Source of the DNA: an uncultured bacterium
GTDB taxonomy: Bacteria > Bacillota > Clostridia > Lachnospirales > Lachnospiraceae
NCBI GenBank assembly: GCA_947073545.1
Contig: CAMTMP010000003.1
Location: 62,001 to 126,000 of the forward strand
Reading direction: 5' to 3'
DNA: 64,000 nucleotides
Below are positions 1 through 64,000 of this stretch, in pieces (position 1 is the stretch's first letter; the number at the start of each line of letters is the position of its first letter). Below the pieces are notes generated by a model. It did not search any database and was not told the origin of the DNA. It saw only the letters and a program-made list of their open reading frames with translations. Made by a program: the position numbers and the translations under genes.

Positions 1-114
1 GGACAGCGCGGCAGAGAGAAGATGGAGCGGGAATTTGACCGCAGACTGGTGACGGCCGCTTATATGGAGGAGGCAGGGCTGGTTCTCGGTGAGCCGCCGG
101 ACAGCCTGAGATAG
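1..114 (+). CDS. C-terminal fragment of a glycosyltransferase (probably GT4)
   Basis: Frame 1 is open from the window edge to a TAG at 112-114 and encodes 37 residues. The stretch around REKMEREFDRRLV followed by AYMEE resembles the usual end of GT4 enzymes, where a basic helix carrying 'EREFD' precedes a short acidic tail. The gene begins outside the window, so its sugar specificity cannot be judged. It lies 80 bp upstream of the nucleotide-sugar dehydrogenase in the same direction, which fits membership of the same locus. The call rests on this short motif only. Confidence 0.55.
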   Translation, partial: GQRGREKMEREFDRRLVTAAYMEEAGLVLGEPPDSLR

Positions 115-194
115 AGAACTGACAGCCGGAAAAAGAGATTCGGCAGAAAGACAGCAATAGGACCGATGCGCGGAATCGGGAAACGGAGGAAAAG

Positions 195-1511
195 ATGGAA
201 TTATATGAAAAGCTTTTGAATGGAGAGGAAAAACTTTCACTGATCGGACTTGGCTATGTGGGTATGCCGATTGCGGTGGCTTTTGCCAAGAAGATCAAGG
301 TGGTTGGATTTGACTTAAACGAGGCGAAGATCGGCCTGTACAAAAACGGCGTTGACCCCACGAACGAGGTGGGAGACGAGGTGATCCGCAACACGAAAGT
401 AGAATTTACGGCTGATCCCACAAAGCTTAAAGAGGCAAAGTTTCATATTGTGGCAGTGCCTACGCCTGTCAATGAAGATCATACGCCGGATCTTTCCCCA
501 GTGGAAGGAGCCAGCCGCATTCTGGGGCAGAACCTGACGAAGGGCTCTGTGGTGGTGTTTGAGTCTACCGTGTACCCCGGCGTGACGGAAGATGTGTGCG
601 TGCCGATTTTGGAAAAAGAGTCGGGCTTAAAATGTGGTGTGGATTTTAAGATCGGATACTCTCCCGAACGGATCAACCCGGGCGACAAAGTACACAGGCT
701 GGAGACGATCACAAAAATCGTGTCGGGTATGGACGAGGAAACCCTCGATACGGTTGCGAAGGTTTATGAACTGGTAGTGGAAGTGGGCGTATACCGTGCG
801 GAATCCATCAAGGTGGCGGAGGCGGCCAAGGTGATTGAGAACAGCCAAAGAGATATCAATATCGCGTTTATGAATGAGCTTTCCATTATTTTTCACAAAA
901 TGGGGATTGACACCAAATCCGTGCTGGAGGCGGCGGGCACGAAATGGAACTTCCTGCCTTTTATGCCGGGACTTGTGGGAGGACACTGCATCGGCGTAGA
1001 CCCTTATTATCTGACTTATAAGGCGGAACAGCTTGGATACCATTCCCAGATCATCCTTTCCGGCAGGCGTATCAACGACGATATGGGAAAATATGTAGCG
1101 GAGAGTCTGGTGAAAAACCTGATTAAAGCGAATATTTCCGTGAAGCACGCGAAAGTGGCGATTTTGGGCTTTACGTTCAAGGAGAACTGCCCGGATACGA
1201 GAAACACGAAGGTGATCGATATTTACAGAGAGCTGGGAGAGTACGGCATTGTTCCCATTGTGGTCGATCCGGCGGCGGATGCCTCTGAGGCTGAGCGGCT
1301 TTACGGGATCACGTTCCAGACTATGGATGAGATCAAGGATGTGGACGCGCTGGTCATTGCCGTGGCGCACGAGCAGTTCTTAAGTCTCGACAAAGAGAAA
1401 ATTTCTTCTTTCTACAATCCGGCGCATAAGAGAAAGGTGCTGATGGATTTGAAGGGATTACTCAACCGGAAAGAATATTTGACAGAGGATTATAGGTATT
1501 GGAGATTGTAG
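195..1511 (+). CDS. UDP-N-acetylhexosamine 6-dehydrogenase (TviB/WbpO type)
   Basis: A 438-residue nucleotide-sugar dehydrogenase, normal length for the UDP-Glc/GDP-Man DH family. It oxidises C6 of a UDP-hexosamine to a uronic acid with two NAD+ in the cytosol. The Rossmann loop GLGYVG is at residues 18-23. The central helix carries ESIKVAEAAK, and the active-site Cys is C265 in GGHCIGVDPYYL, a wording typical of TviB/WbpO (UDP-GlcNAc or UDP-GalNAc) rather than of UDP-glucose dehydrogenase. The ATG follows a good ribosome site (CGGAGGAAAA). The TviC/WbpP-type epimerase two genes downstream completes the known route to UDP-GalNAcA. Substrate is inferred from motif wording and this pairing. Confidence 0.9.
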   Translation: MELYEKLLNGEEKLSLIGLGYVGMPIAVAFAKKIKVVGFDLNEAKIGLYKNGVDPTNEVGDEVIRNTKVEFTADPTKLKEAKFHIVAVPTPVNEDHTPDLSPVEGASRILGQNLTKGSVVVFESTVYPGVTEDVCVPILEKESGLKCGVDFKIGYSPERINPGDKVHRLETITKIVSGMDEETLDTVAKVYELVVEVGVYRAESIKVAEAAKVIENSQRDINIAFMNELSIIFHKMGIDTKSVLEAAGTKWNFLPFMPGLVGGHCIGVDPYYLTYKAEQLGYHSQIILSGRRINDDMGKYVAESLVKNLIKANISVKHAKVAILGFTFKENCPDTRNTKVIDIYRELGEYGIVPIVVDPAADASEAERLYGITFQTMDEIKDVDALVIAVAHEQFLSLDKEKISSFYNPAHKRKVLMDLKGLLNRKEYLTEDYRYWRL

Positions 1512-2875
1512 GATTGAATAGAGATAAAAAGAAAGCTCTGTGTCTTTTCGCAGGGCTTCTCGCCTTTTTTCTGGGGCTGCTTGCGGTCGGCGGAGTCGGG
1601 GTTTATAATGATTCTGAACAATATATCACGATGCATATTCACAGGGAACCGCTCTACCCGCTCTATTTGGCGGCTTTCCGGGCTGTTTTCGGGGAAGGAT
1701 ATCTGACGGCGGCGATGGCCGGTCAGGGGATACTCACGGCGGTGGGAATCACGGCTCTCACAGAGTATCTGACCAAACGCTTTGGCCTCCGGCTGTGGGA
1801 AGAGCTGCTGCTCGTGGCCCTGCAGCTTTTGCCGCATCTGATTACACGGTATGTGTCGGCGCTGCACATTTTTTTGGAAAATTCGGTGATGAGCGAGGGG
1901 CTGTGTATTCCGCTTTTTACCATATTCGTATATTTTCTCTTGCGGATGCTTTTTGAGGGAAAGGGATGCGACGCGGTGGCTGCGCTCTTTTTCGCTTATC
2001 TGCTTTCCATGACCAGAGGACAAATGATGACAACGATTCTTCTGTGGGCGCTTCTTCTGGGCATTCGAATTTTATTGAACAAAAAATATCGAGCGTTATT
2101 CATGTGTGTGTCGGCTGTGATTCTTGTCTTTCTTTTGCGGGATTTGACGGTACATGTGTATAATTACGGCGTGACCGGGTACTTTATGGGCAATACCTAC
2201 GGGCAGGTGAATACGCTCACCAATGTGATCTATGCCTGCGACGAGGAGGACAGGGAAGTCTTTGCTGAGGGGGATCTGGAGCAAGCCTTTTTTGACAGCT
2301 TTTACCGTAAGTCGATGGAGCAGAGATTGAATTATGTGTACGCCGGGGACAGCTTTGACGAGCGGGCCGCTTATTTGGAGGAAAACCACGACATATTGAA
2401 GTTCCGGATTCTGGAGGCGGAGTTGTCGGCCTATTATTTTGGCCTGGGAGAGGTGGATTATTACGAACAGAGCAGCATGTCCGACGAGATGGCGGGAAAG
2501 ATGATCAAAAAACTTCTGCCGGCCTGTTTCGGACAGTGGATGTACGACTATATTCTTTTGTGCCGGAACGGATTTGTCAGGAGCATTGCGGTGGTGCATC
2601 CGCTTATCAATTTTGCCGCGCTTTTTCTCTATCTTCTGGCGGCGGGGCTTATATTGCGGCAGATGATTGTGAAAAGACGGCTTCAGGCGGCGGTCGTCAT
2701 GGGAACGGCGTTATTGTTTATTGCGGCGAATGTGTGCGCCACATCGATGACCATTATGTGTCTGTCGCGGTACATGATCTATGGGTTTTCCCTGTTCTAT
2801 ATCGCGCTGTATCTGCTAATCAGGGAAGCGTGTGAAAATAAAATGTTATGGAAGGATTTGGGAGGTAAAAAATGA
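1499..2875 (+). CDS. polytopic membrane protein of glycosyltransferase-C-like appearance
   Basis: A 458-residue protein with about nine to ten hydrophobic segments and one large hydrophilic loop (roughly residues 235-335). Near the N-terminus, 'YNDSEQYITMH...EPLYPLYLAAF' follows the first membrane segment. An acidic residue in this first outer loop is typical of lipid-linked-sugar-dependent GT-C enzymes. The same pattern ('FDDSGSYM...PLYPLF') recurs in the protein at 59058-60680, so the two look paralogous. The start is TTG at 1499, overlapping the dehydrogenase by 13 bp; TTG at 1514, preceded by GGAG, is an alternative. Its stop overlaps the epimerase ATG. No precise function can be assigned; a glycan polymerase or side-branch transferase is possible. 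Confidence 0.75.
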   Translation: MEIVGLNRDKKKALCLFAGLLAFFLGLLAVGGVGVYNDSEQYITMHIHREPLYPLYLAAFRAVFGEGYLTAAMAGQGILTAVGITALTEYLTKRFGLRLWEELLLVALQLLPHLITRYVSALHIFLENSVMSEGLCIPLFTIFVYFLLRMLFEGKGCDAVAALFFAYLLSMTRGQMMTTILLWALLLGIRILLNKKYRALFMCVSAVILVFLLRDLTVHVYNYGVTGYFMGNTYGQVNTLTNVIYACDEEDREVFAEGDLEQAFFDSFYRKSMEQRLNYVYAGDSFDERAAYLEENHDILKFRILEAELSAYYFGLGEVDYYEQSSMSDEMAGKMIKKLLPACFGQWMYDYILLCRNGFVRSIAVVHPLINFAALFLYLLAAGLILRQMIVKRRLQAAVVMGTALLFIAANVCATSMTIMCLSRYMIYGFSLFYIALYLLIREACENKMLWKDLGGKK

Positions 2876-3849
2876 GCTATCAGGACATCAAATTCGAAAA
2901 AGGGACGGTATTTCTTGTGACGGGGGGAGCCGGTTTTATCGGATCGAATCTCTGTGAGGCGCTGCTCGACATGGACTGCAGCGTGCGCTGTCTGGACGAT
3001 CTGTCCACGGGAAAGTATGAAAATATTGAGCACTTTATGGGGAAAGCCGGATTTACATTCGTAGAGGGAGACATCCGGGACTTTAAGACCTGTGAATCGG
3101 CCTGTGAGGGCGTGGATTATGTGCTGCATCAGGCGGCTTGGGGAAGCGTGCCCAGAAGCATGGAGATGCCGCTTGTCTATGAGGAGATCAATATTCGGGG
3201 CACGTTAAATATGATGGAGGCTGCGACACGGTGCGGTGTGAAAAAGTTTGTCTATGCTTCAAGCTCTTCCGTCTACGGGGATTCTACAGAGCTTCCGAAG
3301 AGAGAGGGACAGGAAGGGCGTGTGATCTCACCTTATGCCCTGACCAAGAAGACGGATGAGGAGTACGGACGGCTCTACAAGGAGCTGTACGGGCTTGACA
3401 CCTACGGTCTTCGCTATTTTAATGTGTTTGGCCGCAGACAGGACCCGGACGGGGCGTATGCGGCGGTGATTCCGAAATTTATAAAACAGCTTCTCCACGG
3501 GGAGACGCCCACCATCAACGGTGACGGGAAACAGTCCCGCGATTTTACCTATATTGACAATGTGATTGAGGCGAACCTGCGTGCCTGCAAGGCAGAAAGC
3601 AGCGCGGCGGGAGAGGCTTTCAATATCGGTGCGGGGGGACGTCTGTATCTGCTTGATATGTACGAGCAGCTCTGTCAGGCGCTCGGCGTTTCGGTAGAGC
3701 CGAATTTCGGTCCGGCGAGGGCAGGCGACGTGCGGGATTCCAATGCGGATATCAGCAAGGCGCGGAAACTGCTGGGGTATGATCCCGCCTATGATTTTGA
3801 GAAAGGGATAGGGCTGGCGATCGACTGGTATAGGGATTATTTAAAATAA
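2872..3849 (+). CDS. UDP-N-acetylhexosamine C4-epimerase (TviC/WbpP type SDR)
   Basis: A 325-residue extended short-chain dehydrogenase. GGAGFIG (18-24) binds NAD, ASSSSVYGD supplies the catalytic serine region, and Y155xxxK159 is the catalytic pair. 'QAAWGSVPRSMEMP' is the signature of the WbpP/TviC group, which interconverts UDP-GlcNAc/GalNAc or their uronic acids. The ATG sits in an ATGA overlap with the previous membrane protein, so translation is probably coupled. With the TviB-type dehydrogenase upstream, the predicted product is UDP-GalNAcA. Direction and exact substrate are not provable from sequence. Confidence 0.9.
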   Translation: MSYQDIKFEKGTVFLVTGGAGFIGSNLCEALLDMDCSVRCLDDLSTGKYENIEHFMGKAGFTFVEGDIRDFKTCESACEGVDYVLHQAAWGSVPRSMEMPLVYEEINIRGTLNMMEAATRCGVKKFVYASSSSVYGDSTELPKREGQEGRVISPYALTKKTDEEYGRLYKELYGLDTYGLRYFNVFGRRQDPDGAYAAVIPKFIKQLLHGETPTINGDGKQSRDFTYIDNVIEANLRACKAESSAAGEAFNIGAGGRLYLLDMYEQLCQALGVSVEPNFGPARAGDVRDSNADISKARKLLGYDPAYDFEKGIGLAIDWYRDYLK

Positions 3850-3882
3850 ATATCACGTGTTACGGAAGAGAGGGCGGCAGAT

Positions 3883-4803
3883 ATGAAATACAAGGTAGTT
3901 GTGTTCGGGGTAAAAGATACATCCGAGAATATCGTCGATTTTATTCAGAAGGAAATCTGTCCGGTCGATCTGGTCATCACGATCAGCCCGGAGGTGACGA
4001 AGAAGAATCAGGTGTCGGGCTACAAGGGGCTTTCTGTGCTGACCGAAAAGTACGGGATTCCGGTGCATGAGGCGGACAGCTACTTTTTGACGGATGAGAA
4101 GACGCAGAAGCTAATGCGGGAGAATGAGTTTGACATCGGTATTTCCATGGGTTGGCAGCGGTTGATTCCGGCTTCCGTGCTGGACTGTTTCAAGCACGGC
4201 ATTTACGGTTTTCACGGCAACAGCGGGTATCTGCCGTTCGGCAGAGGACGCTCCCCGCTAAACTGGTCCGTGATTCTGGGGGATACCCGTTTCAACCTGA
4301 ATCTGTTCCGCTATGACGAGAAGGCGGACAGTCCGAATGTGTTTGCTACGGAGATGTTTTCCATCACGCCCCACGACGATATCCGCACGGCGCAGTATAA
4401 GAATATGATCTGCTCGAAACGGCTGATCCGCAAGCTGCTTGCCGCTTATGAGGGCGGGCATATCGAGATCCGCAGGGATTCTAAGGACTTTGATTCCTGG
4501 TACGGGAAGCGCACCGCGGCGGACGGGAAAATCGACTTTCATAACAGAACACGTGATATTTATAATTTGATCCGCGGTGTGGCGGCGCCCTTTCCGGGGG
4601 CGTATGCCTATTGCAAAGAGCAGGAGGTGCGTGTCTGGGAGGCCCATCCATTTGACGAGATGATCGACTTTTCGGCTTATGCGCCGGGTGAGGTGATCGA
4701 TGTTTTTGACGGAAAACCCGTGGTGCGCACGGTGGACGGATCCCTCTTGATCGACCGCTACGAGAGCGGCCTTGCGCTGGAAGCGGGGGATATTCTGTCA
4801 TAG
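3883..4803 (+). CDS. Fmt-like formyltransferase, probable sugar N-formyltransferase
   Basis: A 306-residue protein of the formyl-THF-dependent formyltransferase family. The N-terminal catalytic domain shows HGN...LPFGRGRSPLNW and a C-terminal OB-like domain shows 'ADGKIDF...IRGVAAPFPGAY', both family hallmarks. It would transfer formyl from N10-formyl-THF to an amine in the cytosol. H111 and D149 match the catalytic His and Asp of ArnA. The catalytic Asn normally two residues before the His is Gly109, and there are two extra residues between the His and the LP motif, so activity or substrate may differ. It is too divergent and misplaced to be the housekeeping Met-tRNA formyltransferase. An amino-sugar nucleotide substrate fits the context. 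Confidence 0.8.
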   Translation: MKYKVVVFGVKDTSENIVDFIQKEICPVDLVITISPEVTKKNQVSGYKGLSVLTEKYGIPVHEADSYFLTDEKTQKLMRENEFDIGISMGWQRLIPASVLDCFKHGIYGFHGNSGYLPFGRGRSPLNWSVILGDTRFNLNLFRYDEKADSPNVFATEMFSITPHDDIRTAQYKNMICSKRLIRKLLAAYEGGHIEIRRDSKDFDSWYGKRTAADGKIDFHNRTRDIYNLIRGVAAPFPGAYAYCKEQEVRVWEAHPFDEMIDFSAYAPGEVIDVFDGKPVVRTVDGSLLIDRYESGLALEAGDILS

Positions 4804-4869
4804 TGCGGGGAGGGACGGCGATGAGGCTGTGAACGGCAATGTTTGCGGGCAGCCGGGGAAGGACGGGAT

Positions 4870-6006
4870 ATGACGAAACCGATACGTGTACTGCACGTGC
4901 TTGGCGGCGTGGGACTTGGCGGCGCGGAGAGCCGGATCATGGATCTTTACCGGCAGATGGACAGGAAGGAGATTCAGTTTGACTTTCTGGTGCATCAAAA
5001 TGACACAACCGTCAGAAAACCGCAGTTTTACGACGAAGAAATACAGGCTATGGGAGGGCATATTTATGTGCTCCCGAAATTTAAAGTATATAATTATTTT
5101 TCTTACAGGAAAGCAGCGAAGGCCTTTTTCTCGGCGCACAGAGAGTTTCGGGTGGTGCAGGGGCATATGACAAGCACGGCCGGGATCTATCTGCCGATCG
5201 CAAAGAAGGCCGGGGTGCCCGTCACAGTCGCCCATGCCAGAAACGCGGGTGTGGTGAAAGGACTAAAGGGCCTTGCGACACGTTTTTTCAGGCGGGGGCT
5301 TGCAAAGAAAGCGGATGCCTGCTTTGCCTGCTCGGCGCTTGCGGGGCAGGATGTGTTTGGCGGGGCGGCCATGAAAGCGGGGCGGGTCAAAGTCATCTAT
5401 AACGCCATCGACGTGGGACGATTCACCTACAATGAAAACGTGCGGCAGGAGGTGCGGGCACAGCTCGGTATCGGCGGGGCGCTTGTGCTTGGCCACGTCG
5501 GCCGCTTTGAATATCAGAAAAACCACCCCTATCTGCTGGAGGTTTTTGCGGCGGTCTGCGGAGAAAGACCGGACGCCTGCCTGCTTCTTTTGGGAGAAGG
5601 GCAGGACAGGCCCGCGATGGAAGAAAAATGCAGGCAGCTTGGCATTGCAAAACGGGTGCATTTTCTGGGAAACCGCAAAGATGCATGGCGGTTTTATCAG
5701 GCGATGGACATGTTCCTTCTGCCGTCCTTTTTCGAGGGACTGCCTGGGGTGCTGGTGGAGGCGCAGGCGGCAGGGCTTCGATGTATGGTGTCGGATACGG
5801 TCACGAGAGAGGCGAAAGCCACAGAGCTGGTTACCTATCTGCGTATTGAGGAACCGCCCAAGCGATGGGCGGAGGAAATCCTAAAGCAGGCGGGCTATGC
5901 CCGCAGGGATACGGCGCAAAAGTTACGGCAGGCGGGGTTTGACGTGCGCGCGCAGGTGCAGGGATATCGGCGGTTTTATTTGACAGGAGACAGTTCACAG
6001 ATATGA
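4870..6006 (+). CDS. GT4 glycosyltransferase, EpsF-like
   Basis: A 378-residue retaining GT-B glycosyltransferase. The N-terminus reads IRVLHVLGGVGLGGAES, followed by 'QFDFLVHQ' and 'VVQGHMTSTAGIYLPIAKKAGV', a pattern typical of the EpsF-like GT4 branch. The C-terminal donor domain has GHVGRFEYQKNH and FEGLPGVLVEA, the E-x7-E donor-phosphate region. ATG at 4870 is chosen because GGAAGGACGGG precedes it; an upstream TTG at 4843 has no such site. The stop overlaps the next start by 4 bp. The acceptor and sugar cannot be told from sequence. Confidence 0.9.
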   Translation: MTKPIRVLHVLGGVGLGGAESRIMDLYRQMDRKEIQFDFLVHQNDTTVRKPQFYDEEIQAMGGHIYVLPKFKVYNYFSYRKAAKAFFSAHREFRVVQGHMTSTAGIYLPIAKKAGVPVTVAHARNAGVVKGLKGLATRFFRRGLAKKADACFACSALAGQDVFGGAAMKAGRVKVIYNAIDVGRFTYNENVRQEVRAQLGIGGALVLGHVGRFEYQKNHPYLLEVFAAVCGERPDACLLLLGEGQDRPAMEEKCRQLGIAKRVHFLGNRKDAWRFYQAMDMFLLPSFFEGLPGVLVEAQAAGLRCMVSDTVTREAKATELVTYLRIEEPPKRWAEEILKQAGYARRDTAQKLRQAGFDVRAQVQGYRRFYLTGDSSQI

Positions 6007-7118
6007 AAAAACTATTATTGATTGTGCCCTCCCTGCATCAGGGCGGGGCGGAAAAAGTCTGCGCGGCGACGGCGGTTGTCCTAAAACCGTACTTCGAGGT
6101 ACAGATAGCCATCTTTGATTCCGCAAACATAGATTTCGATGTGGAGGATATTCCCGTGACCGATCTGGGACTGCCGAGCAGACCCGGAAAGACTGCCAAG
6201 GTTCTCAATGTGTTTCGGCGGGGATACAGGCTTAAACGGTTGAAAAAAAGGGAGCAGATTGACATCGCTTACAGCTTCGGACCTACGGCTAATCTGGCCA
6301 ATGTTTTTGCTGGGCGGCTCTTCTCAAAAAAAGGTGCAAAGTGCTGGCTCGGGATCATGAGCTATATGGACATGGACAGTTCTTGGCTGGGACTCTTCTG
6401 CAAGAAAGCGGACAGACTTCTGTGCTGTTCGGAGACGCTTCGCGGCATGATTGAGAAAAAGTATGCGTGCGGCTGTGCCTACACTTTGACAGGATTTTTC
6501 GATATTCCACAGATTCAGGCGCGGGCATCGGAAGAGGAGGCTGTTCTTCCTTGGCAGGAAGGACGGATCATCGTTTCCATGGGACGGGAGGATGTGGTCA
6601 AGGGTTTCTGGCATCTGTTAAAAATCTTTTCACTGGTGCACAGGGAACTGCCGGATACCAAGCTTCTTATTATCGGCAAGGGTGAGTTTACAGCGTACCG
6701 GAAACTTGCGGTTGATCTGGGCGTTGCGGAGTCGGTGTATTTTGCCGGACTGCAGAAAAATCCGTATCCCTATTTGAAGAAAGGCACGCTCTATCTTCTG
6801 ACCTCTTATTGGGAGGGATTTCCCAATGCGCTGGTGGAGGCGATGGCAATGGGACTTCCCGCGGTGGGCACGGACTGTATGACCGGACCGGCGGAGATTT
6901 TCGACGGCAAATACGGCATTCTGGTGCCGAATATGGGAAAGGAACCGGATATGGACGCTTCCCGTTTTGAGGAGGAAGAGAAAAGCACCGCGGCCCGTGT
7001 TGCAGCGCTTTTGCAAAACGAGGAGGAACTGGCGCATTACGGCAGATTGTCGGTGGAGCGCGCGGGCGTCTTCTCCAAAGAGACTTATATCCGAAAGATC
7101 AGGGAATGGTCTGTTTAG
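6003..7118 (+). CDS. GT4 glycosyltransferase
   Basis: A 371-residue GT4 family protein. LHQGGAEKV near residue 13 marks the N-terminal domain. IIVSMGREDVVKGF begins the donor domain, and YWEGFPNALVEAMAMGLP gives the E-x7-E region near residue 278. It starts in an ATGA overlap with the preceding GT4, so the two are translationally coupled. The sequence resembles the GT4 enzymes that add HexNAc in capsule units. Its two neighbours on the 3' side are another GT4 and a membrane protein. Sugar specificity is unknown. Confidence 0.9.
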   Translation: MKKLLLIVPSLHQGGAEKVCAATAVVLKPYFEVQIAIFDSANIDFDVEDIPVTDLGLPSRPGKTAKVLNVFRRGYRLKRLKKREQIDIAYSFGPTANLANVFAGRLFSKKGAKCWLGIMSYMDMDSSWLGLFCKKADRLLCCSETLRGMIEKKYACGCAYTLTGFFDIPQIQARASEEEAVLPWQEGRIIVSMGREDVVKGFWHLLKIFSLVHRELPDTKLLIIGKGEFTAYRKLAVDLGVAESVYFAGLQKNPYPYLKKGTLYLLTSYWEGFPNALVEAMAMGLPAVGTDCMTGPAEIFDGKYGILVPNMGKEPDMDASRFEEEEKSTAARVAALLQNEEELAHYGRLSVERAGVFSKETYIRKIREWSV

Positions 7119-7131
7119 CAGGGAGAACAAT

Positions 7132-8256
7132 ATGGCGAAGAAGATTGCATTTCACTTAAATTGTCTGGAACAGGGCGGCGCGGAGCGGGTGGTTTCCAAT
7201 CTGTCCAACCGTTTTGTGAAAAACGGCTATGAGGTGCTTGTCGCTACGGAGTGGCAGGGGGAGGACGAATTTTGGATTGACGAGAGGGTGCGGCGCGTGC
7301 ATGTGGGGCTTAGACCGGGGGATGAGAAGAAAAACCGTCTGATCCAGTTTTTCCTGCGTATCCGCTATCTGAAAGAGTTTTTAAAGAAGGAAAAGCCGGA
7401 CATTCTCATACCCTTTGCGAGAAAAGCACTGTACCGCGGACTGACGGCGGCCTTTTTTATGAAGATTCCGGTGTTAATCTCCATACGCACAGACCCGGTG
7501 GGGCATTATGACAGGCCCTTTGACAAGATACAGATTCCCTTTCTGTTTCCGAGAGCGGACGGCTGTGTTTTTCAGACGGAGGGGGCAAGGGAGTTCTTTG
7601 CGCCCAGGTTGCAGAAAAATTCCCGCATTATCTTAAATCCGCTGAATCCAAAATACATCGGCGTGCCGGAACCCGAGAAGCGCACGAAAACGGTTGTGCA
7701 GTCGGGACGGCTGGTGGATTTCAAAAATCAGGTCATGCTGATCCGGGCCTTTCATGAGGTGCATAAAAAACACCCGGACTACGATCTGAAAATTTACGGC
7801 AGGGACACGGAGGACGGCACAAAAAACCTTCTGGAGAAGACGATAGAGGAACTTAAGGCGCAGGACTATGTGCATTTGATGGGGGCCAGCGACAGTCTGG
7901 AAAAACAGCTCCCGGACGCGGCGCTCTTTGCGTTCAGTTCGGACTGGGAAGGGCTGCCCAACGCCCTGATGGAGGCGATGGCGCTGGGGCTGCCCATTGT
8001 GGCGACGGATTGCCCCTGCGGCGGCCCGCGCACAATTATGACCAATGAGGTGGACGGCCTATTGATACCCATCAAAAACCAGAAAGCGATGGAGGATGGT
8101 ATCAACCGGCTGATCGAAGATCCGGCGCTTGCCAAACGGCTTGGGCGGGAGGCGAGAAAGATTGCGGAGAGGGCAAACGACGAGGCGATTTACGGACAGT
8201 GGCGGGATTATATCGACGAAGTGTGCAAGGAATATAAGGCGAAGCACGGAGGATAG
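7132..8256 (+). CDS. GT4 glycosyltransferase
   Basis: A 374-residue GT4 protein. The ATG at 7132 follows AGGGAGAACA and leaves 13 bp to the previous gene. The reading frame is open further upstream, but that region lies within the preceding gene. Motifs: AFHLNCLEQGGAERVVSNL at the N-terminus, VVQSGRLVDFKNQ at the start of the donor domain, and DWEGLPNALMEAMALGLP as the E-x7-E element. It resembles the protein at 20112-21221, so the two may be paralogues. Specificity is unknown. Confidence 0.9.
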   Translation: MAKKIAFHLNCLEQGGAERVVSNLSNRFVKNGYEVLVATEWQGEDEFWIDERVRRVHVGLRPGDEKKNRLIQFFLRIRYLKEFLKKEKPDILIPFARKALYRGLTAAFFMKIPVLISIRTDPVGHYDRPFDKIQIPFLFPRADGCVFQTEGAREFFAPRLQKNSRIILNPLNPKYIGVPEPEKRTKTVVQSGRLVDFKNQVMLIRAFHEVHKKHPDYDLKIYGRDTEDGTKNLLEKTIEELKAQDYVHLMGASDSLEKQLPDAALFAFSSDWEGLPNALMEAMALGLPIVATDCPCGGPRTIMTNEVDGLLIPIKNQKAMEDGINRLIEDPALAKRLGREARKIAERANDEAIYGQWRDYIDEVCKEYKAKHGG

Positions 8257-8259
8257 CGC

Positions 8260-9951
8260 ATGGAATGGAATCGGGATATGAAAATACAGCGGCCTACGAG
8301 ACGTAAGCTCCTGCTTTTGGTTCCTTTTGCGGTCTGCTATGCCTGTTTTGTCGTGCTGGGGGACTGGCAGGGTTCGGTGGACTACAGCAATGCACAGAAT
8401 TTGGGGCGGCTCGTGTTGTGGGCGGCGGGAAGTTTCGCCGTACTGCTTGCTGCGGGGTTTCTTTTGGAGAATCGGGCTGCTTTGGTCGGTTTTCTGCCAT
8501 CGGGTGTACAGGCAGCCTGCCGCAGAGTCTTTTTGCCGGGAAAAAAAAGGCAGGGACATTGGTGGATCTGGCTTCTCTTTTTCCTGCTATGCCTGCTGTG
8601 TTATCTCCCTTACTTTTTCATGTATTATCCGACGTGGTTTAACAACGATGCGGTGTGGCAGATGGAGCAGGCACTCGGCATGGCTGCAAAATCCAATCAC
8701 CACCCCTATTTTCATACGCTTATCATCAAAGTGTTTCTGACGGTGGGGTATGGTCTGTTTCACGACTATACGGCGGCAGTGGCGCTTTACACCTTTTGCC
8801 AGATGGCACTGACGGCGGCGGTGTTCGGGTTTTGCCTGTATCTTTTGTATCGGCGGGGCACGAAGATTCCGGGGCTCGTTCTCGCTGTATTTTTCTATGC
8901 GTTTCTCCCTGTGAATGGAATGTTCAGCATTTGTATGGGCAAGGATGCTTGGTTTACGGCGGCGTTTTTGCTCTTTGTGTGGGCGCTGCATCATTGTGCG
9001 GAAGGACGAGAGGGGTTACACAACGCGGACGGGCAGATGGGTCTTTGCGGAATGTCGGGTAGACGGCGCTGGCTCTGGTTTTTTGTGACGGGCGTGCTGG
9101 TGTGCCTGCTCAGAAGCAACGGTATCTTTGTCTTTCTGGGGACGGCGGTTGTGCTGGTTTTTTCACAGCGGAAGGAGAGGAAGCGCATGTACACTTCCGT
9201 TGCCGCGGTGCTGTTTTGCAGCTTTCTTTGGCGGGGGCCGATTTTGACGGCTCTTCAGGTGCAGCCGCCGGACACGATCGAGAGCCTGACCATGCCGGTG
9301 CAGCATTTACTCTGCGCCTATGCCAGAGGCGGCAATCTTACCGCTGAGGAAGTAGAGATGTTGGAGACGGTCGTTCCTCTGGAGCAGATCGATGCATACT
9401 ACAACCCCTATCTGTTTGATATGACGAAGAATTATATTCGTGAAAACGGTAATCAACAGGTCATTGCGGAAAATAAGGGGGCGTACGCAAAGCTCTGGCT
9501 GCATGTGGGGCTTCGCAATCCCATGCTTTATCTGGAGGCGGAGATCCGGCAGACGGCGGGGTATTATGCCTTACATATTCCTCACGACCAGATTCTTTAC
9601 AGCGAATACTTTATGGTAGATAATCCCTTTGGCATAGAGAATGAGAGGAAAGTTTTCAGCTACGACGCAAGTTTGGCCATGGGTGAGTTCCTGCAATGGT
9701 TTCAGGCTTTTTACAACAGGGTGTGGAGTCTCGGAATGAATACGTGGCTTCTGCTGTTTGCGCTTGCCTGCGCGCTTTACAGGGGGCGGCGGGCGATTGC
9801 CTTTGTGCCCTGCGTGATGCTTCTGGGGAGTCTGCTTCTGGCGACGCCTGTGTACAATGAGTTCCGGTACGCTTACGGGGTGTTTGTGGCGCTGCCCCTT
9901 TTGTTTGGGCTTGGGGTTGGGGAGGAGCGCGCAAATGCGGCCGGTCATTAA
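8260..9951 (+). CDS. DUF6020-like polytopic membrane protein
   Basis: A 563-residue integral membrane protein with about twelve hydrophobic segments. The stretch 'YPTWFNNDAVWQME...NHHPYFHTLIIK' after the third segment and 'MGKDAWFTA' are characteristic of the DUF6020 family, putative GT-C-like transferases often found in Firmicute polysaccharide loci. A likely low-complexity insert lies at about residues 247-268 (GREGLHNADGQMG). GGAGGA at 8248-8253 supports ATG at 8260, only 3 bp after the GT4 stop. It is the last gene before a 132-bp AT-rich gap. Family assignment is from memory of the motif; biochemical role unproven. Confidence 0.75.
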   Translation: MEWNRDMKIQRPTRRKLLLLVPFAVCYACFVVLGDWQGSVDYSNAQNLGRLVLWAAGSFAVLLAAGFLLENRAALVGFLPSGVQAACRRVFLPGKKRQGHWWIWLLFFLLCLLCYLPYFFMYYPTWFNNDAVWQMEQALGMAAKSNHHPYFHTLIIKVFLTVGYGLFHDYTAAVALYTFCQMALTAAVFGFCLYLLYRRGTKIPGLVLAVFFYAFLPVNGMFSICMGKDAWFTAAFLLFVWALHHCAEGREGLHNADGQMGLCGMSGRRRWLWFFVTGVLVCLLRSNGIFVFLGTAVVLVFSQRKERKRMYTSVAAVLFCSFLWRGPILTALQVQPPDTIESLTMPVQHLLCAYARGGNLTAEEVEMLETVVPLEQIDAYYNPYLFDMTKNYIRENGNQQVIAENKGAYAKLWLHVGLRNPMLYLEAEIRQTAGYYALHIPHDQILYSEYFMVDNPFGIENERKVFSYDASLAMGEFLQWFQAFYNRVWSLGMNTWLLLFALACALYRGRRAIAFVPCVMLLGSLLLATPVYNEFRYAYGVFVALPLLFGLGVGEERANAAGH

Positions 9952-10083
9952 ATAAAAAGCAGCTATCATGCAGACACAAGACTGCTCTTTGACACGTGAA
10001 AATGCGGATTGACAACAATAGATATAAGTGGCACTATTACTTTACGTACACTATATTAAAATGAAAATGTAACGGGGTTACAA
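9952..10083 (+). promoter_or_regulatory. AT-rich gap with candidate promoter before the Dlt-like cassette
   Basis: This 132-bp spacer is richer in A+T than its neighbours and contains two TTGACA hexamers, at 9989-9994 and 10009-10014. The second has only a poor -10 (CACTAT, 17 bp downstream); TATATT at 10052-10057 is another weak candidate. An imperfect inverted pair AAAGCAG/CTGC lies near 9957-9987. It may mark the start of a separate transcript for the cassette at 10084-15510, but no strong promoter is certain. Confidence 0.3.
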
Positions 10084-11163
10084 ATGATGGGAAAATGGGT
10101 AAAAGCGGCATTCTTTCTCCTGCCGCTGTTTCTTTTCATAGGGTGGGTTAACTGGTATGTGGATTCTTACGCTCTTTTGCGGGTTACTTACGATGAGATT
10201 GCAGAGCAGATGGATGCAGGGAAAAATGTGGAGGGGTTGGAAGATTCCGACTACAATGACAGAAACCTTCTGGCGGCGCGTTTGAAGGGGATGGAGGATA
10301 TGCCGCAGGTCATGGTTCTCGGCTCCAGCCGGGTGTACACCTTCGACCATACCATGTTCGGGACGGATTCCTTTTACAATGCGGGGCTGTCGGAGGCTAC
10401 GATTTATGACCTTCTGGCGGTGGCGGGCATCTTGAGTGCGGAGGAGAAACTTCCGGAAACGGTTGTGATCGGCGTGGACGCTTTTCTTTTTAATAAGAGC
10501 CACGACAACGAGAAGTGGAAAGAATTGGAAAGTTACGCAAACTATATGTCGCTTACGCTGGACGGGAAACTGTCGCCGGAGCTTGCGAACCCGCACAAAG
10601 ATACGGGCAGGGAATTATTTAAGGCGCTCTCCTTAGACTATTTTCGCTACAATGTTACGCTTCTGCCCGACAGAAAACGGTTTGTGGTTTCCTACACGGA
10701 TGAATGGGAAACAGAAGGCTATCTCAAGCACGCTGACGGGAGTATCAGCTATCAGCGGGCGCTTCGGGAGGTGGATTCGGCGGATGTGGAGGAAATGACG
10801 AGACAGTCCATGGAGGAGCATGTGGTTTATCGCATGACAGACTACGCGGAGATAGACGAGCGGCATTTTTCACGGCTTTCAGAACTGGCGGATTATCTGT
10901 TGGATGCGGGCGTGGAGGTGATTTTATACTTGCCACCCTATTCGCCCATGATGTATAATTACATAGAATCTGAGGAGGCATTTCAGATCACGTCGGAAGT
11001 GGAGGAAAAGGTGAAAAATCTGGCGGTGGAGAAGGGGATTGCGCTCTACGGTTCCTACGATCCGGCGGGATGCGGCCTTGCAATGACGGATTTGTACGAC
11101 GTGTATCATGTGAAAACGGAGAAGACGGCTGACACTTACTATCCTGTGATTTGGGCCAAATGA
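10084..11163 (+). CDS. SGNH-fold membrane-anchored protein, DltD-like partner of MBOAT
   Basis: A 359-residue protein with one N-terminal membrane anchor (residues 7-24) and an extracytoplasmic domain. VMVLGSSRVYTFDH puts a GxSR-type serine at S81/S82, and near the C-terminus D339-V-Y-H342 gives the Asp-x-x-His of the SGNH hydrolase fold. This topology matches DltD and AlgX/J-type proteins that receive acyl groups from an MBOAT partner outside the cell. It lies 37 bp upstream of a DltA-like enzyme in the same direction. Overall similarity to true DltD is not obvious by eye, so the role is inferred from fold motifs and context. Confidence 0.65.
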   Translation: MMGKWVKAAFFLLPLFLFIGWVNWYVDSYALLRVTYDEIAEQMDAGKNVEGLEDSDYNDRNLLAARLKGMEDMPQVMVLGSSRVYTFDHTMFGTDSFYNAGLSEATIYDLLAVAGILSAEEKLPETVVIGVDAFLFNKSHDNEKWKELESYANYMSLTLDGKLSPELANPHKDTGRELFKALSLDYFRYNVTLLPDRKRFVVSYTDEWETEGYLKHADGSISYQRALREVDSADVEEMTRQSMEEHVVYRMTDYAEIDERHFSRLSELADYLLDAGVEVILYLPPYSPMMYNYIESEEAFQITSEVEEKVKNLAVEKGIALYGSYDPAGCGLAMTDLYDVYHVKTEKTADTYYPVIWAK

Positions 11164-11200
11164 TGTCCAGGCAGGGAACAGCGTCCGGAGGAAAGATAAA

Positions 11201-12757
11201 ATGAAAGCGAACGTTACCTACTGGCTGGACGAGACGGCGGCACGATTCCCCGATAAGACAGCTTATGCGGATGAGAAGAAAGAAATAACTTTCACAGAAT
11301 TGCGGGCGCAGGCCAGAGCCATCGCCTGTGAGCTGACAGAGAGAGGGCTGTTTAAAAAACCTGTCGCCGTTTTTCTGGAAAAAGGAGTGGAAGTGCTTGT
11401 CTCTTTTATGGGGGCGGCTTACAGCAGCAACTTTTACTCCCCGATCGATGTGGACATGCCGGGGAGCCGTGTCAATAAGATTCTGGAAGTGCTGGAACCC
11501 GCCGTGGTGATAACGACAGGGGCTTTGCGGGAAGTCTTTTCTGCGTATGATTATAAGGGGGCGTTCCTTCTGCTGGAGGATGTGTTGGCGCAGGAGGTTT
11601 CTTTGACTGCGGAAGGAGAGGGTGGCTTTGCGGAGCCGGAATTATCTGCGCGGGAGGCGGCTTTGGAGGCGGCGAGAAAGCGCGGCATAGACACCGATCT
11701 TTTGTATGTGCTCTTTACGTCCGGATCCACGGGCGTGCCAAAGGGCGTGACCATCAACCACCGGGCGGTGATCGACTACATAGACTGGGTAACAGAAACC
11801 TTTGAAATCACGGAGAAAGACAGTTTCGGCAATCAGGCGCCGTTTTACTTTGACAATTCCATTCTGGATATTTACAGCACCCTGAAAACGGGAGCGACAA
11901 CTTACATTATTCCGAAAACACTTTTTGCGCAGCCGGTGCCTCTTCTGGAATATTTGAAGGAAAAGAAGATCAATACCATTTTCTGGGTGCCGTCGGCGTT
12001 GATTGTGGTGGCGAAGCTGAAAGCGTTTAAAAATGTGGATTTGTCGAACACGCTTCGGCGGGTGTTATTCTGCGGTGAGGTCATGCCAAACAAGCAGCTT
12101 AACGTATGGCGGAAATTTTTGCCGGAGGTACAGTACGCGAACCTGTACGGCCCCACGGAGATCACGGATGCCTGCACGTATTATATTGTAAACCGGGAAT
12201 TTTCTGACGAGGAGCCGCTCCCCATCGGTTATCCTATGGCGAACACGGACATTCTTGTTTTAAATGAGAAAAACGAACCGGTGACGGGTGAGGAACCGGG
12301 TGAACTCTGCGTCAGAGGCACGTCCCTGTCCATGGGATACTACAGGAATCCGGAGAAGACGAAGGAGGCCTTCGTCCAGAATCCGCTGAATCAGGCGGCA
12401 CCGGAGCTGATTTACCGGACGGGAGATATCGTGAAATATAATGAGCGCGGGGAGATTATATATCTTTCCAGAAAGGACTTCCAGATAAAGCATATGGGAC
12501 ACAGAATCGAGCTGGGAGAGATTGAGACGGCGGTGTCCTCGCTTTCTGAAATTTCCCTGAACTGTTGTCTCTATGACGAGAAGCGTCAAAAGATCGTGCT
12601 TTTTATTGAGGAGGAGCTGGAAAAGGCGTATATCAATGAAAAGATTTCTCATCTTGTGCCGGAGTACATGCTGCCGAATAAGGTGATTCGGGTGGAGAAA
12701 ATGCCGATCAACGCCAACGGCAAGATTGACCGGGTAAAGTTGAAGGAGCTTTTATGA
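11201..12757 (+). CDS. DltA-like amino acid adenylating enzyme (aminoacyl-carrier-protein ligase)
   Basis: A 518-residue ANL-superfamily enzyme that would activate a carboxylate with ATP and load it as a thioester on a carrier protein. Visible core motifs: A3 LFTSGSTGVPKG near residue 172, A4 'FYFDNSILDIYSTL', A5 LYGPTE, A7 'YRTGD', A8 GHRIELGEIE and the A10 lysine K508 in NANGKID. VLFCGEV contains C291, matching the Cys that influences D-alanine selection in Bacillus DltA. There is no fused carrier domain, as in DltA. It overlaps the downstream formyltransferase by 4 bp, and the carrier protein and MBOAT genes follow. D-Ala or a related small amino acid is the best guess. Confidence 0.85.
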   Translation: MKANVTYWLDETAARFPDKTAYADEKKEITFTELRAQARAIACELTERGLFKKPVAVFLEKGVEVLVSFMGAAYSSNFYSPIDVDMPGSRVNKILEVLEPAVVITTGALREVFSAYDYKGAFLLLEDVLAQEVSLTAEGEGGFAEPELSAREAALEAARKRGIDTDLLYVLFTSGSTGVPKGVTINHRAVIDYIDWVTETFEITEKDSFGNQAPFYFDNSILDIYSTLKTGATTYIIPKTLFAQPVPLLEYLKEKKINTIFWVPSALIVVAKLKAFKNVDLSNTLRRVLFCGEVMPNKQLNVWRKFLPEVQYANLYGPTEITDACTYYIVNREFSDEEPLPIGYPMANTDILVLNEKNEPVTGEEPGELCVRGTSLSMGYYRNPEKTKEAFVQNPLNQAAPELIYRTGDIVKYNERGEIIYLSRKDFQIKHMGHRIELGEIETAVSSLSEISLNCCLYDEKRQKIVLFIEEELEKAYINEKISHLVPEYMLPNKVIRVEKMPINANGKIDRVKLKELL

Positions 12758-13611
12758 ATACGGATTTTGGGCGTGTTGTGGTGATCGGTTACGGTAAGGC
12801 CACGGGTGAGATATTGAAATATACGGATGACAGGCAGGCTGATTATGGTTATGAACTGGAATTTATCGAACATGAGCCACATGTCCTTGGCGTTACGAGG
12901 CAGATTTGTGAGGAGAGAGGGATTCCTTTCGCATCCATGCCGGATAAGCGGGAACTTGCCGGTTACCTTGGTGAAATACAGGAGAAAACACTGATTGTCT
13001 CCGCCAGCAACAATTTTTTGTTTCCGGCGGCAGTGGTAGAGCGGGAGAATATCACAATTATCAACTTTCACAATGCGCTTCTGCCGGAGTATCCAGGAAG
13101 AAACGCACCGAGCTGGGTTATTTATCAGGGTGAGGCGCGGACAGGCATCACATGGCATTATGTGACGGCGGGGGTGGACGAAGGAAACATCATTATACAA
13201 AAAAGCTGTGAGATCGGTTCCGACACGAAGGCGTATGAGCTGACGGAAACGTTGATGGATCTGGCATATGAGGGATTTTGCGAGTGCTTTGACAGCGTTT
13301 TGCAGGAAAATGCCGAGGCGAAGCCACAGGGCTTTTCGCCAGAGAGACGGATGTACCGTTCGTCCGAGATACCGGGGGGCGGGGTTCTGCATCCGGAGGA
13401 GCCGACGGAAAATGCATACCGCCTGCTTCGCAGTGTGGATTACGGGAAAAGCGGGATATTTCCCCCGGTGCAGATGGAAATTGACGGAAAACGGGCGGAA
13501 ATCCTGCGGTACCGGAAGATTGCCCCGGAAAAGAAAAAGGAGGGCACAGACATGCGCTATCTGCCGTTTGCGGACGGGGAGCTGCTGAAGATAAAATATC
13601 GTATGTTATGA
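12754..13611 (+). CDS. Fmt-like formyltransferase embedded in the Dlt-like cassette
   Basis: A 285-residue formyltransferase-family protein. INFHNALLPEYPGRNAPSW supplies N104 and H106, and VDEGNI supplies D142. This reproduces the Asn-x-His...Asp triad of ArnA and Fmt with the same His-to-Asp spacing (36). It would transfer formyl from N10-formyl-THF to an amino group. It starts in an ATGA overlap with the DltA-like gene and is followed by the carrier protein, so a carrier-bound aminoacyl thioester is an attractive substrate, as for formylation domains of nonribosomal synthetases such as gramicidin's. An amino sugar remains a possible substrate. Its C-terminal region is less like Met-tRNA formyltransferase. 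Confidence 0.8.
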   Translation: MNTDFGRVVVIGYGKATGEILKYTDDRQADYGYELEFIEHEPHVLGVTRQICEERGIPFASMPDKRELAGYLGEIQEKTLIVSASNNFLFPAAVVERENITIINFHNALLPEYPGRNAPSWVIYQGEARTGITWHYVTAGVDEGNIIIQKSCEIGSDTKAYELTETLMDLAYEGFCECFDSVLQENAEAKPQGFSPERRMYRSSEIPGGGVLHPEEPTENAYRLLRSVDYGKSGIFPPVQMEIDGKRAEILRYRKIAPEKKKEGTDMRYLPFADGELLKIKYRML

Positions 13612-13695
13612 AAAGAAAGAAACAGGAATCAAAAATCTGCGGATGCAGGTATAAAAGATAAGTGTGGATGAAAGAAGAGAAAGGGAAGCGGTTTT

Positions 13696-13926
13696 ATGGA
13701 AGAAAAAATTTTAGAAGTATTGGAAGAGTACTGTGAGGAGGCCCTAAGTTATACGGGTGACAACATGATGGAGGAGGGTGTGATCGACTCCTTTACGGTC
13801 ATCAATATTGTGAGTGAGCTGGAGGATGTTTTTGATATTGAAATCGACGCCAAGTATGTGGTGGCGGAGAATTTCAGGAACAAAGAGGCGATCATAGAAC
13901 TGGTACGACAATTGGTGGAAGAATAA
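13696..13926 (+). CDS. acyl/aminoacyl carrier protein (DltC-like)
   Basis: A 76-residue acidic helical protein of carrier-protein size. GVIDSFTVINIV places S32 as the probable 4'-phosphopantetheine attachment site; DSF replaces the commoner DSL, and DltC proteins have DSM here. It would carry the residue activated by the DltA-like enzyme in the cytosol and present it to the MBOAT protein, whose gene begins 3 bp after this stop. An 84-bp spacer with no evident gene precedes it. Which ligase loads it is inferred from adjacency. Confidence 0.85.
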   Translation: MEEKILEVLEEYCEEALSYTGDNMMEEGVIDSFTVINIVSELEDVFDIEIDAKYVVAENFRNKEAIIELVRQLVEE

Positions 13927-13929
13927 GAT

Positions 13930-15510
13930 ATGCAATTTTTATCTGCTGTATTTATTATACTGTGGGTGATTTCCTTTGCCCTCTATTATCTGGTACCGGC
14001 GAAGCGGCAGTGGATCATTTTGGCCGTGGCAAGCGGCCTGTTTTACGTGGCCGGGACGGGCGGGATTCCGGTGGGGATTGTCCTGACGGGGGCGGGCGCT
14101 TATGTAAGCGGCCTGTATGTAAAACGCAGTCTGGAAGCGCAGAAAGCGGCGCTTTCGGCTGTCGTGGAAAAAGAGCAGAAAAAGGCAGTAAAGCTGGGAT
14201 TTGAGAGACGCAGAAGACGTGTTCAAATCCTTTATTTTGTGTTGAGCCTGGGAATTTTGTTTTGCACGAAGTACATGGTTGTGATTCTGCCGTTTTTACA
14301 GAAGGCAGGACTGACCACACCCTACAGCGACGTTTTTTTTGCCCGTGTGGTGATGCCTTTGGGGGTGTCCTTTTACACGCTGACTGCGATCAGCTATGTG
14401 GTGGATGTGGGGCGGGAACAGTGTCAGGCACAGGAAAATCCGGTGAAACTTTTCCTGTTTTTGGCATATTTTCCGTCGATCACGCAGGGGCCTTTCAACC
14501 GCTATGGGAAATTGCAGAGGGAATTTGAGAGGGACCATGTCTTTGATTATGAGAGAATGCTTTTCGGTGTGCAGCGGTTTGTCTGGGGCGCGTTCAAAAA
14601 GCTGGTGATCGCGGACCGGATCAATCTTTTTGTGGGAAATGTGTTTGGGAGCGTGGACGGCGGATTTCCGGGCAGCATATACGCACTGGCCGTGGTTCTC
14701 TATATGATTCAGCTCTATGCGGATTTTTCCGGGTATATGGATATGGCGCTGGGAGTCAGCGAGACTTTCGATATTATTCTTCCGGAGAACTTTAAGAGAC
14801 CTTATTTTTCTAAGTCTGTGGCGGAATTTTGGCGCAGATGGCATATTACGCTTGGAACATGGTTTAAGGACTATGTGATGTTTTCCTTTGTCATGTCGGG
14901 GGCGGGACGGAAAATCGGCAAAGCGGCGAAGAAAAAGATGCCCCGCATGGGAAAGCATGTGACGGGCATTCTCGGGACGATGTTTGTCTGGCTGCTGACG
15001 GGTATGTGGCACGGCAGAACGATGAGCTATATTTTGTGGGGCGTCTACTACGGCGTGATTATGTGTGTTTCCCTCGTTTTGGAATCCCGGTACGGCGTGT
15101 GGAAGGAGAAACTTCATATAAAAGAAGGAAAAGCCTATGCCTTCTTCGCGATGGCCAGAACGTGGGTGATCGTGTTTGCGGCGGATGTGCTGATCCGTTC
15201 GGATAGCCTTTCTCAGGCGGGGCAGATTTATAGGGCGCTTCTTATGGACTTCCGGCTGAAAGAAGGAATCCTGGGCGTGACTGATTTTGGGCTTAGCAGA
15301 TACGGATTTTTGCTGCTGGCGGCGACATGTCTTTTGTGGCTTGCGGTTTCCGTCTGGGAGGAACAGGGGAAAGACGTGCGGCGGATGCTTGCGGCCAGTC
15401 CGATGGCGGTGAGATGGTGCTGCTATTACGGTGTGGTACTCCTTTTGGTGATTACGGGTATTTACGGTGGGAGCTACGATACGGCGGCATTTTTGTATCA
15501 AAGTTTCTGA
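13930..15510 (+). CDS. MBOAT-family membrane acyltransferase (DltB/AlgI-like)
   Basis: A 526-residue polytopic membrane protein with about ten to eleven hydrophobic segments. The hallmark FWRRWHITLGTWFKDY has H305, and the invariant active-site His is H361 in TGMWHG. MBOAT proteins of this DltB/AlgI/PatA branch move acyl or aminoacyl groups from a cytosolic thioester donor to the outside, usually with an SGNH partner. The start lies 3 bp after the carrier protein stop, which strongly couples the two. Together with the adenylating enzyme and the SGNH protein at 10084 it forms a complete Dlt-like set. The acceptor is presumably the exported polysaccharide but could be teichoic acid. Confidence 0.92.
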   Translation: MQFLSAVFIILWVISFALYYLVPAKRQWIILAVASGLFYVAGTGGIPVGIVLTGAGAYVSGLYVKRSLEAQKAALSAVVEKEQKKAVKLGFERRRRRVQILYFVLSLGILFCTKYMVVILPFLQKAGLTTPYSDVFFARVVMPLGVSFYTLTAISYVVDVGREQCQAQENPVKLFLFLAYFPSITQGPFNRYGKLQREFERDHVFDYERMLFGVQRFVWGAFKKLVIADRINLFVGNVFGSVDGGFPGSIYALAVVLYMIQLYADFSGYMDMALGVSETFDIILPENFKRPYFSKSVAEFWRRWHITLGTWFKDYVMFSFVMSGAGRKIGKAAKKKMPRMGKHVTGILGTMFVWLLTGMWHGRTMSYILWGVYYGVIMCVSLVLESRYGVWKEKLHIKEGKAYAFFAMARTWVIVFAADVLIRSDSLSQAGQIYRALLMDFRLKEGILGVTDFGLSRYGFLLLAATCLLWLAVSVWEEQGKDVRRMLAASPMAVRWCCYYGVVLLLVITGIYGGSYDTAAFLYQSF

Positions 15511-15562
15511 CAACAGTCTGGCGGGAGCGGATGGGCGTGTGCGAAGCGGGAGGAGTAAGGGA

Positions 15563-17071
15563 GTGAGAGGTAAAAAGGCAGCGGGAATTTTGTTTTCAAT
15601 AGCGTGTGTTATCGTAATTGCGGCAGTGACGATGGTTTTCGCGATGGGGGCAGGCTATACTGTTCTCAGCGGGGATGATTTCACCCATGGCGTGCGGGTG
15701 GGCGTGTACCATGTTTCGCTGCCGCGGTATTTTGCAGCGTCTCTTCTGTATGTACAGGACTTGTATATGGATTGGCAGGGGACTTGGTTTTCCATGTTCC
15801 TGCAGGCATTTCTCTCCCCGATCAACAATTTCGGTCTGCCCCAGCTTAGGGTGGTGATGGTAGGAAACGCGCTGCTGTTTCTCGTTTCGCTGGCTGTTTT
15901 TTTGTGGACGGGGCTGTCTTTTTTCCGGATGGAGACGGGAATGGGCATCGGTGAGGCGGAAAGATCCGGCGGGCAGACGGCAGGCAGGGGGAAGAGTCTT
16001 ATGCCGCTTCAGGCGGTGATCCTCACGCTTTTCTTTTTGAGCGTGGTGAATGCGGATGTCTATGCGGAAATTTACTTTTGGTTTTCCGGGGCGGTGGCGT
16101 ACAGTATGCCGTTTTCCCTTATGCTCATTGCCCTGACGCTGTTTCTTCTTATAAATAAGGAGGAGGGCAGCCCGCGCAGGAAAAAAGTCCGGGCGGGAAA
16201 AGCGGCGGCTCTTTTGTTTCTGTCCTCCGGCGGATCGCTGGCGGTGGCGGGTGTGGGATGTTACACGGCCCTGATGCTGACGGCGGTGTTTTTTCTCTCC
16301 ACGGGGAAATGGTCCCGGTATAACCTGACCGTGTTTGCGGCGGGCTTTGCCGGCGCGCTGATCAATGTGGCCGCGCCCGGCAATTTTTCCAGACATGACG
16401 GCACGGCGGGAGCCGGTCTGCATTTTGGGCAGGCGATCGGTTATACGGTGCGCATGTTTGCGGAGGAGTCGGCCAGACTGTTTCGGGAGACGATACTTGG
16501 ACTGGTGTTTTTATTCGTGATTGCGGCGGGCGTGTATCTGTCGGGAAGATGCAGGATTGCGCTTCGGGCGTATGGCATTGCAACGACGTTTGCGCTTTTT
16601 GCGGGGCTTGTGGCGTACTTTCCCGTGGCGCTCGGGTATGGCGGGTATTATGTGCCAAACAGATGTTATTTTATAATCGACACAGCTATGGTGATTTCCC
16701 TCTTAAATCTGGCGCTGTTTTTGGGTATCTGTGCGCACAGGCTTGGCGGACTGCCATCAGACGGACGCGCGGTTATGGTGTCGCTCTATATTTGTCTGGC
16801 GGCGGTTGTTGTCACTCCGCTGTCCATGGAGGAGCTGCCTCTTTACCGTGTGGCGCGTTATGTACACAACGGAAGTTACCGGGCGTATTATGAAAAATGC
16901 GCCGCGATTTATGAGTATCTGGAAGCCTGTCCGGAGGAGGACGTGGTACTGGAAATGCCGGAATATATCGAGGATTTTGAGTGCTTTTATATCGACGGGG
17001 ATGAAACGGGCTGGGTGAATCAGGGCATTGCCGCATATTACGGAAAGCGATCCGTGAGGCGGGCGCAGTAG
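15563..17071 (+). CDS. DUF6056-like polytopic membrane protein
   Basis: A 502-residue membrane protein with about eleven hydrophobic segments. The first outer loop reads 'LSGDDFTHGVRV' and is followed by YMDWQGTWFSMFLQ; 'DDF' plus 'WQGT' recur in the protein at 30015-31535, and both look like the DUF6056 family of putative GT-C-like enzymes. The start chosen is GTG at 15563 because GGGAGGAG lies 7 bp upstream; earlier in-frame starts overlap the MBOAT gene. An insert 'GEAERSGGQTAGRGKS' (about residues 131-146) is probably cytoplasmic. The role is unknown; transfer of a lipid-linked sugar outside the membrane is plausible. Confidence 0.7.
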   Translation: MRGKKAAGILFSIACVIVIAAVTMVFAMGAGYTVLSGDDFTHGVRVGVYHVSLPRYFAASLLYVQDLYMDWQGTWFSMFLQAFLSPINNFGLPQLRVVMVGNALLFLVSLAVFLWTGLSFFRMETGMGIGEAERSGGQTAGRGKSLMPLQAVILTLFFLSVVNADVYAEIYFWFSGAVAYSMPFSLMLIALTLFLLINKEEGSPRRKKVRAGKAAALLFLSSGGSLAVAGVGCYTALMLTAVFFLSTGKWSRYNLTVFAAGFAGALINVAAPGNFSRHDGTAGAGLHFGQAIGYTVRMFAEESARLFRETILGLVFLFVIAAGVYLSGRCRIALRAYGIATTFALFAGLVAYFPVALGYGGYYVPNRCYFIIDTAMVISLLNLALFLGICAHRLGGLPSDGRAVMVSLYICLAAVVVTPLSMEELPLYRVARYVHNGSYRAYYEKCAAIYEYLEACPEEDVVLEMPEYIEDFECFYIDGDETGWVNQGIAAYYGKRSVRRAQ

Positions 17072-17082
17072 CGGTTTTTTTT

Positions 17083-17142
17083 AAAGTATGGTAAACTTAT
17101 TCAAAAGTAGAGAGGCATGCAGCCATCAGAGCGGAGGAAAAT
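17083..17142 (+). promoter_or_regulatory. candidate extended -10 promoter
   Basis: After a T8 run at 17075-17082, TGG-TAAACT at 17089-17097 fits an extended -10 element; no -35 match is visible 17 bp upstream. The downstream deacetylase ATG is at 17143 with GGAGGAAA just before it. Low confidence because a single hexamer is weak evidence. Confidence 0.25.
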
Positions 17143-17901
17143 ATGTTTTCATTTGATGATTACAGGGAAATGATCAAAATTATAAAGTCCACGGGCCGTC
17201 AGTGCGGCTATAGGGAGGCGCTAAACAGGGATTCCTTTATTATTATGCGTCATGATGTGGAGTACAGTGTGGAGAGGGCGTGGCAGCTTGCCAAGGTGGA
17301 GCAGAGCATGGACTTTACATCTACCTTCTTTTTTCAGTGGACAAACAACTCCTATAATATTCTTTCGCGGAAGAATATGGACATCATCAAGGATATGCAC
17401 GAGAGGGGGCAGAACATCGGCCTTCATTTCGCGTTAAACGGCATGACGGATATGGAGCAGGTGAAGAAGCGCATCCGTATGGAAATTGACATCTTGAGCG
17501 AGATGTTCGGCTTCGCCATCACGGAGTTTTCCGTGCACAGGCCTTCCAACGACGTGCTCAGGGAGAATATCAAGCTGGACGGTCTGCTCAACGCCTATCA
17601 GGACGATTTTTTCACCTATGCAGATAAAGTGACGGATGAAATAAAACTAAATGTGAAATATATGTCAGACGCCAATCATATCTGGCGTTACGGCTACCCG
17701 GACGAGGCAAATATCACGGGCTATGACAAGGTGCAGATCTTGACCCATCCCTTTGCATGGAGCAAAAAGGGTTGCAATAATTTTGAGAATTACCGGGCGC
17801 TGATACAGGAGAAGTATGAGGAACTGGTGGTGTCCGTGGACAATGAATGTAAGGATTTCGGGGAATACAGGGAATACTTCATGGGTAAGGATGTGAGATA
17901 A
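17143..17901 (+). CDS. polysaccharide-deacetylase-like (CE4 fold) protein
   Basis: A 252-residue protein without signal peptide. The pattern MRHDVEYSVERA (H37-D38), NIGLHFALNG (H95), 'FSVHRPSNDVLR', YMSDANHIWRYG and 'ILTHPFAW' is that of a cytosolic deacetylase-like family common in polysaccharide loci, related to NodB/CE4 metal-dependent deacetylases. It could remove N-acetyl groups from a sugar nucleotide or lipid-linked sugar, giving a free amine for the formyltransferases upstream; this coupling is inference. It stands 87 bp before an AsnB-like gene. GGAGGAAAAT precedes the ATG. Confidence 0.7.
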   Translation: MFSFDDYREMIKIIKSTGRQCGYREALNRDSFIIMRHDVEYSVERAWQLAKVEQSMDFTSTFFFQWTNNSYNILSRKNMDIIKDMHERGQNIGLHFALNGMTDMEQVKKRIRMEIDILSEMFGFAITEFSVHRPSNDVLRENIKLDGLLNAYQDDFFTYADKVTDEIKLNVKYMSDANHIWRYGYPDEANITGYDKVQILTHPFAWSKKGCNNFENYRALIQEKYEELVVSVDNECKDFGEYREYFMGKDVR

Positions 17902-17988
17902 CAGCGCGAAAAAAACTTCTGGAGACATTCTTTGGTTCGCGTGCGGGAATGCCAGGAGCGGGCGTTTTCGGATGTGGAGGAGTATTGT

Positions 17989-19911
17989 ATGTGTGGAATT
18001 TGCGGGTACATCAGAAGGCGGGAAGTCACGCCCGGGCAGTTTAAAAGAATGAATGATACGATGTATCATAGAGGCCCAAACGACAGTGGGGAAGAGGTTT
18101 ATCCTCTGGCCGGAGGCTATCAGATAGGGTTTGCGCAGAGACGGCTTTCCATTATGGACCTTTCGATGCTGGGACATCAGCCCATGCACGCGGCGGATGG
18201 AAGGGTTGTCGTGGTCTATAACGGGGAAATCTATAATTTCAGAGAGTTGAGAGAGGAATTGGCGGACTATCCCTTCCGGTCGGACTGTGATACGGAAGTT
18301 ATCATAGCCGCCTATTTAAAATGGGGCGTTTCCTGTGTGAACCGGTTTGACGGGATGTTTGCCATCGCCCTTTTCGACAGGAAAGAGGAGGCGGTTTATC
18401 TGATTCGCGACCGCATCGGGAAAAAGCCCCTCTATTATTGGTACGAGCATGAGGAGCTTGTGTTTGCGTCGGAGTTAAAGCCGATTATGGCATGTCCGGA
18501 CTTTCGGGCCGAGATAGACAGGGGTGTGCTCTCGCGTTATCTCTATCAACAGTATATCAATGCGCCGGAGAGCGTTTATGAGAATGTGTATAAGCTGGCG
18601 CCGGGCGCGGTTTTGAAATTTCAGAACGGGCAGATCCATACGTGGAATTACTGGAGTGTGCGTGAAGCCTATGAGAGAGCGGCGAAAGATCCGGTAAAGA
18701 GTTATGAGGAGGCAAAGGAGCAGCTCAAAGCGCTTTTGGAGCGCGCCGTTTCGCTTCGCATGATTGCGGATGTGCCGCTTGGGACCTTTTTAAGCGGCGG
18801 TTACGATTCTTCGCTGGTGACGGCGATGGCGCAGGCGCATGCAAGCGGGCCTGTGAAGACTTTTTCGATCGGGTTTCATGAGGAGAGCTACAACGAAGCG
18901 CCTTACGCCAGAGCGGTGGCTGACTATCTGGGAACGGCCCACACGGAGCTGATGATCGGCGAGACGGACATGCTGCAGATGGTGGAGAGCATACCGAAAT
19001 ATTATGACGAGCCTTTTGCCGATTCTTCCCAGATTCCGACAATGCTGGTATGCAAACTGGCAAGAGAGCAGGTGACGGTGGCGCTTTCCGGCGACGGCGG
19101 GGACGAGTTTTACTGCGGTTACAATATTTATGAGAAGGTGGCGCAGGCGCAGAAGTTGGACAGGCTTGGCGGACTGGTTCACAGTCTGTGCGGTCTGCCG
19201 GGCGTAAGACGGCTCTGCCCGGAGAGTAAGCTGCCCTTTAAGGCGCGGGTGATCGCCGGAAACAGAGACAGGGAGACGAAGACGCAGTTTGGTGCGGGCA
19301 ATTATCCGGGGATAGCACGGGAAATGGTGGGCAGACTGCCCTCAGAAAAACGCATGTTACCGGTGCACTACCCCGTGGAGAGCGCATACCCTGTCAGCGA
19401 TTGGCAGATATGCAGAATGCTTCTGGATATGGACACCTATCTGCCGGGGGATATTCTCTGCAAAATGGATCGTGCGTCCATGAAATATTCGCTGGAGGCA
19501 CGTTGTCCGATTCTTGACCCGGATGTGATGGATTTTTCCTTTCGGATTCCTCATTATTTTAAATATGCGGCGGGGGAAAAAAAGCATATTTTAAAAGAGA
19601 TTGCTTACGACTTTATGCCGAGAGAGCTGCTGGAGCGTCCGAAGAAAGGTTTTGGCGTGCCGCTCGATAAATGGCTGAGAGGGCCACTTAAAGAACAATT
19701 GTTATATTATGCGGGGCATGAGCTATTGAAACGTCAAAATTTATTTGATGAACCGTATGTTTCAAAGATGGTGGAACGCTACCTTGAGACGGGGGACAGG
19801 GGACGCGGGACGGGGGAAAACTATTCCGGACTCATCTGGTCCTTTTTCGTTTTTCAACAGTGGTACACATCTTTTCATGAGAACAGTAACATGCGAGATA
19901 TGAAAAACTGA
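17989..19911 (+). CDS. glutamine-dependent asparagine-synthase-like amidotransferase 1
   Basis: A 640-residue class II amidotransferase. The start is set at 17989 so that Cys2 of MCGICGY becomes the N-terminal nucleophile; GGAGGAG lies 8 bp upstream. The glutaminase half carries MYHRGPNDSG and 'NGEIYN'. The synthetase half has LSGGYDSSLVTA (PP-loop, canonical L replaced by Y), SIGFHEESYNEAPYAR and LSGDGGDEFYCGYN. In glycan loci such enzymes (WbpS in Pseudomonas O6) amidate uronic acids, which fits the UDP-GalNAcA enzymes at 195-3849. A run 'ETGDRGRGTGEN' near the C-terminus looks like a low-complexity insert. The product amide is an inference. Confidence 0.88.
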   Translation: MCGICGYIRRREVTPGQFKRMNDTMYHRGPNDSGEEVYPLAGGYQIGFAQRRLSIMDLSMLGHQPMHAADGRVVVVYNGEIYNFRELREELADYPFRSDCDTEVIIAAYLKWGVSCVNRFDGMFAIALFDRKEEAVYLIRDRIGKKPLYYWYEHEELVFASELKPIMACPDFRAEIDRGVLSRYLYQQYINAPESVYENVYKLAPGAVLKFQNGQIHTWNYWSVREAYERAAKDPVKSYEEAKEQLKALLERAVSLRMIADVPLGTFLSGGYDSSLVTAMAQAHASGPVKTFSIGFHEESYNEAPYARAVADYLGTAHTELMIGETDMLQMVESIPKYYDEPFADSSQIPTMLVCKLAREQVTVALSGDGGDEFYCGYNIYEKVAQAQKLDRLGGLVHSLCGLPGVRRLCPESKLPFKARVIAGNRDRETKTQFGAGNYPGIAREMVGRLPSEKRMLPVHYPVESAYPVSDWQICRMLLDMDTYLPGDILCKMDRASMKYSLEARCPILDPDVMDFSFRIPHYFKYAAGEKKHILKEIAYDFMPRELLERPKKGFGVPLDKWLRGPLKEQLLYYAGHELLKRQNLFDEPYVSKMVERYLETGDRGRGTGENYSGLIWSFFVFQQWYTSFHENSNMRDMKN

Positions 19912-20111
19912 AATGATTTCGAATGTTATTTGATCAAATATAGAATAAAATTTTCAGAAAACAATATGAATTGTCAACAGCTTTAAACGGATGAAAATAA
20001 ATGAGAATTTAATTAAGGATGCAATTTCTGCCGGATTTGGTCGAAAAATGCAGGAAAAATCTTCGAAAACAGGTGTGATCAGTCGAAAAATGAAGGAATT
20101 TATGCAGGGAC
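19912..20111 (+). promoter_or_regulatory. AT-rich spacer with palindrome and three TCGAAAA repeats
   Basis: This 200-bp gap is clearly more AT-rich than the genes around it. It holds a perfect palindrome ATTTGATCAAAT (19928-19939) and three direct copies of TCGAAAA starting at 20041, 20063 and 20083, that is 22 and 20 bp apart, about two helical turns. The first and third copies extend to TCGAAAAATG(C/A)AGGA. No convincing -35/-10 pair was found. The arrangement resembles a direct-repeat operator, but nothing in the window identifies a regulator. Confidence 0.4.
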
Positions 20112-21221
20112 ATGAATAAGAAAAATGTGCGAAAAACTATAGCCTTCTATATTGGCTCGCTTCGCAAGGGCGGAGCGGAACGTGTGTTTGTAAATCTGGC
20201 AAAATACTTTCAGGCGGAAGGATATCGTGTCGTTATGGTGACACAATATCAGAAGGAGGAGGAGTATGAGCTGCCGGATGGAATTGAAAGAATTCTTTCC
20301 GATATCGGGGAAGAAAAAGTAACCGCAAGCAGGGCGGTAAATTTCTTTAGGAGACTAAATAAATTACATGCGATATGGAAAGAACGGCAGCCGGATCTTG
20401 TGTTGTCTTGTATCGGAAAAAATAATTTTATGACGGTTGTTACCACAAGGGGGACAAAAACGAGGGCGGTGGTTTCCGTAGTGGGGGAAGCGAAGGAGGA
20501 ATATCCCTCCAGAGGAATGCGTATGCTGGCGGATTTCCTCTTTTCCTGTGCGGCGGGCGTTATTTTGCAGACGGAGCGTTCCAGAGGCTTTTTTTGCAGA
20601 AAGGTAGGGGAGAAGGCCGTGATCCTGCCAAACTCATTGAACCCTGCTTTTATCAGACCGAGATATGAGGGGGTGCGGGAGAAGAAAATCGTGTCAGTGG
20701 GGCGCATGGACGCCAACAAAAATCACGAGATGCAGCTTCGCGCATTCGCCAGACTGAAAGACAAATATCCGGAATATACGCTTGTGATTTACGGCGATGG
20801 GGAGCTTCGCTCTTATATAGAAGAAACGGCTGAGGAACTTGGCATTGCAAAACGCGTTTTTCTTCCCGGCGTCGTGCAGGATGTGGCGGAGCGGATCGGT
20901 CAGGCGTCTTTGTTCCTGCTGACTTCCTATTCGGAGGGTGTGTCCAATGCGCTGATTGAGGCGCTGGCGCTGGGACTGCCCGTGATTGCCACGGACGTGC
21001 CAAGCGGCGGAACGGAAGAACTGATGAAGGACGGCGTAAACGGCCTGATCATTCCCGCGGGAGAACAGGCGGCGCTTACGCGCGCGATGGACAGGCTCTT
21101 GGGAGATCCCGCTTACGCGCAGCAGCTTGGCCGGGAGGCGGCGCGGATTCAGGAAAGGCTTGCGCCGGAACGTGTAAATCCGTTGTGGAAAGCGTATTTT
21201 GAAGAACTGATGGATAAATAG
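20112..21221 (+). CDS. GT4 glycosyltransferase
   Basis: A 369-residue GT4 protein. GSLRKGGAERVFVNLAKYF starts the acceptor domain, KIVSVGRMDANKNHEMQL begins the donor domain and YSEGVSNALIEALALGLP gives the E-x7-E element. It resembles the GT4 at 7132-8256 ('ILPNSLNPAFI' against 'ILNPLNPKYI'). The ATG follows GCAGGGA with short spacing. It is the first gene after a 200-bp AT-rich region and probably starts a transcription unit with the SGNH protein and second AsnB gene. Specificity unknown. Confidence 0.9.
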   Translation: MNKKNVRKTIAFYIGSLRKGGAERVFVNLAKYFQAEGYRVVMVTQYQKEEEYELPDGIERILSDIGEEKVTASRAVNFFRRLNKLHAIWKERQPDLVLSCIGKNNFMTVVTTRGTKTRAVVSVVGEAKEEYPSRGMRMLADFLFSCAAGVILQTERSRGFFCRKVGEKAVILPNSLNPAFIRPRYEGVREKKIVSVGRMDANKNHEMQLRAFARLKDKYPEYTLVIYGDGELRSYIEETAEELGIAKRVFLPGVVQDVAERIGQASLFLLTSYSEGVSNALIEALALGLPVIATDVPSGGTEELMKDGVNGLIIPAGEQAALTRAMDRLLGDPAYAQQLGREAARIQERLAPERVNPLWKAYFEELMDK

Positions 21222-21288
21222 CGAGCGGTGTTTATGGAGACAGCGGGAAAAGTTGATTAAATAGCATGTGGTATTAAAGGAGAATTCT

Positions 21289-22461
21289 GTGAATAAGGAT
21301 AAGCAGACGGAAGAGAGAGAGTCCCGGTGTGCAGGGCAGGATAAGAGGGACAGCGGAGATAGCAAATATAACAGGTGGAATGGAAAAGTGCGGCGCGAAG
21401 CGCTGCAGGCGGCCGTCTTTGTGCTGCTGTTTTTTGCCATACTCTGGCCGGTGTCCTACATGGTGAGGACAAACGGTGACGTGAAGGATCGGTTTGCGGG
21501 CTTTTACGCGGAAAAAAAGGATTCTCTGGACGTTGTGATGATCGGTTCCAGCCCGGTATTTCCTTACTATGCGGCGCCAAAGCTGTGGGGGGAGACGGGA
21601 ATTGCGATGTATCCGCTTTCTACCAATGTACAGCGGCCGGCGGCCATGCGGTATCTGGCGGAGGAGGCGGAGAAAAGCCAGTCGCCTGCACTCTATATAT
21701 TCGAGATGCGTATGTTTACGATGGAAGAGGCGGGGCTGATGGAAAATATGGCTTATACCCGCGGTGTGACAGACAATCTGCGCCATTCCCCCCAGCGGAT
21801 CAGGACAATACGTGGACTGGTGCCCAAGGATGACGAGGAAGGCCGTCTGAGCTATTACTTTGATATTATGAAGTATCATACCAACTGGAAAATGCTGGCG
21901 CTCCCTTCTGAGTGGGCGAATATGTTTTACTGCCACAGACATCCGTTAAAGGGCTATACGTTCCGGGACGAGGTGGGACCTCAGCCAAGGCCTCTTTGCG
22001 GCGGCGCCAAGGGCGTTTTGGCGATGCCGCGGGAGCAGGAGACATATCTGCGCGATCTTATCGCCTATTTGAAGGAGAACGGATTGGAGGCGCTGTTTAT
22101 CGTCTCTCCTTACGGAGAATCGCCGGAGGAACAGCAGATGTTTAACTATATGGCAGACATTGTGGAAGAAAGCGGCTATGCGTTCTTAAATATGAATGAT
22201 TACTATGATGAGATCGGCATCGTCTTTGAGGAGGATTTTGCGGATTATGGCAGCCATACCAATGCGGTTGGCGCGGAAAAGTGTACGGCATTTCTGAAAG
22301 AATACCTGACGGCGCACTATGTGCTTCCCGACCATCGGGGAGACGCTTCCTACGCTTCGTGGGATAAAGCCTATGAGCTGTGGAAAACGAGGCAGGACGA
22401 GGCGGCCGGGACGATCAGGGAGCGGATTGCGAATGGGGATTACGCGCAGCGCGAAGAGTAG
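21289..22461 (+). CDS. second SGNH-like membrane-anchored protein
   Basis: A 390-residue protein with a hydrophilic, charged N-terminal tail (residues 1-38), one membrane segment (about 40-58) and an outer domain. VVMIGSSPVFPYY puts the putative nucleophile at S87/S88, and near the C-terminus DYGSHTNAVGAEK has the Asp/His plus 'xNxxGA' wording of SGNH/AlgX-like proteins. GTG at 21289 is taken as start because AAAGGAG precedes it with good spacing. No second MBOAT gene is nearby, so it may share the MBOAT protein at 13930 or act alone as a glycan O-acyltransferase or esterase. Confidence 0.6.
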   Translation: MNKDKQTEERESRCAGQDKRDSGDSKYNRWNGKVRREALQAAVFVLLFFAILWPVSYMVRTNGDVKDRFAGFYAEKKDSLDVVMIGSSPVFPYYAAPKLWGETGIAMYPLSTNVQRPAAMRYLAEEAEKSQSPALYIFEMRMFTMEEAGLMENMAYTRGVTDNLRHSPQRIRTIRGLVPKDDEEGRLSYYFDIMKYHTNWKMLALPSEWANMFYCHRHPLKGYTFRDEVGPQPRPLCGGAKGVLAMPREQETYLRDLIAYLKENGLEALFIVSPYGESPEEQQMFNYMADIVEESGYAFLNMNDYYDEIGIVFEEDFADYGSHTNAVGAEKCTAFLKEYLTAHYVLPDHRGDASYASWDKAYELWKTRQDEAAGTIRERIANGDYAQREE

Positions 22462-22578
22462 TTCCTCTGTTTACGGCAAGAGCTGTTTTGCAAAGAGGCG
22501 CTAGGCCTTGCATGGGAGAACGGAAAAATCACAGTCTCCTAAGTGATACTGAAAAAGGCAGGAAAGGATAAATAACAC

Positions 22579-24534
22579 ATGTGTGGAATTGCTGGGTTTT
22601 GCAACTTCAAGGGAGACTGGCGGAAGAATATCGAGCGTATGTGCGATAAAATGTACCATCGGGGGCCGGACGCTTCTGGGATATGGGCGTCGGACGATCA
22701 CAGGGTAGTGCTGGGGCACAGACGTCTTTCAATTGTTGATTTGTCACCTGCGGGGGCACAGCCCATGATATCCCGCGACGGCCGGTATGTGATTGCCTAC
22801 AACGGGGAGATCTATAATCATCTTTCCATCCGAAAAAAAATGATGGCGGAGGGAAAGGCGGCAGCGTTCCGGGGGACTTCCGACACGGAGACGCTTCTGG
22901 AGGCGATCGCCGCCTACGGCCTGAAAGACACACTGAAAATGGCCAAGGGAATGTTTGCGATTGCGTTGTTTGACAGGGAAGAACACACGCTGTTTTTTGC
23001 TCGGGACAGAATTGGAGAAAAGCCGTTATTTTATGGAATATTAAAAGACAATATAAATAACGGGGGGGATGATGAGAGCTTCGTCTTTGCTTCCGACCTC
23101 GGTTCCATTGCTTCGCTGGATGGATTTGCAAACCCTGTCAATGCAGATATCATAGGGAATTACATGCGTTATGGATACATTCCGTCCCCTTATACCGTGT
23201 ACCGCGGGATCTGGAAGTTGGAGCCGGGAAAGATATTAAAGATTAAAACACCGTTTAACAAACCGGAACTTGAGAATTATTGGTCAATGACAGAAACGGC
23301 TGTTATTGGACAAAAAAATCTCTTTCGGGGAAGTGAGGCGGAAGCAGCAGAGGAGCTGGAACGTCTCCTGCGGGAATCCATTGCGGGACAGATGGTGGCG
23401 GATGTGCCTGTGGGGGCTTTTCTCTCGGCCGGGATCGACAGCAGTACGGTGGTATCGCTGATGCAGGCCCAGAGCGCACAGAAGGTCAGAACGTTTACCG
23501 TAGGTATGTGGGAAGAACAGTATAACGAGGCGCCTGTGGCGAAGGAGATTGCTGCCAGACTTGGGACAGAACATACGGAAGTCTATATTACGGAGGAGGA
23601 TGCCAAGAGCGTGATTCCGAAGCTCGCCGGGATGTTTGGGGAGCCGTTTGCGGATTCTTCTCAGATTCCCACCTATCTGGTAAGCCGCATTACGAGGGAG
23701 CATGTGACGGTATCCTTGAGCGGGGACGGCGGGGATGAGCTTTTTTGCGGATATAACACATATTATTCTATTGACCGTATCTGGAATAAGGTGAGGAAAA
23801 TACCGGGCGTTCTTAGACAGCCTGCAAGCGCGCTTTCGAGACTTGCCGCTGTACTGGGAAAAGATGCGCTGTCAACCCGCGCGAGGCTTCTGGGGGCGAA
23901 GTCCATAGAGGACATGTATCTGCGCTCGGAGATCGGAGAAGGGCTTAGAGGGGTCTGGCAGGAACGGAAGGACAGCTCCCAGAATTTTGGCGTTTGGGAC
24001 GCCATACAGCCTTGTAGGGCGGGACAGACATGGATGGATACTTATCCTTCCGGACTGCTGGAAGAAGGGCAGCACAACCTGATGCTGATGGATCTGCTGA
24101 TGTATCATCCCGACGATATCTTAACCAAGGTGGACAGGACGGCGATGGCGGTGTCATTGGAGACACGTGTGCCCATGCTGGACAAGGACGTGGTAGAATT
24201 TGCATGGACGCTGCCCTTGTCCTATCGTCAGAGCGGCGGGGCCAGTAAAAAGATTCTGCGGGATATTCTATACCGCTATGTGCCCCGCGAATTGATGGAG
24301 CGGCCCAAAAAAGGGTTTTCCATTCCGCTTCACCGCTGGCTGAAGCAAAAGGAGCTGAGAGATTGGGCGGAGAGTCTGCTGACGCCTTCCGGACTGGAAG
24401 AGCAGGGGCTATTTGACGCGGCGGCCGTGAAGAAATTATGGAATGATTATATTATAAAAAATGTCTGGAGGCCGCAAATTTGGTATATTCTGATGTTTCA
24501 GGAGTGGTGGATGAAAACAAAAATTAAATCCTGA
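22579..24534 (+). CDS. glutamine-dependent asparagine-synthase-like amidotransferase 2
   Basis: A 651-residue class II amidotransferase with N-terminal MCGIAGF (Cys2 nucleophile), MYHRGPDASG, and a synthetase domain with LSAGIDSSTVVSLM, TVGMWEEQYNEAPVA and LSGDGGDELFCGYN. GGAAAGGA lies upstream of the ATG. It is paralogous to the protein at 17989-19911 but differs at the PP-loop (SAGIDSS against SGGYDSS), which suggests different acceptors. Two such enzymes in one glycan locus point to two distinct uronamides or to amidation at two sites. A true asparagine biosynthetic role is less likely here but cannot be excluded. Confidence 0.88.
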   Translation: MCGIAGFCNFKGDWRKNIERMCDKMYHRGPDASGIWASDDHRVVLGHRRLSIVDLSPAGAQPMISRDGRYVIAYNGEIYNHLSIRKKMMAEGKAAAFRGTSDTETLLEAIAAYGLKDTLKMAKGMFAIALFDREEHTLFFARDRIGEKPLFYGILKDNINNGGDDESFVFASDLGSIASLDGFANPVNADIIGNYMRYGYIPSPYTVYRGIWKLEPGKILKIKTPFNKPELENYWSMTETAVIGQKNLFRGSEAEAAEELERLLRESIAGQMVADVPVGAFLSAGIDSSTVVSLMQAQSAQKVRTFTVGMWEEQYNEAPVAKEIAARLGTEHTEVYITEEDAKSVIPKLAGMFGEPFADSSQIPTYLVSRITREHVTVSLSGDGGDELFCGYNTYYSIDRIWNKVRKIPGVLRQPASALSRLAAVLGKDALSTRARLLGAKSIEDMYLRSEIGEGLRGVWQERKDSSQNFGVWDAIQPCRAGQTWMDTYPSGLLEEGQHNLMLMDLLMYHPDDILTKVDRTAMAVSLETRVPMLDKDVVEFAWTLPLSYRQSGGASKKILRDILYRYVPRELMERPKKGFSIPLHRWLKQKELRDWAESLLTPSGLEEQGLFDAAAVKKLWNDYIIKNVWRPQIWYILMFQEWWMKTKIKS

Positions 24535-24808
24535 TTAATTTATTGAGCTATACCAATAGACAGAAAACGCTTGTTATTGAGAAAAAACCAATTTGAGGAA
24601 ATGTATTTCATAACAAGTGATAAGCGTTATTTATTGTAGAATATTGAGAATTGAATTGAGCGGAATAAAGAATAACGATCGGAATTAATATTTCCGGACA
24701 ACGGTGTCCGGCAGACTGTGCAGAGACAGCGGGTTAAGACGGTAAGGGAAGAAGGAAGCACAGAGAAGGTCCGGAAAGGAAAACGAGAGAAAGGCAGGAC
24801 AGACAGCC
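24535..24808 (+). promoter_or_regulatory. 274-bp AT-rich leader with two inverted repeats
   Basis: No gene is seen here. AACGCTTGTTAT (24566-24577) is complementary to ATAACAAG (24610-24617) and AAGCGTT (24622-24628), giving a bulged hairpin. A perfect 7-bp stem CCGGACA/TGTCCGG with a 4-nt loop lies at 24694-24711, with no T-run after it, so it is not an intrinsic terminator. TAGAAT at 24637-24642 may be a -10. This could be a promoter plus structured leader for the genes from 24809 on, for instance a site for an antiterminator; that is speculation. Confidence 0.35.
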
Positions 24809-25888
24809 GTGGAAATTTTAAATCAGTATCGGCCACCCCAATTACATAAGGAAGCGCAGACGGAATTGATTTCCGTGATTGTCGCTGCCTATAATATAGA
24901 AGCCTATATTGAGAGAGGGGTTCGCTCTATCTGCGGGCAGACTTACCGGCATCTGGAGATTATTGTGGTGGACGACGGCTCGACGGATGCCACCGGACGG
25001 ATTCTGGATGAGCTGGCGGAGGAAGACTCCCGCATACAGGTGATCCATGAGGAGAACGGTGGTCTCGCCCATGCGAGGAATGCGGGAATCGCGAAAGCGA
25101 AAGGCCGCTATATCGGTTTTGTGGACGGGGATGACTGGATCGACCCGGATATGTATGAGAAGCTGTTCTCCGCGATGCAGGACAGGCAGGCGGATTTGGC
25201 GGTCTGCCGTTACCGCCAGATCTCCCGTACGCGGACGCTGGATCAGTCGGTGGACCGGGCGATGGTCTTTGAGGGGCAGGAAGCTCTCGCTGTTTATGTG
25301 GAGGAGCGCGAGGAGTTTGCGATTCAGAACGCGGCGTGGAATAAACTTTACCGGAAGGAGCTGTTAGCAGGGAATCCGTTTCCGGAGGGACGTTGGTATG
25401 AAGATATCGTGTTTGCCACGAAGGCGCTGGCGCGGGCCGGACGTTGCATTTACCTTGACATCGCCCTGTATAACTATATAATAGACAGAGAGGAGAGCAT
25501 AATGAACTGCCGGATCAATTCGCGCACGTTTACGGATCAGATACCGGCCTACTATGAAAAGACAAAGTTCCTTAAGGAATTGGGCAGAGAGGATCTTGCG
25601 CTGACCCACGATTTCTTTTTTTATAAAAGACTTCTGTTATTTTATTGGGAACTTTCCAAGGCGGAGGGCGGAGAGACATACATGCTGCGGCTGCGGGAGA
25701 TTCTTTCGAAGGACAGGGCGCGGGCGGAGGAATCCTTCCGATGCGCCGCAGCGGATCAGACAGACCGAAAGAAACTGCGACTCTTCTACCGCTCTCCCGA
25801 CGCGTACTGCAGAAAACTGCGGTGGGACGAGCAGGTGGTAATTCCCTGTAAAGTGAAAGTGAAGCGACTGCTCGGGAAATATAAATAG
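24809..25888 (+). CDS. GT2 glycosyltransferase
   Basis: A 359-residue inverting GT-A glycosyltransferase. ISVIVAAYNIEAYIERG, VVDDGSTDATG and GRYIGFVDGDDWIDPDMYE give the nucleotide-binding and DxD elements in the first 120 residues. 'NAAWNKLYRKELL' and 'WYEDIVFATKAL' follow as in capsule GT2 proteins. The start is a GTG preceded by AGGCAGGAC. It follows the longest AT-rich leader in this half of the window, so it is probably first in its transcript. Sugar and acceptor unknown. Confidence 0.9.
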   Translation: MEILNQYRPPQLHKEAQTELISVIVAAYNIEAYIERGVRSICGQTYRHLEIIVVDDGSTDATGRILDELAEEDSRIQVIHEENGGLAHARNAGIAKAKGRYIGFVDGDDWIDPDMYEKLFSAMQDRQADLAVCRYRQISRTRTLDQSVDRAMVFEGQEALAVYVEEREEFAIQNAAWNKLYRKELLAGNPFPEGRWYEDIVFATKALARAGRCIYLDIALYNYIIDREESIMNCRINSRTFTDQIPAYYEKTKFLKELGREDLALTHDFFFYKRLLLFYWELSKAEGGETYMLRLREILSKDRARAEESFRCAAADQTDRKKLRLFYRSPDAYCRKLRWDEQVVIPCKVKVKRLLGKYK

Positions 25889-25917
25889 CATATGTTTTTA
25901 AAAGATAAAGGATAAAG

Positions 25918-26976
25918 ATGGTAATTATACAACTTGCGGGCGGCTTGGGCAACCAGATGTTCCAGTACGCCCTCTATTTGCAACTGAAAGACCTTGGCAG
26001 GGAGGTAAAGATCGACGATGTGTCGGGATTTGCGGAAGATCCACAGAGGATACCGGCCCTCGCTCCGTTCGGAGTCTCATATGAGCGCCCGTCCAGGGTG
26101 GAACTTCGAAAGATGCTCGACTCCTCCATGCTGCCGTGGCATCGGGTGAGACGGAAACTGTTCGGCAGACACAAGAAGTCCTATTTTGAGGAGGGTAAAC
26201 TCTTTATCCCGGAGGTGCTTACCTGGGACGACATTTATCTGGAGGGATATTGGCAGACGGAGAAATATTTTCAGCCTGTGGAGAGGCTGGTGCGGGAGAC
26301 ATACGATACGGACAGGCTGATTGCTTATCTGAAAAGCGCCGGTTTATGGAGCAGCGGCGAAGATATCGGTGGGAAGAAGGCGGGGAGAGGAGAGCGCGGG
26401 CGCGGCGAAAACGGCCGGAAGAAAACAGGCGGACAGTACATGCTGGAAATTGATAACGAGTGTTCTGTAAGCGTGCACATCCGCAGAGGAGATTATCTCA
26501 TCCCAGAGAACCAGTCGCTTTACGGCGGAATCTGTACGGACGCCTATTATATAGAAGGAATCCGTCAGATGCGGGAGAGATATCCGGGATGCCGGTTCTT
26601 TCTTTTTACCAATGACAGGGCATGGGCGAAGCGGCAGCTAGGGCAGGATGTGGACGGTGCGCAGAGGATGTGGCGGGCGGATCAGGAGCGGAAAGGCAGC
26701 GAATCGCCGTCAGTGGATGCGGAGCGTGTGTTTGCGGAAGCGGATTTCACATGGGTTGACCTGTCCTGTGCAGCGGGTAACGATTACGCGGAATTTGTTC
26801 TGATGAGCCGCTGCAAACATCACATCCTTGCAAACAGCAGCTTTAGCTGGTGGGCATCCTACTTAAACAAGAATCCTGAGAAAACGGTTCTTGCGCCGCC
26901 GCGCTGGCTGAACGGAGTGGAAAACAGAGACTTCTACCGGGCGGATATGCACAAAATTATGCTTCCGCCGGAGTAA
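25918..26976 (+). CDS. GT11 alpha-1,2-fucosyltransferase-like
   Basis: A 352-residue GT11 protein. The N-terminal GGLGNQMFQYALY and the donor-binding VSVHIRRGDYLIP (H187, R189, R190, D192) are the family signatures; 'ILANSSFSWWASYLN' is the third conserved block. It would transfer fucose from GDP-fucose to C2 of a galactose-type acceptor. Compared with the GT11 at 39954 it carries an additional Gly/Lys/Arg-rich stretch just before the HxRR motif (about residues 145-178, 'GKKAGRGERGRGENGRKK'), probably a surface loop. No GDP-fucose synthesis genes are in the window. Confidence 0.88.
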   Translation: MVIIQLAGGLGNQMFQYALYLQLKDLGREVKIDDVSGFAEDPQRIPALAPFGVSYERPSRVELRKMLDSSMLPWHRVRRKLFGRHKKSYFEEGKLFIPEVLTWDDIYLEGYWQTEKYFQPVERLVRETYDTDRLIAYLKSAGLWSSGEDIGGKKAGRGERGRGENGRKKTGGQYMLEIDNECSVSVHIRRGDYLIPENQSLYGGICTDAYYIEGIRQMRERYPGCRFFLFTNDRAWAKRQLGQDVDGAQRMWRADQERKGSESPSVDAERVFAEADFTWVDLSCAAGNDYAEFVLMSRCKHHILANSSFSWWASYLNKNPEKTVLAPPRWLNGVENRDFYRADMHKIMLPPE

Positions 26977-27007
26977 ATATATCATTTGGAAGGAATCACT
27001 ATATATT

Positions 27008-28792
27008 ATGAAGAAACAGAGCCAGGCGCAGGCGGGACTGCTGCAAAAAATTGCATATCTTTTTGATAGAAGGCAGTTCTGGCAGCTCGGCGGACTTGCT
27101 TTTCTGATCCTGATTGGCGGTATTTTGGAGACGCTGGGTGTCTCCATGATGCTTCCCGTGGCGGAGGCTGTTATGGCGCCGGATAAAATTATGGAGAATG
27201 AGCTGGTGGGAAAAATCGTCGCCCTCCTGGGAATTGATTCGTCAAGAACGCTGATTATAAGTATGCTGGGGGCGCTGATTGCCATATTTGTATTTAAGAA
27301 TGTGTATCTTCTGTTCCTGACCTATGTACAGAATACGTTTGTGACGAGAAACCGTAACCGGATGATCAGCCGGGTCATGCGGGAGTTTTTAAACCGTCCT
27401 TATGAAGACTATCTGGGGGCGGATATTCCTACGGTCTTCCGGTTGACGGACAGCGATATTCCCAATGCGTTCCAGTTGATACTGGTGCTGATCCAGATGA
27501 CTACGGAGATCGTGGTGGCAGTGTCCATCTGCGTTGTGCTGATGTGGATTAGTCCGCTGATTGCCATAGGCTGCGGCGTTCTCTTTCTCGGTATGACGCT
27601 GATGATCACCAGAGTGTTAAAACCCCGTTTGAACGCCATTGGGCGAAAGAATCAGACGATTCAGTCGCGGATTGCCAAGTGGAGAATCCAGTCCATTTAC
27701 GGATTGAAGGATGTGAAGGTGCTTCACAGAGAAGAGTTCTTTGTGCGAAACTACTATGAGAGCGGTGCCATCGGCGCTAATGTGGCCAGAAACTACGCGG
27801 TGATGAACAATACGCCGAGACTACTGATCGAGACGGTTTTCATTGCGGCGATGCTGTCCTTTATTCTTGTGTATATCTTACAGGACGGCGATATTACGGT
27901 GCTGATGCCCCAGCTTATGGCTTTCGCTGCCGCGGCGGTGCGGGTGATGCCGGCCACGAACCGCATCAATACGTATCTTTCCGAGATTGCCTACGCGCAG
28001 CCTTGTCTGGACTATCTCTATGAGAATTTGACGGAGAATATGAAGCAGGATGTGAACGGCAGCGTAACAGGGCTTACGGGGGAGCGGGCGGAGGAAAGGC
28101 CGGAACTTGCGCTGACGGATAAGATCGTGCTGGATCATATCAGCTACACTTACCCCAACACGGACAAGCCCATTTTCACGGATGCGCACATGGAGGTCGG
28201 GAAAGGACAGTCGGTTGGCATCATGGGACCGTCGGGTGCGGGGAAATCCACCATTGTAGATATTCTGCTGGGGCTTTTGCATGTGCAGTCGGGAACCATT
28301 ACCTGCGACGGCAGGGATATTTTTGAAAACTATCCCTCTTGGCTTTCGAAGATCGGCTATATTCCCCAGTCCATCTATCTGATCGACGAGTCCATCCGCG
28401 ACAATATCGCTTTCGGCATCGATGCGGACAAGATCGACGATAAACGGATCTGGGAGGTGCTGGAGGAGGCACAGCTTAAGAGCTTTGTGGAGGAACTTCC
28501 CGAGGGGCTGGAAACGACAATAGGGGACAGGGGTGTCAGGATTTCCGGTGGACAGAGGCAGCGTTTGGGTATCGCCAGAGCACTCTATCACAATCCTGAG
28601 ATTCTTGTCTTTGACGAGGCCACTTCCGCGCTGGACGGGGATACGGAGACGGCAGTGATGGAGGCCGTCAACAGTTTCCACGGCAAAAAGACGATGGTGA
28701 TTATCGCGCACCGTCTGAACACCATAGCCAAATGTGATGTGATATATAAGGTGGAGAACGAGAAAATTACGCAGACAAGTCTGGCCGGGTGA
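27008..28792 (+). CDS. ABC transporter, fused permease and ATPase (MsbA/PglK-like) 1
   Basis: A 594-residue half-transporter with six membrane segments in about residues 25-310 and a C-terminal ATPase. Walker A is GPSGAGKST (K413), the signature ISGGQRQRLGIARAL, and Walker B VFDEATSALD. The type resembles PglK and related lipid-linked-oligosaccharide flippases. It probably moves a lipid-linked glycan or glycolipid across the membrane as a homodimer, or as a heterodimer with the paralogue at 57137-58951. The ribosome site GGAAGGA is about 13 bp from the ATG, a little far. Substrate is inferred from context. Confidence 0.88.
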   Translation: MKKQSQAQAGLLQKIAYLFDRRQFWQLGGLAFLILIGGILETLGVSMMLPVAEAVMAPDKIMENELVGKIVALLGIDSSRTLIISMLGALIAIFVFKNVYLLFLTYVQNTFVTRNRNRMISRVMREFLNRPYEDYLGADIPTVFRLTDSDIPNAFQLILVLIQMTTEIVVAVSICVVLMWISPLIAIGCGVLFLGMTLMITRVLKPRLNAIGRKNQTIQSRIAKWRIQSIYGLKDVKVLHREEFFVRNYYESGAIGANVARNYAVMNNTPRLLIETVFIAAMLSFILVYILQDGDITVLMPQLMAFAAAAVRVMPATNRINTYLSEIAYAQPCLDYLYENLTENMKQDVNGSVTGLTGERAEERPELALTDKIVLDHISYTYPNTDKPIFTDAHMEVGKGQSVGIMGPSGAGKSTIVDILLGLLHVQSGTITCDGRDIFENYPSWLSKIGYIPQSIYLIDESIRDNIAFGIDADKIDDKRIWEVLEEAQLKSFVEELPEGLETTIGDRGVRISGGQRQRLGIARALYHNPEILVFDEATSALDGDTETAVMEAVNSFHGKKTMVIIAHRLNTIAKCDVIYKVENEKITQTSLAG

Positions 28793-28914
28793 GGCCCGGT
28801 GCGTCGCCAGCTTATATCATGGCAGGCGTAAAGGCCATTGGCAACGGTTCAGCCTGACACTATTCAGCAAATAAAATCGCTGAACTGTTACGGTCATCGC
28901 TGCCACGGGAACAT
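28783..28914 (+). repeat. structured palindromic repeat in the gap after the ABC transporter gene
   Basis: The 140-bp gap is mostly inverted repeats. A small hairpin CCGGG/CCCGG overlaps the stop codon (28785-28799). ATGGC/GCCAT pairs within 28819-28838. A 13-nt arm GCAACGGTTCAGC (28841-28853) pairs with GCTGAACTGTTAC (28879-28891) with one mismatch and one wobble; a further TTCAGC at 28863 could compete for the same partner. The outer ends CCCGGTG and CACGGG also match. No T-run follows, so it is unlike an intrinsic terminator and more like an intergenic palindromic element. Confidence 0.5.
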
Positions 28915-28932
28915 TTCAAAACGGAGGAACCA

Positions 28933-29967
28933 ATGTTAGGAATTGAGACACAGGAAGGCTTCGGACTGGGAAATCAGCTCTTTTTCTATGTGACGGCCAG
29001 ATGTATCGCGCAGGATCTGGGGTATCGGTTCAGCGTGCTTGACCCGGAGCATTTTGCCAACAATATGCACAGCGACTGCGGGCTGTACTTTATGGACCTG
29101 GACATGGGCGTCCCCTCGAAAAAGGAGGACTACCAAAAGATCTATTATGAGAAAGAAACCCGTCTTTTTGCGGGCAACTCCAAACACGATCTGACCCACG
29201 GCGTCTATGTGACGGATGCGGACAGGCAGCTTTTTGAGGTGGAGGACGGCACGCTTCTTTACGGCAATCTGCAGGCGGAAGCATATTTTATTTCCCACAG
29301 GGAGGAGATCAGACAGTGGCTTAAGGTAAAGCCCGCGTATGACTGTAAAGAGTATAGTCAGGACAACCTCTGTATCCTGCACCTTCGCTGCAGTGACTAT
29401 ATGGGTTCACCGGAGCTTTATCTGCGCAAACGGTATTGGCTGCAGGGAATGCGGCAGATGCGGCGGGTCAATCCGGATATGCAGTTTATGATCATCACGA
29501 ACGACGTGGGGGAGGCGAACAAGTTTCTTCCCGGTATTCCGGCTTACAATTTTGATCTGGCCAAGGACTATTCCATTTTAAAGAACGCGCGTTATTTGTT
29601 GCTCGCGAACTCTTCCTTCGCGTATTTTCCTGCGTTTACCAGCGACACGGTGCAGTATATTCTGGCGCCGAAGTACTGGGCGAGACACAATGTGTCCGAC
29701 GGTTACTGGGCGTCGGAGCAGAATATTTATGAGGGATGGCACTATATGGACCGGAAGGGCCGGGTGTTTACGGATGAGGAGTGCCGACAGGAGCTGGCGG
29801 CTTACAAGAAGCGGTCCGCGAAGTATGCGGACGTGAACAAAAAGCCTGTGGGCGTGCGGCTGCAGATGATGAAGCTGCGTGCGTGGTGTATTGATAAGAA
29901 GGCGTATGTGGAAAAGATCGGCCGGGGCGTGACGCGGCGGGTGAAAAAGCTGGTGCGCCCAGTCTGA
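28933..29967 (+). CDS. GT11-like glycosyltransferase with variant motif
   Basis: A 344-residue protein. EGFGLGNQLFFYVTAR is the GT11-type N-terminal loop, ILHLRCSDYMG is the donor-binding block, and 'LLLANSSFAYFPAFTSD' is the third block. In the second block the usual second Arg of HxRRxDY is C153 (H150, R152, D155 kept), so donor or activity may differ from normal alpha-1,2-fucosyltransferases. A basic C-terminal tail (GRGVTRRVKKLVR) may bind membrane. ATG at 28933 follows GGAGGAACC. It probably adds fucose or a related deoxyhexose. Confidence 0.72.
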   Translation: MLGIETQEGFGLGNQLFFYVTARCIAQDLGYRFSVLDPEHFANNMHSDCGLYFMDLDMGVPSKKEDYQKIYYEKETRLFAGNSKHDLTHGVYVTDADRQLFEVEDGTLLYGNLQAEAYFISHREEIRQWLKVKPAYDCKEYSQDNLCILHLRCSDYMGSPELYLRKRYWLQGMRQMRRVNPDMQFMIITNDVGEANKFLPGIPAYNFDLAKDYSILKNARYLLLANSSFAYFPAFTSDTVQYILAPKYWARHNVSDGYWASEQNIYEGWHYMDRKGRVFTDEECRQELAAYKKRSAKYADVNKKPVGVRLQMMKLRAWCIDKKAYVEKIGRGVTRRVKKLVRPV

Positions 29968-30014
29968 AACGGTTGAGGCGTTCTATGAGAAATCAGGGAA
30001 AAAGGCGGATTTGA

Positions 30015-31535
30015 ATGAAGGTTTGGGAAAAGGCTGAGAGATTTTTGAGCGGCAGGCGGGCGGTATTTTGGGCGGTGGGGCTTTTACTCCTGTCTCTGCT
30101 GCCGCTGCTCCTTCTGGGAAAATATAATGTGATGTGCATTGACGATTACGATTACGGCAGGCGGGTGCACGACGTCTGGCAGGAGACGGGTTCCTTTGCG
30201 GCCTCCGCGCAGGAGGCGTGGCGGCAGAATATGGACTTTTATCAGGAGTGGCAGGGAACCTATATATCCTGTTTTCTGATGGGCATGTGCCCCATGAATT
30301 TTAATTATCATATAGCATGGGTGGTGCCGATTGTGATGATCGGATTGTTTGCATCCTCCTCGTTCGTGCTGGGGCGGCATATTCTGGTGAGATGGCTTGG
30401 CTGTGAAAAGGCGGGCGCGTCCTTTGTCATGGCTCTTGTGCTGTTTGTGTTTTATCAGGTAATAGAAGCGCCCTTTGAGGGAATTTATTGGTACAACGGT
30501 TCCACCCACTATGTGCTGATGCAGTCTCTCTGGTTTTTCCTGCTGACGCTGTGCGCGGGGAGCCTTCTGGCGGAGACGAAAGGACGGGCGGGCACGTGCT
30601 GTACGGCGGCCACAGTCCTTTCTGTGATCGTGGCGGGCGGCAATTTGGTGACAAACCTGCAGGCGGAGATACTGTTGGCTTTTCTCGTCGCATATGCATT
30701 TTTTCAGAAAAGAGACAGAATGGTATATGCCGTTATTCCCTTTTTGACGGCGACTGCTGGGTTTTTGGTGAATGTCCTTGCCCCGGGAAACATCAAACGG
30801 GGAAACATCGATATGGATGAGGGGTATTCTGCGGTGAAAGCCATTGCCCTGTCCTTTTATAACACGGCAGTGTTTGCGATCCGCTGGACGCCGGTGCTTG
30901 TGGTGCTTTTATGGCTGGCGATCCTGCCTCTTCTGTGGAAGTATATGAAGGCATCAAAAGAGAAGTTTTCCCATCCTGTCCTGGTGACGGCGGGGGCATA
31001 CTGCGTGATTTCGGCTATGTTTACGCCTACTCTCTACGCGGTAGGTATGACGGGACTTTCCCGGGTGGATAATATCATACAGATGACTTATTATCTGGCG
31101 ATTGTGCTGGTGACGGCGTACTGGCTGGGCTATTTTTCTCACAGGGAATCGGGGACGGGTGGCGCGGCGGAGGCGCTCGGCCTGTTTTTGCAACGGGCGG
31201 GGAGTCGTATGAGTATGGTGTGCCTGCTGCTTCTGTTCGCCGTCTGGGTGCTCACGGCGGATAAGAACACCTACACGAGCATTTCAGCCCTGCGTTCCGT
31301 GGCATACGGCGAGGCGCAGACCTTCTATCAGGAGGCGATGGCGCGCTATGAGATCTATACCGACGAGGATGTGAAGGAAGCGGTGGTCGCCCCCTACAGC
31401 ACAAAGCCGGCTCTTTTTGACTTTACTGATTTGAGCGAGGATGATGGTAACTGGATGAATCTGGCGGTTGCGCGGTATTATCACAAAGACAGCGTAAGAA
31501 AGGGCGTATATGAAACAGAACACGCAGACAAATGA
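30015..31535 (+). CDS. DUF6056-like polytopic membrane protein
   Basis: A 506-residue membrane protein with about eleven hydrophobic segments. The first outer loop has 'MCIDDYDYGRRV' and 'DFYQEWQGTYISCFLMG', matching the DDF/WQGT pattern of the protein at 15563-17071; 'NVLAPGNIKR' likewise matches its 'NVAAPGNFSR'. The two are therefore paralogues. The family is thought to contain GT-C-like enzymes, but no function is established that I can cite. Its 3' end overlaps the next gene by 26 bp. Confidence 0.72.
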   Translation: MKVWEKAERFLSGRRAVFWAVGLLLLSLLPLLLLGKYNVMCIDDYDYGRRVHDVWQETGSFAASAQEAWRQNMDFYQEWQGTYISCFLMGMCPMNFNYHIAWVVPIVMIGLFASSSFVLGRHILVRWLGCEKAGASFVMALVLFVFYQVIEAPFEGIYWYNGSTHYVLMQSLWFFLLTLCAGSLLAETKGRAGTCCTAATVLSVIVAGGNLVTNLQAEILLAFLVAYAFFQKRDRMVYAVIPFLTATAGFLVNVLAPGNIKRGNIDMDEGYSAVKAIALSFYNTAVFAIRWTPVLVVLLWLAILPLLWKYMKASKEKFSHPVLVTAGAYCVISAMFTPTLYAVGMTGLSRVDNIIQMTYYLAIVLVTAYWLGYFSHRESGTGGAAEALGLFLQRAGSRMSMVCLLLLFAVWVLTADKNTYTSISALRSVAYGEAQTFYQEAMARYEIYTDEDVKEAVVAPYSTKPALFDFTDLSEDDGNWMNLAVARYYHKDSVRKGVYETEHADK

Positions 31536-32280
31536 GCGGAAACTTTCTCTTCCCAACGTGACGCTGGCGGCTATGACCAGTGTGAACGTGTATGAGACGA
31601 TCCGGGCGATGGAATACAGTATGCGGGGAATTGAATTTGGCGATGTGGTGCTGATCACCCACAGAAAGCCGTTGACGCTGCCCGGAAATATCCGGTATTC
31701 CCACACGTCTAAGCTGGATGATATAGATAAATTTAACTATAAAATGGTGTACGAACTGGGAGAACACATAAAGACAGAGTACGCTTTGATTGTCCATGCG
31801 GATGGTTTTGTGGTGCATCCGGAGAGCTGGCAGGACGCCTTTCTGGATTATGATTATATCGGTTCTCCGTGGCCATTGCCGCAGAATGACTACTCTTACC
31901 GGGATGCGGGAGGAGAACTTGTCCGGGTGGGAAACAGCGTGTCGATCCGCAGCAAAAGACTGATGGATTTCCCGGCGAAAGCAGGACTGAAATGGGAAAA
32001 GATCGAAGAGGAAGACGAGTATAACGAGGATATTTTTCTCTGCTGTAAATATCGGAATGTGATCGAGGAGGCAGGTATGCGGTTTGCCCCCATCGAGGTG
32101 GCGAAGTATTTTGGACACGAGCATATGATTCCCGAGATTATGGATGTGGAGAAGCCTTTTCTTTTTCATAAATGGCGCGGCAGAAACGCGCAGTATCCGC
32201 AGTTTAAAAATCCTTGGAAGAGCAGATGGCAGAAGTGTAAGGACCTGGTCAGACCGTTGTTGTTCTGGCGCACAAAGTGA
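31510..32280 (+). CDS. DUF5672-like putative glycosyltransferase
   Basis: A 256-residue soluble protein. 'LVIHADGFV'-type wording (here YALIVHADGFVVHP) and DYDYIGSPWPLP followed by GNSVSIRSKRL and 'NEDIFLCCKY' are the DUF5672 pattern, a group regarded as GT-A-like transferases; HADGF would be the DxD-like site. The start at 31510 has AGAAAGGG upstream and lies inside the end of the preceding membrane protein gene, so translation may be coupled. Sugar unknown. Confidence 0.72.
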   Translation: MKQNTQTNERKLSLPNVTLAAMTSVNVYETIRAMEYSMRGIEFGDVVLITHRKPLTLPGNIRYSHTSKLDDIDKFNYKMVYELGEHIKTEYALIVHADGFVVHPESWQDAFLDYDYIGSPWPLPQNDYSYRDAGGELVRVGNSVSIRSKRLMDFPAKAGLKWEKIEEEDEYNEDIFLCCKYRNVIEEAGMRFAPIEVAKYFGHEHMIPEIMDVEKPFLFHKWRGRNAQYPQFKNPWKSRWQKCKDLVRPLLFWRTK

Positions 32281-32326
32281 GAAGAACTTCTAAAATGCCG
32301 CAGCAGGATGAGAGGATAAATGACAT

Positions 32327-33268
32327 ATGATATATGATTGTATTCCTTTTTTTAACGAACTGGATATTTTGAAGCTCAGGATGCAGATTATGGCGCCTTA
32401 TGTGGATTATTTCGTGATCGAGGAGGCTTCGGTCACATTTTCCGGGGAGCCGAAGCGAATGATTTTTGCGGAAAACAGGCGGCTTTTTGCGGAATTTGAG
32501 GAAAAGATCCGTTATGTGGCGGTGGAAAATTCGCCCATGGGAGGGGTGACTACCCATGAGCGGGACAAATTTCAAAAAAACCAGTTGATCCGTGGACTTT
32601 TCGACTGTAAGCCGGAGGATGTTATTATTTTCAGCGATGTGGATGAGATTCCGAACCCGGAGATACTGGTGCGGCTGATGGATGCGTTTGAGCCGGGAAA
32701 AATATATCATTTGGCACAGCGGATGTTCTACTGCTTTTTAAATATGGAGGAAGTGTCCGGGAATCTTTTGTCTATCACGGGGGAATTTCCGGGTGTGGAG
32801 AGAAGACAGTGGCTTGGCACGAAGATTTGCAGTTTTGCGCAGCTTCCGAAGGAAGGCATTGTGTATCTGCGGGAGGTGGCGCCGGAAGATCCCCGCAGCG
32901 TGCGAGTTGCGGAGGGCGGCTGGCATTTCGGTTATATGGGCGGTGACGGAGAACGAGATGTGGCGAAGCGTATTGGCGTCAAAGTACAGGCGGCTGCGCA
33001 TTCAGAATATAATACCAAACGATATTTAAACGAGGCGGTGGACAGACTGCTCTGCGGCGAGGATATTTTCGACCGGGATGCGAAGTTTGTGCGGGTGGAG
33101 ATCGACGAAAGCTTTCCCGCGTATCTGCGGGAGCACCGGGGAGAGTACGATTTTCTGCTCGCTCCCGAAATCGGTTCGGCGGGAATTTTTCTAAAAAAGA
33201 TAAAGCTTGCGGGAAAACAGAGCCTGCGCAGGGCACGCGGCGTGGCGGCCCGGATTTTGCGGCGGTGA
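32327..33268 (+). CDS. GT17-like glycosyltransferase
   Basis: A 313-residue protein. It begins IYDCIPFFNELDILKLRM and continues with VDYFVIEEASVTFSG, DVIIFSDVDEIPNPE (DxD-type site) and a 'GGWHFGYMG' block. These are the landmarks of GT17, whose eukaryotic members add beta-1,4-GlcNAc to mannose; bacterial members occur in capsule loci. The C-terminus is basic (RRARGVAARILRR). A short spacer of 46 bp with AGAGGATAAA precedes the ATG. The actual donor here is unknown. Confidence 0.82.
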   Translation: MIYDCIPFFNELDILKLRMQIMAPYVDYFVIEEASVTFSGEPKRMIFAENRRLFAEFEEKIRYVAVENSPMGGVTTHERDKFQKNQLIRGLFDCKPEDVIIFSDVDEIPNPEILVRLMDAFEPGKIYHLAQRMFYCFLNMEEVSGNLLSITGEFPGVERRQWLGTKICSFAQLPKEGIVYLREVAPEDPRSVRVAEGGWHFGYMGGDGERDVAKRIGVKVQAAAHSEYNTKRYLNEAVDRLLCGEDIFDRDAKFVRVEIDESFPAYLREHRGEYDFLLAPEIGSAGIFLKKIKLAGKQSLRRARGVAARILRR

Positions 33269-33357
33269 GGACGGTAGAGTCCGGGGCAAGATTTGCCGTC
33301 TGCGGGAGGCGTCTTTGTGCGGATTGGACAGGAAAGGCACTTAAATTGAGGTAGGTT

Positions 33358-34593
33358 ATGATAAAAAATCTCTACAGGCGGCTTCGGGAAGAAAGCCCGG
33401 TTCCCCGCCTTGCGTTCTATATCGGACTGACCATAGAGCTTTTGATGGTGATCGTTGATAAGAGCAGTTATATCAATCCCATTGAGGGGTATCTGTTCCG
33501 GTTGACGTTTCTGCTGTTTGCGTGTAAGCTCCTGCTTACGCGCTATGAGCTGCGGGAGTGGGCGCTTATTTTCGCGCTGGAGGCGGTGGGTTTCATCTCT
33601 TACCGGACGACCGGGGCCAACGATGTCATCCGCGTGGTGACTTTTGTGGCGGCATGTAAGGGCATTCCCATGAGGGAAGCTCTGAAATATACCTTTTATG
33701 TGACTCTGGCGGGGTGTCTTGCCATTGTTGCCCTCGCCGTGACCGGAATTTACGGGGATATCAGTCTGACACAGGCTTTCGGACATGAGGCGGCGGAGAC
33801 CACCCGCTATATCGGCGAGGCGGCGGAGGAGGAAACCCGCTATACGCTCGGAATGGGGCATCCCAACGCGCTCTCCTGCATGTTCTTTATGCTGGCGGCG
33901 CTTGGCGTTTACGTCTGGTTTGACCGGATGAAATGGTACAGCTATCTGTTTTTGATGGCGATGAATGCGGGCGTTTATCTGCTGACCCGCTCTAAGACCA
34001 GTATGCTTATTACGGCGGCTTTTCTTATCGGCGCCTGTCTCTTTACGTTTGTGAAAAGTCTGGGGAAAATGACGTTTTTTTACGTCTGCGGCCTGCTTGT
34101 GTTTCTTCTGTGCATCGCTTTTTCCGTGGACGCGGCGGTCTGCGCCCAGCGGGTGCGTGACGCGCAGTGGAACGAGTTTTTCTTCTGTAACCCGCGGGAC
34201 AATGCGCATATCGTGCTGTTAGGTAAGATCGACCGCCATATCAGCGGCAGAATCATCTCCCTGACGGATTCCGACAACAATGACGGTATGATCCACACTT
34301 GGTCGGCTTTTTCCTGCGAAAACAATACGAACTATTATTTTGATATGGGCTGGGTTAAGGTGTTTTACCGCTATGGCGTGATACCGGGTATCTTGTATGT
34401 GGCGGCAAATCTCCTTCTTCTGTGGCGGCTCTGGCGCAGGCGGGATGCGGGCGGCCTTGCGCTTTTTGTCATGTTCGCAGTGTACACGGTGGTGGAGGCC
34501 CATCTGATCTCCGTCTATATCGGCAGGAATTATCTGCTGCTGATGATGGGGTGCGAAGCGGCGGGAGCGGAGAGCCGTGTGAAAAGCGCTTAG
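33358..34593 (+). CDS. Wzy-like oligosaccharide repeat-unit polymerase 1
   Basis: A 411-residue polytopic protein with about ten hydrophobic segments and one large outer loop (about residues 250-330). 'YTLGMGHPNALSCMFF' and 'LTRSKTSMLITAAFLIG' are typical of Wzy/O-antigen ligase-like polymerases in Gram-positive capsule loci. It sits directly upstream of the priming phosphotransferase gene. It would link lipid-borne repeat units on the outer face of the membrane. Family sequences are very divergent, so the call rests on topology, the HPN motif and context. Confidence 0.75.
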   Translation: MIKNLYRRLREESPVPRLAFYIGLTIELLMVIVDKSSYINPIEGYLFRLTFLLFACKLLLTRYELREWALIFALEAVGFISYRTTGANDVIRVVTFVAACKGIPMREALKYTFYVTLAGCLAIVALAVTGIYGDISLTQAFGHEAAETTRYIGEAAEEETRYTLGMGHPNALSCMFFMLAALGVYVWFDRMKWYSYLFLMAMNAGVYLLTRSKTSMLITAAFLIGACLFTFVKSLGKMTFFYVCGLLVFLLCIAFSVDAAVCAQRVRDAQWNEFFFCNPRDNAHIVLLGKIDRHISGRIISLTDSDNNDGMIHTWSAFSCENNTNYYFDMGWVKVFYRYGVIPGILYVAANLLLLWRLWRRRDAGGLALFVMFAVYTVVEAHLISVYIGRNYLLLMMGCEAAGAESRVKSA

Positions 34594-34673
34594 CATGTCC
34601 GGAGCGGAAATAAGGAGAAAGAGAGTTGAAAAGGCGGAGTTTCCGGCCGTCGGTGGCGGGAACAGGAAGTTTG

Positions 34674-34682
34674 TGGTAAAAT
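34674..34682 (+). promoter_or_regulatory. candidate extended -10 promoter before the priming transferase
   Basis: TGG-TAAAAT at 34674-34682 is a good extended -10, 30 bp upstream of the phosphotransferase ATG. No -35 hexamer is seen at the right distance (TGGCGG at 34654). The surrounding 119-bp gap has no other feature. Confidence 0.35.
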
Positions 34683-34712
34683 AGATACCGAAATAGAAAC
34701 TGAGGTATTCTT

Positions 34713-36125
34713 ATGAATCGAAGAATGAAACTGATCGAGAGCTATCTGCTGCTTCTCACGGATCTGGGCAGTATAGCTTTTGCCTATATCATTGCCATCC
34801 TGATACGGTACCGGAAGTTTTCCAGAGTCATGGAGCCGGAGCTGCATTTTGTGGTATGTATCGGATTTTTGCTGTTCTGCACGATTTACAGCTTCATGTT
34901 TGACTGGAACAGAGAGTTTATAAAAAGGGGTGTGCTGGTCGAATTTATAGCCGTTACCAAATTCAATGTCTTTATGGAGCTGTCCGTAATGGCCTTTCTC
35001 TTCATGCTGCAAAGGGGCGCGGACGTCTCCCGTCTTGTGATGGGGTATTTTGCCATTCTGAATATTTTTATCGTATGGCTTGTGAGGCTCGCCATGAAAA
35101 AGGCGCTGCGGGCCTGGTTCACGGCCAAGTCCAACATTGTCAAAATCATGATTATCACGAAGGACGCGGCGATGGAGAAAACCCTGTCCAAGCTGAAAGA
35201 GGCTATGGATATCAACTATGAGATCGTGGCGTTAGCCTGCGTGGACAAGGACAGGAAGGGCGAAACGGTGGACGGCATCGAAGTGAACGCGAACCGGGAA
35301 AACGTGCTCTCCATGGCGAGGCAGATGCCGCTCGACGAGGTGTTTATCAGTCTGCCGGATGAAGATATGGCCTATGTAAAGCATATCATTTACGATTTAG
35401 AATCCATGGGTGTGGCCTGCCATTACAATATAGACATCATCGAAAGACCCAGTAAGGAAGTGCGTGTGGGGAGCTTTGCGGGTTTCACGGTAGTGACTTA
35501 CTCTATCAACCATTTTGATTACAGGCGAATGGTGGTGAAGCGGGGCATAGACATTCTGGGCGGGCTGGTGGGCTGCCTGATCACGGTTGTGGCTACGCCC
35601 TTTGTGGCGGCTGCGATTAAGATGGACTCGCCGGGACCGGTGCTGTTTGCGCAGACCAGAATCGGTAAAAACGGCCGGCGTTTTAAGATTTATAAGTTTC
35701 GATCCATGTATATCGACGCGGAGGCGAGGAAGAAAGAGCTGGAAGCGCAAAACGAAATGCAGGGACTTATGTTTAAGATGGAAAATGACCCGCGCATCAC
35801 GAAGGTGGGTAAGTTTATCAGAAAGACAAGCATTGACGAGCTGCCGCAGTTTTTTAATATCGTAAAGGGAGATATGAGTCTGGTGGGCACAAGACCGCCC
35901 ACGGAGGGCGAGTTCGAGCAGTATAATTCCCACTACAGGCGAAGAATCAGTATGACGCCAGGACTCACGGGGCTTTGGCAGATCAGCGGCAGAAGTGAGA
36001 TTGTGGACTTCGACGAGGTCGTGAAACTGGATCTGGAGTATATCGACAACTGGACGCTGGGGCTGGATATCAAAATTCTGTTCCAGACAGTTTGGGTAGT
36101 GCTGACGGGGCGAGGATCGAAATAA
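34713..36125 (+). CDS. undecaprenyl-phosphate sugar phosphotransferase (WbaP/CpsE-like)
   Basis: A 470-residue polyprenol-phosphate hexose-1-phosphate transferase that begins repeat-unit synthesis by moving sugar-1-phosphate from UDP-sugar to undecaprenyl phosphate. Four hydrophobic segments lie in residues 8-125, a soluble Rossmann-like domain in 140-250, and a reentrant helix near 270-295. The catalytic domain shows DSPGPVLFAQTRIG, YKFRSMY, SIDELPQFFNIVKGDMSLVGTRPP and 'TPGLTGLWQISGR'. Length and order match the WbaP/CpsE family. The usual donor is UDP-Glc or UDP-Gal, not determinable here. Confidence 0.95.
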   Translation: MNRRMKLIESYLLLLTDLGSIAFAYIIAILIRYRKFSRVMEPELHFVVCIGFLLFCTIYSFMFDWNREFIKRGVLVEFIAVTKFNVFMELSVMAFLFMLQRGADVSRLVMGYFAILNIFIVWLVRLAMKKALRAWFTAKSNIVKIMIITKDAAMEKTLSKLKEAMDINYEIVALACVDKDRKGETVDGIEVNANRENVLSMARQMPLDEVFISLPDEDMAYVKHIIYDLESMGVACHYNIDIIERPSKEVRVGSFAGFTVVTYSINHFDYRRMVVKRGIDILGGLVGCLITVVATPFVAAAIKMDSPGPVLFAQTRIGKNGRRFKIYKFRSMYIDAEARKKELEAQNEMQGLMFKMENDPRITKVGKFIRKTSIDELPQFFNIVKGDMSLVGTRPPTEGEFEQYNSHYRRRISMTPGLTGLWQISGRSEIVDFDEVVKLDLEYIDNWTLGLDIKILFQTVWVVLTGRGSK

Positions 36126-36218
36126 GAGCATTTCCGGCAGGTCTGCGATACGGGACGGGCGGGGGATGGTTCCCCCGGGACGGATGTGCTTTGGGCGGAT
36201 GACGCAGGAGGATAACAG

Positions 36219-37277
36219 GTGCATATATGCATGATAGTGCCGAATCAGGCGGTGAAGGGCGGCATCGCTTCCGTGGTGAACGGTTACCGTGGGAGCGATT
36301 TGGAGAAGCGTTACCGTATCACCTATATTGAATCCTATCAGGACGGCAGTAAGTGGGACAAGCTGAGAAAAGCGCTTAAAGGGTATGCGGCATTTCGCAG
36401 GCTGCTTCGAAAGGACCGCCCAGATCTGGTGCATATCCACTCTTCCTTCGGGCCCAGCTTTTATCGGAAAATGCCCTTTATCCTGTGGAGCGCATCCGCA
36501 GGGATTCCGGTGGTCAATCATATACACGGGGCGGAGTTTGAAGCTTTTTACGAAAGTGCTTCTGATGCGAAGAAAAAACGGGTGCGCAGGGTATACGGTA
36601 AATGTACGAGGCTGGTGGCTTTGTCCGAGGAGTGGGCGGCGCGTCTTTCGCAGATTGTGCCCGGGGAGAGAATTGACATTTTGGAAAATTACTGCCGGAT
36701 TCCGGCGGAACCGTTCGATACGGGCAGAAATAGAAAACAAGCGCTCTTTTTGGGAGAGCTGGGAGAACGAAAAGGGTGCTTTGACATGCCGGCAATCTGG
36801 GAACAGGTGAAAAAGAAATGTCCGGACGCCGCGCTTGTGATGGCGGGGGACGGGGAGACGGCCCGCCTCAAAGAGGCGTTTTCCCAAAAGGGCTTAACAA
36901 AGGACGTGTCCTTTCCCGGCTGGGTGCGGGGGGAGGAGAAGGAGCGGCTTCTTCGTGAGAGCGGTATTTTCCTGTTTCCGAGCTACCATGAAGGGATGCC
37001 GATGGCAGTTTTGGAGGCTATGGCTTACGGCCTGGGCATTGTCACGACAACGGTAGGCGGAATCCCGCAGTTAATCGATCATAAAGGGAGCGGATTTCTG
37101 GAAACGCCCGGGGATGTGAACGCTATGGCGAAAGACGTCAGTGCGCTTATAGAGGATGAGACGCTGTGCCGCAATATGGGGGAACTGGCGAGGAGAGCGG
37201 TAGAGCAAAAATACAGTTTAGAGATTCATTTGCAGAAATTGGAAGAGACTTACAGAAAGGCATGTATGACAAAATGA
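36219..37277 (+). CDS. GT4 glycosyltransferase
   Basis: A 352-residue GT4 protein starting with GTG after [30 protein letters not shown] is the N-terminal loop, '[14 protein letters not shown]' and '[14 protein letters not shown]' follow, and the donor domain has [12 protein letters not shown] and [18 protein letters not shown]. Coming right after the priming transferase it may add the second sugar, though gene order alone does not prove this. Its stop forms an ATGA overlap with the acetyltransferase gene. Confidence 0.9.
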
Positions 37278-37807
37278 ATGTAAAGTTAAAGGCTTTAAAA
37301 AGTCTGTTTAAAATCGCTTATTGGAAGTGCCGCTACGGGTCCCGGCTCAAGATGCCATGGATACAGGGCTTTGACCGTGTCTATCTCGAACTTTCCGGAA
37401 AGGGGCATATGAGTTTTGGGGAGAAAAACGAGAACCGGGGCAAGATGCATTTTATCTGTGCGGGCGATGGCCGTTTGGAGATCGGCAATCATGTCATTTA
37501 CGCGATAGGCGGCTGCATTACTTGTATGGGGCACATCAAAATAGGTGATTACTGCAGACTTGGCAATAATGTGGTCATTGTTGACCATGACCATAATTTC
37601 AAAAATCAGGGCGAGGAGTTTCTGATCGGTGAAATTACAATCGGAGACCGTGTCTGGATTGGCGCAAACTGTACTATCTTAAAAGGCGTGCATATCGGAG
37701 ACGACTGTGTGATCGCGGCGGGAAGCGTCGTTAAAAAAGATGTGCCGCCTCATACAATCTGTTATCAGAAAAGAGAAACGGTGCATGTCCCGATTTCATC
37801 GGAGTAA
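37274..37807 (+). CDS. left-handed beta-helix acetyltransferase (sugar O-acetyltransferase)
   Basis: A 177-residue hexapeptide-repeat protein. Repeats of the I/V-G-x-x type run through '[22 protein letters not shown]', '[34 protein letters not shown]'. VDHDHNF holds the catalytic-type His of the maltose/xenobiotic acetyltransferase group. It would use acetyl-CoA to acetylate a sugar hydroxyl in the cytosol. ATG at 37274 is preferred for its 4-bp overlap with the GT4 stop; ATG at 37262 is a less likely alternative because AAAGG touches it. Confidence 0.85.
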
Positions 37808-37826
37808 AAGGGGAGTTTGAGGAAAA

Positions 37827-38837
37827 GTGGATCAAATCAGCGTGATTGTCCCGGTTCACAACGGGGCGGCTTATCTGGAAGCATGTATCGACAGCATTCT
37901 GGCGCAGGACTATGAAGCGCTGGAAGTGCTTATCATAAACGACGGCTCTACGGATGACACGGCGGCGGTTTGTGAGCGGCTGCGCGGACAGCACGGCTGC
38001 CTGCGGGTGGTTACCCTGCCGGATCTGGGCGTCTCAATGGCGCGAAACCGTGGGATCGAGCAGGCGCAGGGCGACTATATTATGTTTGTGGATGCGGACG
38101 ACAGGCTGCGGCCGGGGGTATTGAAGAGTCTGCACGGACTGCTTCGGCAGACGGACAGCGATATGGCGGGCTGTGGTTTTGCCGCCTGGGGGTCGCCTGT
38201 AGAGTGGGAACGGCTGCGCACAGGGGAAAAAATGCCGGAAGAACTTGCAGGCGAGTATGCGGGGCAGACATTTGACAGTGGATGCTATTTAAAAGAGAAT
38301 ATTCTGCGGGGCAATACCCGCTGCTGGAGTAAGCTCTACAGAAGGGATCTGATCGGGCAGGTACGGTTTCGGGAGGGACTGACGATCGGTGAGGACATGT
38401 TGTTTCTTGTGGAGCTTTTGCCGCGTTTGAAAAAGGCTGTGGAGACGGCTTATCCCGGCTACGGGTATTGCCGGAATCCGGTTGGCGCCATGTGTAGACC
38501 CTTTACGCCGGACTATATGGATCAGATCTACTGCTGGGAGATGGCCCGCGAGCTGATTGTGAAGCGGGACGCGTCCCTGTCGGCACAGGCGGACGCCCAG
38601 ATTATGGTGGCGATACTGCTTACGGCGGGTAAGATCGCCATGCTATCGGGGAAAGAGCGCAGACAGGCCAAAGAGTATCTGCGGGTGTGCCACAGGAAAT
38701 TGAAGGGAATTGCCGGGGGCAGGGAATGCGATTCCTATCTGCCGGCAGGCTATGGAATTAAGGTGAGGCTGTTCGCCTGTCTGCCGAATGCTTATGTGCG
38801 ACTGTATGGGTGCCGTAAATTCTTTCGGAATGAATAG
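37827..38837 (+). CDS. GT2 glycosyltransferase
   Basis: A 336-residue GT-A protein, GTG start after TGAGGAAAA. ISVIVPVHNGAAYLEACIDS, INDGSTDDTAAV and YIMFVDADDRLRPG are the GT2 core. 'RCWSKLYRRDLIGQVRF' and 'IGEDMLFLVELLP' are the later conserved blocks of capsule GT2 enzymes. A paralogue follows 64 bp downstream. Specificity unknown. Confidence 0.9.
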   Translation: MDQISVIVPVHNGAAYLEACIDSILAQDYEALEVLIINDGSTDDTAAVCERLRGQHGCLRVVTLPDLGVSMARNRGIEQAQGDYIMFVDADDRLRPGVLKSLHGLLRQTDSDMAGCGFAAWGSPVEWERLRTGEKMPEELAGEYAGQTFDSGCYLKENILRGNTRCWSKLYRRDLIGQVRFREGLTIGEDMLFLVELLPRLKKAVETAYPGYGYCRNPVGAMCRPFTPDYMDQIYCWEMARELIVKRDASLSAQADAQIMVAILLTAGKIAMLSGKERRQAKEYLRVCHRKLKGIAGGRECDSYLPAGYGIKVRLFACLPNAYVRLYGCRKFFRNE

Positions 38838-38901
38838 CAGATGTTCACTTTGCGGGCTCAGAAAAAAGGCAGTATGAGGAACTAAGAAAGCGGGAAAGAG
38901 A

Positions 38902-39924
38902 ATGAAGAAGTTAAATCCGTTAATCAGTGTTATCGTGCCGGTGTACAATAAGGAAACGTATCTGCGGGAATGCGTGGACAGTATTCTGGAACAGACCTTC
39001 CGGCGGTTCGAGGTGATTCTGGTGGACGACGAGTCCACGGACAAAAGCGGCGCGATCTGCGATGAGTTCGGGCGGGCGGATGTGAGAGTGCGGGTAATCC
39101 ATCAAAAGAACGGCGGCCCAACGGCGGCCTGTGCGGCGGGCATGAAAGCAGCCACCGCCGGGTATTATATGTTTGTGGACAGCGACGATTATCTGGAGCC
39201 GGAGACGCTGAAACAGATGGCAGAACGTTTGGCAGGTGTGCCGGGGGAGATCGTCTGCTGTGATCATGTGGTGGAAAAGCAGCATGGGACAGAGTGGGTA
39301 AAGAGCGGTGCGACTCCCGGAATCTACGAGGGGGACAAGCTGCGGGAACAGATCAAGGCAAGGCTTATCGGGGAGGAAAAGAAAGTGATTCCCCTGTCGC
39401 GGTGCATGAAGCTGTGCGAAAAATCCCTTTTTGAGGGCAATGAAACATATTATGACTACAGACTTCGATTCGGGGATGACACGAATCTGATGTATCCGGC
39501 GCTGCTTGCGAGCAGCCGGGTGGTTATTATGAAGGACGCCTTTTTTTATCATTACCGCTATGTGGAGGGGTCACTGGTACATGCTTACGACAAGGATCTT
39601 CTCGTGGGTGTGGAGCGGCTGATGGAGGCTTTGAAGCGGACGGCGGAGGAGAAAAAGGCGCCGGACGCTATGGACGCTGTGGCCCGCGAACACTGTTATA
39701 TGCTTTTGTATGTGATGAAGAACGAGCTGCGTGCTCCCGGAAAAGATTACCGGAGGCGGATCCAGTCGATTTTCGGGGATGAGAAGATCAAAGCGATGCT
39801 GCAGAATACGCCGGTTGCGGTGACGGAGCGGTCCAACCAGCTTCTGTATATGGGCATGATGTATCCCGGAGGCGTGCTGCTTAGGGTGCTGCGGCTGATT
39901 CTGCGTGTCTATGACCGGAGGTAG
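38902..39924 (+). CDS. GT2 glycosyltransferase
   Basis: A 340-residue GT2 protein. ISVIVPVYNKETYLRECVDS, VDDESTDKSGAICDEF and YYMFVDSDDYLEPETL mark the core; the usual DDGSTD is DDESTD here. 'PLSRCMKLCEKSLFE' and 'LRFGDDTNLMYPALL' follow. It is close in layout to the GT2 just upstream, suggesting tandem duplication and divergence. GGGAAAGAGA precedes the ATG. Confidence 0.9.
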   Translation: MKKLNPLISVIVPVYNKETYLRECVDSILEQTFRRFEVILVDDESTDKSGAICDEFGRADVRVRVIHQKNGGPTAACAAGMKAATAGYYMFVDSDDYLEPETLKQMAERLAGVPGEIVCCDHVVEKQHGTEWVKSGATPGIYEGDKLREQIKARLIGEEKKVIPLSRCMKLCEKSLFEGNETYYDYRLRFGDDTNLMYPALLASSRVVIMKDAFFYHYRYVEGSLVHAYDKDLLVGVERLMEALKRTAEEKKAPDAMDAVAREHCYMLLYVMKNELRAPGKDYRRRIQSIFGDEKIKAMLQNTPVAVTERSNQLLYMGMMYPGGVLLRVLRLILRVYDRR

Positions 39925-39953
39925 CTTTCGTTAGCGGTATTGGGAGAGAGAAT

Positions 39954-40868
39954 ATGATTATTGTAAGGGTCATGGGCGGGCTGGGCAATCAATTGCAGCA
40001 GTATGCGCTGTTTAGAAAATTTCAGAGTTTGGGCGTGGAGACGAAGCTCGATTTAACGTGGTTTTCACAGAAAACGCAGGAGTCCGCGGCGGCGCCCAGA
40101 AAGTTCGCTCTCTCCGGCTTTGACGGGCTGCCATTGCCGACAGCTTCCGGGGAGGAGGTGCGGGCGCTTCTCGGGAGAGCCTATGAGGAAGAAGCGGGAT
40201 TTGCGGAAAAGATTAAGAAACGGCTTGTGCCGGGAAAGACTTCGCTGTTCGAAGAAACGCAGATGTACCACCCACAGATTTTTTCGTGGCATAACCGCTA
40301 TCTCGTCGGGTACTGGGCCTGTGAGGCGTACTATGCGGATATTCTTTACAGGCTTCGGGAGGAGATCCGCTTTCCGAAAAGCGGCGACGCCAGAAACCGG
40401 GAGACCATGGACAGTATGACGGCCCAGCCCTCGGTCAGCATCCATGTCCGAAGGGGAGATTATCTGGATGCTGCCAATGCAGCCATGTTCGGAGGCATCT
40501 GTACGGAAATATATTATGACACTTGCGTCAGATATATAAAAGAGAAATGCCCGGATGCGGTTTTCTATGTCTTTTCGGATGACGCGGATTATGTGCGGGC
40601 GCATTTTGTTGGCCCGGAGTTTCATATCGTGGACTGGAACAGGGGAGAGGACAGCTTTTATGATATGCAGTTGATGAGCTGCTGTATGCACAATATATGC
40701 GCCAACAGCACTTTCAGCTTCTGGGGGGCGCGCCTGAACGGAAATCCCGATAAGATCATGCTCCGGCCATCCATACACAAGAACAGCCAGACCTGCGTCC
40801 CGGAGCAGATGAAAAAGCTGTGGGCCGGCTGGACACTCGTCACCCCCGGGGGAAATGTTTTACTGTAA
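39954..40868 (+). CDS. GT11 alpha-1,2-fucosyltransferase-like
   Basis: A 304-residue GT11 protein of normal family length. VRVMGGLGNQLQQYALFRKF, VSIHVRRGDYLDA (H164, R166, R167, D169) and 'ICANSTFSFWGARLNG' are the three conserved blocks. It should use GDP-fucose or a similar GDP-deoxyhexose. Unlike the GT11 at 25918 it has no basic Gly-rich stretch before the second block. GGAGAGAGAAT precedes the ATG. Confidence 0.9.
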   Translation: MIIVRVMGGLGNQLQQYALFRKFQSLGVETKLDLTWFSQKTQESAAAPRKFALSGFDGLPLPTASGEEVRALLGRAYEEEAGFAEKIKKRLVPGKTSLFEETQMYHPQIFSWHNRYLVGYWACEAYYADILYRLREEIRFPKSGDARNRETMDSMTAQPSVSIHVRRGDYLDAANAAMFGGICTEIYYDTCVRYIKEKCPDAVFYVFSDDADYVRAHFVGPEFHIVDWNRGEDSFYDMQLMSCCMHNICANSTFSFWGARLNGNPDKIMLRPSIHKNSQTCVPEQMKKLWAGWTLVTPGGNVLL

Positions 40869-40883
40869 TGCTATCATAGTTTG

Positions 40884-40892
40884 TGATATACT
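40884..40892 (+). promoter_or_regulatory. candidate extended -10 promoter before the pyruvyltransferase
   Basis: TGA-TATACT at 40884-40892 is a close extended -10 match, 34 bp upstream of the preferred ATG at 40926. The -35 position (TGTAAT, 40864) is poor. The 57-bp gap is AT-rich compared with the flanking genes. Confidence 0.35.
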
Positions 40893-40925
40893 TGTCGCAT
40901 AGAAAAACTTCGAATGGGGACAAAC

Positions 40926-42116
40926 ATGGATTACAAAAACGACAAAATTGTAATGTATTTACACGGCGGCAGCGGCAATCACGGTTGTGAAGCGATTGTC
41001 AACAGCACCTGCCATATGATAGAAAACATCCCCAAGCTCCTCGTGACCAACAGTGAGAGGGAGGACCGGCATTACTCGGTGGAACCGCTCTGCGATATCC
41101 TCGAGGAGCGCAAGATCGCGGAGCATTTCTTCGCCCATGTGTGGTATTATGTCTGGCGGAAGGTGTTTCACGATCCCGAATCCTTTATGCGCTATCGGTT
41201 CCGGGAGGTGATGGGCAAACATCTGGCCCCGCTCTATCTCTCCATCGGCGGAGATATGTATTGCTACGAGCTTTCGATGAGAGAGGCAATTACTGCTAAC
41301 AGCGCGTTTCACAGGGCGGGAGCAAAGACCGTTCTCTGGGGCTGCTCTCTGGAGCCGGAGCTTTTGGAGAAGCCGGAAGTGGTGGAGGACATGAAGCGGT
41401 ACGCGCTGATTACGCCGAGAGAGTCGATCACGACGCAGGCGCTTGCGGCAGCCGGGGTGACGGAGAACGTGAAACAGTTTCCCGATCCGGCCTTTGCCTT
41501 GGAACCGGAGAAGACGAAGCTTCCTTTCGGTTTCAGCGAGGGAAATACCATCGGTATCAACATCAGTCCGATGATTTTAAAGTACGAGGAAAAAGACGGC
41601 ATTACGATCATGAATTACCGGAAACTGATCGACCATATTCTGGAGACGACGGACTGTCATATCGCGTTGATCCCCCATGTCATGTGGAAAAACAATGACG
41701 ACAGACTGACTATACATGAACTTTACGGCGTCTATCAGGGCAATGACCGTGTGGTGAAGTTCGAGGATATGTCCTGCCAGAAACTGAAATATGTCATTTC
41801 CAAATGCCGCGCTTTTATCGGGGCGAGAACCCACGCCACCATTGCGGCCTACTCGTCCATGGTGCCCACGCTTGTGGTGGGCTATTCCGTGAAGGCCAGA
41901 GGCATTGCAAAGGATCTTTTCGGAGACGCTGAGCATTATGTGCTGCCCGTGCAGACCCTTTCCAATCCGGATGAGCTGATCGGCGCCTATGAGTGGATGA
42001 TGGAAAGAGAGGGCGAAATCAGGGGAAGACTGCAGGAGATCATGCCGGAGTACTGCAAGAAGGCGGTTGAAGCGGGGGAAGAGATCCGCAGATTGTGGAA
42101 GAGCCTGCACGACTGA
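40926..42116 (+). CDS. polysaccharide pyruvyl transferase family protein
   Basis: A 396-residue protein of the CsaB/EpsO-like family that transfers a ketal-forming pyruvyl group from PEP to a sugar. MYLHGGSGNHGCEAIVNS is the N-terminal nucleotide-like loop. 'LSIGGDMYCYE', 'ITPRESITTQAL' and 'FIGARTHATIAAYSSMVPTL' are conserved blocks, the last containing the R-x-H pair. ATG at 40926 is chosen because GGGGA lies 5 bp before it; ATG at 40914 has no ribosome site. It probably pyruvylates a hexose in the repeat unit, adding negative charge. Confidence 0.88.
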   Translation: MDYKNDKIVMYLHGGSGNHGCEAIVNSTCHMIENIPKLLVTNSEREDRHYSVEPLCDILEERKIAEHFFAHVWYYVWRKVFHDPESFMRYRFREVMGKHLAPLYLSIGGDMYCYELSMREAITANSAFHRAGAKTVLWGCSLEPELLEKPEVVEDMKRYALITPRESITTQALAAAGVTENVKQFPDPAFALEPEKTKLPFGFSEGNTIGINISPMILKYEEKDGITIMNYRKLIDHILETTDCHIALIPHVMWKNNDDRLTIHELYGVYQGNDRVVKFEDMSCQKLKYVISKCRAFIGARTHATIAAYSSMVPTLVVGYSVKARGIAKDLFGDAEHYVLPVQTLSNPDELIGAYEWMMEREGEIRGRLQEIMPEYCKKAVEAGEEIRRLWKSLHD

Positions 42117-42129
42117 AAGTGGATAAATT

Positions 42130-43668
42130 ATGGGCAGAATAGAGAAAGCCGGAAAAAATATCATATTCGGATATATCAGCAATTTAGTGATCCTGCTGGT
42201 AAATTTTATCCAGAGAACGGTTTTTATCTACGTGCTTGGAAAAACGTTCTCGGGGGTAAACGAAACATACACGAATGTTTTGAGCGTCCTTTCTTTGGCG
42301 GAGCTGGGGATTGGCACGGCTTTAAACTACAGTCTCTACAAGCCGGTGGCGGAGCGTGACATCGGGAAAATCAAGGCATACATGCGCTTCTACAAGAAGG
42401 CGTATTTGACGATTGCGGGTGTGATTGCGGTTCTGGGAATCGCGATTTCCCCGTTTTTAAAATATATTCTGAAAAATCCGGGTAATCTGACCGTAAAAGA
42501 ACTGACGCTGTACTATTACCTTTTCCTGTTTAACGCGGTTATCAGTTATTTTGTCGCTTATAAATACAGTCTGTCGAATGCGGAGCAGAAAAACTACATC
42601 CAGACAAACATTACCACCCTGACCAAGATAGCGACGGCCACGGTGCAGATTACGGTTCTGCTGCTCTTCAGGAATTTCCTTTTTTATCTGCTGGCACAGT
42701 CTGTTGTGGAGTTTTTGCAGAAAATTTTCGTGACTGTCTACATGGACAGACAATACCCCTATCTGCGGGATAAAGACGTGGAGAAGCTTACGGAGGAGGA
42801 AACGCGGGTGGTGGCCGCCAAGACGAAGGCGCTGATTTGTCATAAGATCGGCGACGTGGCCAGATTACAGACGGATGTCCTTGTGATCTCCTCCTTTGTC
42901 AATGTAGATACTTCGGCCGTTGTGGGCAACTATGTCTACATCATTACTTATGTGGGAAACTTTGTGAATATTATATTTGACTCCGTGATTTCGGGTTTCG
43001 GCAATGTGGTGGCCACGGAGTCGAAGGAGAGGCAGTATTTTCTCTTTAAGGTGTACCGCTTTTTTGCCTGTTGGCTTTTCGGCTTCGGTGCGGTAGGTTT
43101 CTTCCATCTGCTCACCCCCTTTATCGGCGGGGTGTGGCTGCGGGATGAAAGCTGGACGCTGCCGTGGATTACGGTGACGCTTCTGGTGACAGACTTTTAT
43201 CTGAAAGGCGGACGCACGGTACTCCTCAACTTTAAGATTGCATCGGGGCTGTTCGAGCAGGACAGATTTCTGCCGCTGATACAGGGAGCCGTGAATCTGG
43301 TGGTTTCGATTGCGCTGGTGCTAAAGATCGGCGTGACGGGCGTCTATGTGGGGACGTTAGTTTCCGGCATATTGGCCAATCTGATCCGGCCCGGAATTGT
43401 CTACCGGGTCTGCTTTGAAAAGAAAGCGGGAGACTATTTTAAGGATTCGCTGAAATATATAGCGGTGATTCTGGCTGTGGGAGCTGTGGCCACGCCGATT
43501 CGCCGCGCGGTTATGGGTGAAGTTACGATTCTCACCTTCGCCCTGATGGTAATTTTGATTACGCTTCTTTATAATCTGGTATTTTTGGCGGTATTCCACA
43601 GGACGGAGGAATTTTCCTATCTGTGGAAGGCAGTGACCGCAAGATTTCCGGCGCTGGGGAAAGAGTGA
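42130..43668 (+). CDS. Wzx-like oligosaccharide flippase
   Basis: A 512-residue polytopic protein with about fourteen hydrophobic segments, the size and topology of MOP-superfamily Wzx/RfbX flippases. It opens AGKNIIFGYISNLVILLVNFIQRTVFI with 'GVNETYTNVLSVLSLAELGIGTAL' next, the typical Firmicute Wzx start. It would carry undecaprenyl-PP-linked repeat units to the outer face for Wzy. The gene lies 13 bp after the pyruvyltransferase gene, so the pyruvylated unit is probably its cargo. Confidence 0.9.
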   Translation: MGRIEKAGKNIIFGYISNLVILLVNFIQRTVFIYVLGKTFSGVNETYTNVLSVLSLAELGIGTALNYSLYKPVAERDIGKIKAYMRFYKKAYLTIAGVIAVLGIAISPFLKYILKNPGNLTVKELTLYYYLFLFNAVISYFVAYKYSLSNAEQKNYIQTNITTLTKIATATVQITVLLLFRNFLFYLLAQSVVEFLQKIFVTVYMDRQYPYLRDKDVEKLTEEETRVVAAKTKALICHKIGDVARLQTDVLVISSFVNVDTSAVVGNYVYIITYVGNFVNIIFDSVISGFGNVVATESKERQYFLFKVYRFFACWLFGFGAVGFFHLLTPFIGGVWLRDESWTLPWITVTLLVTDFYLKGGRTVLLNFKIASGLFEQDRFLPLIQGAVNLVVSIALVLKIGVTGVYVGTLVSGILANLIRPGIVYRVCFEKKAGDYFKDSLKYIAVILAVGAVATPIRRAVMGEVTILTFALMVILITLLYNLVFLAVFHRTEEFSYLWKAVTARFPALGKE

Positions 43669-43759
43669 GAAGTGGCAAAGGCTCACGTGGGAGAACGCCG
43701 GAAAACACGGATCCTTTGTATGATTGAGATTTCGTGAAGCGGAAACCGGGAGGCTGGTT

Positions 43760-44896
43760 ATGAATAAGATTTCTCTGATAGAGAATGCTTGTAGAGACTT
43801 ACTTGAATACGGTGTCCGCGGCAGGCGGGAAAAGTGCAGGGATCTGGCCAAACGGCTGCTCCTTGGGCGGAAAATTCCGGGAGAAGACCCCATTTTCTGG
43901 CCGACGGGTCTTTTGGCGGCGGGGCTGTGGCATTGCAGGCAGGAGCTTACGTCGCCTGCAACAAGGCGGAAAAACGCAGGGAATTTTGACGATGCGGGCG
44001 GTTTGACCGACAGGCCGGATGGCGGCGCTATGGTAGAGAAAATAGACCGGGCGCTTGCCGCATATTATGGCAGATGGGTGAAAAAGGGAATGCCCCTCAT
44101 GTATCTGGACGATCTGCTGGCAGGGGAAACTCTGTTAGACATGTATCTGGAAGTACAGGGGAAAGAGACGGATTTTGGAGCGGACATGTCCGGAGAGCCG
44201 TTGAAAAAGGCGGTGGACAGGCTGGCTTCTTATGGTGCAGCGCATCCCACGGACGCTTCCGGCAGCTTTCTCTATCGGCCAGAAAACGGGGAGACGGCGG
44301 TTTTTGTGGACGGCATCGGTCTGTCCTGCCCGTTCCTTTATCGATACGGCGAGATTTTTGAAAGACAGGAATACAAGGAACTGGCGGTTTTGCAGATTGT
44401 GAATTTTTTATCTTATGGTATGGACGGTGGGAGCGGACTTCCCTATCACGGTTACGACATGACGGACGGACTCAAGTACGGGATTATCGGCTGGGGAAGA
44501 GCCGTCGGCTGGCTGTTTCGGGGTATGATGGGCTGCATGAGCTCGGCGTATGGCAGGGAGAGGCTGGCTGCGCCTTGTACCGCACTTGCGGATGCGGTGA
44601 CTGCCTGTCAGAGACAGGACGGTTGTTTTGCATGGCAGCTTGAGGCGGTGGAAGGGCCTGCGGACACTTCTGCCGTGGGGATGATTTGTGCCGGATTAAA
44701 ACAGGGGATAGCGGGCGGCGTTCTTTCCGGTGACAGATACGAGAATGCCCTGACGGCAGGGCGGTTTGCGTTGGAGCGGTCGGTCAGGGACGGCAGGGTG
44801 TATCACTGCTCAGGGGAGTGCGAGGGCTTTTCTCAGTATCCGCAGCGCTACGGCGCCTATCCATGGTCCCTTGGCCCGGCGCTGGAGGCGCTTTGA
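43760..44896 (+). CDS. GH88/GH105-like unsaturated glucuronyl hydrolase
   Basis: A 378-residue (alpha/alpha)6-barrel-like protein. 'FVDGIGLSCPFLYRYGE' (D184 the likely catalytic Asp), 'GLKYGIIGWGRAVGWLFRGMM' and 'DTSAVGMICAGLKQGI' match the landmarks of GH88/GH105, which hydrolyse unsaturated uronic acids left by polysaccharide lyases. No signal peptide is present, so it acts in the cytosol if at all. A low-complexity stretch around residues 65-85 looks inserted. A degradative enzyme among synthesis genes is odd; recycling or editing of uronic-acid oligosaccharides is possible. ATG at 43760 has GGGAGGC upstream. Confidence 0.7.
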   Translation: MNKISLIENACRDLLEYGVRGRREKCRDLAKRLLLGRKIPGEDPIFWPTGLLAAGLWHCRQELTSPATRRKNAGNFDDAGGLTDRPDGGAMVEKIDRALAAYYGRWVKKGMPLMYLDDLLAGETLLDMYLEVQGKETDFGADMSGEPLKKAVDRLASYGAAHPTDASGSFLYRPENGETAVFVDGIGLSCPFLYRYGEIFERQEYKELAVLQIVNFLSYGMDGGSGLPYHGYDMTDGLKYGIIGWGRAVGWLFRGMMGCMSSAYGRERLAAPCTALADAVTACQRQDGCFAWQLEAVEGPADTSAVGMICAGLKQGIAGGVLSGDRYENALTAGRFALERSVRDGRVYHCSGECEGFSQYPQRYGAYPWSLGPALEAL

Positions 44897-44960
44897 TCCG
44901 GTGCGGGCAAAGGACAGAGGATGAAGGGGATGCCGCGAAGGGAAAGGACTGGACAGGAAT

Positions 44961-46571
44961 ATGGAGCGATATGAGCAGTATGAAAAAACGATTACCATAC
45001 AGGAGGCATGTTACTATGGCTTTTTTATCCTCCTGTCTCTGGCGAAAGGGTTTGGGCTTTATGAAGGGCAGAAGCTCTTTTATCTGCTTGTCCTGCCTGC
45101 GCTTGCCTTGGGTTTTTTGAAGATCGTGCTGACACCATATACGAAAAGACAGGCGGCTTTACAGGTTTTGCTTTTGGCTCTCGTGGCGGTGATTTACTTT
45201 GAATCGCGGCAGATCGCCATTTTTTTTGTGGCTTTCACGGTGCTTGGCATGAAGAACATTTCTGTGAAAAAGACGCTTCATATGGCTCTTTGGGTATGGG
45301 CGGTCTGCGCTGTCCTGCTGTCTGCGGTTTCTTTCTTCTTTTTGGAACATACCGTTTACCGCGTGCACGCGAAGATGGGGCTTGGTCATATTTTCCGCTG
45401 GAGTCTGGGCTTTACCCATCCTAATATCCTGCATATTACGTATCTGACGCTGTGTGCGCTGATTATTTGGGAGCTGAAAGAGAAATACGGGTTTAAGCAG
45501 TATGCGCTTCTTATGGCGGGAAATCTGCTTGTATTTTTTTATTCTATCAGTTACACGGGTTTCGGCATTGTGGCGGTGATGCTGACGGGATGCTTTTATG
45601 TGAAATTTCGTCCGAGATTCTGTCTGGCAGAGAAACTATTGGCCAATCTGATTCTGCCTGTCTGCCTGATTCTGACCTTTGTACTGCCGTTCTATATTAA
45701 CTATCATCGGATCAGCGGCATGGTGCAGAAGCTCAATTTTTTATTGAACACGAGAATATGGCTGGCGGAACAGTTCTTAAAGTCGGAGTACCGCAGTTTG
45801 TTCGGAGCGGACGTCTCTAAGATCGTCAAATCCTCCATGACGCTGGACAATTCCTATGTCTGGTGCTATATCAATTATGGTCTGGTTTTTACGGTAATTA
45901 TCATGGCCGGATATTTTGCGCTGCTGTTTTATGACACGCACAAACAGCAGACTTTAGAGCTGGTGATTCTGGTATGCTTTCTGGGCGCGGGGTGGACGGA
46001 GCAGCTTTTGTTTAACACGTCCTTCAAAAATATCACGCTGGTTTTCCTCGGAGCGCTGTTGTTTTTACAGAAAGAGGGGGAGACAGAGTATGGTCTGTAT
46101 GCCAAAATACCGGAGCGCCGGAGACAGATAGCGGTTCCTCTGGCGGGGCTGCCCGACCGGATGTTTCTCTGCGTGCAGACAGTCTGGCGCGCGCACCGGG
46201 GCAGGAGTTTGTGTGCGACGGCGGCAGGCGCGGTTTTAGGCTGCCTTCTATGCGCTGTGCTGTATCAGGAGCCTGAAGGGTATGTGGTACAGCGGTTTTA
46301 CACGGATGGTCTGGAGGAGACGAGCGTCTGTCTGGCAAGCGAAGACGATCCGGACTATGAGGGGTATCGTGTCATGAACTATGTGGACGCGCAGACGCCC
46401 ATGCAGATCGTGTCCGGAAAGGCTGTGAAGCTGGAGACGGCGCGCTATTACGTGGGAAGTGTGCTGCTCGGCGGGATGCTTGGGGCGGCGGCCGGGATTT
46501 TGTGGAATATGACAGGCTGGCGGAAAAAATCGGCCGTGGCTGTTACGAAGGTTTCCGGCTATGATAAATGA
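44961..46571 (+). CDS. Wzy-like polymerase 2 with C-terminal two-helix extension
   Basis: A 536-residue polytopic protein. Residues 1-370 form a Wzy-like bundle of about ten segments with 'LGFTHPNILHITYL' (HPN motif, as in the protein at 33358) and 'YSISYTGFGIV'. After a short basic cytosolic stretch, a second part (about 405-520) has two further membrane segments flanking an outer loop of about 60 residues ('GYVVQRFYTDGLEE...YYVGSVL'), reminiscent of a small chain-length regulator. GGACAGGAAT precedes the ATG. A bifunctional polymerase/regulator is an inference from topology. Confidence 0.7.
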   Translation: MERYEQYEKTITIQEACYYGFFILLSLAKGFGLYEGQKLFYLLVLPALALGFLKIVLTPYTKRQAALQVLLLALVAVIYFESRQIAIFFVAFTVLGMKNISVKKTLHMALWVWAVCAVLLSAVSFFFLEHTVYRVHAKMGLGHIFRWSLGFTHPNILHITYLTLCALIIWELKEKYGFKQYALLMAGNLLVFFYSISYTGFGIVAVMLTGCFYVKFRPRFCLAEKLLANLILPVCLILTFVLPFYINYHRISGMVQKLNFLLNTRIWLAEQFLKSEYRSLFGADVSKIVKSSMTLDNSYVWCYINYGLVFTVIIMAGYFALLFYDTHKQQTLELVILVCFLGAGWTEQLLFNTSFKNITLVFLGALLFLQKEGETEYGLYAKIPERRRQIAVPLAGLPDRMFLCVQTVWRAHRGRSLCATAAGAVLGCLLCAVLYQEPEGYVVQRFYTDGLEETSVCLASEDDPDYEGYRVMNYVDAQTPMQIVSGKAVKLETARYYVGSVLLGGMLGAAAGILWNMTGWRKKSAVAVTKVSGYDK

Positions 46572-46650
46572 CCACGGTGCGGACGGTAAATGCCGACGGC
46601 GTGGGAGGACAGGAAACGGGTATCAGGAATACATCGAGATGGAGAACAGT

Positions 46651-48585
46651 ATGAAAAATGAATTAACCTACTGTAAAATTCTGGGAACAAACATCAATGT
46701 CACAAATATGCAGGACACGATCTCCTACATTACGGACAATCTGGAAGCACTGAAGGGCGATTACATCTGTGTCTCCAATGTGCACACCACGGTGATGGCC
46801 TATCGGGACAAAGCGTACCGAAATGTGCAAAACAGTGGGGCGATGGCGCTTCCCGACGGGCAGCCGCTGTCCATTGTCAGCAGGAAAAGAGGATTTTCGC
46901 AGGCAAGGAGAGTGCCGGGACCGGATTTGATGCCGGCCATTCTTGATCTCTCACAGAAGACGGGATACCGCCACTACTTTTACGGCAGTACGGAAGCCAC
47001 GCTGGAGGCGCTTCGGACAGCGCTGCTGCGGCGCTATCCGAAACTGCAGATCGCAGGTATGTATTCGCCGCCGTTTCGGGAACTGACGCAAGAGGAGGAT
47101 GAGGAGATTGTCAGGCGGATGAATGACAGCGGCGCCGATTTCGTCTGGGTGGCGCTTGGCGCGCCGAAGCAGGAATGGTGGATGTATGAGCACCGCCACA
47201 GAGTAAAAGCGCTGATGCTGGGCGTGGGCGCGGCCTTTGACTTTACCGCGGGCACGGTGAAGCGTGCGCCCATGTGGATGCAGAGGTTGTGTCTGGAATG
47301 GGTGTTTCGGATTCTGCGGAATCCCGGACGTATGCTGCCCAGATATTTGAATACGAATTTTGCATTTCTATACTATGTGAACAGAGAGGGAAAGAAGCTA
47401 AAAAGGGAAAGACGGCAGGGAATGCATATCGCTATGATCGGCCATAAACGGATACCGTCCAGAGAGGGCGGCGTGGAGGTGGTCGTGGAGGAGCTTTCCG
47501 TGCGCATGGCGGTATTAGGGCACCGGGTCGATGTATATAACCGCTTTGGCCATCATGTTTCAGGGAAAAAATATGATGATGAGTACGGCTGGAAAGGGCG
47601 GCGGTTTTACAAGGGCGTCCGCGTCTACATTGTGCCCACGTTCAGGCGGAGCAGCCTGAATGCCATCGTCTATTCCTTTTTTGCGACGATTATGGCGCTC
47701 TTCCACCGCTACGACGTGGTCCACTATCATGCGGAAGGCCCTTGCGCCATGCTTTGGCTGCCTCATTTTCTGAAGAGGAAGGTTGTGGTGACCATTCACG
47801 GTCTTGACTGGCAGCGGGCAAAATGGGGAAATTTTGCCTCCTTTGTGATCAAGTTTGGGGAGAAGATGGCGGCTAAGTACGCCGATGACGTCATTGTGCT
47901 TTCCGAGCATGTAAAGGAATATTTCCTCGACACATACAACAGGAAGGTTACCTATATTCCAAACGGCATAAACAGACCAAAGCCCCAAGGCCAGGCGGTA
48001 ATCGGTGAAAAGTACGGTCTGCAAAAGGACGGCTATTTCCTGTTTCTTGCACGCATTGTGCCGGAGAAGGGACTGCACTATCTGATCGAGGCGTTTTCCA
48101 AACTGGAGACGGATAAAAAGCTGGTGATCGCAGGGGGCAGCTCTCAGGCGTACGGTTATATGGAGCAGATTCACAAGATGGCGGCGAAGGATGAAAGAAT
48201 CCTTATGACTGATTTTGTGCAGGGGCAGGTGTTGGAGGAGCTGTACGCAAATGCTTACGCCTTTGTACTTCCCAGCGATGTGGAGGGGATGGCGCTTACG
48301 CTGCTGGAGGCCATGAGTTACGGAGACTGCTGTCTGGTCAGCGATATCCGCGAAAATACGGAAGTGGTGGAGGACAAGGCCCTGACTTTCAAAAAGGGTG
48401 ATGTAAATGATTTGAGAAGGCAGCTTGTGTGGCTGCTGGATCATCCCGAAGAGGTACGCCGAATGGGCGAGGAGAGCGTGGATTATATCTGTGGAAAATA
48501 CGACTGGGACGATGTGACAAAGCGTACGCTTTCCGTATACGAGAAGGCGGCCGGACAAGAGAGACGGCCGGAGCAAACGCTGTGA
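46651..48585 (+). CDS. fusion protein: GT26 (WecG/TagA/CpsF) plus GT4 glycosyltransferase
   Basis: A 644-residue protein in two parts. Residues 1-245 are a GT26 domain: 'YICVSNVHTTVMAYRD', 'ALPDGQPLSIVSRKRG', 'VPGPDLMPAIL', GAPKQEWWMYEH (170-181) and 'GVGAAFDFTAGTVKRAP'. From residue 258 a full GT4 enzyme begins (HIAMIGHKRIPSREGGVEVV) with 'VVHYHAEGPCAML', 'VTIHGLDWQRAKWG', 'FLFLARIVPEKGLHYLI' and 'DVEGMALTLLEAMSYG'. The two normally occur as separate proteins; fusion suggests consecutive sugars added at the membrane. ATG at 46651 follows GGAGAACAGT; the frame is open back to 46561, so a longer form is possible. Confidence 0.9.
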   Translation: MKNELTYCKILGTNINVTNMQDTISYITDNLEALKGDYICVSNVHTTVMAYRDKAYRNVQNSGAMALPDGQPLSIVSRKRGFSQARRVPGPDLMPAILDLSQKTGYRHYFYGSTEATLEALRTALLRRYPKLQIAGMYSPPFRELTQEEDEEIVRRMNDSGADFVWVALGAPKQEWWMYEHRHRVKALMLGVGAAFDFTAGTVKRAPMWMQRLCLEWVFRILRNPGRMLPRYLNTNFAFLYYVNREGKKLKRERRQGMHIAMIGHKRIPSREGGVEVVVEELSVRMAVLGHRVDVYNRFGHHVSGKKYDDEYGWKGRRFYKGVRVYIVPTFRRSSLNAIVYSFFATIMALFHRYDVVHYHAEGPCAMLWLPHFLKRKVVVTIHGLDWQRAKWGNFASFVIKFGEKMAAKYADDVIVLSEHVKEYFLDTYNRKVTYIPNGINRPKPQGQAVIGEKYGLQKDGYFLFLARIVPEKGLHYLIEAFSKLETDKKLVIAGGSSQAYGYMEQIHKMAAKDERILMTDFVQGQVLEELYANAYAFVLPSDVEGMALTLLEAMSYGDCCLVSDIRENTEVVEDKALTFKKGDVNDLRRQLVWLLDHPEEVRRMGEESVDYICGKYDWDDVTKRTLSVYEKAAGQERRPEQTL

Positions 48586-48651
48586 AAGAAAACAGAGAAA
48601 TGCCGGCCGCAGAATGCGGAAGAGAAAGAAAAGAAAGAAGGGAAACGGCGG

Positions 48652-50541
48652 ATGCGTAAAAGAACACGTATGGGTATCATACTGGCTGTTGCTGCTGCGG
48701 CAGTATGCTGTCTGTACTTTAAAGATAAGAATAATGTGCTGCTTCTGGTGGAGAACGGCCAGCCCTGCATCAGCGTCCGCACGGCTCAAAGTGAAAACAG
48801 GGTAGTCTTGTGGCAGGATGGAGAAGAAGATGGGGAAGCGCGGGGAGAGCCGGAGGGGTGGTTTTTTCTGCCGTCCTGTGCGGCCGACGGTAAAATTCGT
48901 CTGGGAGATACGGGCGAGAGCAGTGTGAGGATAGACGGACAGCTTTATCAGGAGGGAGACACCTTTACGTGGGAAGAGGGGTGTATGTATTCTTTTCAGG
49001 TGACGGACGCTTCCTACGAGTCACATACCTATGAGGCCGGTTTTATGAAATCGGCGGACATTCCGGCCATGTTTATCGACACCGCAAGCGGTGGGCTGGA
49101 CTATCTGCATGAAGATAAAGAAAATGAGGAGACGGGGCGCATCTGTGTGCTGCAGACGGACGGCGTCACGGAATATCAGGACGAGCTGCCGCGGATATCC
49201 GGCAGGGGTAACTCGACTTGGGAGTTTGAGAAAAAGCCCTATGCCCTTAAGCTGAAGGAGGATCAGCCGCTCTGCGGTCTGCGGGAGAGCGACCGCTGGC
49301 GTCTTTTGGCGATCTGGAACGAGGGAAGCAGGATGGGTGATAAGATAGCCATGGATCTGGCGCAGGAACTTGGTCTTGCCTACAGTACGCAGGGGACCTG
49401 GGTGGATCTGTATTTGAACGGCGAGTACCGGGGCATTTATTTTTTGACGGAGTCTGTGACGGTGGGATCGGGACGTGTTGATATATACGATATAGAAAAG
49501 GATAATAAACAAAAAAATGCTTCTATAGAGGCGGGAACGGCCAAACACTACGAGGAGGAAGACAACAAAGGATTTCTTTTGGAGGACGGCGGGGATGTGG
49601 ACGGCGGTTATCTGATCGAGAAAGACCATCCGAAGCACTGGGAAGCGGAGGACAGTGGCTTCCGCCTTTCCAGAGGGGATCTTTTCACCATCAATTCGCC
49701 GCGCCACGCGTCGAAGGAACAGGTGGCTTATATACAAAACTATGTGGAGGAAATCGATACTCTTGTGCAGGATGTGGATCCGGCGGTCTGGGAGAAGCTG
49801 GATCTGTCGAGCTTTGCCAAGCGGTTTCTGGTGGATGAGATCGCGCTGGAAATGGACACAGGCTCCACCAGCATGTATTTTTATAAGGACAAGGGCGACG
49901 AAAAGCTCTATTCCGGTCCGGCGTGGGATTATGACAACGCGTTTGGCGAGGACAGCAGCAGCGACAGTTTTTTTGTGAATTACGGGGAAACCATTGTGAA
50001 CAATAACGAGCGGCTGGCCATTTCCATCAATTGGTATCAGAAGCTTTATGAGACACCGGAAATGTATCAGTGTATTGTGGAGGCGTATGCGGGCGTTCTG
50101 CCCTTTTTTGAAAAACTGCTGGATACGGGCATCGACAGGTATGCGGATCGGATCAGGGCTTCCGTGGCGATGGACGATGCCAGATGGGAAAGCGCTCGAA
50201 CCGCCGATAACGACATGCCGCGGTATAGAAGTTTTGAGGCCAATGTCAATTATACGAAGTTCTTTCTGGCAAACCGCTTAAACTGCCTGTGCGCGAGATG
50301 GGGTGTGCCCCATGAGGCTTTCGTCACTCCGGCGGACGGGGAAATACACCGGGTTACTTTTCTGGTTTACGAGGGCGTGGTTGCGACGGTGGAAGTGCCG
50401 GACGGGGAAGTGCTTACCTATGTGCCGGATTATGACGGCGGTGTGTATCAGGGATGGACATACAGACGGGGCGGCGAGCCTTACAGCAGTTATATTCCCG
50501 TTTATGAGGATATGGAGCTGTACAACGCGAAGTGGGAGTAG
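48652..50541 (+). CDS. CotH-family kinase-like protein with C-terminal InlB-like repeat
   Basis: A 629-residue protein with an N-terminal membrane anchor/signal segment (about 8-22) and outer domain. The CotH fold is shown by PRISGRGNSTWEFEKKPYALKL (184-190 core GRGNSTW), 'DLYLNGEYRGIYFLTESV' and GPAWDYDNAFG (D426, D428), the metal-binding acidic pair of this atypical kinase group. The last 65 residues ('VTFLVYEGVVATVEVPDGE...YNAKWE') resemble one InlB/Listeria-Bacteroides repeat. CotH of Bacillus phosphorylates spore-coat proteins; here, within a glycan locus, the target is unknown. A paralogue is at 61857-63776. Confidence 0.85.
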   Translation: MRKRTRMGIILAVAAAAVCCLYFKDKNNVLLLVENGQPCISVRTAQSENRVVLWQDGEEDGEARGEPEGWFFLPSCAADGKIRLGDTGESSVRIDGQLYQEGDTFTWEEGCMYSFQVTDASYESHTYEAGFMKSADIPAMFIDTASGGLDYLHEDKENEETGRICVLQTDGVTEYQDELPRISGRGNSTWEFEKKPYALKLKEDQPLCGLRESDRWRLLAIWNEGSRMGDKIAMDLAQELGLAYSTQGTWVDLYLNGEYRGIYFLTESVTVGSGRVDIYDIEKDNKQKNASIEAGTAKHYEEEDNKGFLLEDGGDVDGGYLIEKDHPKHWEAEDSGFRLSRGDLFTINSPRHASKEQVAYIQNYVEEIDTLVQDVDPAVWEKLDLSSFAKRFLVDEIALEMDTGSTSMYFYKDKGDEKLYSGPAWDYDNAFGEDSSSDSFFVNYGETIVNNNERLAISINWYQKLYETPEMYQCIVEAYAGVLPFFEKLLDTGIDRYADRIRASVAMDDARWESARTADNDMPRYRSFEANVNYTKFFLANRLNCLCARWGVPHEAFVTPADGEIHRVTFLVYEGVVATVEVPDGEVLTYVPDYDGGVYQGWTYRRGGEPYSSYIPVYEDMELYNAKWE

Positions 50542-50613
50542 AAGTACGGGTTTGCACGGGAGAGTACCTGAGAGTCGGGATTCTCTGCCGGAATTGGCGG
50601 TTAGGGAGATGCT

Positions 50614-51900
50614 ATGAAAATTCTGATTGTAAATAAATTTTTATACCGAAACGGCGGATCGGAGACTTATATTTTTCAATTGGGGGAAGAATTACAGAAG
50701 AGGGGACACGACGTACAGTATTTCGGCATGGAACACGAGGGGCGTATCGTTGGAAACCGGATCGGCTGTTATACGTCTGACATGGACTTCCACACGGGAA
50801 AACTGCAAAAACTGCTCTATCCTTTTAAAATCATCTATTCCTTTGAGGCGAAGCGCAAAATGGGCAGGGTTCTGCGGGATATGAATCCCGACGTGGTGCA
50901 CCTCAACAACATCAATTTTCAGCTCACGCCCTCGGTGATATATGCGGTGCACGCCTATGAAAAACGAGCCGGCCGCAAAGTAAGACTTGTATATACGGCC
51001 CATGATTATCAGTGGGTGTGCCCCAATCATATGATGCGTATTCCCGCCACAGGAAAAATCTGTTTCGCCTGCCGGGGCGGATATTTTGGCATGTGTACAA
51101 AAAACCGCTGTATTCACAATTCCCGTGTGAAAAGCCTTCTGGGGACGATCGAGGCAAAATTTTATATGTGGCGCAGAACCTACGGACTGGTTGATGCCAT
51201 TATATGCCCGAGCGAGTTTATGAAAAGGCAGCTCGACAGCAATCCTCTTTTGGAGGAGAAAACCGTAATGATGCGCAATTTTGTGGAACGTCAGGTGGAT
51301 GTTAACGCAGGGCGTGCGGACGCGGGGGCGTCAGGCAGCGCGAAGGGGAAACAGCCGGGCGGTGCAGGAACAGGTGCGCAGACCAAGGATTATGTGCTGT
51401 ACTTCGGGCGTTTTTCCGAGGAGAAGGGGATTGGTACGCTGCTTGCGGCCTGCGAAGCCCTGCCGGATATTCCGTTTGTGTTTGCAGGGACAGGGCCGAT
51501 GGAAGAGCAGGTGTCGAAGGTGAAGAATGTGGAGAACAGAGGATTTGTCACAGGGGAGGCGCTGTATCGGCTGATCGCGGGGGCGCGGTTTTCCGTCTAT
51601 CCTTCCGAGTGGTACGAGAACTGTCCGTTCTCCGTGATGGAGTCGCAGATGTACGGTACGCCGGTATTGGTTTCCGATCTTGGCGGCGCGCCGGAGCTGG
51701 TGCAGGCGGGACGGACGGGAGAGCTTTTCAGGGGCAAAGACGTGGAGGAGCTGACGGCGCATATCAGGGAATTGTGGGAGCAGCCGGAGGTGTGTCTGGC
51801 GTACCGGGAAAACTGTAAAGAGATAAAATTTGATACAATTGGGGAATATTGTGATAAAATAGTGAAGAATGTATATAATGGGAGCCCGGATGGAAATTAA
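50614..51900 (+). CDS. GT4 glycosyltransferase with low-complexity linker
   Basis: A 428-residue GT4 protein. ILIVNKFLYRNGGSETYIF, 'HLNNINFQLTPSVIYAV', 'YTAHDYQWVCPNHMM' with a Cys-rich 'CFACRGGYFGMCTKNRC', 'YFGRFSEEKGIGTLL' and 'YPSEWYENCPFSVMESQMYG' are typical. Between the two domains lies a Gly/Ala-rich stretch (about residues 230-257, NAGRADAGASGSAKGK). The final codons and stop fall inside the left arm of the structured repeat at 51883-52021, so its C-terminal NGSPDGN is contributed by that element. AGGGAG precedes the ATG. Confidence 0.9.
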   Translation: MKILIVNKFLYRNGGSETYIFQLGEELQKRGHDVQYFGMEHEGRIVGNRIGCYTSDMDFHTGKLQKLLYPFKIIYSFEAKRKMGRVLRDMNPDVVHLNNINFQLTPSVIYAVHAYEKRAGRKVRLVYTAHDYQWVCPNHMMRIPATGKICFACRGGYFGMCTKNRCIHNSRVKSLLGTIEAKFYMWRRTYGLVDAIICPSEFMKRQLDSNPLLEEKTVMMRNFVERQVDVNAGRADAGASGSAKGKQPGGAGTGAQTKDYVLYFGRFSEEKGIGTLLAACEALPDIPFVFAGTGPMEEQVSKVKNVENRGFVTGEALYRLIAGARFSVYPSEWYENCPFSVMESQMYGTPVLVSDLGGAPELVQAGRTGELFRGKDVEELTAHIRELWEQPEVCLAYRENCKEIKFDTIGEYCDKIVKNVYNGSPDGN

Positions 51901-52021
51901 TATCTCCGTCGCCGCGCTCTCGCTCCGTAAAATGCATAGCGGACACTAAACTCGTGAAAAACCTCGTTAAGTGCCGATGCCTTTTAAGGGGCTCCTTGAG
52001 AAATTAATTTCCATCCGGGCT
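51883..52021 (+). repeat. 139-bp structured repeat with 19-bp perfect inverted ends, copy 1
   Basis: The ends AGCCCGGATGGAAATTAAT (51883-51901) and ATTAATTTCCATCCGGGCT (52003-52021) are perfect reverse complements. TCTC/GAGA extends the stem after one mismatch, and the flanks (GTATATAATG at 51871, CATTTTATAC at 52022) extend it outwards. Inside, AAAATGCAT (51929-51937) pairs with ATGCCTTTT (51977-51985), followed by CGG/CCG and CACT/AGTG. A second copy in the same orientation lies at 56295-56447. It supplies the stop codon of the GT4 gene. The remaining 185 bp up to the next ATG show no feature I recognise. It may be a MITE-like element or a structured RNA. Confidence 0.8.
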
Positions 52022-52206
52022 CATTTTATACTTTTAGCGACATCCATGTCACGAAATTGCTGGCTGTCAGGCGGAATATTAAGAAAAGCCAATTTGCCTT
52101 CGCAGAGGCAGCGCAGCATATTTGTGCCGACTGCCCGCCAGTCTTTACGGATAAATTTTGAGTTTCTGTCTGTAAGGTGTGAATGATATATAAGGGAGTA
52201 ATAATT

Positions 52207-53208
52207 ATGGCAAGACGAACTTTATATGGAACTGTGATAGTGACTTATAGATGCAATGCGAGATGTAATATGTGCGATTGTTTCCGGGACCCGACGAGGC
52301 CGGAGGAGGAGATCACGCTGGAAGACATTAAGAAGCTGCCGGAGATGGCTTTTACGAATATCACGGGCGGGGAGCCTTTTATCAGGCAGGATATCCCGGA
52401 TATCGTGCGGGAGCTTTACAAGAAATCCGACAGGATTGTCATATCTACCAACGGTTATTTTACGGACCGTATTATCGCGCTGTGTCGGGAGTTTCCGAAG
52501 GTGGGAATCCGTATCAGCATAGAGGGACTGCAGGAGACGAACGATAAAATCCGTGGGATTCCGGACGGTTATAATAGAGGGTATAAGACACTCAAGACGC
52601 TGGTGGATATGGGGCATCCCGACGTGGGATTCGGCATGACGGTGCAGGACATGAACTGTGAGGATCTGGTGCCGCTCTACAACATCGCCAACGATATGGG
52701 GATGGAGTTTGCCACGGCGACTTTGCACAATTCCTTCTATTTCCGCAAGACGGACAATAAGATTGACGACAAATACAAGGTAGCGCAGAATTTTGAGAAG
52801 CTGATTAACGAGTTGTTAAAGAGTAAATCTCCCAAGAAGTGGTTTCGCGCTTACTTTAATCATGGACTGATCAACTATATTTACGGCAATAAGCGGCTTC
52901 TGCCCTGCGATATGTCGAGAAACGCCTTTTTTATCGACCCTTTCTGCGATGTGATTCCCTGCAACGGCATGGAGAAGAAGGCGGTCATGGGGAATCTGCG
53001 GGAACAGAGCTGGGAGGAGCTTTGGAACTCTGAACAGGCGAAAAAGGTGCGGGAGTGCACGAGAAAGTGCGATAGAAACTGCTGGATGATCGGCTCCGCG
53101 TCCCCGGCGATGCACAAGTATATATGGGTGCCCGGATGGTGGGTGATTAAGCATAAATTCCTAAAGGGCGGTAAGTACAGTCTGAAAGAAAACAGATATA
53201 TCAAGTAA
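52207..53208 (+). CDS. radical SAM protein with SPASM-like C-terminal cysteines
   Basis: A 333-residue protein. The [4Fe-4S] motif C16-x3-C20-x2-C23 (YRCNARCNMC) is followed by 'NITGGEPFIRQDIPDI' (GGE motif for SAM) and 'ISTNGYF'. The C-terminal region has a SPASM-like Cys set: 'LLPCDMSRN', 'DPFCDVIPCNG', 'GNLREQSWEELWNS', 'CTRKCDRNCW'. ATG at 52207 follows AAGGGAG. Nothing like a peptide precursor is adjacent; neighbours are glycosyltransferases, so a sugar or glycolipid substrate is possible. The reaction is unknown. It is the first gene after structured repeat copy 1. Confidence 0.85.
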   Translation: MARRTLYGTVIVTYRCNARCNMCDCFRDPTRPEEEITLEDIKKLPEMAFTNITGGEPFIRQDIPDIVRELYKKSDRIVISTNGYFTDRIIALCREFPKVGIRISIEGLQETNDKIRGIPDGYNRGYKTLKTLVDMGHPDVGFGMTVQDMNCEDLVPLYNIANDMGMEFATATLHNSFYFRKTDNKIDDKYKVAQNFEKLINELLKSKSPKKWFRAYFNHGLINYIYGNKRLLPCDMSRNAFFIDPFCDVIPCNGMEKKAVMGNLREQSWEELWNSEQAKKVRECTRKCDRNCWMIGSASPAMHKYIWVPGWWVIKHKFLKGGKYSLKENRYIK

Positions 53209-53236
53209 ATATAAGGGCTTCAATAAGGAAGAGAAG

Positions 53237-54382
53237 ATGAAATTTTTGTATGTGGCTCCGCGTTACCACACAAATCAGATGGATATTATGAAGGGTTTGA
53301 CAGGGCTTGGGCACGAGGTGCGCTTTATCAGCCACTATGCGGCCGTGATCGAGGACTATTCCTGTGTGACGCCCATCGTGCTTGGGTATTCGCGGCTGTA
53401 CAGGCTTATTGACTTTCTGTATGTGAAGGTGATTCACAGGAAAGATCCGACAGCCATTGTGTTCAAAATACAGCACGGTTTTCCGCCTCTTAGGAAACTC
53501 AAAAAACTGATCTGCGGATTTGAACCGGATCTGGTTATTTTGCGGGAGCGCTCCGTGTACTCCATGGCGGCCTACTATATTTGTAAGAAAAAGGGATATC
53601 CCTGCATTCTTTATAACCAAAATCCGCTCTGGTCGGAGCCTGCAAAGACGGACTTGCGGCACCGTCTGGTGGACCGCATGACGCCGCCGCTTCGCATGAC
53701 GCCTGTGATGGGGGAAAAGAAGCCGGGAATGACGGTGAAGGAGAACGATTATTTCGTGCCTTTTGTAGTGGAGCCTGGCAAGCCGCCGGAAAAGCGGACA
53801 TATTTTGAGGGAGGCAGGGTACATATTCTCTGCATTGGCAAGTATGAAATCAGAAAACATCATCTGGAACTTCTGCGGGCGGTGGAGCAGCTTGGGGATA
53901 AGTATGAGATTCATCTGACGCTTGTGGGAGAAGCCACGAATCATTTTCAGAAGGCATACTGCGGGCAGGTAAAAAAGTTTGTGCAAGAGCACCGCATGGA
54001 AAATATGGTTACGGTGAAAACCAACGTGCCAAGGCGCGATATGGAGCGGGAATATCTGGCTGCGGATCTGTATGTGATTCCGAGTACGCTGGAGATGGCG
54101 TCGGTATCGCAGCTTGAGGCCATGAGCTATTCCCTGCCTGTGATCTGCAGTGACAAAAATGGCACATCCTGCTATGTGGAGGACGGCGTTACGGGGTATC
54201 TGTTCCGGGACTGCGACGAGGCGGATCTGCTTCGCAGACTGGACGAAATGCTGTCGGACCGGGAGCGGATGCTCTCTATGGGAGCGGCGGGCTATGGCGC
54301 GGTGGTGGAAAAATATAATTTTAACAAGTATTTTGATACGATTATGGGAATGCGGGAACGGATTTGTGGGGGTGTAAAATGA
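53237..54382 (+). CDS. GT4-like glycosyltransferase
   Basis: A 381-residue GT-B protein. FLYVAPRYHTNQMDIMKGL begins it, 'DLVILRERSVYSMAAYYICKKKG' ends the acceptor domain, 'VHILCIGKYEIRKHHLELL' starts the donor domain and 'STLEMASVSQLEAMSYSLPVI' takes the place of the usual E-x7-E region. It lies between the radical SAM gene and a frameshifted transferase gene. GGAAGAGAAG precedes the ATG. Specificity unknown. Confidence 0.85.
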   Translation: MKFLYVAPRYHTNQMDIMKGLTGLGHEVRFISHYAAVIEDYSCVTPIVLGYSRLYRLIDFLYVKVIHRKDPTAIVFKIQHGFPPLRKLKKLICGFEPDLVILRERSVYSMAAYYICKKKGYPCILYNQNPLWSEPAKTDLRHRLVDRMTPPLRMTPVMGEKKPGMTVKENDYFVPFVVEPGKPPEKRTYFEGGRVHILCIGKYEIRKHHLELLRAVEQLGDKYEIHLTLVGEATNHFQKAYCGQVKKFVQEHRMENMVTVKTNVPRRDMEREYLAADLYVIPSTLEMASVSQLEAMSYSLPVICSDKNGTSCYVEDGVTGYLFRDCDEADLLRRLDEMLSDRERMLSMGAAGYGAVVEKYNFNKYFDTIMGMRERICGGVK

Positions 54383-54400
54383 AATGTCGAGGAAAGAGCA

Positions 54401-55388
54401 ATGATTCACGAGAAAATCTATATCTGGATAAAGAAAATATGGTATGCCACATATATTCGATTTAGGGACTGGCTTCACGACAGAAGATACAGGAAATATT
54501 GGGGCGAGCGCACCGCCCATAACGGCAGAGAACATGCGGACAAGACCTTTTTTATTGTCAGGCGGCGGGAATCCTACACAGGACTTTTTTCCGATTTTAT
54601 GATCTATGTGAACAAGACAAAGCAAGCGTTAGATGCCGGGTATGTGCCGGTCATTGATATGCAGACGTCGGAAAATATCTATTTGAGCGGCGAAGAAATC
54701 GGAAAAATAAACGCATGGGAGTATTACTTTAAACAGCCCTGCGGATATTCGTTAAAGGATATCAAAAAGGCAAAGAATGTGATATGGGGATCGGGATTTA
54801 CGGGGAAATGTTTTCCTTACACCGATATCCCGTATCTGCTCAATGAAGTCGGCGACTTTGCCTGTTATCAGGATATTGCCCGGAAGTATTTTAGGCTCAG
54901 TGAGGAAGCGTCGAACCGGGTCAATTCTTTTTATGAACGGGAAATGAAAGGCGAGAAGGTGCTTGGGGTGCTGTGCAGGGGGAACGGATTATACCGGAAA
55001 TAAGCCTTTTGGGCATCCGATTCAGCCGGATCCGGAAAGCGTGTTTGAGAAAGCAGACGAGGTTTTAAAAACGTTTCACTGTACGAAAATATTTTTGGGA
55101 ACGGAAGATGCGGACATTTTTGTGCGTTTTAAAGAAAAGTACAGAGACCGCGTGATCACGAACCGCAGACATTTCGTTCCCTATAACGGAGAGGCGTCGA
55201 TAGGGAAATTAATTCAAAACAGTGTCACGGATTTAAAGGAAGAAGGCATGGAGTATCTGGTTACCATCGCGCTTCTTGCACGGTGCAACTGTTTTGTGGG
55301 AGGATGTACATCAGGAACAGTCGGTGTACTGTTGATGAATAACGAATTTGAATACAGATATGTTTTTGACTTGGGGCTGTATGCATGA
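54401..55388 (+). pseudogene. frameshifted fucosyltransferase-like gene
   Basis: Two overlapping frames encode the halves of one protein of about 328 residues. The first (54401-55003) stops shortly after 'VLGVLCRGNGLYRK'; the other frame reads 'GTDYTGNKPFGHPIQPDPESVF' over the same bases and continues to 55388. Joining them at the GGGGGAA run (54978-54984) restores CRGTDYT, the RGTDY-type GDP-sugar motif of O-/alpha-1,6-fucosyltransferase-like enzymes, so one extra base is present. 'LARCNCFVGGCTSGTVGVLLM' is the later conserved block. It is probably inactive in this genome unless slippage or a sequencing error is involved. GGAAAGAG precedes the start. Confidence 0.8.
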
Positions 55389-55400
55389 CAGGGAAACAGG

Positions 55401-56285
55401 ATGGGTATAAAAAGTAAAAAAAAGATAAAGGACGCTTTGGCGGCGGTTGTCTATTTTCTCTATGAAAAGGGCATTCTGCACAATCGAATAGAGGTATGCA
55501 ATATCGATCAGACGATAGATGAGCTTCTGCGCACCGAAAAAAGTATGGTGCGCTTTGGGGACGGGGAGATCGTGATGATAAAGGGCGGCGATCTGATGCT
55601 GCAGAAGGCCAGCCCGGAGATCGCGGAAGGACTTCGAAAGATTTTGGCTTATCCCGATGAGAAGCTGATGGTGACGATACCGGATATTTTTAGGACGCTG
55701 TCGGATCATCATAGCGCCAGCAGACAGTTTTGGAAGGATCACTTGCTCTTTTGCAGAAAAACGTATGAAAAATACTGCGATCCCGCGCGGCGCTACTACA
55801 GTACTTTCGTTTCGCGCGGATATTATTACGCGAAGGACCGGAGCGGCTGCAGTGCACAATTTGCTAAAATAAGAAAAATATGGGAAAATAGAGATGTCGT
55901 TGTGGTGGAAGGAGAGAGAACACACAATGGCGTCGGCAATGATCTGCTTGATACGGCGCGAAGCATAGAGCGCATTATCTGTCCGCCCAGCGATGCTTAC
56001 GGGGCGGTTCCCGCCATTCTGGACGCCTGTACGGCCTACGGTAAGGACAGGCTGTTTTTATTGTCGGTGGGAGTGGCGGCGAAGTTCCTTGCGGTGGAGC
56101 TGTTCCGGCAGGGATACCGCGTATTGGATATCGGGAATCTCGACATGGAGTATGAGTGGTTTGTGAGGCGTGCGCCCGGGAAGATAAAACTGGAGAAGCA
56201 TGAATTTGTCAGTGAAGAGGCGAACCGTGAGGCGGGGTATACGGCATATTTGGAGCAGATAAAGGTAAGGGTGTATAATATGTGA
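55401..56285 (+). CDS. GT-D fold glycosyltransferase (DUF1792)
   Basis: A 294-residue protein. 'SMVRFGDGEIVMIKG' (RFGDGE at 51-56), 'VTIPDIF', 'FWKDHLLFCRKTYEKY', 'STFVSRGYYY', 'VVVVEGERTHNGVGNDLL' and 'LFLLSVGVAAKFLAVELFRQGYRVLDIGN' match the DUF1792 family, described from streptococcal serine-rich-adhesin glycosylation as the GT-D fold; DGE is the metal/donor site. It would transfer a hexose from a UDP-sugar. It is the last gene before structured repeat copy 2, whose left end begins 10 bp after the stop. Confidence 0.88.
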   Translation: MGIKSKKKIKDALAAVVYFLYEKGILHNRIEVCNIDQTIDELLRTEKSMVRFGDGEIVMIKGGDLMLQKASPEIAEGLRKILAYPDEKLMVTIPDIFRTLSDHHSASRQFWKDHLLFCRKTYEKYCDPARRYYSTFVSRGYYYAKDRSGCSAQFAKIRKIWENRDVVVVEGERTHNGVGNDLLDTARSIERIICPPSDAYGAVPAILDACTAYGKDRLFLLSVGVAAKFLAVELFRQGYRVLDIGNLDMEYEWFVRRAPGKIKLEKHEFVSEEANREAGYTAYLEQIKVRVYNM

Positions 56286-56294
56286 AATGCGGAC

Positions 56295-56447
56295 GCCCGG
56301 ATGGACGGTAATATCTCCGTCGCCGCGCTTTCGCTCCGCAAAATACATAGCGGACACTAAGCTCGTCGAGCTGCATAGCATCTCGATACCTCGCTAAGTG
56401 CCGATGTATTTTGAGGGGCTCCTTGAGAAATTAGCATCCACCCGGGC
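56295..56447 (+). repeat. 153-bp structured repeat, copy 2
   Basis: Same orientation and layout as the element at 51883-52021. The ends GCCCGGATGGA and TCCACCCGGGC pair with one mismatch, then TAAT/ATTA and TCTC/GAGA. Inside, AAAATACAT (56340-56348) pairs perfectly with ATGTATTTT (56404-56412). Where copy 1 has a G-C pair (51934/51980) this copy has A-T (56345/56407), a compensatory change that supports a folded RNA or cruciform. The central block from ATATCTCCG through CGGACACTAA is almost identical in both; the apical loop is longer here. About 50 bp of featureless spacer follow. Confidence 0.8.
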
Positions 56448-56496
56448 TGTGCATCGGCAAATTTACGCATAATAAGATGAGGTAAAAGCTGGGGAT

Positions 56497-57087
56497 ATGA
56501 TAGACAGTAGGGAAACATATCGACAATATATCATACAGGATCGGCTGGCTCTGGGGCGGCGGCAGGATGCACGTCCCAAGTTGTTCGGGGATGAGATCTG
56601 GAAGTTCGAGATACTGCTCCGGAAGGTGGAGTTTGACCTGAACTGCCGTCGTGGGGCGGTAGGAAAACTGATCGGGAAATGGCACAAAATACGGTTTCAC
56701 CGTCTGAGCGTGCGCCTTGGGTTTACGATTCCGCCGAACGTGTTTGGGCCGGGGCTTTCCATACCGCATTACGGGACGATTGTGGTACATGGGAATGTGC
56801 GTGCGGGAAAAAACTGCCGCTTGCAGGAGGGCGTGACCATCGGTGCGACGAACGGGAGCCACAAGGCGGCCGTAATCGGGGATAACTGTTATTTCGGGAG
56901 CGGCGCGAAGGTGATTGGTGAGGTTCGAATAGCGGATGATGTGGCTGTGGGGGCGAATGCTGTGGTGACGAAGGATATTGTGGAATCAGGCACTACTTGG
57001 GCGGGCGCTCCGGTTAGAAAGATAAGCGACAGGGATTCTCACAGCAATCTGTGCAGCACATTATTTCGAGAAGAGGTTGGAAAGTGA
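56497..57087 (+). CDS. CysE/serine-acetyltransferase-like O-acetyltransferase
   Basis: A 196-residue left-handed beta-helix protein. After an N-terminal helical part, 'FTIPPNVFGPGLSIPHYGTIVVHGNVRAGKNCRLQEGVTIGA' carries the SAT-type catalytic 'PHYG..VVH' region, followed by hexapeptide repeats and 'AGAPVRKIS'. Enzymes of this type in capsule loci acetylate sugars (WcaB/EpsC-like) rather than serine. It follows structured repeat copy 2 and precedes an ABC exporter. The ribosome site (GGGGAT) is weak. Confidence 0.85.
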   Translation: MIDSRETYRQYIIQDRLALGRRQDARPKLFGDEIWKFEILLRKVEFDLNCRRGAVGKLIGKWHKIRFHRLSVRLGFTIPPNVFGPGLSIPHYGTIVVHGNVRAGKNCRLQEGVTIGATNGSHKAAVIGDNCYFGSGAKVIGEVRIADDVAVGANAVVTKDIVESGTTWAGAPVRKISDRDSHSNLCSTLFREEVGK

Positions 57088-57136
57088 GACGAAGAGGGCA
57101 TGATGATTGTGCCGTGACAAAGGAGTAAGCTGATTT

Positions 57137-58951
57137 ATGGGCAAAGAGAACAGTAATGCAAGAGCCGGAATGCTCAAAAAACTGGGATACATTTTTGATA
57201 AGAGAGATAAGTGGAAGATAGCGGCGCTCCTTTTTGCGATAGTGATAGGCAGCTTCCTTGAGCTTCTCGGCGTCACGATATTTATGCCGTTTATCAATAT
57301 TATTGAGCATCCCGGGACTATTCAGACGGAATGGTATTTGAAGCTGGTGTATGACCGTTTCCATTTTCGGTCGGCGCAAGGGTTTCTGATCGGTGTGTCC
57401 GTTTGCATCATCGTGATTTATATTGTGAAGAATATTTATCTGATTGTTGAAAAAAGCTATATTTATCGGTTTTCTTACAATATGCAGATGAAACTTTCCA
57501 CGCGGCTTCTGGATACCTATATGAAAGAGCCGTATACCTTTCATCTGAATAAGAATATCGCCACTCTGCAGAGAAGCCTGCAGGAGGACACTTCCAAATT
57601 CATGCAGGTTGTCCTGTATTCGCTTGAACTGGTAGCGGAGCTGGCGGTCTGTTTTGTGATGATGGTGTATCTCCTCACTGTCAGCAAGTCCATCACGATT
57701 ATTGTGCTGGGGCTGCTGGTGCTGTGTGTGGGATCATTCTTACTTTTTACGAAAAAATACAGCCGCAGGCTGGGGCTGGAAAACCAGGGTTATCAAGGGA
57801 AGATTTACCAGTGGATGAATCAGGCTCTCGGCGGGATCAAGGAAATTAAGATTTTGGAGAGAGAGAGCTTCTTTACGGATGAATATTATCAATATTATGA
57901 GAAATTTGCCAGAGGACTGCGGATTGCCAGAACGATTTCCATTATTCCGAAATATGTGGTGGAGGCGGTGGCGATCTCGGGACTTTTGGTGGCGATTATT
58001 GTGAAACTGCTTTTCGGGGAGGCGGATATGGTGTATTATGTCCCGCAGTTAACCGTATTTGCCGTGGCTGCATTCAGGTTGATGCCGAGTGTGGGAAGGA
58101 TCAACGAACATGCCACAAACACGCTCTACGCGCTCCCCTCCGTGGATCTGGTTTATCATGACCTGACGGAGATTGCGGACTACGTGGCAAAACAGGATCA
58201 TGAGGTGAGAGAGGACTGGAATTTGCAAAAGGGGATAGAAGTACGGCACGTGACTTACTCTTATCCCGATACGGACGAGCCGGTGATCGACGACGCCAGT
58301 CTTTTTATCGAGAAGGGTAAGACAGTAGCCTTTATCGGCGCTTCCGGTGCGGGCAAGACGACTATGGTGGATGTGATTCTGGGCCTGCTCACGCCGCAGA
58401 AGGGTGCGGTTATGGCTGATCAGATTAACGTGCATGAAAAGCCAAAGACCTTCCACGCGCAGGTAGGGTATATTCCGCAGGTGATTTATCTGTCGGACGA
58501 TTCGATCCGCAATAACATAGCCTTTGGCGTGAAGGAGAAGGATATCGACGAACAGGCGGTGCGCCGGGCGATGGAAAAGGCGCAGCTCACGGAATTTATT
58601 GACAGCCTGCCTTACGGGCTGGATACGATTGTAGGCGACAGGGGCGTCAGATTATCCGGCGGGCAGAGACAGCGTATCGGCATTGCAAGGGCGCTCTACC
58701 ACGATCCGGAAATTCTGGTGCTGGATGAGGCGACCTCCGCGTTAGACAACGAGACGGAGGCGGCGGTCATGGAGGCCATCGAGCATCTGCAGGGCATAAA
58801 AACCATGATTATCATTGCCCACAGGCTGACTACGATCCGCAGCGTGGATCTGATCTACGAGGTAGGGGAAGGCAAGGTGACACAGCGGAGCAAGGCTGAG
58901 GTATTTGCGCAGTCAAATACCTCGCAGCAAGCTGCGGAGCATCAGACTTGA
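57137..58951 (+). CDS. ABC transporter, fused permease and ATPase (MsbA/PglK-like) 2
   Basis: A 604-residue half-transporter, clearly a paralogue of the one at 27008-28792 (both open with 'MLKKLGYIFDKR' or 'LLQKIAYLFDRR' wording). Six membrane segments precede the ATPase with Walker A GASGAGKTT (K407), signature LSGGQRQRIGIARAL and VLDEATSALD. It probably flips a lipid-linked glycan, as homodimer or with its paralogue. The last 20 or so codons (EVFAQSNTSQQAAEHQT) are encoded by a palindromic repeat, so the C-terminal tail is probably dispensable. AAAGGAG precedes the start. Confidence 0.88.
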   Translation: MGKENSNARAGMLKKLGYIFDKRDKWKIAALLFAIVIGSFLELLGVTIFMPFINIIEHPGTIQTEWYLKLVYDRFHFRSAQGFLIGVSVCIIVIYIVKNIYLIVEKSYIYRFSYNMQMKLSTRLLDTYMKEPYTFHLNKNIATLQRSLQEDTSKFMQVVLYSLELVAELAVCFVMMVYLLTVSKSITIIVLGLLVLCVGSFLLFTKKYSRRLGLENQGYQGKIYQWMNQALGGIKEIKILERESFFTDEYYQYYEKFARGLRIARTISIIPKYVVEAVAISGLLVAIIVKLLFGEADMVYYVPQLTVFAVAAFRLMPSVGRINEHATNTLYALPSVDLVYHDLTEIADYVAKQDHEVREDWNLQKGIEVRHVTYSYPDTDEPVIDDASLFIEKGKTVAFIGASGAGKTTMVDVILGLLTPQKGAVMADQINVHEKPKTFHAQVGYIPQVIYLSDDSIRNNIAFGVKEKDIDEQAVRRAMEKAQLTEFIDSLPYGLDTIVGDRGVRLSGGQRQRIGIARALYHDPEILVLDEATSALDNETEAAVMEAIEHLQGIKTMIIIAHRLTTIRSVDLIYEVGEGKVTQRSKAEVFAQSNTSQQAAEHQT

Positions 58952-59037
58952 TACGCAATAGAGCTGCGGGGTATTTGATCCTCGCGGCAGTCGCCAAATA
59001 TCCGGGCAGGCGTGGCTGTCCGGCTCGCTGTCCGCGG
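58898..59037 (+). repeat. palindromic repeat with two mutually exclusive hairpins
   Basis: GAGGTATTTG (58898-58907) and CAAATACCTC (58914-58923) form a perfect 10-bp hairpin with a 6-nt loop inside the 3' end of the ABC transporter gene. The same arm extended, CAAATACCTCGCAGC (58914-58928), also pairs with GCTGCGGGGTATTTG (58963-58977) over 15 bp with one T-G wobble. A further partial copy (CAAATATCC at 58995) and CGCGG/CCGCG follow to about 59037. It ends 20 bp before the next start. It may be a dispersed intergenic repeat or an RNA switch between two folds. Confidence 0.6.
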
Positions 59038-59057
59038 GAATCAAAACGGAGATGGGT

Positions 59058-60680
59058 ATGTCGGGAAAAGAAAAAAAACCGCAACTGAATACAATACAAA
59101 AAAACCGGTTATTCTACGGATCTTTGGTGCTGCTTGCTCTGTTTGTATTTTTGTTTGTCGGTTCAAGAGAGCCGGTTTTGTTTGACGACAGCGGTTCTTA
59201 CATGAGGGTGGACTGTTTCGAGGGGGTCATGCCGCTTTATCCTTTGTTTCTCTTTTTGAACCAGTGTTTGTTCGGTACGGAGAAATATCTGGAATTTGTC
59301 ATTGTAGAGCAGGCTCTTTTTTCTGGTATCTGCGTCATCCTCTTTGTGAGGGAGATTAAAAGCAAGTTCTTTCTGGGGTATAGGGAAGGGTATTTTTTGT
59401 TCCTTCTGACGCTGTTTCCGTTTACGACGGAACTGCCGCAGGCCATGATGACGCAGGCGATTCTGACGGAGGGGCTGGCATACGGCGCTTTTTATCTGCT
59501 GATGCTGTTTTTGCTGCGCTATGTATGGGAAAAGCGGAACCGGTGGATTATCGTTTCCTATTTGATGGTATTTCTGCTGACGATACTTCGCTCCCAGCTC
59601 CAGATTTTGTTTGGCGTCTGCGGTGTCGTATTTGCATATGTAATGTGGAAAAAGGCCGATTCGGGAATCAAGCGTCTGGCAGGGGGCTTGATCGGTTTTG
59701 CGGGCTGTATACTGATCAGTCTGTCGGGCATCTGGATAGGCGCCCGGACGGCGGCGGGATACCATGACGTGATCAAAAATAATATACGGGTTAACATGTT
59801 CATTATGAAAGTGCAGGACCCGGAATATTATGAAGAATTTAGTGTGACGGATGACGGCGGAAACCGGGACGTAGACGAAATAGGGGCGGCCATACAGGAA
59901 AGGCAAGAGGAAAAGAAAGCGAAAGAGCGCCCTGTCAATACAAGTCAGTATACGTCGCTTATCCTGTCAAGGGCGATGTATGAGGCGGATGCAGGGGACA
60001 TATGGCTTTTTGAGGACGAGATGCTGCAAGGCCTGTATGAGGCTTTCTACGAGGCGGTAGATAAGGAGCAGCAAAGATATGCCTATGAACAGAAAGGACT
60101 TTGGATCTGGAAGGATATTGTCGGCGGGATCGGACGGACAGGTAAGACATGTCTGTCTGCGGGGGTGCCGTATTTGCGGGAGCATTATCCGGAGATTTAT
60201 GAGAGTGACGAATTTAACACGGTCTGGAATCACAGCCTTCAGACAATAGGGATAGAGCTGCTAAAGGCCCATTTTGGGCGGTTTCTCTACCACACGTTTA
60301 TGCTGCTGCCGCAGGCATTTATCTGCACCGTCTTTTTTCAGATCGCGCCGATATACCTTCTGTGTCATTTGGTGGCACTCTTTCTCTATCTGTCGGCGCT
60401 GGCTTTGATGATATGGGGATATATGGACAGAAAGGTTTCAGAGAGCAGCGCGGAGTTTATGGCCCTTGTTCTGGGAACCAATCTGGTGCTGGTGCTTGTC
60501 ACGTCTCTGGTGTTTTTCGGGCAGCAGCGGTATCTGGTATACGCGTTCGGCATGTTCTATATCGCCTATTATGTACTTTTGCGGAAACTGTGGAATCTCT
60601 ATATCCGCGGCAGGCTGTCAGAACTATGGAAGAGGCGCAGCGCTTTTGGGAAGGCGCTGCAAAAGAAAAAGGACAGATAA
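59058..60680 (+). CDS. polytopic membrane protein, paralogue of the one at 1499-2875
   Basis: A 540-residue membrane protein with about ten hydrophobic segments and a hydrophilic outer region (about residues 235-390). The first outer loop 'REPVLFDDSGSYMRVDC' with MPLYPLFLFL matches the corresponding part of the protein at 1499-2875, as does 'QAILTEGLAYG' against 'ENSVMSEGLCIP'. Acidic first loops of this kind are typical of GT-C enzymes using lipid-linked sugars. The polyprenyl-phosphate-sugar synthase 15 bp downstream could supply such a donor. ATG at 59058 is preferred because CGGAG lies 6 bp before it; ATG at 59052 is the alternative. Confidence 0.75.
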   Translation: MSGKEKKPQLNTIQKNRLFYGSLVLLALFVFLFVGSREPVLFDDSGSYMRVDCFEGVMPLYPLFLFLNQCLFGTEKYLEFVIVEQALFSGICVILFVREIKSKFFLGYREGYFLFLLTLFPFTTELPQAMMTQAILTEGLAYGAFYLLMLFLLRYVWEKRNRWIIVSYLMVFLLTILRSQLQILFGVCGVVFAYVMWKKADSGIKRLAGGLIGFAGCILISLSGIWIGARTAAGYHDVIKNNIRVNMFIMKVQDPEYYEEFSVTDDGGNRDVDEIGAAIQERQEEKKAKERPVNTSQYTSLILSRAMYEADAGDIWLFEDEMLQGLYEAFYEAVDKEQQRYAYEQKGLWIWKDIVGGIGRTGKTCLSAGVPYLREHYPEIYESDEFNTVWNHSLQTIGIELLKAHFGRFLYHTFMLLPQAFICTVFFQIAPIYLLCHLVALFLYLSALALMIWGYMDRKVSESSAEFMALVLGTNLVLVLVTSLVFFGQQRYLVYAFGMFYIAYYVLLRKLWNLYIRGRLSELWKRRSAFGKALQKKKDR

Positions 60681-60695
60681 GGAATCATATGTGAA

Positions 60696-61460
60696 ATGGA
60701 TAGAAAGCGGGAGAAAAATCGAAAAGTTTTAGTGATCATACCGGCCTTTAACGAGGCGGAAAATATCGTACATGTGGTAAAGCATATGATGGAGGCAGCG
60801 CCACAGTACGATTATCTGGTAATCAACGACGGGTCCACCGACAACACGCTCGACCTGTGCCGGGAGGAGAATTTTCACTATCTGGATCTTTCCATCAATA
60901 TGGGAATCGGCGGCGCGGTGCAGGCGGGGTATGTCTATGCACGCAAATATGATTATGACATTGCCGTACAGATGGATGGGGACGGACAGCACGATATCGC
61001 GTATCTGGACAGGCTTCTGGAACCGATTATCAGCAGGGAGGCCGATGTGGTGATCGGTTCCCGTTTTCTGGAAAAGGAAGGGTTCCAGTCTTCGGCAAGC
61101 CGCAGGATGGGCATCAATATCCTGAGCGCATTGATCTGGCTGACGACCGGGAAGCGTATCATGGATGTGACCAGCGGCTACCGTGCGGTGAACAAAATGT
61201 TTATCCGGATTTACAGTGATGACTATCCGATGGATTATCCGGAGCCGGAGGCTATTGTGGCTGCGATCATGCATCTGGGAAGGGTGAAAGAGGTGCCGGT
61301 GCAGATGCGGGCAAGGGAAGGCGGAACCAGCTCCATCACCTTCAAAAAATCCATTTATTATATGATTAAGGTCACTCTGGCGATACTGATCTGCAGGATG
61401 GGGTATGGGATACGCAGAGGCAGGCGGGAGGATCTTCAGATTACGCCGGGGAAGGAGTAA
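60696..61460 (+). CDS. GT2 polyprenyl-phosphate sugar synthase (DPM1/GtrB-like)
   Basis: A 254-residue GT2 protein. 'VIIPAFNEAENIVHVV', 'VINDGSTDNT', 'MGIGGAVQAGYVYA', 'QMDGDGQHD' (DxDGQH), 'VIGSRFLEKEG' and 'DVTSGYRAVNK' are the DPM1/GtrB signature. It would make polyprenyl-phosphate hexose on the cytosolic face from a nucleotide sugar, for use by a GT-C enzyme outside. The DUF2304 protein directly downstream is the common partner of such synthases in Firmicutes, and the GT-C-like membrane protein directly upstream may be the user. The ribosome site is weak (ATAAGGA, 11 bp away). Confidence 0.9.
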   Translation: MDRKREKNRKVLVIIPAFNEAENIVHVVKHMMEAAPQYDYLVINDGSTDNTLDLCREENFHYLDLSINMGIGGAVQAGYVYARKYDYDIAVQMDGDGQHDIAYLDRLLEPIISREADVVIGSRFLEKEGFQSSASRRMGINILSALIWLTTGKRIMDVTSGYRAVNKMFIRIYSDDYPMDYPEPEAIVAAIMHLGRVKEVPVQMRAREGGTSSITFKKSIYYMIKVTLAILICRMGYGIRRGRREDLQITPGKE

Positions 61461-61465
61461 GGAAT

Positions 61466-61843
61466 ATGATACCTGCTACACTGAGATTGACGTTGATTGT
61501 TGCAGTGGTCTGCTATTTTGTGGTGATTCTCTATTTTTTAAAGCAGAAGGCGCTCAATTTGAAATATACGCTGCTGTGGCTGGTGGCCGGTCTGGTTATG
61601 GGTATTCTGGTTGTTGTGCCGGAGCTTCTTGTGAAGATTATTCATATATTCGGCATTCAAGATAATATGAACGGCCTGTTCCTGTTTGCAATCGGATTTA
61701 TAATCATGATTTTGCTGTCCCTGACATCGATTGCGTCAAGACAGAACCGTAAACTGAGGACTTTGACACAGGAACTTGCCATTTTGGAGAAGCGGGTGCG
61801 TGAACTGGAAGGACAGGACACAAAGCTGTCCGGGCAGGAATAA
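61466..61843 (+). CDS. DUF2304 small membrane protein
   Basis: A 125-residue protein with three hydrophobic segments (about 6-26, 33-56, 68-88) and a C-terminal coiled-coil-like tail ('RKLRTLTQELAILEKRVRELE'). This is the DUF2304 layout. Such genes regularly follow DPM1/GtrB-like GT2 genes, and here the start is 5 bp after that stop with GGAGTAAGGA upstream. It may anchor the synthase or help flip the lipid-linked sugar, but that is inference. Confidence 0.85.
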   Translation: MIPATLRLTLIVAVVCYFVVILYFLKQKALNLKYTLLWLVAGLVMGILVVVPELLVKIIHIFGIQDNMNGLFLFAIGFIIMILLSLTSIASRQNRKLRTLTQELAILEKRVRELEGQDTKLSGQE

Positions 61844-61856
61844 ACCGTAAGGAGCT

Positions 61857-63776
61857 ATGGAAACATATATGACATACAGGATGAGGCGGCGGGGGATACT
61901 GTGTTTTCTTCTTATTTCCCTGATTGCAGTCGTGGTGTTAATGGAAAAAAGCGAACATATCCGTATTGAGAAAAACGGCGATTATATGAAGAACTTCCGT
62001 TTTGTGCTGGGTAATTCCGCATCGGAGCAGGAAATATTCTGTTTTGCGGATGAGGAGAAGAAAGTAAATTATTTGTTTCTCCCTTCCTACGCGAGACTTA
62101 AGGATGTGCGGATTTCTTTTGCCGGGGCCAGAAATGTGGTCTTTGCGGGAGCGAAAGGGGAAGTTTCGCTTGTAAACGGCGAGGACATCGGGGCACTTGC
62201 GTACGACGAAAAATATGATGTATATTTTTGTGGAAAAAACGGCGAAAAACTGGAAAAACAGGAAGTGATCATCATGCATTCGGCCGGTCTTCCGGCTGTT
62301 TTTCTGGAGACGGAAAGCGGTTCTATGGAAATGCTTAATGCGGATAAAAGCTACGCGGAAAAGGGCCGGATTGTTTTGTTTGATGCAGACGGCGCTGTGG
62401 TGTGTGCGGACAAACTGAACCGCATTTCAGGGAGAGGAAATTCCACTTGGGCTTACCCGAAGAAATCATACGGCATCCGGCTGAAAAACAAGGCTGATCT
62501 CTTTGGAATGGGAAGCGCAGACAACTGGATTCTTCTGAGTAATGTGGAAGACCGTTCTTATATCAGAAACAAGATTACCTATGACATGAGTGTGGCGGCA
62601 GGGATGACGGGATCGCCGCAGTCGCAGTATATTGATCTCTATGTAAATCACAGATATCATGGCATGTACCAGCTCTGTGAGAAAGTAGAGATCGATCCCG
62701 AGAGGGTGCCGATCAGAGATCTGGAGGCGGAAAACAAAAATTTGAACAAAGATATTGAGAACTGCGGACGTTTCGTAACCGAGACAAAGAAAGGGGCAGC
62801 GCTTTTCGCCGAGCCGCGCGATCTGACAGGGGGATACCTTTTAGAGAGGGATGTAGTGGAAAAATTTAATGGGGAAATCAGCGGATTTTATACGGAGACG
62901 CTGAAAGACCTGTATACGGTTAAAGAACCGTCATATGCCTCGGAGGCGCAGGTGGATTATATCAGCGGTCTGGTCAACGGGATGGAGCGGGCTGTCGCTT
63001 CGGAGGACGGCGTCGATCCGGAAACGGGGATGCACTACACCGATTATATTGATATACGCTCCTTTGCGCAGAAATATATTGTGGAAGAATTGTGTAAGAA
63101 TAACGGCGCGGGTGCGACCAGTTCTTTCTTCTATAAACCTGACGATTCGGTCAGTGAGAAGCTGTTTGCCGGGCCGGTGTGGGACTACGATAAGGCGTAT
63201 GCCAATCTGACGGGTATTAACGAATCGGCCAAGGATTTATGCTACCTGATACAGCGGGGAACAGATCCGACGACGCTTTTTTGGCATTTGAACAGGCATA
63301 CCGATTTCCGGCAGGCGGTGTCGGTGTGCTACCGGGAGTTTTTTGCAGACTATATGCTGGACATCATGGACGAAAAAATTGACGAATATATATCGGAGAT
63401 TGACACGGCCAAGGACATGGATCTGGTCAGATGGAAGGAAATTTATGGGGAATCGGTGGATTATGAGGGCGAGGTACAGCGGATTCGGGATTTCCTGTCG
63501 GAGCGAAAGCCGTTTCTGGATGCAGTATGGGCAGGAGAAAAAGAAGTATGTACAGTACAGTTTCTAACGGAAGAGGGAATCACATGCAACTACGTGAGTG
63601 TGGTAAAGGGAGCGTGTATGGAGAGAATGCCGGGAGCGGAGCCGGGCACACAGGAAGGGAATCGGGTGTTTGACGGCTGGTATACGCAGGACGGGACGCT
63701 TATTGACAGGGAGACGCCGATCGAGGAGGATATCACTGTGTATGCGAAATATCATGAAGTATCCGAAACGGGTTGA
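61857..63776 (+). CDS. CotH-family kinase-like protein with InlB-like repeat, second copy
   Basis: A 639-residue protein with an N-terminal membrane segment (about 11-27). CotH landmarks: ISGRGNSTWAYPKKSYGIRL (core at 190-198), 'DLYVNHRYHGMYQLCEKVEI', 'GGYLLERD' and GPVWDYDKAYA (D443, D445). The C-terminal 65 residues, 'VQFLTEEGITCNYVSVVKG...VFDGWYTQDGTLIDRETPI', are a clear InlB/Listeria-Bacteroides repeat ending in 'ITVYAKY'. It is paralogous to the protein at 48652-50541. An outside phosphotransfer role on a protein or glycan is possible. AAGGAG lies very close to the ATG; ATG at 61869 is an alternative. Confidence 0.88.
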   Translation: METYMTYRMRRRGILCFLLISLIAVVVLMEKSEHIRIEKNGDYMKNFRFVLGNSASEQEIFCFADEEKKVNYLFLPSYARLKDVRISFAGARNVVFAGAKGEVSLVNGEDIGALAYDEKYDVYFCGKNGEKLEKQEVIIMHSAGLPAVFLETESGSMEMLNADKSYAEKGRIVLFDADGAVVCADKLNRISGRGNSTWAYPKKSYGIRLKNKADLFGMGSADNWILLSNVEDRSYIRNKITYDMSVAAGMTGSPQSQYIDLYVNHRYHGMYQLCEKVEIDPERVPIRDLEAENKNLNKDIENCGRFVTETKKGAALFAEPRDLTGGYLLERDVVEKFNGEISGFYTETLKDLYTVKEPSYASEAQVDYISGLVNGMERAVASEDGVDPETGMHYTDYIDIRSFAQKYIVEELCKNNGAGATSSFFYKPDDSVSEKLFAGPVWDYDKAYANLTGINESAKDLCYLIQRGTDPTTLFWHLNRHTDFRQAVSVCYREFFADYMLDIMDEKIDEYISEIDTAKDMDLVRWKEIYGESVDYEGEVQRIRDFLSERKPFLDAVWAGEKEVCTVQFLTEEGITCNYVSVVKGACMERMPGAEPGTQEGNRVFDGWYTQDGTLIDRETPIEEDITVYAKYHEVSETG

Positions 63777-63798
63777 AAAGGGGAAGAAAGGATTGGCA

Positions 63799-64000
63799 AT
63801 GCTAGATATTGCGGTTGATTTGTTGTGGCTTCGCCCCCAAAAGGTAGGGGGCACCGAATTTTATATCAGAAATCTGCTGGACGGTTTCCTGCGGCTTGAG
63901 GAGCCTTTTCACCTTTCTTTGATGGTGTCGAGAGACAACAAGGAGACCTTCCGGCATTATACCCAGGATAAGCGGATTTCCCTTTTGGAGACGAAGGTGG
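63799..64000 (+). CDS. N-terminal fragment of a GT4 glycosyltransferase
   Basis: The first 67 codons are in the window. DLLWLRPQKVGGTEFYIRN is the typical GT4 opening with the Gly-Gly-x-E loop for a family that usually begins 'LLWLRPG..GGTE'. AAAGGATTGGCA precedes the ATG, 22 bp after the CotH gene stop. The rest lies outside the window. Confidence 0.8.
   Translation, partial: MLDIAVDLLWLRPQKVGGTEFYIRNLLDGFLRLEEPFHLSLMVSRDNKETFRHYTQDKRISLLETKV

Follow-up and report, generated by a model that had tools for sequence, protein, structure and literature searches.

A recurrent Dlt-like gene cassette with an embedded formyltransferase in Lachnospiraceae and its probable role in N-formyl-aminoacyl decoration of a surface polysaccharide

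Teichoic acids are D-alanylated by the Dlt system, which comprises DltA, DltC, DltB, DltD and the microprotein DltX. Formylation of a carrier-bound aminoacyl group is known from a different setting, the F domain of the linear gramicidin synthetase. On the export side, PatA auto-acylates the tyrosine of a C-terminal FxYxxF motif, whereas in Dlt the same motif is found on DltX, as described in the excerpted text of PMC12148441. The same excerpt states that MBOAT–SGNH pathways besides Dlt lack a carrier protein, evidently because they use acyl-CoA. A literature search of open-licence PMC papers led us to recognise no described system with the composition of the cassette reported here, in which a formyltransferase (FT) is embedded among Dlt-like genes.

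This cassette belongs to an uncultured Lachnospiraceae bacterium (GCA_947073545.1; 4.37-Mb genome, 94 contigs) and was found in a stretch of 64,000 nucleotides (C3:62001-126000), the whole of which was analysed and is called the window below. Five co-directional genes at 10084-15510 encode an SGNH-like protein, a Dlt-like ligase, an FT, a carrier protein and an MBOAT protein, with the following features:

10084..11163, + strand: probable SGNH/DltD-like extracytoplasmic acyl transferase (N terminus hydrophobic by eye; GSS at aa 80, DxxH at aa 339)
11201..12757, + strand: Dlt-like amino acid adenylating ligase (518 aa; predicted pocket DNLFLCLDAK)
12754..13611, + strand: formyltransferase, FT (285 aa; PF00551)
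13063..13065, + strand: FT catalytic Asn104 (from the FT alignment)
13069..13071, + strand: FT catalytic His106 (from the FT alignment)
13177..13179, + strand: FT catalytic Asp142 (from the FT alignment)
13696..13926, + strand: acyl carrier protein, DltC-like (76 aa)
13789..13791, + strand: carrier Ser32, the expected phosphopantetheine site
13930..15510, + strand: MBOAT transmembrane acyltransferase, DltB/PatA-like (526 aa; PF03062)
15010..15012, + strand: MBOAT invariant His361
15490..15507, + strand: FLYQSF, a match to the FxYxxF acyl-shuttle hexapeptide, at the MBOAT C terminus (motif as given in the excerpt of PMC12148441)

The ligase, FT, carrier and MBOAT genes at 11201-15510 are all present and co-directional, as the initial annotation had proposed, and its overlaps and residues proved correct. 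The ligase and FT genes overlap by 4 bp, and gaps of 84 bp and 3 bp separate FT from carrier and carrier from MBOAT, respectively. The cassette is set in a large polysaccharide locus that fills the remainder of the window and encodes numerous glycosyltransferases, two ABC transporters, a pyruvyl transferase, a Bac_transf sugar transferase (34713-36125) and a second FT, which is ArnA-like (3883-4803).

The ligase exceeds the TIGR01733 cut-off (337 bits vs. 317.4) and carries the motifs FCGEV at residue 290 and K508, whereas it falls under the curated DltA cut-offs (TIGR01734, 317.1 vs. 559.85 bits; PRK04813, 322.6 vs. 476). LgrA heads its list of PDB matches because LgrA holds two A domains; the best single stretch of LgrA gives 220 bits, and TycA, GrsA and DltA score alike over the whole sequence (224-233 bits). 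The carrier lies just under the PF00550 cut-off (19.9 vs. 20.8 bits) and under both DltC cut-offs (37.6 vs. 68; 23.9 vs. 52.35), and the MBOAT, in which H361 is present, reaches 153.1 of the 375 bits of the curated DltB cut-off. The SGNH assignment, also made in the initial annotation, is the weak point. The motifs GSS (residue 80) and DVYH (residue 339) are the sole motif support, the protein has no Pfam or NCBIfam match, and a profile built from SGNH/DltD-like genes of related cassettes did not pick it up at E<=1e-6; we label it a probable SGNH/DltD-like transferase. Judged by the curated cut-offs, the cassette is outside Dlt proper and belongs with the Dlt/MBOAT–SGNH kind as a new variant.

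The FT matches PF00551 with an E-value of 4.2e-20, and its Asn/His/Asp triad (N104, H106, D142) is invariant in all 39 aligned FTs. Among solved structures, the closest by sequence is the sugar formyltransferase WbkC, whose entry title names a GDP-linked amino sugar as the substrate; the FT scores below the curated sugar-FT cut-offs (PRK06988, 75.9 of 316 bits; PRK08125, 57.8 of 777; PRK07579, 40 of 238). The predicted structure (mean pLDDT 95.2) has 10-FTHFDH, Fmt, WbkC and ArnA as top fold matches, and the LgrA F domain is absent among the best 50. These 50 mix sugar FTs with other FTs, and the fold search therefore gives no separation of sugar from aminoacyl FTs; the model supports the fold and leaves the FT substrate undecided.

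The C-terminal FLYQSF of the MBOAT fits FxYxxF, and the hexapeptide FxYxx[FY] occurs in the window MBOAT and in 24 of the 27 MBOATs of FT loci, the exceptions being L130 and the second MBOAT of L147, both cut by an end, and L140, which has a split frame. With FLYQSF on the MBOAT and a ligase and carrier next door, the cassette therefore appears to join the donor side of Dlt to a Pat-type acceptor side. Relatives without an FT share this hybrid, the C-terminal shuttle motif being found in 13 of their 15 MBOATs listed, and the hybrid is thus not particular to FT cassettes.

The pairing of FT and ligase was searched for across genomes. In 299 genomes of the window's family, FT matches at E<=1e-10 were found in 48, including the window's own, and eight besides the window's were better than 1e-29. 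Five of these eight hold ligase, FT, carrier and MBOAT (G179, G276, G204, G082 and, in another order, G147). In G108, the ligase, carrier and FT genes share a cluster with ketosynthases, the FT lying ~7 kb from the carrier; the FT of G176 adjoins an MBOAT and an amidotransferase-like gene, with the ligase not beside it; and G007 has a strong FT with weak nearby ligase matches. Ligases of the cassette class are far commoner than the FT (149/299 family genomes at E<=1e-70). A class-wide draw of 391 genomes gave an FT above 350 bits in the window's genome and G108 only (next best 125), showing that the cassette is not common. The congeners G679 (L171) and G680 (L170) possess ligase, FT, carrier and the start of an MBOAT, with FTs 64 and 69 percent identical, and a third congener, G060, has a ligase without FT. 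Thus, the genome search for the ligase-FT-carrier-MBOAT order, which had been suggested as a check, finds it again in two congeners (as far as the MBOAT start) and in other genera.

A second scan, of named genomes, was seeded with FTs alone, i.e., the ligase was not a search criterion; it under-samples distant FTs, retains loci cut by contig ends, and returned 49 loci. Those with a profile score >240 (n = 42) are taken as good FT loci, and the weak L163-L169 (score <80) are excluded. In 37 of the 42 loci the ligase is a same-strand neighbour of the FT or is fused to it, and in 33/37 after removal of the five seeds that sit within them (L121, L123, L137, L142, L160), which rules out chance adjacency of FT and ligase; L138 was likewise known before the scan. 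The five loci without an adjacent ligase are L122, L123 and L153, where the FT is beside an MBOAT and an amidotransferase-like gene, L141, where the ligase is ~4 kb off, and L161, which is cut by the contig end. A carrier was recognised in 29 of the 42 loci and an MBOAT in 26. In L145, L152, L154 and L156-L158 a ligase and an FT are present and no carrier or MBOAT was recognised, and ten of the 42 loci have neither MBOAT nor ketosynthase in the DNA covered (L127, L132, L139, L145, L152, L154-L158; some cut by contig ends), L155 being the only one of the ten with a recognised carrier. The cassette is real and recurrent. Hosts include Robinsoniella peoriensis, Anaerosacchariphilus polymeriproducens, Eubacterium sp. 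14-2, Oscillibacter sp. 1-3 and Paenibacillus nanensis, together with MAGs labelled Bacteroidia, Bacteroidales and Chitinophaga (L146, L148, L151) and Ornatilinea (Chloroflexota; L134). The sequences of L134 group among Lachnospiraceae in both the ligase and FT trees, and its contig may be misbinned.

In three of these loci the ligase and FT are fused, namely L124 (792 aa) and L133 (804 aa), which are complete, and L139, which is cut by the contig end. The fusions form one clade and have the FT last, and the carrier is a separate protein in L124 and L133. A structural model of the L124 fusion contains two ordered domains (mean pLDDT 91.4, pTM 0.78; weak at residues 501-510), with a domain arrangement that is only tentative.

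In an FT tree built without the window's second FT, the FT of G007, WbkC and ArnA, a single branch (SH-aLRT 98) separates the 45 cassette FTs, as one clade, from 58 other FTs. The FT-linked ligases, in contrast, do not form one clade in a quick ligase tree (40 FT-linked and 23 other rows), which needs eight changes, at least seven of them forced by starred branches; the count is the same after dropping L103 and L141, whose FT lies at a greater distance within the same cluster or locus. A single ancient FT–ligase pair is thus not supported on the ligase tree, even though the cassette FTs are one clade. Ligase and FT distances, compared without L139, correlate with r = 0.59 over 39 pairs (none of 2000 permutations as high; shared ancestry is still in the figure) and with r = 0.42 for pairs whose ligases are >0.5 apart. 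These correlations, to which common species ancestry would add, suggest that FT and ligase have largely travelled together.

The predicted amino acid pockets of the ligases are shared with and without FT, which rules out the pocket as the explanation of FT presence. DVKIMSLCNK or near variants occur in FT-linked ligases, in ligases encoded next to a PLP decarboxylase-like gene and in plain FT-less cassettes. The window pocket DNLFLCLDAK is common to L171, which has an FT, and to the FT-less L107 and L159_1179 (GNAT-like neighbour), the nearest FT-less ligases to that of the window; L170, with FT, and L104 are one letter off. The same pockets with and without FT indicate that the FT is an optional tailoring enzyme, and a given activated amino acid seems to receive different modifications or none. 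The lysine at position 239 of DVKIMSLCNK is a hint that the amino acid of the main group may bear a carboxylate; the window group has leucine there. The first pocket residue is an aspartate (position 235 of GrsA), expected to bind the free alpha-amine as it does in characterised amino acid ligases. It is kept in 40/40 FT-linked ligases and 22/23 others, and formylation therefore most likely follows loading by the ligase.

The initial annotation had counted the absence of the FT from otherwise similar cassettes as evidence against its reading, and such cassettes exist: L101, L102 and L119 consist of ligase, carrier and MBOAT, lack a neighbouring FT and have the pocket seen in the main FT group. 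They show the FT to be optional, which alone does not settle its substrate. The 20 FT-less loci compared here are mostly top-scoring family ligases and paralogs from FT genomes rather than a random set, and include L103 (G108), with an FT at some distance, and L101 (G176), from a genome that carries FT and amidotransferase-like genes at other sites.

Partners of the FT cassettes differ among loci. An amidotransferase-like gene of the TIGR03573 type is found by the cassette in 16/42 FT loci vs. 0/20 of these FT-less loci, and three scanned copies reach 145-178 bits, short of the TIGR03573 cut-off of 203.2. The excerpted text of PMC10607449 gives an SGGxDS loop and a four-cysteine pattern as marks of the N-acetyl sugar amidotransferase family, members of which convert an N-acetyl group to an amidine. 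The loop is seen in 11 of the 16 copies, and the four-cysteine pattern in 16/16 in a loose form and in 9/16 in the exact published form. By analogy, a formyl-to-formimidoyl step is a natural guess for the cassettes with this gene, which could restore a positive charge. Ketosynthase III, which provides a carrier-chemistry setting, accompanies the FT in 7/42 loci, most of them with SDR reductases and a metallo-beta-lactamase-fold protein and some with an Antibiotic_NAT-type transferase. By blast, four of these seven loci have a DegT aminotransferase, vs. none in the DNA covered for the 26 FT loci with an MBOAT. Both partnerships with FT cassettes, i.e., of the amidotransferase-like gene and of ketosynthase III, are newly observed here.

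We consider it probable that the cassette makes an N-formyl-aminoacyl carrier for acylation of a polymer, presumably the surface polysaccharide of the surrounding locus. The ligase would adenylate a free amino acid and load it onto the phosphopantetheine of carrier Ser32, and the FT would then formylate the amine of the aminoacyl group attached to the carrier, in the manner of the linear gramicidin synthetase F domain and with 10-formyl-tetrahydrofolate as the donor, as in FT relatives. The MBOAT would move the N-formyl-aminoacyl group from the carrier to the tyrosine of its own C-terminal FLYQSF, from which the SGNH-like protein would pass it to a polymer hydroxyl. We infer these chemical steps, the precedence of ligase over FT, the amino acid and the polymer from features that are directly observed, namely the gene order and its recurrence, the catalytic residues, the FT–ligase fusions in relatives and the shuttle motif. 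Comparison thus lends support to the earlier proposal that an N-formyl-aminoacyl-S-carrier is formed and passed on by the MBOAT (37/42 loci, three fusions, one FT clade, the triad in 39/39 and the shuttle motif), with the qualification that the FT is optional. The accompanying suggestion of a neutral counterpart of D-alanylation is tentative: the ligase is no DltA by the curated cut-offs, and 16/42 FT loci carry the amidotransferase-like gene that could bring back a positive charge.

The main rival, which we regard as unlikely, holds that the FT formylates a nucleotide-activated amino sugar and sits in the operon for convenience, while ligase, carrier and MBOAT add a plain amino acid. This reading is in keeping with WbkC being the closest solved protein by sequence and among the top fold matches, with the large polysaccharide locus, with the existence of FT-less cassettes and with the presence of DegT aminotransferases (for amino sugars; 12 matches in the window's genome), one of which ends 4.7 kb left of the window and another of which starts 4.2 kb right of it on the same contig. 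However, three ligase–FT fusions and the ketosynthase contexts of the FT are against it; a blast with three of the genome's own DegT proteins gave no match in the DNA covered for the 26 FT loci with an MBOAT; and L124 and L123 are seemingly beside groES/groEL and gyrase genes (judged by eye from N-terminal letters). Moreover, the ArnA-like second FT is the better sugar candidate in the window.

Two further explanations keep the FT in the pathway. Formylation of the free amino acid, followed by activation of the N-formyl amino acid by the ligase, would be equally compatible with fusion and adjacency, but we judge it highly improbable, given the amine-binding aspartate of all 40 FT-linked ligases and the pockets they have in common with FT-less ligases, which must take a free amino acid. 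It is also rather doubtful that the formyl group is an intermediate, either turned into formimidoyl where the amidotransferase-like gene is present, or serving to protect the amine while the group is transferred or extended by a ketosynthase, with removal afterwards. The confinement of the TIGR03573-like gene to FT loci (16/42 vs. 0/20), its SGGxDS loop in 11/16 copies and the ketosynthase III of seven loci speak for such a fate, whereas 5/16 copies are without the loop, the three scanned are below the cut-off, and a TIGR03573 search of the window's genome at E<=0.001 gave no match (control genomes likewise gave none over the cut-off).

The formation of an N-formyl-aminoacyl carrier may be part of a wider pattern, which we advance tentatively: a modular, carrier-protein mini assembly line for surface-glycan substituents, in which a Dlt-like ligase and a variable tailoring slot would be followed by MBOAT export or by ketosynthase III extension onto an amino sugar. 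The slot would hold an FT, an FT with an amidotransferase (giving N-formimidoyl), a PLP decarboxylase-like protein, a GNAT-like protein or nothing, and the window would be the formyl-only form. If true, N-formylation in the style of nonribosomal peptide synthetases would enter bacterial surface polymer decoration, and genes recognisable by sequence would exist for a class of glycan substituents, N-formyl (perhaps N-formimidoyl) aminoacyl esters. These would confer a surface charge and an ester stability unlike those of D-alanylation, in Lachnospiraceae among others.

We note several similarities and differences between the cassette and its described relatives. The sugar N-formyltransferases (WbkC, the N-domain of ArnA) share the fold, the triad and the expected formyl donor with the cassette FTs, whereas the latter stand apart from 58 other FTs (in the tree without WbkC and ArnA), are tied to ligases and, in MBOAT-type loci, have no DegT found nearby. 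The amidotransferase-like proteins of related cassettes resemble the N-acetyl sugar amidotransferases WbuX/WbpG in the SGGxDS loop (11/16) and the four-cysteine pattern (loose 16/16, published 9/16), but they lie beside FT cassettes, the three scanned fall below the curated cut-off, and the window's genome has none. PatAB and AlgIJ, as MBOAT–SGNH systems, also have FxYxxF at the MBOAT C terminus according to the excerpt of PMC12148441; PatA uses acetyl-CoA, whereas the cassette MBOAT has a ligase and carrier adjoining.

Like the F-A-PCP initiation module of LgrA, the cassette pairs an FT bearing the triad with an adenylating protein and a carrier; in contrast to LgrA, the cassette proteins are stand-alone or, in the ligase–FT fusions, have the FT last, the reverse of F-A, and the product is expected to leave via the MBOAT rather than along a peptide assembly line. 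Dlt and the cassette are alike in placing a ligase, a carrier, an MBOAT and a probable SGNH protein side by side, in the MBOAT histidine and in the carrier-bound aminoacyl donor that is expected. Unlike Dlt, the cassette adds an FT, its ligase, MBOAT and carrier fall under the DltA, DltB and DltC cut-offs, its MBOAT itself bears the shuttle motif that in Dlt is found on the DltX microprotein, and it is set in a polysaccharide locus.

The window encodes a second formyltransferase, which is ArnA/PRK06988-like and carries a Formyl_trans_C domain, and near which lie genes for a dehydrogenase and an epimerase:

195-1511, TviB-like dehydrogenase
2872-3849, TviC-like epimerase
3883-4803, second formyltransferase, ArnA/PRK06988-like, with Formyl_trans_C

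Judged from sequence, the 3883-4803 protein is the better candidate for the role of sugar formyltransferase. Elsewhere in the polysaccharide locus, a 397-aa protein (21268-22461) gives a weak SGNH/DltD-like profile match (28 bits) and no match in a Pfam scan, and two CotH kinase-like proteins are encoded at 48652-50541 and 61857-63776.

Several relative loci in other genomes show variants of the cassette. Three (L122, L123 and L153) combine the formyltransferase with a divergent MBOAT protein and an amidotransferase-like (TIGR03573-like) gene, with no ligase or carrier recognised near the formyltransferase; by eye, gyrase genes seem to adjoin L123. L154, L156, L157 and L158 are ligase-formyltransferase pairs, in which no carrier or MBOAT gene was recognised. 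In L131 and L135, a second, distant ligase-like protein separates the formyltransferase from the carrier, and in L131 further genes after this ligase-like protein resemble, by eye, an ABC transporter. Among cassettes lacking an adjoining formyltransferase gene, a LysA-like PLP decarboxylase gene adjoins the ligase in eight (L105, L106, L108, L109, L110, L113, L117 and L120; of these, L105 was the one scanned with Pfam and NCBIfam), and in most of them it separates the ligase gene from the carrier gene.

Response regulator and histidine kinase genes also occur at six formyltransferase cassette loci (L121, L125, L126, L128, L129 and L142), as if the cassette had its own regulation there. Finally, formyltransferase-ligase-carrier modules or their kin in L143, L146, L148, L151, L159 and L103 are accompanied by ketosynthase III, SDRs, a metallo-beta-lactamase-fold protein or an AAC(3)-type transferase. 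From this gene content, these modules would perhaps make elongated acyl groups destined for amino sugars.
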